Origin: a virus
Virus record (IMG/VR): IMGVR_UViG_3300046001_007835
Location: 1 to 21,725 of that record
Direction: 5' to 3' (one strand)
Length of the DNA: 21,725 bases
Of this stretch, positions 1 through 21,725 are shown piece by piece (position 1 is the stretch's first letter; each line of letters starts with the position of its first letter). The translations under genes and the position numbers were made by a program. The notes beneath the pieces were generated by a model. The model saw nothing but the letters and a program-made list of their open reading frames with translations. It had not been told where the DNA came from and ran no database searches.

Positions 1-2
1 TA

Positions 3-839
3 GACAAAGCTAAAAAGGCGCTCAGAGATTTCTTGGATGAGAATCCAGATCATCTGGCGGCATTCGATGCTATCAGCAACAAGACGGCTTCATTAAAAAT
101 TTCTGACAATATTGGGGATACATTCAAAAGCCGAGGCGCGGCAATCCAAGGGTTGCTAGGTATTGTATTTGATAAATTCAATCCTTCAGACTTGCTCAAA
201 AAGACTGAGGACTTCCAAGGGTCTGAAAATATGGACCTTGTCGCAGCGGTTCAGCTTTCAAAAAACAAAGACATATTTGCTGTGTATTTTGGAAAGGATC
301 CCAACGAAGAATCTGCGATGTCTGCATCTGAACGCGACGTTAGAGACAAGCTGAGAGCAGATCCAAATTTCGTCGAGCATGAGGCATTCGACTGGATGAT
401 GCTTGGTCCTGAAAACGCTGACAACTTTTTGGCAGAATCATCATTAAAGCCAGAAGAATTGATTCCAGAATATCGCAACAAACACGAAAAAGCCAGCGTC
501 AAAACTGGGTCGGAGGAAACCGTGCTTGGAGCAATGAAGATGTTTGCGGGGATCCCATTGAAGGTGGTTAAAAAAACACAGGCACAGATTGATCAATTTG
601 CAAAAAAACGTGATCTTCGTCTCGCCAAAAGAAAAGCCGAGCAAGCCAGAAAAGAGGATATCAAAAAAATCTCAAACAAGTTAAAAACTCGAGATGCAAA
701 TCTGGAAAAGCTGGCGAATCAGATTGCATCAGCGTCAGAGAAGCCATTGATCAAATCACTAAAGGCAAAAGAGTCCGAGGTGAAGAAAGACAGAAATGCG
801 CTTGCCCGGCAAATTATTAAGCTGCAGAATATGAACTGA
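3..839 (+). CDS. C-terminal part of an unidentified coiled-coil phage protein (5' end outside window)
   Basis: The reading frame is open to the left edge (first full codon GAC at 3), so this is the last 278 residues of a longer protein; the TTG at 33 is just an internal leucine codon. The final 100 or so residues are rich in Lys, Glu, Ala and Gln with heptad-like spacing, predicting a long charged coiled coil. I recognise no family. It lies immediately upstream of the terminase genes, and in a circularly permuted phage map that is where the last virion genes (internal or ejection proteins, large polyvalent proteins) often end; this role is inference only. The gene is visibly more AT-rich than the terminase genes that follow. 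Confidence 0.8.
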   Translation, partial: DKAKKALRDFLDENPDHLAAFDAISNKTASLKISDNIGDTFKSRGAAIQGLLGIVFDKFNPSDLLKKTEDFQGSENMDLVAAVQLSKNKDIFAVYFGKDPNEESAMSASERDVRDKLRADPNFVEHEAFDWMMLGPENADNFLAESSLKPEELIPEYRNKHEKASVKTGSEETVLGAMKMFAGIPLKVVKKTQAQIDQFAKKRDLRLAKRKAEQARKEDIKKISNKLKTRDANLEKLANQIASASEKPLIKSLKAKESEVKKDRNALARQIIKLQNMN

Positions 840-855
840 ACTCAAACCGGATTAT

Positions 856-1068
856 ATGGAAAAGCAATACGCAGTAACAATCGATGACGCAAAAAATAAC
901 GCACTTGAAGTAGAATGCTTCAAGATAATGAAGTATGAACTTCTCGACCTTCCAGACGGGATGATGATTGCTATCCCACCAGACGCTACCGAAGACATTC
1001 GGATTGCCGCTCAAGAAGCACAGAACGGTAACTACGAGGCATTGATGAGAGCAACCGGAGGAAACTGA
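856..1068 (+). CDS. Small acidic protein of unknown function upstream of terminase
   Basis: A 70-residue reading frame, mostly acidic, with no membrane segment, cysteine motif or family I recognise. It starts with ATG 16 nt after the preceding stop, in an AT-rich context without a Shine-Dalgarno site. It ends with a GGAGG-containing stretch that serves as ribosome binding site for the terminase small subunit 2 nt downstream. Its tight packing on the same strand as its neighbours supports a real gene. Confidence 0.7.
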   Translation: MEKQYAVTIDDAKNNALEVECFKIMKYELLDLPDGMMIAIPPDATEDIRIAAQEAQNGNYEALMRATGGN

Positions 1069-1070
1069 AT

Positions 1071-1628
1071 ATGCCACGCAAACTTGAGAAACCACCTGAC
1101 GTCGATCCTCCACCGGAGTGGTTTGACGAAGTCCGTAAACGATCCGAAGAAATGGGCATCACCTACAAATGCATCGAAGTGTGCGCGCCTCGCACCGCTG
1201 CGACTGCGCTGTGGATGAAGGCGCAGGGAGTGTCCAACAAGCAGATATCGAAACGCACAGGACTGAGCTACGGTGCCATCAATGGACTGTCATGGCGGCA
1301 CGCCGACACGCTTGAAACGAAGCGGAAGGAATTCTCGCAGAAGTATGCCATCGCTGCCCAGACGTTCACCGACTTGCTCTTCGACAAGGCCGAACAACTT
1401 GCTGAGAATCCTGACCAACTGGTCAACATCTCTCCAGACAAACTGGCGCTCACGGTTGGCATTATGACTGACAAGGCAGCACAACTCTCAGGCATGGCCG
1501 GGGTGGTCATTGAGCACCGCAAGGGGGCGTCCATCTCTGACGCTGCCAAGGTGATCTCAGATGCCAAGGCACGCATCGCAGCCAAGTTGCGCAACGATGC
1601 CGTCGAGGCTGAAATCATCACTGCATGA
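1071..1628 (+). CDS. terS: Terminase small subunit (DNA-packaging recognition protein), probable
   Basis: A 185-residue protein directly before the large terminase gene. Residues about 42-77 form a helix-turn-helix-like segment (motif QGVSNKQISKRTGLSYGAI), as expected for a small subunit that recognises the phage packaging site. The remainder is helical and would form the oligomerisation region. The start is supported by one of the few clear Shine-Dalgarno sites in the window, GGAGG nine nt before the ATG. Its stop overlaps the terL start as ATGA. The assignment rests on position, size and the HTH, since small terminases are poorly conserved in sequence. Confidence 0.75.
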   Translation: MPRKLEKPPDVDPPPEWFDEVRKRSEEMGITYKCIEVCAPRTAATALWMKAQGVSNKQISKRTGLSYGAINGLSWRHADTLETKRKEFSQKYAIAAQTFTDLLFDKAEQLAENPDQLVNISPDKLALTVGIMTDKAAQLSGMAGVVIEHRKGASISDAAKVISDAKARIAAKLRNDAVEAEIITA

Positions 1629-3223
1629 TCTGGCGCAAACATCCGATCCTCGAAGCTCCGACCGACGAGGAGATCGTTGAACTCGACGAGGAGACTCTGC
1701 TCGAGATCCATGCGATCTACCATGAGGCAATCGAGAATGCCGAGCGGGATCCGTATCGGTTTGGATTCCGATTGCCTCACTGGGACAAGGCCGAGGAGCA
1801 ACTGGCCGAGGTCACCGAGATTGTTGCCCTCGGCGGAAACCGATCAGGCAAAACCCAGTGGGGTGCATTCACGATTGTGCGGGCGGCGCTCGAGAATCCC
1901 GGGTCAGAGATATTCTGCTTCGCGCAGACTGCCGAGGTATCCATCCGGCAGCAGCAGAGTGCAGTCTGGGATTGGTTGCCCGCTGAGATGCGGATGAAAC
2001 AAACGACCAGTGGCACCTACATCAGCTACACGAAGAAGAACGGCTTCACAGACTCGTCGTTGATCTTGCCCAACGGGTCGCAGATCATCTTCAAGACCTA
2101 CAGCCAGTATCAAAACAACCCGACGATCCTTGAAGGTGCCGAGCTTGGCAGTCGGAATCCAAAATGGCACAACGTCGGTGTGTGGCTTGACGAGTATCTG
2201 CTTGGGCCGGAGTTGATCAACACGCTGCGCTTCCGGCTTGCTACGCGAGATGCAAAACTGCTTCTCACATTCACGCCGATCGACGGCTACACCGAGGTGA
2301 TCAAGGAATTCCTCGATGGTGCCAAGACGATTGAAAGCCGTGAGGCAGAACTGCTCAACGGCGAGCTTGTGCCATACGTCCAGCGCAGTCAGAAGCGGAA
2401 CGCATCAATCCACTACTTCCACTCGCAGGACAATCCATTCGGTGGCTATCCCCGCATCAGGGAGGCACTGATGGGGCGCGGCAGGGAAGAGATCCTCATC
2501 CGCGCCTACGGTGTGCCAGTGAAGTCTCACGCGACGAAATTCCCTAGATTCAACAAGGAGGTCAACGTGGTGCCGCCGGAGAAGATCCCGACCAACAACG
2601 TGACTCGATACATGATACTGGACCCCGCCGGATCCAAGGCATGGTTCATGTGCTGGATTGCAGTCGATGCCAGCGGAACCTTCTGGGTCTACCGTGAATA
2701 TCCCGGCGTCGATGTCGGTGACTGGGCAGAATGGAAGTCTGGCAAGTGGCTGCCGGGCGACGGTGCCAAGGGACAAGGACTCGGCATTCGCGACTATATC
2801 GACATCATCAAAGATCTCGAAGGCGAAGAGGAGATCTTCGAGCGTCTGATCGACCCGAGACTCGGTGCTGCAAAATACCAAGCGGCCGACGGGTCATCGT
2901 CGATCATTGAAGACCTAGCAGAGCAGGACATGGTATTTGTCCCGGCACCCGGCCTTGAGATTGAGGATGGTTTGCAGGCACTGCTCTCGAAAATGTCGTG
3001 GGATACGTCGAAGGCGATGGACGGCATCAACCGTCCGCATTTCTACATCTCCGACGAGTGCGAGAACATCATTCACGCATTGAGCGAATACACTGGCGAA
3101 GGCGGATTGAAAGAAGCATGGAAGGATCCTATTGACGTCTTGCGCTATGCCGCAATTGCTGGCATAGATCATGTAGACAGTTCAGAGATTAACGTAACAA
3201 CATATGGAACAGGTGGCTACTAA
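1625..3223 (+). CDS. terL: Terminase large subunit (ATPase-nuclease DNA packaging motor)
   Basis: This 532-residue protein has the layout of large terminases: an N-terminal ATPase that drives DNA into the procapsid and a C-terminal RNase H-like nuclease that cuts the concatemer. Walker A is GGNRSGKT at residues 70-77. Walker B is VGVWLDE at 184-190, with the catalytic Glu last. A coupling motif LLLTFTPIDG is at 212-221. Candidate metal-binding nuclease residues are Asp333 (ILDPAG), Asp410 (LIDPRLG) and Asp502 or Asp505 (DPIDVLRY). Length is usual for the family. The start overlaps the terS stop (ATGA) with no Shine-Dalgarno site, and the 3' end overlaps the next gene by 20 nt. Confidence 0.96.
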   Translation: MIWRKHPILEAPTDEEIVELDEETLLEIHAIYHEAIENAERDPYRFGFRLPHWDKAEEQLAEVTEIVALGGNRSGKTQWGAFTIVRAALENPGSEIFCFAQTAEVSIRQQQSAVWDWLPAEMRMKQTTSGTYISYTKKNGFTDSSLILPNGSQIIFKTYSQYQNNPTILEGAELGSRNPKWHNVGVWLDEYLLGPELINTLRFRLATRDAKLLLTFTPIDGYTEVIKEFLDGAKTIESREAELLNGELVPYVQRSQKRNASIHYFHSQDNPFGGYPRIREALMGRGREEILIRAYGVPVKSHATKFPRFNKEVNVVPPEKIPTNNVTRYMILDPAGSKAWFMCWIAVDASGTFWVYREYPGVDVGDWAEWKSGKWLPGDGAKGQGLGIRDYIDIIKDLEGEEEIFERLIDPRLGAAKYQAADGSSSIIEDLAEQDMVFVPAPGLEIEDGLQALLSKMSWDTSKAMDGINRPHFYISDECENIIHALSEYTGEGGLKEAWKDPIDVLRYAAIAGIDHVDSSEINVTTYGTGGY

Positions 3224-3485
3224 GCGAAAAGAAAAAGCAGAAGAAATCATTAATAGTATTCTTAATAAGGAACCTGCTATTGAACAATCTATCGAATCGG
3301 AACCAGAGAGCTTCGATGTGCGGGTCATACGGCTTGCCAGAAACAAAAAATTTGTCTACGGAGTGCTTGACGGGACGCTGATTGAAATCTTCCTCCCTCG
3401 ACGCAGGGAGAATTCGATCAATAGGCGCATCACCGTCGTGAGGGCACCTGAGATCGGCGAAAACAAATACAAGGTATTGCAATGA
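3204..3485 (+). CDS. Small basic protein of unknown function between terminase and portal
   Basis: A 93-residue protein with a Lys/Glu-rich helical N terminus (about residues 5-22) and a more compact C-terminal half containing an RRR cluster. It starts inside the last codons of terL (20-nt overlap) and its stop overlaps the portal start as ATGA, so it is embedded in the packaging operon. No family recognised. Small proteins at this position are common in phages with SU10-like heads, but no function follows from that. Confidence 0.75.
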   Translation: MEQVATKRKEKAEEIINSILNKEPAIEQSIESEPESFDVRVIRLARNKKFVYGVLDGTLIEIFLPRRRENSINRRITVVRAPEIGENKYKVLQ

Positions 3486-5551
3486 GCGAAATGGAAAAGA
3501 TGGAAGGCAACGATGAACTCATCTACGCATCAGATGAGCCGGATATCAACGCGCTCGCGAATGCATACAATACGACGCTTGGCGATCTCGACACGTATTT
3601 CGACACCTGCCTGCGCAGCTACAACGACCGCAGGAACATCTGGGATGGCAAGACTGAAGACTTGAGAAAGTCCGGTGCGACGGCATTCCCATGGCAGGGT
3701 GCGTCAGACCAAGAGGTCAACGTGATCGGCGAGCGCATCAATACCTACGTCTCCATTTTCGACCAAGCACTGCAACGCAGTCACATCAAAGCATTCCCAA
3801 CATCGATGGCATCGATGGCACGCGCAGGCGTCGTCTCGTCGTTTTTGAAATGGATGAAGTCGTCCTACATCCCAGATTTCAAAAATCAGATGGAGCAGGG
3901 TGCAAACTACCTGCTCGAGAAGGGGTTGATGGTCACCTACGTCGGGTGGAAGCGCGAGTCTCGCACCTACCTGCAACCGATGACTCTCGACGAGATTGCC
4001 GAGCAGGCACCTGAATTAATCGAAATCATCCTCGACGAGACGAATGACGACATCGTCATCAGCATGCTGCAACAGGCATTCCCGAAGCTATCCAACAAGC
4101 GTGCCAAGAAGTGTGTCAAGGAGCTACGCACCAAGGGTGAGACGCAGATCCCGGCACCGAGGCAGAGTGTCGATTGCCCAGTGGCATATGCCTGTGCGCC
4201 CGACGGCGAGGTAATTTTCCCATCCTACGTTTCCGACCCGCAGCGTGCGCCATGGATTTTCTGGAGGTGCTTCCTGACCGCACAAGAGCTTGAGAAAAAA
4301 GTGACCAACGAGGGATGGGACGAGGACTGGGTGGAGAATGCCATCCAGAACCTGCGCGGCAACGACTCGATGTATTACGACGGCGAGAAGATGAAGCGTG
4401 CGTCATTGCTGCCCATTGTGGACGAGCAGGAGCTTGTCATGGTCGTCTATGCATACCAACGCTTGATCGACGAAGAGGATGGCTCAGAGGGCATCTATTG
4501 CACCGTCTTCCACCCAGACACAGACGGCTATGCCAAGCATGAATTGCTCAATGGCATGGACGACTACCCGTTTGTCGTCACCCGTCTCGCGAACGACCAG
4601 AAGCGCATGTATGAGACGCTATCGTTCGCTGACATCCTGCGTGGGCCGCAGATGCAAATCAAGACCGAGCGTGACTCACGCATCGACCGGGCATCGTTGG
4701 CGACACTGCCACCGATCATGCACCCAGCCGGGCGACCACCAAGCGACTGGGGACCGGGTCGCCGTGTGCCATACCGTCGCCTCGGTGAGATCGCATTTGG
4801 CCCGGTGCCGCAAATGGATCAGGGATCGATGGAGATCGAGATGGCGATGAAGATTCAAGCCGACCGTGCCGTTGGTCTCGATCTCGACAATCCATTGGCG
4901 ACCATCAAGCAGCAGTTCTACATCAACAAATTTCTCGACCATGTGCGCGATGTGCTGACGATGGCATTCAAACTCTATCAGCGTGTCGGACCGGACGAGG
5001 TATTCTTCCAAGTCACCGGAAACCCGAATGGTCAGATCATGTCGAAAGGATCGCCTGACGACAATTTCTCCATCGTGGTATCATTTGATACCCAATCGTC
5101 GGATCCTGAGGTTGCAGAGACACAACTGCGCAACATGGTGAGTCTGTTGCAATTCGACCGCAATGGTCGTCTGGACACCGACAAGCTCCTTGAATTCTCC
5201 GCGCAGGCAATCAACCCAATGTTTGCCGACTACGTGCTCCAGCCTGCCGAGGAGGCACAGCAGAAGGTGATGAAGGAAGTCACCGACGACATCGCGAAGA
5301 TCTACGCTGGCATCGAAGTGCCTGCCCGCCCGAATGGTGCGCAGATCGCGATGCAGATGCTTCAAGCATATGTGCAGCAGCCCGACGTCGCACAGCGTGC
5401 ATCGTCCGACGAAGCATTCGGCCAGCGCCTTCAGAAATATGCCGAGCAATATCAATTCCAGATGCAGCAGATGCAGAACGCGCAGATCGGCAAGATCGGC
5501 ACTGCCCCGGCTGAAATGGGAGGAATGCAAACCCAAGGGATGCAACAATGA
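3482..5551 (+). CDS. Portal protein
   Basis: At 689 residues this is the size of podovirus-type portals, the dodecameric ring at the capsid vertex through which DNA enters and leaves. It follows the large terminase, as portals usually do. Early residues contain the FPWQGASD segment typical of the portal family, and a conserved-looking core around residues 385-470 includes ADILRGPQMQ and an RPPSDWGPGRRV stretch. The last 60 or so residues are Gln/Met-rich and probably form the coiled or disordered crown. The start overlaps the previous stop (ATGA), and the end overlaps the next gene in the same way. The call rests on overall family resemblance, length and synteny. Confidence 0.88.
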   Translation: MSEMEKMEGNDELIYASDEPDINALANAYNTTLGDLDTYFDTCLRSYNDRRNIWDGKTEDLRKSGATAFPWQGASDQEVNVIGERINTYVSIFDQALQRSHIKAFPTSMASMARAGVVSSFLKWMKSSYIPDFKNQMEQGANYLLEKGLMVTYVGWKRESRTYLQPMTLDEIAEQAPELIEIILDETNDDIVISMLQQAFPKLSNKRAKKCVKELRTKGETQIPAPRQSVDCPVAYACAPDGEVIFPSYVSDPQRAPWIFWRCFLTAQELEKKVTNEGWDEDWVENAIQNLRGNDSMYYDGEKMKRASLLPIVDEQELVMVVYAYQRLIDEEDGSEGIYCTVFHPDTDGYAKHELLNGMDDYPFVVTRLANDQKRMYETLSFADILRGPQMQIKTERDSRIDRASLATLPPIMHPAGRPPSDWGPGRRVPYRRLGEIAFGPVPQMDQGSMEIEMAMKIQADRAVGLDLDNPLATIKQQFYINKFLDHVRDVLTMAFKLYQRVGPDEVFFQVTGNPNGQIMSKGSPDDNFSIVVSFDTQSSDPEVAETQLRNMVSLLQFDRNGRLDTDKLLEFSAQAINPMFADYVLQPAEEAQQKVMKEVTDDIAKIYAGIEVPARPNGAQIAMQMLQAYVQQPDVAQRASSDEAFGQRLQKYAEQYQFQMQQMQNAQIGKIGTAPAEMGGMQTQGMQQ

Positions 5552-6243
5552 ATTTTACCACATGGCTACGGAACAAGCTGGACAACCTCAATCCAGACAA
5601 CAACGCCCGAGTTACGCCAGATATTGGGGCAACCCCAAATGTCTTGAAGACTTCTGTTTTTGACAAGGCAATCGATACTCTAGAGACAATTGACGGGGCG
5701 ATTGCCAATACCGGAGCCGCAGCTAATGTCGCAGCATCACGCCCCGGCATGGCAGCGTCTATGAGAATGGGAGCACCTCTCATCCCATACGCAGGAAGAA
5801 TAGTGACTGGGCTAGCATCGAAATTTGAACCAATCCAAGCTGGGTTGTGGGCGATTGATGCAGGTCGGGCAATTACCGATCCCGAATACAGGAAAAGGCA
5901 TTTGGACGCTTTGAAAAAACTCGAAAAGGGGGAAAAGTATTCAGTCTTTGGGGGTGCCGGGGATAGCAAAAACTTCAATTTGACTGCGGCTTTGCAAACG
6001 TTGGAACATCCAACGTCAACAGGCGGAGCATTGCTGAGATACGCCCAAGAGTCATCCGCTGACCTTAAGAAAGCGCAAGAAGCAAACAAATTGGCTATGG
6101 GGCAAGTGTCTGATAAGAAAACTAAGACACAAAGAGAATTGGTTGATTTAATTCAGTATTTGAATCAGAATAACTCCATTGAGAGTAATAATGCTCGCAA
6201 TTCCGAAAGAGCTATTACCACCGCAAAGAATTACTTTAAATGA
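5548..6243 (+). CDS. Unknown structural-region protein with Ala/Gly-rich middle
   Basis: A 231-residue protein between portal and scaffold. The middle (about residues 55-110) is rich in Ala, Gly and Met with weak hydrophobic character (MRMGAPLIPYAGRIV), which could be a membrane-active or helical-bundle segment. The C terminus is polar, Asn/Lys-rich and probably helical. I recognise no family. The sequence is more AT-rich than the portal gene. It is joined to its neighbours by ATGA overlaps on both sides (portal upstream, a 46-residue peptide downstream), which suggests co-translation with head genes. A minor head or ejection protein is possible but unproven. Confidence 0.75.
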   Translation: MNFTTWLRNKLDNLNPDNNARVTPDIGATPNVLKTSVFDKAIDTLETIDGAIANTGAAANVAASRPGMAASMRMGAPLIPYAGRIVTGLASKFEPIQAGLWAIDAGRAITDPEYRKRHLDALKKLEKGEKYSVFGGAGDSKNFNLTAALQTLEHPTSTGGALLRYAQESSADLKKAQEANKLAMGQVSDKKTKTQRELVDLIQYLNQNNSIESNNARNSERAITTAKNYFK

Positions 6244-6380
6244 AAACCTTCATCTTTCTTTCTGAACTTTCTGATCGCAAACACATAAAATTGGATGCAA
6301 TTGAGAAATTTAAACTTGTCTGCTTTGCAATTGCTTACCCAGTGGTGATGGTGATCGCAGCAACGGAATACATTTGCTGA
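6240..6380 (+). CDS. 46-residue peptide with a hydrophobic C-terminal segment
   Basis: A short reading frame whose ATG overlaps the preceding stop (AAATGA), followed after 7 nt by the next gene. Residues 1-24 are charged (KHIKLDAIEKFK). Residues about 25-41 are strongly hydrophobic (LVCFAIAYPVVMVIAA), long enough for one membrane span. Unusually, the charged part precedes the hydrophobic part, which fits a C-terminally anchored peptide. Function unknown. The overlap and the tight fit between two other genes are the main support. Confidence 0.55.
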   Translation: MKTFIFLSELSDRKHIKLDAIEKFKLVCFAIAYPVVMVIAATEYIC

Positions 6381-6387
6381 TACATAT

Positions 6388-6606
6388 ATGATAACCGAGA
6401 TACCAAAGCCGACATTACTTCAGTCAGTCGAAGCATTATCTGACAGGGATGAATTCAAAGTTATTGTCTCATTTATTAGAGACGAACGTGAACGATTCTT
6501 TGCCGACCTTCGCCAAGCAGTGGACTCGAATGAGGTGATGAAGATCACAGGCAGCATCTCCACACTGTCGGAGATGCTTGAAATGCTGGCATCAACTCCT
6601 GAGTGA
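6388..6606 (+). CDS. Small helical protein of unknown function
   Basis: A 72-residue, mostly helical and acidic protein just upstream of the scaffold gene. It starts in a TATATG context without a Shine-Dalgarno site. No motif is recognised. The pattern of charged and hydrophobic residues suggests a two-helix bundle. An overlapping frame beginning at 6578 is only an upstream extension of the scaffold frame. Confidence 0.7.
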   Translation: MITEIPKPTLLQSVEALSDRDEFKVIVSFIRDERERFFADLRQAVDSNEVMKITGSISTLSEMLEMLASTPE

Positions 6607-6629
6607 TGCGCAGTGTGCTTGGGGATTTA

Positions 6630-6658
6630 TTGACACCTCACGTTCATCCTGCGATAGA
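6630..6658 (+). promoter_or_regulatory. Candidate promoter for the scaffold-capsid transcript
   Basis: TTGACA (6630-6635) is a perfect sigma-70-type -35 element, followed after 17 nt by GATAGA (6653-6658), a weak -10. It lies in the 88-nt gap before the scaffold gene, about 36 nt upstream of its ATG. Its position, together with the terminator at 9205-9242, would define a scaffold-capsid-decoration transcript. The weak -10 keeps confidence low. Confidence 0.35.
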
Positions 6659-6694
6659 AGCGACACGCTAACGCCTAGCGAAAATGGTGATTTT

Positions 6695-7735
6695 ATGAAT
6701 AAGCAATCCGACGCCACCGCTGGGGCAGATACACCAGTGATCGATAACATGTCGTTTGAGGAACTTGTTGCTCAACGAATTGGTATGCATACCGAATCAG
6801 AAGATGATTCCGGCGATGAAGACCTCGAGGAGAACGAAGACGGCTTGATCGATGACGATCAAGAACCGGAAACGGAAACCGAAGAGGAAGAAGAGCAGGA
6901 AGAAGAGGCTGAAGAGGAAAGCGAAGAAATTGACTTGCTCAATCTCACGACAGAGCAAATCCAAGAATTGGCTAAGAAGGGCAAGAGTCGTCTGCTGCAC
7001 CGAGTCGGTGAGCTAACCGCTCAGAAAAAAGCCCTCGAGGAGCAATTGAAAAGTCAGTTGGAGGCCCAACCACAAGTTGAAGCTATTCCTGCCGAGCAGA
7101 ACCCGTTTTCAAATATTGATACGGTCGATGCCCTACAGGTGCAGGTCAAGGAGATGGAGAAGGTTGCCAAGGACACCGATCACATCTTGGACGAGCATGA
7201 GGACTACGGTCTTGATGACATCATTGTCATTGGCGACCGGGAATTCACGAAACGTGAGATCAAGAAGGCCAACAGGAATGCCCGCGAATCACTGGTGAAA
7301 TTCATTCCAGCGCAGCACGGCGAACTCGTTAAACGCGAGCAACGTGTCGCTCTCGAAGCACATTTGACCAACCTGATCCCGCAGGAGATTCCTGAGTTTG
7401 CCAACGAGGATTCTCCTCTGGTCAAGCAATTCCTCGCAATGATGGCAGACCCGCTCGTGGCACAGGTGAAACTACGTGTCCCTGACCTCGCCCCGCAATT
7501 GGCGTATCTCTTGGCACACGCAGCAAAATCAATGCAGAGATCATCGAAGGTCGCAACTCGCGCAAAAACAGCGGAACCATCCCGGTCGAAAGTTTCTGGG
7601 ACTCCGTTTGGTGTTGGCGCAGCGAAGAGCACCCCGAAAACTGCAAAGAAAGCCGCTGATCAATTGGAACAAAAGTTCCAAAAATCTCATTCTGAATCCG
7701 ACTGGGTTGCAGCTAGAATTGCACGTCTGAGTTAA
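6695..7735 (+). CDS. Scaffolding protein (head assembly chaperone), probable
   Basis: A 346-residue protein immediately before the major capsid gene, the standard place for a scaffold. Residues about 33-80 are almost entirely Glu and Asp, the next segment (about 80-125) is coiled-coil-like, and the C-terminal 60 residues are basic (many Lys, Arg, Ser), the usual charge layout of scaffolds whose C terminus binds the capsid protein. I chose the ATG at 6695. The frame is open further upstream to 6578, but that extension overlaps the previous gene, looks non-coding and would contain the candidate promoter. A head protease fusion is not apparent. Confidence 0.8.
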   Translation: MNKQSDATAGADTPVIDNMSFEELVAQRIGMHTESEDDSGDEDLEENEDGLIDDDQEPETETEEEEEQEEEAEEESEEIDLLNLTTEQIQELAKKGKSRLLHRVGELTAQKKALEEQLKSQLEAQPQVEAIPAEQNPFSNIDTVDALQVQVKEMEKVAKDTDHILDEHEDYGLDDIIVIGDREFTKREIKKANRNARESLVKFIPAQHGELVKREQRVALEAHLTNLIPQEIPEFANEDSPLVKQFLAMMADPLVAQVKLRVPDLAPQLAYLLAHAAKSMQRSSKVATRAKTAEPSRSKVSGTPFGVGAAKSTPKTAKKAADQLEQKFQKSHSESDWVAARIARLS

Positions 7736-7747
7736 TCTTTATTCAAT
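7719..7747 (+). promoter_or_regulatory. Promoter-like element placed for a leaderless capsid mRNA
   Basis: TTGCAC (7719-7724) is followed by a 17-nt spacer and TTCAAT (7742-7747), which matches the -10 consensus at 4 of 6 positions. The -10 ends exactly 6 nt before the capsid ATG at 7754. The same geometry is seen, more strongly, at the next gene. The element overlaps the end of the scaffold coding region. Confidence 0.3.
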
Positions 7748-7753
7748 ACCATT

Positions 7754-8740
7754 ATGGCTATTTCCAATACCTACCAACCAACCGCACCCGCCGTTAAGTC
7801 GGGCACCGGATCCGCCGTTTCCAACCGCGAAGACCTCAGCACCGAGCTGTCGATCCTCGCGCCTGAGCAAACACCGCTTCTCAGCCTGTGCTCGAAGGGC
7901 AAGGCCAACTCGACCTTCACCGAGTGGACCGTCGACGCCTTGGCCGCGCCGACCACCGCTGGCATTGCCGAAGGTGCTGACGTGACATCGTTCACAAACC
8001 AATTCAGCAACCGTGGCCGCCTCGGCAACTACGTGCAGACCTTCCGCGACGACTACCTCGTCTCGAACCTCCAGCAAGCTGTGTCGAGCGTCGGTCCTGC
8101 CGATTTCGCACAGGCCGAGGTCAAGGCGATCAAGCAAGTTAAGCGCAACGTCGAGGCGACGATCTCCGGCACCCAAGACTTCACGGTCGAGAACGGTGCT
8201 GGAACTCCCTACACCATGCGTGGACTGGGTGCTTGGATCAACAACGGCACCACCGCGATTCCTGCGGCATACCGCACACCAGCGGCGTCGATCAAAGCGA
8301 GCACCTTGATTGAAAGCGACCTCAACGCGATCCTTGCGTCGATCTTCGCGCAGAACGGCGAGATGAACGCATTGACTCTTGTTGCAGGCACTGCCCTTCG
8401 TCGGACGATCAGCAACTTCACCCGTAATGATGGTGGAGCATCTAACGAAAACGTGTATCAAGTCATGCAGGACGCAACCAGCAAGACGATCACGCTTTCG
8501 GTCAGCATCTACGATTCTGATTTCGGGATGCTGAAGATCGTCAACGCCAACCCAGCTTGCACGCTTGCCGGGACTGGCTACATCATCAACCCGAAATACC
8601 TCGCCTTCAACACGCTCATTCCAATGGGATCCAAGCGTCTCGAAGACCAAGGCGGTGGTCCTCGTGGTTTCGTCGACATGACCGGAACTCTCTGCGTAAA
8701 GCACCCGGGTGCGCACGGCAAGATCACTGGCATTTCCTAA
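7754..8740 (+). CDS. Major capsid protein, SU10/DUF5309-like
   Basis: A 328-residue protein directly after the scaffold. The N-terminal third resembles the SU10-type (DUF5309) capsid family: an EDLSTELSILAPEQTPLLSL segment at about residues 26-45, then the GKAN...FTEWTVDALAAP stretch and a conserved-type EGAD motif near residue 77. A helical region with VKAIKQVKRNVEAT follows, in the position of the HK97-fold spine helix. A Gly-rich C-terminal part contains an I-P-M-G-S-K-R segment. Codon use is strongly GC-biased at third positions, as expected for a highly expressed gene. The start has no Shine-Dalgarno site, only AT-rich sequence. Confidence 0.9.
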   Translation: MAISNTYQPTAPAVKSGTGSAVSNREDLSTELSILAPEQTPLLSLCSKGKANSTFTEWTVDALAAPTTAGIAEGADVTSFTNQFSNRGRLGNYVQTFRDDYLVSNLQQAVSSVGPADFAQAEVKAIKQVKRNVEATISGTQDFTVENGAGTPYTMRGLGAWINNGTTAIPAAYRTPAASIKASTLIESDLNAILASIFAQNGEMNALTLVAGTALRRTISNFTRNDGGASNENVYQVMQDATSKTITLSVSIYDSDFGMLKIVNANPACTLAGTGYIINPKYLAFNTLIPMGSKRLEDQGGGPRGFVDMTGTLCVKHPGAHGKITGIS

Positions 8741-8743
8741 TCG

Positions 8744-8772
8744 TTGATACAAATCATAACAATAGATATAAT
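8744..8772 (+). promoter_or_regulatory. Strong sigma-70-like promoter giving a likely leaderless mRNA
   Basis: TTGATA (8744-8749, 5 of 6 matches), a 17-nt spacer and a perfect TATAAT (8767-8772) lie in the 38-nt gap between the capsid and decoration genes. The -10 ends 6 nt before the ATG at 8779, so transcription would be expected to begin at or within a base or two of the start codon. No Shine-Dalgarno site could fit. The surrounding sequence is AT-rich, which raises the chance of a fortuitous match, but the spacing is ideal. Confidence 0.6.
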
Positions 8773-8778
8773 AATTAT

Positions 8779-9192
8779 ATGCCCCAATTAGCTAATAATG
8801 AATCTCGCGGATTTACCCATTCCTTCATCATCAAAGCTGCCGAACTTGCTTCCGGCGGCACTGGTGCAAGGACTATTGGAGTGATCCCCCGTGGAGGTAT
8901 CGTCACAAACGTGTCGGTAACTGTAATCACCCCGATTGCAGGTGCCGGAGATATCGCCTTGATCGCAGGAATCGCAGCAGACACTGATGGATTCCTCGCT
9001 ACAGTAGATCTGGACGCGCTTGTTGCTACCGCTCGTAATAGCGGTGCGCTGCTTGACACCACGTTGGAATACATCAACAACACCACTGCTGATGTGCCCA
9101 TCACCACGACCATCTCAGGAACTGTTGCCAACATCACTGCAGGGGAGATCGTGTTTGGTCTGACCATTCTTGACCCGTTCAACTTGGTTTAA
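8779..9192 (+). CDS. Probable head decoration or stabilisation protein
   Basis: A 137-residue protein directly after the major capsid gene. It is rich in Thr, Ile, Val, Ala and Gly and lacks long charged helices, suggesting a beta-rich fold typical of small capsid-decorating proteins. No named family is recognised, so the role is inferred from position and composition. The frame is open upstream to 8557, but that part overlaps the capsid gene and has a shadow-like Arg/His-rich composition; the ATG at 8779 is the first start in the intergenic gap. A strong terminator follows the stop. Confidence 0.75.
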   Translation: MPQLANNESRGFTHSFIIKAAELASGGTGARTIGVIPRGGIVTNVSVTVITPIAGAGDIALIAGIAADTDGFLATVDLDALVATARNSGALLDTTLEYINNTTADVPITTTISGTVANITAGEIVFGLTILDPFNLV

Positions 9193-9204
9193 GGAAAATC
9201 AACT

Positions 9205-9242
9205 GCCGGGGAGTAGGAGCAATCCCGCTCCCCGGCTTTTTT
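9205..9242 (+). terminator. Rho-independent terminator after the capsid-decoration genes
   Basis: A perfect 9-bp GC-rich stem, GCCGGGGAG (9205-9213) with CTCCCCGGC (9228-9236), a 14-nt loop and a run of six T (9237-9242). It ends the head transcript 13 nt after the decoration gene. The next gene starts only 10 nt beyond the T run, so downstream genes need read-through or their own promoter. Confidence 0.92.
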
Positions 9243-9251
9243 ATTACCCAC

Positions 9252-9542
9252 ATGAACGCAATAACCGAAGCATCGATGAACGCAGCACTCATCCGCGAGC
9301 TGTGCAGTGGACGAGCATTTGTCGAGCAGATGGCAAAGAAACGCGAGAACGATGCGGCGCTGATCGCCGCGCGCGACAGGCAGAACGTGAATGCCAAGAG
9401 CACACTGCGGAAACTCGCTGAAATTCCGCAGCGGGAATACTTGCTCATGGCTCAGAAATACGGTAGCGAGTGCTGGGACGACAGGGAGTTCATGAAAGAC
9501 TTCCAGCGCCTTGAGCCTGATCTAGCAGTTAACAAAATTTGA
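9252..9542 (+). CDS. Small helical protein of unknown function
   Basis: A 96-residue, charged and mostly helical protein between the terminator and the adaptor gene. Residues about 25-60 are rich in Lys, Arg, Asp and Ala, consistent with a coiled coil. No family recognised. An in-frame second ATG at 9276 is possible as the start. The neighbouring adaptor gene begins 4 nt after its stop. Confidence 0.7.
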   Translation: MNAITEASMNAALIRELCSGRAFVEQMAKKRENDAALIAARDRQNVNAKSTLRKLAEIPQREYLLMAQKYGSECWDDREFMKDFQRLEPDLAVNKI

Positions 9543-9546
9543 TTCG

Positions 9547-10530
9547 ATGAAGACACGCACATACGACGAATTGCTGGAACTGATCAGCGCCTTGTGCGGT
9601 GTCGCGTTTGCCACCATCGAGCTGCCGAGAATCCGAGCACTGATCAATCGCCGGGCAAAGAAGGCGTATCGTGCCACCAATTACTGGACACGGTTTTTGA
9701 AAATCGGTGAGGAGAGAAGACGATCAGGAGACTCGATTTCTGCATCTTCTATTGTTGCTGGATCTGCTTATTACATAAATGCCACTGGGACTACAAATTA
9801 CGAGGATATCGGTTTGCCTTGGAACTCTGTTTTTGATGGATCGATCAGCGGAAACACACTGACTGTCGCTGTGATGCATAGCGGAACAATTTCGATTGGC
9901 GATTTTATCACCGACGTTGACAGTTTTGGAGATGTTAGGATTACTGCATTTTTAACTGGGACCGGAGGAATTGGCACTTATACCATATCCAACTCCCCGG
10001 GATCCATTTCATTGATTTCAATGGCATCGCAATCCAGCGGTGCGTATTTTGTTGCCACAGGGTCAGGAGCAGGCACAGGAACTGTCTTTCCCGCGCTCAA
10101 TTACATTCCCTACGCTGAGAGCGGCAAAAGCACCGTAGACACGTTCCTGCGGATCCAAAAAGACCAGCCGTATTTGTCTGCCAGCGTGCAGGACTACGAA
10201 TTCACGGTCGATGGGCTGGGGGCCACCATCGTCTGCGGCAATCTCGACCCGTCGCAGGCATGGGTGACCTACAAGGCGACTCACGATGTGCTGTATGGCA
10301 GCGGATCCTCGGAGTCATTCCTCATCCCTGACGAGTGGTTTGAGTATCTCGCACACGGCACCTATGCCGATTATCTGCGGGCGGAAGGACAACAAGAACG
10401 TGCGGTGGTCGCCGATCAAGAGGCCGATCTCATCCTTCAAGACGAACTGATGCGCCTCGACGAGCAGCACACGCAGACGCTGATCTCAAACCGCATCTTC
10501 ACTAATTCAAACATGCAGCTTCGCTGGTAA
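9547..10530 (+). CDS. Head-tail adaptor (connector) protein with a nested beta-domain insertion
   Basis: A 327-residue protein whose helical N terminus (about residues 1-60, with YDELLELISALCG and a basic RRAKKAYR stretch) and C-terminal region (about 190-327, ending in a long helix with YADYLRAEGQQERA) look like gp6-type connectors that dock on the portal. The middle, about residues 63-185, is different: Gly/Thr/Ser-rich beta-type sequence. Within it, a GTTNYEDIG...GAYFVATGSGAGTGTV module is interrupted by a second module, about residues 96-164, with the familiar SGNTLTV...GTGGIGTYTIS pattern of phage structural proteins. The inserted DNA is visibly more AT-rich than the flanks, suggesting acquisition as a cassette. 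Confidence 0.75.
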   Translation: MKTRTYDELLELISALCGVAFATIELPRIRALINRRAKKAYRATNYWTRFLKIGEERRRSGDSISASSIVAGSAYYINATGTTNYEDIGLPWNSVFDGSISGNTLTVAVMHSGTISIGDFITDVDSFGDVRITAFLTGTGGIGTYTISNSPGSISLISMASQSSGAYFVATGSGAGTGTVFPALNYIPYAESGKSTVDTFLRIQKDQPYLSASVQDYEFTVDGLGATIVCGNLDPSQAWVTYKATHDVLYGSGSSESFLIPDEWFEYLAHGTYADYLRAEGQQERAVVADQEADLILQDELMRLDEQHTQTLISNRIFTNSNMQLRW

Positions 10531-10532
10531 TC

Positions 10533-11372
10533 ATGCAATACGTCCTTGGAAACATGCTTGGCCGCAGCATTATCGGGTCACTAGACCCCGACGCGAAACT
10601 ATACATCGCGACGGTGCAGGCAGCGCTTGGTGCGACGACGATTGAGGCCGCGCTTCCAAACGCGACGAATCCCAAGAAAATCATTTCCGACTTTTATAAA
10701 GCCGAAAAAGACGCGGGCCGCTATTCGCTGCACAAGCGGATCTTCCTGCCGATTTATAACAACCTAGCGGCGAATGCGGTGGATGCGATTACGCGGGATA
10801 GCGGCACGTTTGCTGGCACGGTGACAGTCGCTCCCGGCTACGTTCAAGGCAACGGCACGACAGGATATTTCGACAGCGGCGCAAGCCTTGGGGGAGTTGG
10901 TGGATCTAACGCTAGCGGATCAATTTGGTTTATTACTCCTTTGAGAGCTAATGCGACACTAAGAGTCGAAGGGGTTAATGGCGCTATTGGAGATCGCGCC
11001 ACATTGCTAACTAATATTGGCAATGTCATTGAATACGCATTGCCATCATTGACGACATTAACCAGTCTAGCTACATCACCCGGCGGAATTACCATCGGAT
11101 CGACTATCACGACCAGTAGTAGGTTTGTTAAGAATTTGTCTGGATCAACATTTGGCACGGCCGCAAACACCACCTTAGACACTGCCACAATCCCTACTGG
11201 CAATCTGTATTTCTTGGCTAGAAACAACAATAACGACGGATTAATAGGACAGCACACCGAACGGCGCGGAGGATACGGGTTTGGGCTTGGTTTGACCGAA
11301 GTGCAAGCAGAGGGCTACGCGCTCAACCTGAAGTCGCTTTACGAATCACTAACCGGGCTAACACTACCATGA
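10533..11372 (+). CDS. LamG-like tail fibre or receptor-binding protein candidate
   Basis: A 279-residue protein with a helical N terminus (about residues 1-75) and a C-terminal beta-rich domain (about 90-275) resembling the concanavalin/LamG-like domains of phage tail proteins: a GNGTTGYFDSG strand early, an NLYFLARNNNNDG segment late and a final helix (EVQAEGYALNLKSLYESL) before the C terminus. Such domains usually bind carbohydrate or host surface. The part from about 10890 to 11230 is more AT-rich than its surroundings, as is common for exchanged host-range domains. Its stop overlaps the next start as ATGA. Fibre versus minor tail protein cannot be decided from sequence alone. Confidence 0.65.
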   Translation: MQYVLGNMLGRSIIGSLDPDAKLYIATVQAALGATTIEAALPNATNPKKIISDFYKAEKDAGRYSLHKRIFLPIYNNLAANAVDAITRDSGTFAGTVTVAPGYVQGNGTTGYFDSGASLGGVGGSNASGSIWFITPLRANATLRVEGVNGAIGDRATLLTNIGNVIEYALPSLTTLTSLATSPGGITIGSTITTSSRFVKNLSGSTFGTAANTTLDTATIPTGNLYFLARNNNNDGLIGQHTERRGGYGFGLGLTEVQAEGYALNLKSLYESLTGLTLP

Positions 11373-11677
11373 TCGGATACATCACCACTCCCGAGGTTTC
11401 CGCGCAAATCTCCGCCGCCGTCCGCGAGGCGCAAATCTCGCGTGGCATCGCACCGTATCTAGCGATCCATGGATTCCCAGTCACGAGCGGCGAGCACGTT
11501 GGTTTGCATTTCCTCCCGTTCGAGGACTCCGCGCTAACAACGCCATTGCACGCCAACACCCGCCTCGCCGACTACCCCGAGTTTGCCGCGCTCATCGCGA
11601 TGCTTGGCGGGCTTGAGGCTAGGATTGACCTCCCCCCTGAAGCCATCGCGCAACCTGAATTGGAACAAACCCCCTAA
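11369..11677 (+). CDS. Small unknown protein downstream of the fibre candidate
   Basis: A 102-residue protein starting at the ATGA overlap with the LamG-like gene. It has a helical N terminus, a central HGFPVTSGEHVGLHFLPFED segment and an acidic, Pro-rich C terminus. No family recognised. Because it is coupled to the fibre gene it may be a fibre-associated chaperone or accessory protein, but nothing in the sequence proves this. Confidence 0.65.
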   Translation: MIGYITTPEVSAQISAAVREAQISRGIAPYLAIHGFPVTSGEHVGLHFLPFEDSALTTPLHANTRLADYPEFAALIAMLGGLEARIDLPPEAIAQPELEQTP

Positions 11678-11687
11678 CCCCAAATCT

Positions 11688-11837
11688 ATGAAGACTACAA
11701 TCCTCGGAGTATTAACAGTCACCGGAGCACTCATTGGTGCTGCAACCCAGTTCCTGACAACCGGATCTATCGATCTCATGTCCATCATCCCAGCGGTCAC
11801 TGCCGGGATCGGACTCATCAAGGCCCGCGACCAATGA
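11688..11837 (+). CDS. 49-residue membrane protein, holin-like
   Basis: A 49-residue protein with two short hydrophobic segments (about residues 4-20 and 29-44) separated by a turn with TTGSID, and a short charged tail (KARDQ). This resembles tiny phage membrane proteins found upstream of lysis genes. The ATG at 11688 is chosen; the frame is open to 11583, but that extension lies inside the previous gene. Its stop overlaps the next start as ATGA. One of this protein and the next is probably the holin. Confidence 0.6.
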   Translation: MKTTILGVLTVTGALIGAATQFLTTGSIDLMSIIPAVTAGIGLIKARDQ

Positions 11838-12016
11838 CCAACGACATGCCATTTAGAGATTCACTTTACGCCATTTGCGCAACTGCGGCCCCGCTTGTTG
11901 CTGTCGTGACGTCGTATCAAGAGCAGGTCGAGTATAGCATGAGGATCATCTCTCTGGTGCTCGGTATGCTGGCCAGCTTGGCATACGTCATTAGCATCAT
12001 GCGTAAGTTCAAATGA
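11834..12016 (+). CDS. Small two-span membrane protein, holin candidate
   Basis: A 60-residue protein with two hydrophobic segments, about residues 11-26 and 37-54, a polar connector (YQEQVEYSM) and a basic C terminus (MRKFK). Size, two spans, basic tail and position directly before the endolysin match small class II-type holins, which permeabilise the inner membrane and release the endolysin. ATGA overlaps link it to both neighbours. No sequence family is recognised, so the call rests on topology and context. Confidence 0.65.
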   Translation: MTNDMPFRDSLYAICATAAPLVAVVTSYQEQVEYSMRIISLVLGMLASLAYVISIMRKFK

Positions 12017-12492
12017 TCCTCGCCAACAAAATCGCCGAGATTGCCCAGACGCAAATTGGCGTGCGCGAGACGTCCACCAATGGCGGCGATGAGATCGCCG
12101 ACTACCAACGCGCGACATGGTTGCCTGTCGGGCCATGGCCGTGGTGTGCGGCATTTATCTGCTGGGTGGTGCGGGAGGCAATGGACGAGATTGAAACCAA
12201 GTGGACATTCAATCGCCCAAGGACAGCAGGTGCTTGGGATCTTGAGAAATGGTGCCTGTCAGTGGACAACTCGGCCAGACTGAAACGTCGCCCGGTCACC
12301 GTGAAGCGCGGGGACATCGTCATTTTTACATTTTCACACGTAGGCATTGCCGTCAGTGACATGGACAAGAACGGCATGGTCGCCACCGTCGAAGGCAACA
12401 CGAACGATGCCGGATCTCGCGAGGGTGACGGGTGCTACCGAAAGCACCGTCACATCAGCAAGATCCGGTCTGTCATTCGCTTTACTGTCTAG
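12013..12492 (+). CDS. Endolysin: CHAP/NlpC-P60-type cysteine peptidase
   Basis: A 159-residue single-domain enzyme expected to cut peptide links in host cell-wall peptidoglycan at lysis. The catalytic Cys is Cys45 in the motif PWPWCAAFICWV, the His is His109 in GDIVIFTFSHVGIAVS, and a third polar residue is likely in VEGNTN (127-130). This order and spacing fit CHAP-like peptidases. There is no signal peptide, so release would depend on the holin candidates upstream. Its stop codon lies inside the 3' end of the convergent helicase gene (11-bp overlap). Confidence 0.88.
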   Translation: MILANKIAEIAQTQIGVRETSTNGGDEIADYQRATWLPVGPWPWCAAFICWVVREAMDEIETKWTFNRPRTAGAWDLEKWCLSVDNSARLKRRPVTVKRGDIVIFTFSHVGIAVSDMDKNGMVATVEGNTNDAGSREGDGCYRKHRHISKIRSVIRFTV

Positions 12493-13780
12493 CAATTGCC
12501 CGGTGGAATTCCTTGGCTTGTGGCGATACCCAAAGCCCAGCAAACCAGTCCTTGAGAAGCAAACCCTGCAACGACTTTACCCGGCTCACTGCGACGTATG
12601 CCTGACCGGGTTCCCGGGCGGCACGAATGTCGATGAGCGCCGAGTCTAGCGTCAGTCCCTGCGACTTGTGGATCGTCGCCGCCCACGCCAGCCTCAGCGG
12701 GAATTGGCGAAATTCCGCGGTGCCTTTCTGGGACGGGTCGAATTTCCATGTGTTGTGCATGATCTCGATCACCTTGCCATTATCTAACCGCAACGACACA
12801 CGGTCGTCCTGCACTGCCTCTACGGTGCCAATCTCTCCATTGGCTGCCAGCATTCCATCTGGATCGGATGGATCCTTGAGGTTCGCCGTGACCATGGCTC
12901 TGGCGGCCACCTTCAGCACTAGCCTCTCCGGCGTGATCAAATTCTTCTTCAAGAAATCGACATCGTATTTGTTGCCACTGGTTTCGGCCATGAGCACATG
13001 CTCAGGCGTCTCAAGCGTGCCGAGTTGATACGTGTTCCATTTATCGACCTGCACGTTGTGGGTGAAAAGTCTGAGCACATTGGCAGGTGGGAACATCGCC
13101 ACCCGTTTCTTCAAGATTGCGGCACCGTCCTTCGTCACCGTGCCTTCGCGGAACTGGTTTAGCACCGAGATGAAATCTGGATCGTCCTGACGGTGAACCT
13201 GCCGGAGAGTGACATGCCGGAAGTCAATGCTCTTCCAAGCATCGCAGGCGAATGCCCAGTCATACAACCCGGTCTTGCTAACAGGTGGCAATTGCAGGAA
13301 GTCGCCGACGGCAATCACTTGGATGCCGCCCATGGGACGATCATCGCCGCGAACCTGCCGACACACGAAGTCAACGAAGTTCAAGATCTTCCCGGGCAGC
13401 ATCGACACCTCGTCAATGATCAGGATTTGAGTCGCCTTGATGCGTCCCATGGTCGCCTGCCAGTGCAGTCCCTGCGATTTCATAAAGCGGAAATAGTCGT
13501 CGAACGACTGACCTTCCTTGGGTCCGATGCCGATGCCTGCCCATCGATACACGGTGGAGGTATTGATGTCCTCGCCAAACATCGACGACAGCTTATCGCG
13601 CAGGTTGAGCGCTGCCACTCCGGTGGTCGCACAAACTTTCAGCGCCCGGGAATTGAGACGTCGCCGGATGATCTCGACAGTCACCGAGGATTTCCCGGTG
13701 CCTGCCGGGCCTGTTATAAAAACCGAGTGTCCCTCGTTTACTTTGCCGATGGCAAAGAGTTGGTCTGGGTCAAATTTCAT
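12482..13780 (-). CDS. Pif1/RecD-like SF1B DNA helicase
   Basis: A 432-residue helicase expected to move 5'-3' on single-stranded DNA. Walker A is GPAGTGKS (residues 24-31). Walker B is IIDEVSM (121-127). Motif III is VGDFLQLPPV (158-167). Towards the C terminus are the ATIHKSQGLTLD motif and AYVAVSRVKS motif VI. These are the hallmark motifs of Pif1/RecD helicases. It is the last gene of the minus-strand cluster and starts at an ATGA overlap with the zinc-ribbon gene. In this phage it probably assists replication or recombination together with the RusA resolvase and ssDNA-binding protein. Confidence 0.93.
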   Translation of the reverse strand: MKFDPDQLFAIGKVNEGHSVFITGPAGTGKSSVTVEIIRRRLNSRALKVCATTGVAALNLRDKLSSMFGEDINTSTVYRWAGIGIGPKEGQSFDDYFRFMKSQGLHWQATMGRIKATQILIIDEVSMLPGKILNFVDFVCRQVRGDDRPMGGIQVIAVGDFLQLPPVSKTGLYDWAFACDAWKSIDFRHVTLRQVHRQDDPDFISVLNQFREGTVTKDGAAILKKRVAMFPPANVLRLFTHNVQVDKWNTYQLGTLETPEHVLMAETSGNKYDVDFLKKNLITPERLVLKVAARAMVTANLKDPSDPDGMLAANGEIGTVEAVQDDRVSLRLDNGKVIEIMHNTWKFDPSQKGTAEFRQFPLRLAWAATIHKSQGLTLDSALIDIRAAREPGQAYVAVSRVKSLQGLLLKDWFAGLWVSPQAKEFHRAIARQ

Positions 13781-13971
13781 AGGTCGTGTCTGTGCTTTCG
13801 TGCGGCGTGATGGATGCCATTGATCAGTCGATTCTGTGTGTCGTCGTATCTATCGGAATCGTATGGGTCGGGTGGTTCTTTCTCGTCCTCGTCCGGTGCT
13901 CGGCAGAGAGGACACATGTCGTCTTCTGTTGGCCAATCTCTGCTGCCACACAACGTGCATGAAAAGTTCAT
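13777..13971 (-). CDS. Small zinc-ribbon protein
   Basis: A 64-residue protein with two Cys pairs, CTLC (residues 5-8) and CPLC (20-23), the spacing of a treble-clef or zinc-ribbon metal site, followed by an acidic Asp/Glu/Pro stretch (26-41) and a basic His/Arg-rich tail. It is coupled by ATGA overlaps to the gene on each side (an Arg-rich peptide before it, the helicase after it). A role in binding nucleic acid or a partner protein is plausible but not demonstrable. Confidence 0.75.
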   Translation of the reverse strand: MNFSCTLCGSRDWPTEDDMCPLCRAPDEDEKEPPDPYDSDRYDDTQNRLINGIHHAARKHRHDL

Positions 13972-14120
13972 CGCTTGAAAATCCTCCTGATCGTTCTGAT
14001 AGGGTGCTTCAGCGCATCGATGCGCTTGCGGCGGATTCGCTCGCGTTCTGCCCGAGCACCGAGCAACTGAGTGATTTTGTATGTGAGAATTGGGTCTCGT
14101 CCGATAATTTCAGGAATCAT
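13968..14120 (-). CDS. 50-residue Arg-rich basic protein
   Basis: A short frame starting 11 nt inside the end of the resolvase gene and ending in an ATGA overlap with the zinc-ribbon start. Its second half is very basic (RERIRRKRIDALKH and RRIFKR), consistent with nucleic-acid binding. It fills the only gap between two well-supported genes and uses the same overlap style, which supports it despite its size. Confidence 0.6.
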   Translation of the reverse strand: MIPEIIGRDPILTYKITQLLGARAERERIRRKRIDALKHPIRTIRRIFKR

Positions 14121-14568
14121 TTTCGTTGATGGTGTAGATTGTTAGGTGGCATCCCCCACGTTGATCGGCCCATTTCTTAACGACATGCAGCACAACAACT
14201 TGATCGTCGTCGCCCCACACGTTGAGCGCAGTGAGTGCATCGAGCACGGCTTTTGCGAGATTGTCTGCGTCGGGCTTTTTCGCATAGTAAATCTTGGGTG
14301 CCGACGGCTTGAGATCGACTCCGTTGGATCGGTAGTGACTCTTTGGCCGGGCCATGCCGAAGCACATCTCAACTTTGATGCACCCTTGCAGGTTCTTCCC
14401 GTGAAGCTCCTTTGTCTGCGCGGCGACGTCGCCTTTCCATGCCTCGGCAGTGCCGGGGTCATACATCCGCGCCTTGCCTTTGAAGGCAAATGCGCGAGCG
14501 CGTGGTTGTGCCTTCGGGATGCCGTAGATTGTGGTTGAAAAAACCAAAGTGGTCGTAGTGATGGTCAT
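14110..14568 (-). CDS. rusA: RusA-family Holliday junction resolvase
   Basis: A 152-residue endonuclease expected to cut four-way DNA junctions formed during phage recombination and replication, clearing branches before packaging. Family marks are GIPKAQPRARAF near the N terminus (16-27), KPDADNLAKAVLDAL (98-112) with acidic residues Asp100 and Asp102, and WGDDDQVV (118-125). The ATG at 14568 is preceded by GGAGG with 8-nt spacing and overlaps the previous stop as ATGA; a longer frame to 14664 is an upstream extension into the preceding gene. Length is normal for the family. Confidence 0.9.
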   Translation of the reverse strand: MTITTTTLVFSTTIYGIPKAQPRARAFAFKGKARMYDPGTAEAWKGDVAAQTKELHGKNLQGCIKVEMCFGMARPKSHYRSNGVDLKPSAPKIYYAKKPDADNLAKAVLDALTALNVWGDDDQVVVLHVVKKWADQRGGCHLTIYTINENDS

Positions 14569-14813
14569 CGTGCGTTCCTCCATTGTCCGATCTCGAATGC
14601 GAATTGAGTTTCTAACGATGCAAACCACCGGGCCTGCTCGAGAGTCAGCGTAAAGTCGTTCCACCCGGGTTCGCTCATCGACGAGATTTTCTCGAGCATC
14701 TCAATCTCGGATCCGCAAAGGATTGGGCGAGATGTCTCGAGGATTGCGCGGGCTGTTTCTGCCATCTCTTGTTCTTGGTCAGTGGCAACGGTGATTTCTG
14801 GTTCTTCGTTCAT
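14565..14813 (-). CDS. Small acidic unknown protein upstream of rusA
   Basis: An 82-residue protein with an acidic N-terminal half and a Trp/Phe-containing C terminus (EPGWNDFTLTLEQARWFASLE). I chose the ATG at 14813 because the longer frame to 14885 gives a Ser/Pro-rich N terminus unlike the rest. The stop overlaps the rusA start (ATGA), and its coding end supplies the resolvase ribosome binding site. No family recognised. The 91 nt upstream of it hold no gene that I can see. Confidence 0.6.
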   Translation of the reverse strand: MNEEPEITVATDQEQEMAETARAILETSRPILCGSEIEMLEKISSMSEPGWNDFTLTLEQARWFASLETQFAFEIGQWRNAR

Positions 14814-14904
14814 GATATGATTTGATGATGGATTCCCAAAGGGGGCAGAGGGGGAGCTACATTGCGCCTCACTCAGCCGTTCCACCCCCAGTGGGAAAAT
14901 TTTG

Positions 14905-15651
14905 TTAGCGACTCGAGACGACGGGCTTCTTGAATGCGCGAATGCCTGCGGCTATGCAGTGCAGGTCAACGTCTTCGACCTCACCCGCATCAAGCGCCTT
15001 GATCCATGCGAGAATAACTGTACGACGTTCTTTCGTTTCCACGAAATCAGGCTTAATCGCAGCGAGCAGATTCATATCTGTCACTTCAAAATCCCATGCG
15101 AATCGCACACCGTCGGCGACCTTTGTGGCGGCCAACTCGCTGGATGCATCCATGCGTGCGCCCAGCGTCTCTTGCCGGGCTTGTTCCGCCTGCTTGGCAG
15201 CGATTACGTCGGAGATCTTGCCTGATGCCTCAGCGGCGTCCTGAGCGGCGGCAGCAGCCTCACGGGCGGCACGGGCGATCTCGAATGCCTTGCGTTCTTC
15301 CTCGGCCTTTATGGCAGCGATGCGTGCAACCTCGCTTGCATGGTCGCCGATGAGCTTGCGCAGGCGTGCTTCCTCAGACTCGATCTCGAGTAGGAATGTC
15401 TTGGCGCTGGCGTCGATGAGCTTCCCGATGCGCAGCACAGGTTCCTTAACGTCTTTCCGGCCCTTATCGACCATGATGCGCATCTGTGCCAATGAGCGCA
15501 TCACATACGCTGCGTCGGCAGACTCGTCATTGTTCGTGACCTTGCAGACGTTAGAGGATGCGACCAGAAGATCACGTTTCGATGTTTCGGCTTCTTGGCA
15601 AATTGTGAGGGTGTAGCCCTCGCCTGATAGGATTAGTGTATCGGTATTCAT
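14905..15651 (-). CDS. Coiled-coil protein, possibly recombination-associated (DUF1351-like)
   Basis: A 248-residue protein: a beta-type N terminus, a long central Ala/Glu/Arg-rich coiled coil (about residues 75-165) and a compact C-terminal domain (about 180-240) with VRFAWDFEVTDMNLLAAIKPDFV. This layout is seen in phage proteins encoded beside recombination functions (DUF1351 and similar groups), which may bind DNA or assist single-strand annealing or Gam-like functions. The family link is a judgement from pattern, not a firm match. Its start overlaps the stop of the Cys-rich peptide upstream (ATGA). Confidence 0.65.
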   Translation of the reverse strand: MNTDTLILSGEGYTLTICQEAETSKRDLLVASSNVCKVTNNDESADAAYVMRSLAQMRIMVDKGRKDVKEPVLRIGKLIDASAKTFLLEIESEEARLRKLIGDHASEVARIAAIKAEEERKAFEIARAAREAAAAAQDAAEASGKISDVIAAKQAEQARQETLGARMDASSELAATKVADGVRFAWDFEVTDMNLLAAIKPDFVETKERRTVILAWIKALDAGEVEDVDLHCIAAGIRAFKKPVVSSR

Positions 15652-15800
15652 TGGAGAAATTTTTGTTTGTTAGTTGGGTCAATGTGTCCGGTGCAAATGC
15701 AGCACCCGAGACTTAATAGTCGGCAAGCATGACGGTAGCAATGGTCGCACAAGCCTGCCGGGCATGGCTTGTCACGCAATGCTTTTGCGGCGGCGGCCAT
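15648..15800 (-). CDS. 50-residue Cys-rich putative zinc-binding peptide
   Basis: A short protein with six Cys and several His (CPAGLCDHCYRHAC then CCICTGH) able to build one or two metal sites. The ATG at 15800 follows the stop of the previous gene by 14 nt; a longer frame to 15998 overlaps that gene and is less likely. Its stop overlaps the start of the coiled-coil gene as ATGA. Function unknown, but the Cys spacing is typical of small zinc-finger peptides. Confidence 0.55.
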   Translation of the reverse strand: MAAAAKALRDKPCPAGLCDHCYRHACRLLSLGCCICTGHIDPTNKQKFLQ

Positions 15801-15814
15801 TTTCTCGCGAATGC

Positions 15815-16228
15815 TCAGAACGGATGATTTGCCGGGCGCTGCGTCGATGGGTGCTCGAAGAATTGCAATCGATGGATCAGGATCGGTGGCACATACCCAA
15901 CCCCTTTCGGGAATACTGCTAGCCATGAGTGAGTCGGATCCAACGGATCGTTGGTCACAACCAACTCGCTCTCGAATGCGTTTAGTGCTTGGTGCCATGT
16001 CCTCGTCTGTGGCAACGCATCCACCGGAGTCATGTCGATTGCCTGCCCCTGCGTCAGTCCCAGCGACCGTTCGTCGGATTCTGGTGCCGGAGTCGGTGGT
16101 CGAATCGGCAATTCCGGTGCCTTGGAGGATAGCACCAATCCCCGGGGCTTTCCCGGCGTTGGTAATGTGGTAGGTTGTGCGGCGGCACGCTCTGCTTTGC
16201 GTGCGGCAATTTTTTCTGCTAGTGTCAT
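15815..16228 (-). CDS. Unknown protein with Pro-rich linker
   Basis: A 137-residue protein: a short basic helix (residues 1-17, KIAARKAERAAA), a Pro/Ser/Thr-rich linker (18-50) and a folded-looking C-terminal part (about 75-125) with Trp and aromatic residues (HSWLAVFPKGVGYVPP). No family recognised. It lies between the ssDNA-binding protein and the Cys-rich peptide and may therefore belong to the replication set. There is no Shine-Dalgarno site. Upstream, 77 nt without a gene contain a weak hairpin (ACGGTG with CACCGT). Confidence 0.65.
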   Translation of the reverse strand: MTLAEKIAARKAERAAAQPTTLPTPGKPRGLVLSSKAPELPIRPPTPAPESDERSLGLTQGQAIDMTPVDALPQTRTWHQALNAFESELVVTNDPLDPTHSWLAVFPKGVGYVPPILIHRLQFFEHPSTQRPANHPF

Positions 16229-16305
16229 CAGATTTTCGGTTTGAATCCCCCGTCTCTCCGAGGTGTCACGGTGCTAGTAATCGATCACCGTTTCGATTTG
16301 ATTTC

Positions 16306-17049
16306 TCAGTAGTCGGCGGCAGGCGCTTCCTCGTCGAGGTAGCCCTTAACTTCCAACAGCGCTGCAATTAACTCGCGGTCTGCTTTGAGCGGTTTCGGCA
16401 GTGCCTGACCGATTGGCAGCCAGTTCTTGATGAGCGCCTTCACGGCCTCCTCGGCGAGGTCACCGAGGTCAACTCCGGCGTGAGCGCCGACATGCACTTT
16501 GACCTTCTGCCAGTCGAGGCGACCTTCCTCCTCTTTTGCGGCAGGTGCCTTCTTGTAGCCTGCTTGCTCGCCTGTTCCAGTGGCACCCGGTGCAAGATCG
16601 CGGTCCTTGACGCGCTTGTAGTTGCCGGATGACACGATTGGGTCCCCGCTCTTGTGAGGCCCGATGAAGCTGATCGTGCAATATGTTTGCCCGCTCTCGC
16701 CTTGCTCGTGATGAACCATGAGCGAGACCGGAGTGCCAATGAGACCCTCGGTATCGAATTCATCCCGCTCAAGTTGCGTCAGGTCGCGACCAAGGATTTT
16801 CTTCAAATCCTTGCGGAAAGTCGCCTTCTCGTTGAGCGACGGGGTATACCCGCGAGACCACACGCAGTAGCGGCGGCCCTCGTCGTTTTCAACCTCGGTC
16901 TCATACACGACGCGAAATTCTTCGCGTTCGCCGAATTTGGTGGTCCGCATTTTCACCGGGGTGAGATCGACGATGACGGCTTTTACGACACCTTCAGTCT
17001 CTGGGTGCGGAGTGAATTCGCCACCTGATTTTTTTTCGCTTAGTTTCAT
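16306..17049 (-). CDS. Probable phage single-stranded DNA-binding protein (OB-fold type)
   Basis: A 247-residue protein whose first 140 residues resemble a family of phage ssDNA-binding proteins: a start with acidic/polar residues, then VVKAVIVDLTPV, EEFRVVYETE, YTPSLNEKATFRKDLKKILGRDLT and GTPVSLMVHHEQ, which read as OB-fold strands and loops. A linker follows, then an acidic helical tail (EEAVKALIKNW and DEEAPAADY), as SSB-type proteins often use to recruit partners. The ATG at 17049 is preceded by a CAA-rich leader rather than a Shine-Dalgarno site; the longer frame to 17145 just translates this leader (Gln run) and is rejected. Confidence 0.75.
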   Translation of the reverse strand: MKLSEKKSGGEFTPHPETEGVVKAVIVDLTPVKMRTTKFGEREEFRVVYETEVENDEGRRYCVWSRGYTPSLNEKATFRKDLKKILGRDLTQLERDEFDTEGLIGTPVSLMVHHEQGESGQTYCTISFIGPHKSGDPIVSSGNYKRVKDRDLAPGATGTGEQAGYKKAPAAKEEEGRLDWQKVKVHVGAHAGVDLGDLAEEAVKALIKNWLPIGQALPKPLKADRELIAALLEVKGYLDEEAPAADY

Positions 17050-17055
17050 ATACGT

Positions 17056-17078
17056 TTGTTGCTGTTGTTGTTGTTTTG
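17056..17078 (-). repeat. CAA-rich leader repeat before the ssDNA-binding gene
   Basis: On the minus strand the 52-nt gap before the ATG at 17049 contains repeated CAA triplets with one CAG (about seven units). Such sequence is unstructured and could favour ribosome access where no Shine-Dalgarno site exists. Function is inferred. Confidence 0.6.
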
Positions 17079-17101
17079 TGTTCCGGGCCTTTTGGCCGAA
17101 A

Positions 17102-17425
17102 TTAGTATAGCGGAGGCAGTATTTTTGCCTGCACGCATCCCGCATGGATTTGCACCAGTTGTCTCTCGGTGAGAGTGCTGAGTGCAGAAATTATTTTGCG
17201 CGTCACGGTTTTGCGCTCGAGCACCGTTATGCGGATCGACAGCTCATCGACCGTATTTGACTGGGCGCAAAACCCGCAGTCCTGCGCCTGCCGCTGGATC
17301 CCGCTGCGCATTGTCTTCGGGACGATGAACTCGTCGCCCACTTTGGCGTGAGTCACGAAATATTCCTTCCAGTTCACCCTGCCATCCGAGGTTACTGGCA
17401 CCTGCCCGCTGTTGACGATGATCAT
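17102..17425 (-). CDS. Unknown protein with paired Cys, coupled to a membrane peptide
   Basis: A 107-residue protein containing a CGFC pair near the middle (residues 50-53), a hydrophobic-charged helix (RKIISALSTLTERQ) and a further Cys near the C terminus. CGFC resembles a CxxC redox or metal motif, but one pair is not enough to assign a fold. The start at 17425 overlaps the stop of the 39-residue membrane peptide as ATGA; the longer frame to 17506 is the shadow of that peptide's gene. Confidence 0.65.
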   Translation of the reverse strand: MIIVNSGQVPVTSDGRVNWKEYFVTHAKVGDEFIVPKTMRSGIQRQAQDCGFCAQSNTVDELSIRITVLERKTVTRKIISALSTLTERQLVQIHAGCVQAKILPPLY

Positions 17426-17541
17426 TGGTGAATCAGGTTTCGGATTACACCGAGGGAGATGAGGTAGGCAACGATGCCTACCGTGAGCATGATGAGCGCA
17501 AGCCAATCAGGCGGGTTCTTGATGAGTTTGAGGAGTTTCAT
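17422..17541 (-). CDS. 39-residue single-span membrane peptide
   Basis: A tiny frame with a basic N terminus (MKLLKLIKNPPDW) and a hydrophobic segment at about residues 14-33 (LALIMLTVGIVAYLISLGV), a typical single transmembrane span, then a short polar end. Its stop overlaps the next gene's start as ATGA, which makes translation likely. Small membrane peptides in early phage operons can inhibit host functions or exclude other phages, but nothing here points to a specific target. Confidence 0.65.
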   Translation of the reverse strand: MKLLKLIKNPPDWLALIMLTVGIVAYLISLGVIRNLIHQ

Positions 17542-17548
17542 AAGTGTA

Positions 17549-17573
17549 AATGATGCGGAGGGATCGAACCTCC
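17549..17573 (-). other. tRNA T-arm-like stem-loop between two genes
   Basis: On the minus strand a perfect 5-bp stem GGAGG/CCTCC encloses a 7-nt loop TTCGATC, the consensus form of a tRNA T-arm, followed by GCATCAT and T where the acceptor strand and discriminator base would be. The matching 5' acceptor ATGATGC and a D- or anticodon arm are not found upstream, so this is not an intact tRNA. It occupies most of the 41-nt gap between two genes. Confidence 0.5.
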
Positions 17574-17582
17574 GGTGAGTGG

Positions 17583-17756
17583 TTAGGCTTTGATGAGCTT
17601 TCGTGATTTGCGGACTGGCTTGTTGAGATCTTTGATCACCTCTGCCATGTAGATCCGCTTCATTTGGTAGATCGCAGCAACAAGTGCCTCAGGACTGTCC
17701 GGCATCTCCCACGCCTCTAATACTTCGCGCATGGCGCGTTCGATTTCTGGGTTCAT
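17583..17756 (-). CDS. 57-residue helical basic-tailed protein of unknown function
   Basis: A short helical protein with an acidic first half (NPEIERAMREVLEAWEMPD) and a basic C terminus (NKPVRKSRKLIKA). It begins 3 nt after the stop of the 79-residue gene and ends just before the T-arm-like element. No family recognised. Close packing in the operon supports it. Confidence 0.6.
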   Translation of the reverse strand: MNPEIERAMREVLEAWEMPDSPEALVAAIYQMKRIYMAEVIKDLNKPVRKSRKLIKA

Positions 17757-17759
17757 GGT

Positions 17760-17999
17760 TTAGTCGAGGTTGATGGTGACTCCCTTGTCAGCATTGCGGA
17801 AGGTGCGGAAGTCTTCGGGAAAAACGCAGCAGGACAGGAATTTGCGCAGGCTGGCTGTAGTGCTGAAATGATAATGCTCACCGTCAACGATCACGGTGTA
17901 TGGGCGGCGGCCAAGTGAAAGCTTGTGACCCTTGCGGAGATTCCGGCATTCGGTCATCAGGTTTTCCATCTGGCTTTCTGTGAGGTAGGTCGTTGTCAT
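17760..17999 (-). CDS. 79-residue unknown protein
   Basis: A basic N-terminal helix (TESQMENLMTECRNLRKGHK) is followed by a beta-rich part with YTVIVDGEHYHF and an Arg/Phe-containing end. The ATG at 17999 lies 4 nt after the previous stop; a longer frame to 18152 overlaps that gene out of frame and is rejected. No family recognised. Confidence 0.65.
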   Translation of the reverse strand: MTTTYLTESQMENLMTECRNLRKGHKLSLGRRPYTVIVDGEHYHFSTTASLRKFLSCCVFPEDFRTFRNADKGVTINLD

Positions 18000-18003
18000 C
18001 GAA

Positions 18004-18198
18004 TTAAAGACCAAGAGTTTTTGCTGCTTCAGAAACGGACATTGCCCGGCAAATACCAAGGTCTGTGTCAGCACGAAAGATCGTGCCGTCCGAGGTGATC
18101 CGAAGCTTGGCAGTTGTTTGCCCGGGCTTGCAGATGAATCCTTTTGAGTCACTCAAAAGGCGGAGTGTTTTGCGAGTGATTTTTGCGGTAGTGGTCAT
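18004..18198 (-). CDS. First gene of the minus-strand operon, 64-residue unknown protein
   Basis: A small basic protein with a beta-type middle (TTAKLRITSDGTIFRADTDLG) and a short C-terminal helix (SVSEAAKTLGL). It is the promoter-proximal gene of the minus-strand replication cluster, so it would be the earliest product. No family recognised and no convincing DNA-binding motif. The start is preceded by the divergent control region and has no Shine-Dalgarno site. Confidence 0.6.
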   Translation of the reverse strand: MTTTAKITRKTLRLLSDSKGFICKPGQTTAKLRITSDGTIFRADTDLGICRAMSVSEAAKTLGL

Positions 18199-18412
18199 TG
18201 GTGCGTTTGGTTCGGTCGCCGTCAGTGGCGACGGGGAGAGAATTGCAGATCATCCTTCGGGCGTCAAATTTATTTTACCTAATAATGAAAATATTTTTAA
18301 GCCGATCAATTGACCTAATAATCACCTCAATAAAAACAACATTAGAAAACGCTTGAAGTCCCTCCCCGCTGCCAGTATGCGTTTTCCCCGCCTCGAGCGC
18401 ACCTAACCGACC
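18199..18412. promoter_or_regulatory. Divergent control region between the minus operon and the primase-helicase gene
   Basis: A 214-nt gap between divergent genes. It holds an AT-rich core (about 18265-18345) with two exact copies of ACCTAATAAT, at 18277-18286 and 18313-18322, 36 nt apart, suitable as regulator or sigma-factor sites. Weak promoter-like hexamers occur in both directions: TTGACG reading left from 18267, and TTGACC at 18310-18315 reading right, each with poor -10 partners. A hairpin GTCGCC/GGCGAC (18215-18232) lies in the minus-operon leader. That both transcripts start here is inference from gene layout. Confidence 0.6.
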
Positions 18413-20833
18413 ATGAGCAAACCGACCATCGCCGAAATCATCGCCCGGCAGCGAGCCAAACAACTGGCCGCACCACCTGCGACACCCGCACCCCTCATTG
18501 ACTACTACGAAAACGCCGAGGCCCGCGAGGCCCGGTCCACCACAACCCTCGACCAAATCCTCGAGGCGATCCGTATCGGAGATTTTGCAGCACCCATGAA
18601 TCAGGTGCGTGAATTCTGTGCCGCCGGGGATACAAAGGCGGCGGCGCTCGCAAAAAAAGCACTCCCGGCAGTGTCTCTGTCAGGCACTGTCACTGGACTG
18701 CGGAAATCAGCGGTCAGCGACAATCGATTTGTCCACTCCGGCTTCTTGCAGGTCGATATCGATGGCAAGGACAACCCAGAACTCACGCTCTCCGACATCC
18801 GGCAGGTGCTCATCGCTGACCAACGCATCGTTGCCGTGTTCATCTCTCCCTCCGGCAATGGCATCAAAGGCATCGCCCGCATCCACCCAGATGCCACCCA
18901 GCACAAGGCGTCGTTTCTCGCAGTCGAGCGGCACTTCGCCACCGAGCACAGCATCACCATCGACAAGTCGTGCAAGGATCCGGTGCGACTTTGCTTCCTC
19001 TCATACGACTCCGACGCATGGATCGACCAGTCACGCACCGCATTGTTCGAGCCACTCCCGGCTGATGCACCCGAGGTGCTCGAGCTATCCGCCCGTCGCC
19101 GGGCAGAGGTCAGCGCCGAGTGGCAGGCACCCTCCCCCACTCGGATCCGCCGGGCAGCGACCACCATCACTGCCGACGGGCGCATGCTCCTGCACGATAC
19201 ATCCATCAATCTGTCGCTCGACGACCTGCAGGAGATGATCGACTGCATCCCGCGCCCGGATTATCAGGATTGGATTGAGATCTGCAGTGCGGCATGGAAT
19301 ACATTCGGGCAGGATGCCACCGAGATCCTCCAAGGCGCATGGCCGGAAGTCGAGGAGGGCGAATATGCAAAGAAGTTCATCCACCGACTCCAAGATTTTA
19401 CGCAAGGCACACTCTGGCACCACGCGCAGAACAACGGCTGGAAACCGGGAAAGCATCTCAGGGAGGCAATCGATGCCGCCAATGACGTCGCAGCGGCGCT
19501 CACGCCTCCCCCGCCTGCCACGACAGGATCCACCATGCGCTCGTTTGCACCGGGCGATCTCTACTACGACGGACCGACCGGAAAATACCTGTTGCAGGTC
19601 GGTCGTGCATTCCATTCGTTCAGCCGGAAAGCCCCGATCGTCACTGGCATCACCCGGCACCTCGCACCGCAATACAACGACGCCAAGGATCTGCGCAATG
19701 CAGTGGCAGCATCTGTCGCATCCCGCGAGATTGATGGCAGCGTCCAGTGGTATGGCGGCATCGCCGGGCATAAAATCGGACTGACCAACGACTCGTCAGG
19801 CCTGCCGATCCTGATCACCTCCGAGCCAGTGCTACCAGACCCGGCGCCGGGCAATTTCCCGCTGCTCGAGCAGATCATCTCCGACGCATTCCCCAACGAC
19901 ACCGCGCTCGAGATATTCATGGGGTGGTTGTCGTCCCGCTACAAGGCCGTCTCCGCTGCCAAGCATGTCCCGGCACCCATGCTCGTCCTCGCCGGAGAAG
20001 TTAACAGCGGCAAATCACTCCTCGCATGGATCGTCTCTGAGATGCTCGGTGGCAGGACTGCCAACCCGTGGAAATCATGGGCAGGCGATTCCCTGTGGAA
20101 CGATGACCTCGTTGGCGCCGAGCTGCTGCTGATGGATGACTGCGCTGGCAGTCCTGACATCCGCGCTCGCCGGGCTTTCGGTGCGGCATTCAAGGAGGCG
20201 ATGTATCCTCACGCAGTCCAACTCCGCAAACGCAACGTCTCAGCGGTCAGCGTGCGTCCTGTGTGGTCGGTGCTGGTGTGCTGCAACGACACGCCGGAGG
20301 CCCTCAACGTCATTCCTCCGCTCGATCCAGACGTCTCTGACAAGATTGCACTGCTCCATGTCCGCAAGGTGCGTGTCCCGGTGGACACATCAACGGCATA
20401 CGGGTTGCAGCAATTCCAGCAGATGCTCCGCGCCGAGTTCAGCGCATTCGCTCAGGTGCTCGCCGACTGGACTGTCCCGGCTGAGTTGCGCGACTCGCGC
20501 TCAGGCATCCTCGCATGGCGCGATCCTGACCTCCTTGGCAAGGTGGATGCAACATCGCCCGAGAAGGCGCTCCTTGAGCTTCTCCGCATTGCAACCGACA
20601 TCTCCGGCAACCGCTACGACATCTGGAACGATTTGCCATGCACTCTCTCATCGATCGAGGTGCAGGCCCGGTTGTTGCAGTCGTCGAGCGTCGTCAAAAC
20701 GCAGGCGCAGCAGTTGCTCAATTACTCGAGCGCCTGCGGCGTGTATCTCCAAAAGCTCTCACGCAATGATGAGTCAGGCATTTCGATTGCGGTGAAGAAG
20801 AATAACTCCAACCAATACCTGATCGATTTATGA
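18413..20833 (+). CDS. Primase-helicase: VirE-N/primase-like, PriCT-like and SF3-type ATPase domains
   Basis: An 806-residue replication protein. Residues about 85-210 resemble the VirE-N (BT4734-like) domain related to archaeo-eukaryotic primases, with VDIDGKD (114-120) carrying the paired acidic residues, SGNGIKG (147-153) and a KDPVRLCFLSYD segment (188-199). Residues about 270-345 resemble a PriCT domain (DLQEMIDCIPRPDYQDW...CSAAWNTFG). Residues about 490-650 form a superfamily 3-like helicase ATPase, with Walker A GEVNSGKS (528-535), Walker B LLLMDD (571-576) and a sensor-like VCCND (622-626). It is expected to prime and unwind DNA at the origin. A Pro/Ala-rich linker precedes the ATPase part. 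No DNA polymerase is in the window. Confidence 0.88.
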   Translation: MSKPTIAEIIARQRAKQLAAPPATPAPLIDYYENAEAREARSTTTLDQILEAIRIGDFAAPMNQVREFCAAGDTKAAALAKKALPAVSLSGTVTGLRKSAVSDNRFVHSGFLQVDIDGKDNPELTLSDIRQVLIADQRIVAVFISPSGNGIKGIARIHPDATQHKASFLAVERHFATEHSITIDKSCKDPVRLCFLSYDSDAWIDQSRTALFEPLPADAPEVLELSARRRAEVSAEWQAPSPTRIRRAATTITADGRMLLHDTSINLSLDDLQEMIDCIPRPDYQDWIEICSAAWNTFGQDATEILQGAWPEVEEGEYAKKFIHRLQDFTQGTLWHHAQNNGWKPGKHLREAIDAANDVAAALTPPPPATTGSTMRSFAPGDLYYDGPTGKYLLQVGRAFHSFSRKAPIVTGITRHLAPQYNDAKDLRNAVAASVASREIDGSVQWYGGIAGHKIGLTNDSSGLPILITSEPVLPDPAPGNFPLLEQIISDAFPNDTALEIFMGWLSSRYKAVSAAKHVPAPMLVLAGEVNSGKSLLAWIVSEMLGGRTANPWKSWAGDSLWNDDLVGAELLLMDDCAGSPDIRARRAFGAAFKEAMYPHAVQLRKRNVSAVSVRPVWSVLVCCNDTPEALNVIPPLDPDVSDKIALLHVRKVRVPVDTSTAYGLQQFQQMLRAEFSAFAQVLADWTVPAELRDSRSGILAWRDPDLLGKVDATSPEKALLELLRIATDISGNRYDIWNDLPCTLSSIEVQARLLQSSSVVKTQAQQLLNYSSACGVYLQKLSRNDESGISIAVKKNNSNQYLIDL

Positions 20834-21063
20834 AACACAAAACACCACCAAGAGTAGAGTTGCCACCAACACCAAGGACGAACGCAGCATTCGATTTGCG
20901 GCACAACCAGACATGCACCATCACATGGTTTCGCCAAGTGCTCGAGGAAATGGAGCGTGAGTTGATTGCGGCACAGTCGGCACTCGAGGTTGCCAATAAG
21001 CCTCCGACGACACCCCATGTGATCATCGAAGAGGATGCAATCAAGCTCCCCGAGGCAGACTGA
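20830..21063 (+). CDS. Small helical protein coupled to the primase-helicase
   Basis: A 77-residue protein starting at an ATGA overlap with the primase-helicase stop. It has a Pro-rich N terminus (TPPRVELPPTPRTNAAF), a central acidic-amphipathic helix (FRQVLEEMERELIAAQSALE) and an acidic tail. Phages commonly encode small proteins of this shape, but no function is known to me. A terminator follows 20 nt after its stop, making it the last gene of the replication transcript. Confidence 0.7.
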   Translation: MKHKTPPRVELPPTPRTNAAFDLRHNQTCTITWFRQVLEEMERELIAAQSALEVANKPPTTPHVIIEEDAIKLPEAD

Positions 21064-21083
21064 CATAGCCCCGCAACCCATCG

Positions 21084-21118
21084 CGCCACCCTCGCTCAAC
21101 AGCGTCGGTGGCGTTTTT
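21084..21118 (+). terminator. Rho-independent terminator after the replication genes
   Basis: A stem of CGCCACC (21084-21090) with GGTGGCG (21107-21113), extended inside by CGCT/AGCG around a CAAC loop, followed by five T (21114-21118). It closes the plus-strand primase-helicase transcript. Confidence 0.88.
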
Positions 21119-21120
21119 GG

Positions 21121-21403
21121 CTTAGGGGTCCCCGGCAAAAATTAGGGGTCATTTTTGACCCCTAATGAGCTGCAACCCGCTTAGAATATAGGGAAAACAG
21201 GTGCTCTTAGGGGTCTTAGGGCTATTTCCCACTTCAATAGAAAAAAGTATAAAATAGGGAAATCCCGGGGAATAAAAAAATACCTATGAACTGGCAAATA
21301 CCCCTAAGACCCCTAAGTGATGCTCTGGAACCCTTATAGAATATAGGAAAAATGGACTTAGGGGTCATTTTCCTACCCCTAAGACCCCTAAGCCACCCCT
21401 AAG
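21121..21403. repeat. Iteron-like array, candidate replication origin
   Basis: I count ten exact copies of the octamer TTAGGGGT or its complement ACCCCTAA. Four read plus (starting 21122, 21142, 21207, 21358) and six read minus (starting 21158, 21300, 21309, 21375, 21384, 21395). Several are tandem with a 9-nt period, and one plus/minus pair forms a perfect hairpin. An A/T-rich stretch (about 21234-21290) lies in the middle and could be the unwinding element. A TAGAATATAGG motif (21182-21192, 21337-21347) precedes a TTAGGGGT copy twice. There is no open reading frame of note. Position after the replication protein gene suggests an origin bound by it or by a host or phage initiator. Confidence 0.75.
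21141..21166. repeat. Perfect 11-bp hairpin within the iteron array
   Basis: ATTAGGGGTCA (21141-21151) and TGACCCCTAAT (21156-21166) form an 11-bp perfect inverted repeat with a TTTT loop, made of two octamers in opposite orientation. It has no T run after it, so a terminator role is unlikely. Confidence 0.85.
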
Positions 21404-21463
21404 CCCCCCTGTGCGACCGTCACCGCACCTCCAAACGCACACGGAATGCACCCACATCATTCA

Positions 21464-21490
21464 TGCAAATGCATATTGGTTGCATTTGCA
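21464..21490. repeat. Perfect 10-bp inverted repeat, operator or hairpin candidate
   Basis: TGCAAATGCA (21464-21473) and TGCATTTGCA (21481-21490) are exact inverted copies separated by 7 nt. The arms are also internally near-palindromic (TGCA at both ends). It lies 60 nt beyond the iteron array in sequence without a clear gene. It could bind a dimeric regulator or form a cruciform. Confidence 0.75.
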
Positions 21491-21519
21491 CCAGACAGAC
21501 ATCAAGCAACCCCAGACTG

Positions 21520-21586
21520 ATGCAGTCCAATGCCCCTCACAATCCAGACCATGACCAGCACCATGCAGACCAATGCCCTTCACAAT
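21520..21586. repeat. Pair of 24-bp near-identical direct repeats
   Basis: Copies at 21520-21543 and 21563-21586 differ at 2 of 24 positions (ATGCAG-T/A-CCAATGCCC-C/T-TCACAAT) with a 43-nt period. A similar shorter segment with ATGACCA lies between them. This is in the gene-free right end next to the iterons; role unknown. Confidence 0.75.
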
Positions 21587-21725
21587 GACCTGTGTAATCG
21601 TTCCCCCTTTTCAAGAGAAGATTTCAAACGCTCGTTTGAATCGGTCGATGGCTTTTCGACGACCACCATATGTAGTGGTGCCACCGTGCCGACTCGCGAA
21701 TCCACAAGTGAATTACCACATCTGC
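21585..21725 (+). CDS. Possible start of a gene running off the right edge (doubtful)
   Basis: From the ATG at 21585 a frame stays open for 47 codons to the window edge, giving an Arg/Pro-rich peptide with no motif I recognise. The minus strand of the same stretch also has open frames, one giving GGRRKAIDRFKRAFEIF before a stop but without a visible start codon. Coding on either strand is therefore uncertain. Apart from this, 21404-21725 contains only the repeats listed. Confidence 0.2.
   Translation, partial: MTCVIVPPFQEKISNARLNRSMAFRRPPYVVVPPCRLANPQVNYHIC

What the first reader, a model, noticed from the sequence alone, without database searches (positions are those of the whole stretch)
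21121..21403. Iteron-like array of ten TTAGGGGT octamers beside the primase-helicase: candidate phage origin
Ten exact 8-bp copies within about 285 bp, in both orientations, partly in tandem with 9-nt period, around an A/T-rich core and directly downstream of the replication gene and its terminator. This is the architecture of iteron-controlled origins, uncommon in described phages of this type. The octamer is G-rich on one strand and could also form G-quadruplex-like structures.
Basis: partly seen in the sequence, partly recalled or inferred. Interest (0 to 1): 0.85.

Follow-up and report, generated by a model that had tools for sequence, protein, structure and literature searches.

The report
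Phage replication origin with octamer iterons
Ten copies of an 8-base word beside this uncultured phage's replication gene are very probably the docking sites of its own copying enzyme at the point where DNA replication starts, and the word changes between related phages in step with the tip of that enzyme that is thought to read it.

Summary
The array is real: ten exact TTAGGGGT (4 +, 6 -) at 21122-21402, plus one 7/8 copy, none elsewhere in the 21.7-kb record, 0.2 expected. It is conserved as architecture, not as sequence. About 20 relatives carry, downstream of the same primase-helicase, a tandem pair of short C4/G4-box repeats (9-10 nt pitch), an AT-rich core of about 80-105 nt and an inverted tandem pair. 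The octamer differs by clade (ACCCCTAA, ACCCCAGCA, TCCCCGCA, ACCCCGCA, ACCCCGTA, ACCCCTAG). Two near-identical primases (L017/L038) differ mainly in the C-terminal wing, while their iterons change in concert and the AT core stays identical. The array follows the primase across phages with unrelated terminases, so it is not cos/pac. In the window's clade it lies between convergent operons, so it is not an upstream operator. Isolated phages NrS-1, BPP-1, IME1365_01 and Bryler show the same architecture; in NrS-1 the published primase recognition site lies inside the array. Best reading: an iteron origin bound by the primase-helicase's C-terminal winged helix, working like SaPI/PICI rep-ori. No GC-skew support, no conserved G-quadruplex, no binding data. 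New member of a known kind; the wing-iteron covariation is the interesting part.

The parts
18413..20833 (+). primase-helicase (806 aa): BT4734-like N-terminal domain, weak PriCT_2, SF3/D5-type helicase (DUF5906), C-terminal winged helix
   Evidence: Pfam/PHROGs; AF2 model matches NrS-1 primase C-terminal region 6lrb best, then ASFV PrimPol and D5/E5 helicases
20615..20830 (+). C-terminal winged helix of the primase (residues 735-806): helices 747-754, 762-768, 774-783, then two-stranded wing 790-804; proposed iteron-binding domain
   Evidence: AF2 on two alignments; no confident PDB match for the isolated domain
20830..21063 (+). small ORF (77 aa) after the primase, overlapping its stop; function unknown
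   Evidence: no PHROGs hit
21085..21118 (+). terminator-like hairpin plus T run; similar ones precede the arrays of L009 and L026
   Evidence: read by eye in the relatives
21122..21129 (+). iteron 1 TTAGGGGT (outer left)
21142..21149 (+). iteron 2 (outer left; 11-bp-arm hairpin with iteron 3)
21158..21165 (-). iteron 3 (outer left, inverted)
21180..21196 (+). box TTAGAATATAGGGAAAA, related to CCTTATAGAATATAGG; also in L009, L026 and L029
21207..21214 (+). iteron 4 (inner left pair)
21216..21223 (+). iteron 4b TTAGGGCT (one mismatch; inner left pair, 9-nt pitch)
21224..21298 (+). AT-rich core with conserved TATAAAATAGGG at 21248-21259; proposed melting site
   Evidence: core alignment of 18 arrays; low duplex stability
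21300..21307 (-). iteron 5 (inner right pair)
21309..21316 (-). iteron 6 (inner right pair, 9-nt pitch)
21334..21351 (+). second box TTATAGAATATAGGAAAA
21358..21365 (+). iteron 7 (outer right)
21375..21382 (-). iteron 8 (outer right)
21384..21391 (-). iteron 9 (outer right)
21395..21402 (-). iteron 10 (outer right)

Best explanation
The array is the replication origin of this tailed phage. The phage's primase-helicase binds the octamers with its C-terminal winged helix and assembles on the two inverted tandem pairs (probably as two rings facing each other, by analogy with SaPI Rep). Its SF3 helicase melts the AT-rich core, and its primase domain starts new strands there. Outer iterons, present in the window's clade, probably add binding sites or dosage control. 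Shown by sequence: the array, its conserved layout, its tie to the primase gene, the concerted iteron changes with wing changes, the predicted winged helix. Inferred: binding, ring assembly, melting, priming, and that it is used in vivo.
For: Array far above chance and unique in the record. In the circular 40.1-kb relative G003, 10 of 11 CCCCAGCA copies lie in one 320-bp stretch. In ten loci with full arrays (window, L009, L026, L029, L035, L017, L038, L040, L042, L051) the best 7-mer cluster downstream of the primase is reached by 0 of 100 shuffles. The tandem pair / core / inverted pair layout occurs at exactly one place per locus in nine loci and in none of 40 shuffles of each, with 9-10 nt pitch and mostly 80-104 nt gap. 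AT core shared. L017/L038: primases 98-100% identical except the wing (68%); iteron copies differ GACCCCGC versus GACCCCGT while the AT-rich middle is identical. Of 575 variable primase columns the one best associated with the iteron type is in the wing (residue about 798; 0.83 against 0.63 for the next). The array stays with the primase whichever terminase family the phage has. Same layout in NrS-1, the phage with the best-matching solved structure: 11 TTACACTT starting 12 bp after the primase stop, enclosing the only exact copy of its published primase recognition sequence TTTGGTTA (PMC8718748). [quoted passage not shown]
Against: No GC-skew switch. No binding or replication data. Some relatives (L033, L034, L036, L058, L114) show no array in the downstream DNA held. 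L047- and L052-type arrays do not beat shuffles by 7-mer count and are recognised only by layout. L078 has the wing residue expected for CCCCGT but degenerate iterons, so the residue-to-base reading is not confirmed out of sample. No DnaA box in the window, which matters only if the phage uses host DnaA.
Confidence: 0.86

Rival explanations
1. Operator/promoter array: the octamers are repressor or activator sites (possibly for the primase itself) that control a promoter in the AT-rich core.
For: TATAAAAT-like element in the core; in L051, L017 and L020 types the next gene on the same strand starts shortly after the array.
Against: In the window's clade the array follows a terminator-like hairpin and the next clear genes are on the minus strand, i.e. 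convergent (L009 10784-11149, L026 8443-9139). The promoter scan finds no more than about chance. Layout is kept although the neighbouring genes change. Autoregulation by an initiator would not exclude an origin.
Confidence: 0.08
2. Packaging site (cos/pac): the repeats are terminase small-subunit sites, like the R sites of lambda cosB.
For: In L017/L018 the gene after the array is a Nu1-like small terminase subunit followed by a GpA-type large subunit.
Against: In the complete circular relative G003 the array is 17.1 and 22.7 kb from terS. Relatives with the same array layout carry three different large-terminase families. The array tracks the primase and its sequence covaries with the primase wing.
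Confidence: 0.02
3. Stem-loop (cruciform) origin of the pRN1 kind: the structure formed by the inverted arms, not the sequence of the octamers, is what the initiator recognises.
For: Inner arms can form a long stem in window and L029 (z -4.3 and -7.1); the site downstream of the BIP-1 primase has been described as a large stem-loop (PMC4234260).
Against: Arms of L015 and L020 have different pitch (10 and 9) and L051 does not fold better than shuffles. Extra copies lie outside the stem in window, L009, L026 and NrS-1. The octamers change in concert, which points to a protein reading duplex sequence.
Confidence: 0.12
4. G-quadruplex or telomere-like element.
For: One canonical G4 motif on the minus strand at 21376-21409.
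Against: Absent from ten relatives' arrays; mixed orientation; only the tandem and inverted layout is conserved.
Confidence: 0.01

Closest known systems
SaPI / PICI rep-ori (and SCCmec Cch2 site)
   Same: Two sets of short iterons flanking an AT-rich stretch, directly downstream of the replication helicase gene; C-terminal domain of the helicase binds the iterons (PMC6092414, PMC7581432)
   Different: Here in tailed phages with their own terminase; primase and helicase in one protein; octamers with C4 core; extra outer iterons and TATAGAATATAGG boxes in the window's clade
Nitratiruptor phage NrS-1 primase-polymerase and the TTACACTT array found here
   Same: Best structural match of the helicase region; 11 octamers in both orientations right after the primase gene, around an AT-rich core
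   Different: Different octamer, about 12-nt pitch; array not described as iterons in the passages read here (PMC7102993, PMC8718748)
Bordetella phage BPP-1/BIP-1 and plasmid pRN1 (AEP + SF3 + winged-helix initiators)
   Same: Putative origin downstream of the replication gene; in BPP-1 that region holds an inverted pair of TTTGCCTCG-type tandem repeats with 9-nt pitch (PMC4234260)
   Different: Primases not detectably similar by BLASTP; pRN1 origin reported as one stem-loop without iterons
Phage P4 alpha protein with ori/crr
   Same: One protein with primase, SF3 helicase and winged helix that binds repeats at the origin (as cited in PMC4234260)
   Different: P4 primase domain is of the bacterial type (PMC4234260); P4 uses two separate sites (own knowledge); only one site is seen here
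Lambda O / iteron plasmids
   Same: Iterons next to an AT-rich region recognised by a phage or plasmid initiator (own knowledge)
   Different: Those initiators recruit the host helicase (own knowledge); here helicase and initiator are one protein; no DnaA box in the window

Membership tests
SaPI/PICI-type rep-ori | Origin downstream of, and linked to, the replication helicase gene | tested here: met
   Array after the primase in about 20 relatives whatever the other neighbours
[quoted passage not shown]
SaPI/PICI-type rep-ori | Initiator with AAA+/SF3 helicase and C-terminal dsDNA-binding domain | tested here: inconclusive
   Helicase part met: Foldseek to NrS-1/D5 helicases. C-terminal winged helix predicted but the isolated domain has no confident PDB match and binding is untested
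SaPI/PICI-type rep-ori | Specific binding of the initiator to the iterons | not testable with these tools
   Only indirect: wing-iteron covariation
SaPI/PICI-type rep-ori | Drives autonomous replication with its rep gene | not testable with these tools
   Needs a plasmid assay
SaPI/PICI (the element itself) | Satellite that depends on a helper phage's packaging genes | tested here: not met
   The record encodes its own terminase, a weak small-subunit candidate and a connector-like protein
pRN1-type stem-loop origin | Stem-loop conserved in structure but not in sequence | tested here: inconclusive
   Strong fold in window and L029, none above shuffles in L051; arms of unequal pitch in L015 and L020
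P4 alpha ori/crr | Two distant sites with the same repeats | tested here: not met
   Octamer cluster only once in G003 (circular) and in the window
Iteron plasmid (DnaA-dependent theta) origin | DnaA boxes near the iterons | tested here: not met
   No TTWTNCACA in the window
cos/pac site | Linked to the terminase small-subunit gene | tested here: not met
   17-23 kb away in G003
G-quadruplex element | Four closely spaced G runs on one strand, conserved | tested here: not met
   Window only

The most novel reading that the evidence does not exclude
Inverted tandem iteron pairs around an AT core, just downstream of the gene, are a general origin of tailed phages whose initiator is one primase / SF3-helicase / winged-helix protein (including NrS-1 and BPP-1, whose origins were described only as recognition sites or a stem-loop), and the wing carries a short residue-to-base code, centred on one position (His with CCCCGC, Asp with CCCCGT), by which origin specificity switches between close relatives.
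Probability: 0.3. Interest if true: 0.75.

Novelty: new member of a known kind. Interest (0 to 1): 0.55.

Why it matters
Origins of most uncultured phages are unknown and GC skew does not reveal them here; a layout that can be read from sequence marks them. The L017/L038 pair is a natural experiment in how an initiator and many copies of its binding site change specificity together, and it can be tested with purified domains and short DNA. The same layout gives a concrete origin candidate in NrS-1, a cultured phage with a solved replication protein.

Tried and rejected
GC-skew and cumulative skew in window and five relatives, including one circular genome: no extremum at the array. G-quadruplex: not conserved. 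Search for the array in known phages by DNA: no match. Relatives of the primase in bacterial genomes: none found. Scan of IMG/VR for ACCCCTAAGACCCCTAAG: apart from L126 (the L009 record) only tandem pairs or simple repeats without the primase. Scan for CCTTATAGAATATAGG: apart from the window's clade (L126, L131, L133, L137, L143, and L130, which has the same C-terminus and array as L026) the hits look like chance. Out-of-sample test of the wing code: L078 does not fit because its iterons are degenerate; L097/L099 add a further class. Distant primases (elemo phages, P12024S, phi46:1, Panino, two Manatee Spring records) and JCL1032, P185, BT1, Rollins and RR1-A do not show the layout at 7-mer stringency.

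Full report
Observation. The window is an IMG/VR virus record of 21,725 bp. Ten exact TTAGGGGT occur at 21122-21402 and nowhere else; 0.2 are expected. A one-mismatch copy at 21216 completes the inner left tandem. Layout: outer left (+, +, -), box, inner pair (+, +), AT core, inner pair (-, -), box, outer right (+, -, -, -). The box TAGAATATAGGGAAA occurs on both sides, with a related TATAAAATAGGGAAA in the core.

The neighbour. The gene at 18413-20833 encodes an 806-aa primase-helicase: BT4734-like N-terminal domain, weak PriCT_2, weak DUF5906. The AF2 model (mean pLDDT 73) matches the C-terminal region of phage NrS-1 polymerase best (6lrb, E 7e-10), then ASFV PrimPol and the D5/E5 helicases. 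The C-terminus is predicted as a winged helix with a two-stranded wing at residues 790-804. The isolated domain has no confident PDB match, so 'winged helix' rests on its secondary-structure order and the model.

Relatives. The search for related loci gave 16, then 36 and further viral loci, none in bacterial genomes. Downstream of the primase most carry a repeat cluster whose word differs by clade: TTAGGGGT in L009; TGCTGGGGT in L026/28/31; TGCGGGGAC in L029; TGCGGGGT in L035, L038, L040, L042; TACGGGGT in L017; a C5 version in L039; CTAGGGGT in L048/51/54. Against 100 shuffles of each downstream stretch, the observed count is never reached in ten of these loci. A layout scan (7-mer tandem pair, 8-12 nt pitch, inverted pair 50-130 nt away) finds exactly one place per locus in nine loci and none in 40 shuffles of each. 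Pitch is 9-10 nt and the gap mostly 80-104 nt. The cores align (GGGGT, T-rich, AAAAGTA, TATATAAGAG, AAACA, ACCCC) and are among the least stable stretches of most loci tested. L010, L088, L078, L097 and L099 show the same plan with degenerate or longer C-runs. In L033/34/36/58 and L114 I found none.

Who reads the word. L017 and L038 primases are 98-100% identical in all domains except the wing (68%). The iteron copies beyond that point differ as a set, GACCCCGC against GACCCCGT, while the AT-rich middle is identical (L018 is the L038 record). Among 575 variable columns the strongest association with iteron type is a wing position: His with CCCCGC (7 sequences), Asp with CCCCGT (L017 and the distant L050), Val or Asn with CCCCTA, Arg with CCCCAG; score 0.83 against 0.63 for the next column, and no label shuffle in 200 reaches it. 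With 13 less redundant sequences 1 of 200 reaches it. This was found after looking, relatedness inflates such scores, the wing alignment has gaps, and L078 does not fit; it is a lead, not a code.

What it is not. In G003, circular with a 127-bp terminal repeat and 40,100 bp long, the array is 17.1 and 22.7 kb from terS. Relatives with the array have Terminase_6N, GpA or TerL_ATPase/nuclease terminases, so packaging is unlikely. In L009 and L026 the genes beyond the array are on the opposite strand, so an upstream operator is unlikely there. Skew does not help. G-quadruplex is not conserved. No DnaA box was found.

Known systems. [quoted passage not shown] SaPI origins lie directly downstream of rep and are read by its C-terminal domain, and the Cch2 C-terminal domain binds its putative origin (PMC7581432). 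For pRN1 and phage BIP-1 a stem-loop downstream of the gene was proposed (PMC4234260). In BPP-1 that region is TTTGCCTCG-type repeats twice, an AT-rich core, and the same inverted twice; the exact 9-mer occurs nowhere else in the genome. NrS-1 has 11 of its 12 TTACACTT at 17063-17376, starting 12 bp after the primase stop. Its primase recognition sequence TTTGGTTA (PMC8718748) has its only exact match at 17198-17205, inside the array; one or two chance matches somewhere in the genome are expected, so only the position is informative, and PMC7102993 speaks of two copies. That paper says the recognition sites lie in the centre of the genome and may be the origin. Staphylococcus phage IME1365_01 and Mycobacterium phage Bryler show similar layouts; several other isolates with related primases do not.

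Verdict. An initiator-binding origin of the SaPI/PICI working type in a tailed phage: supported, confidence 0.86. Binding, melting and use in vivo are inferred. New member of a known kind, with an unusually clear case of iteron-initiator covariation.

Noticed in passing
L150 (phage NrS-1, AB746912) 17063-17376: Eleven TTACACTT octamers in both orientations right after the primase gene, enclosing the only exact copy of the published primase recognition sequence TTTGGTTA: a candidate origin of this cultured phage.
   Followed up: partly
L149 (phage BPP-1) record positions 26615-26711: Inverted tandem TTTGCCTCG-type repeats with 9-nt pitch around an AT-rich core, in the region described for the near-identical BIP-1 as a stem-loop.
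   Followed up: partly
L033, L034, L036, L050, L058 downstream of the primase: A minus-strand HTH-like reading frame with several TAGCGCCGA repeats at its start and upstream, possibly an autoregulated repressor; four of these five lack a recognisable origin array.
   Followed up: no
L016 1902-1956: Seven tandem copies of a 9-nt unit ACCCCTATG about 4 kb upstream of the primase in a relative without the downstream array; could be a relocated iteron set.
   Followed up: no
L012 8543-8578 and 11491-11535; L010 5813-5851: Tandem 7-nt (CCGGTTG) and 11-nt (CCGCGGTCGTC, ACCCCGCGGTC) repeats downstream of the primase, besides the degenerate origin-like core.
   Followed up: no
window 21180-21196 and 21334-21351; L009 9973-9993 and 10139-10159: A near-palindromic box CCTTATAGAATATAGGAAAAA on both sides of the core, in the window's clade, of unknown role.
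   Followed up: partly
IMGVR_UViG_3300042356_000517 (G003): This record is a complete circular genome: 127-bp exact terminal repeat, 40,100 bp.
   Followed up: yes
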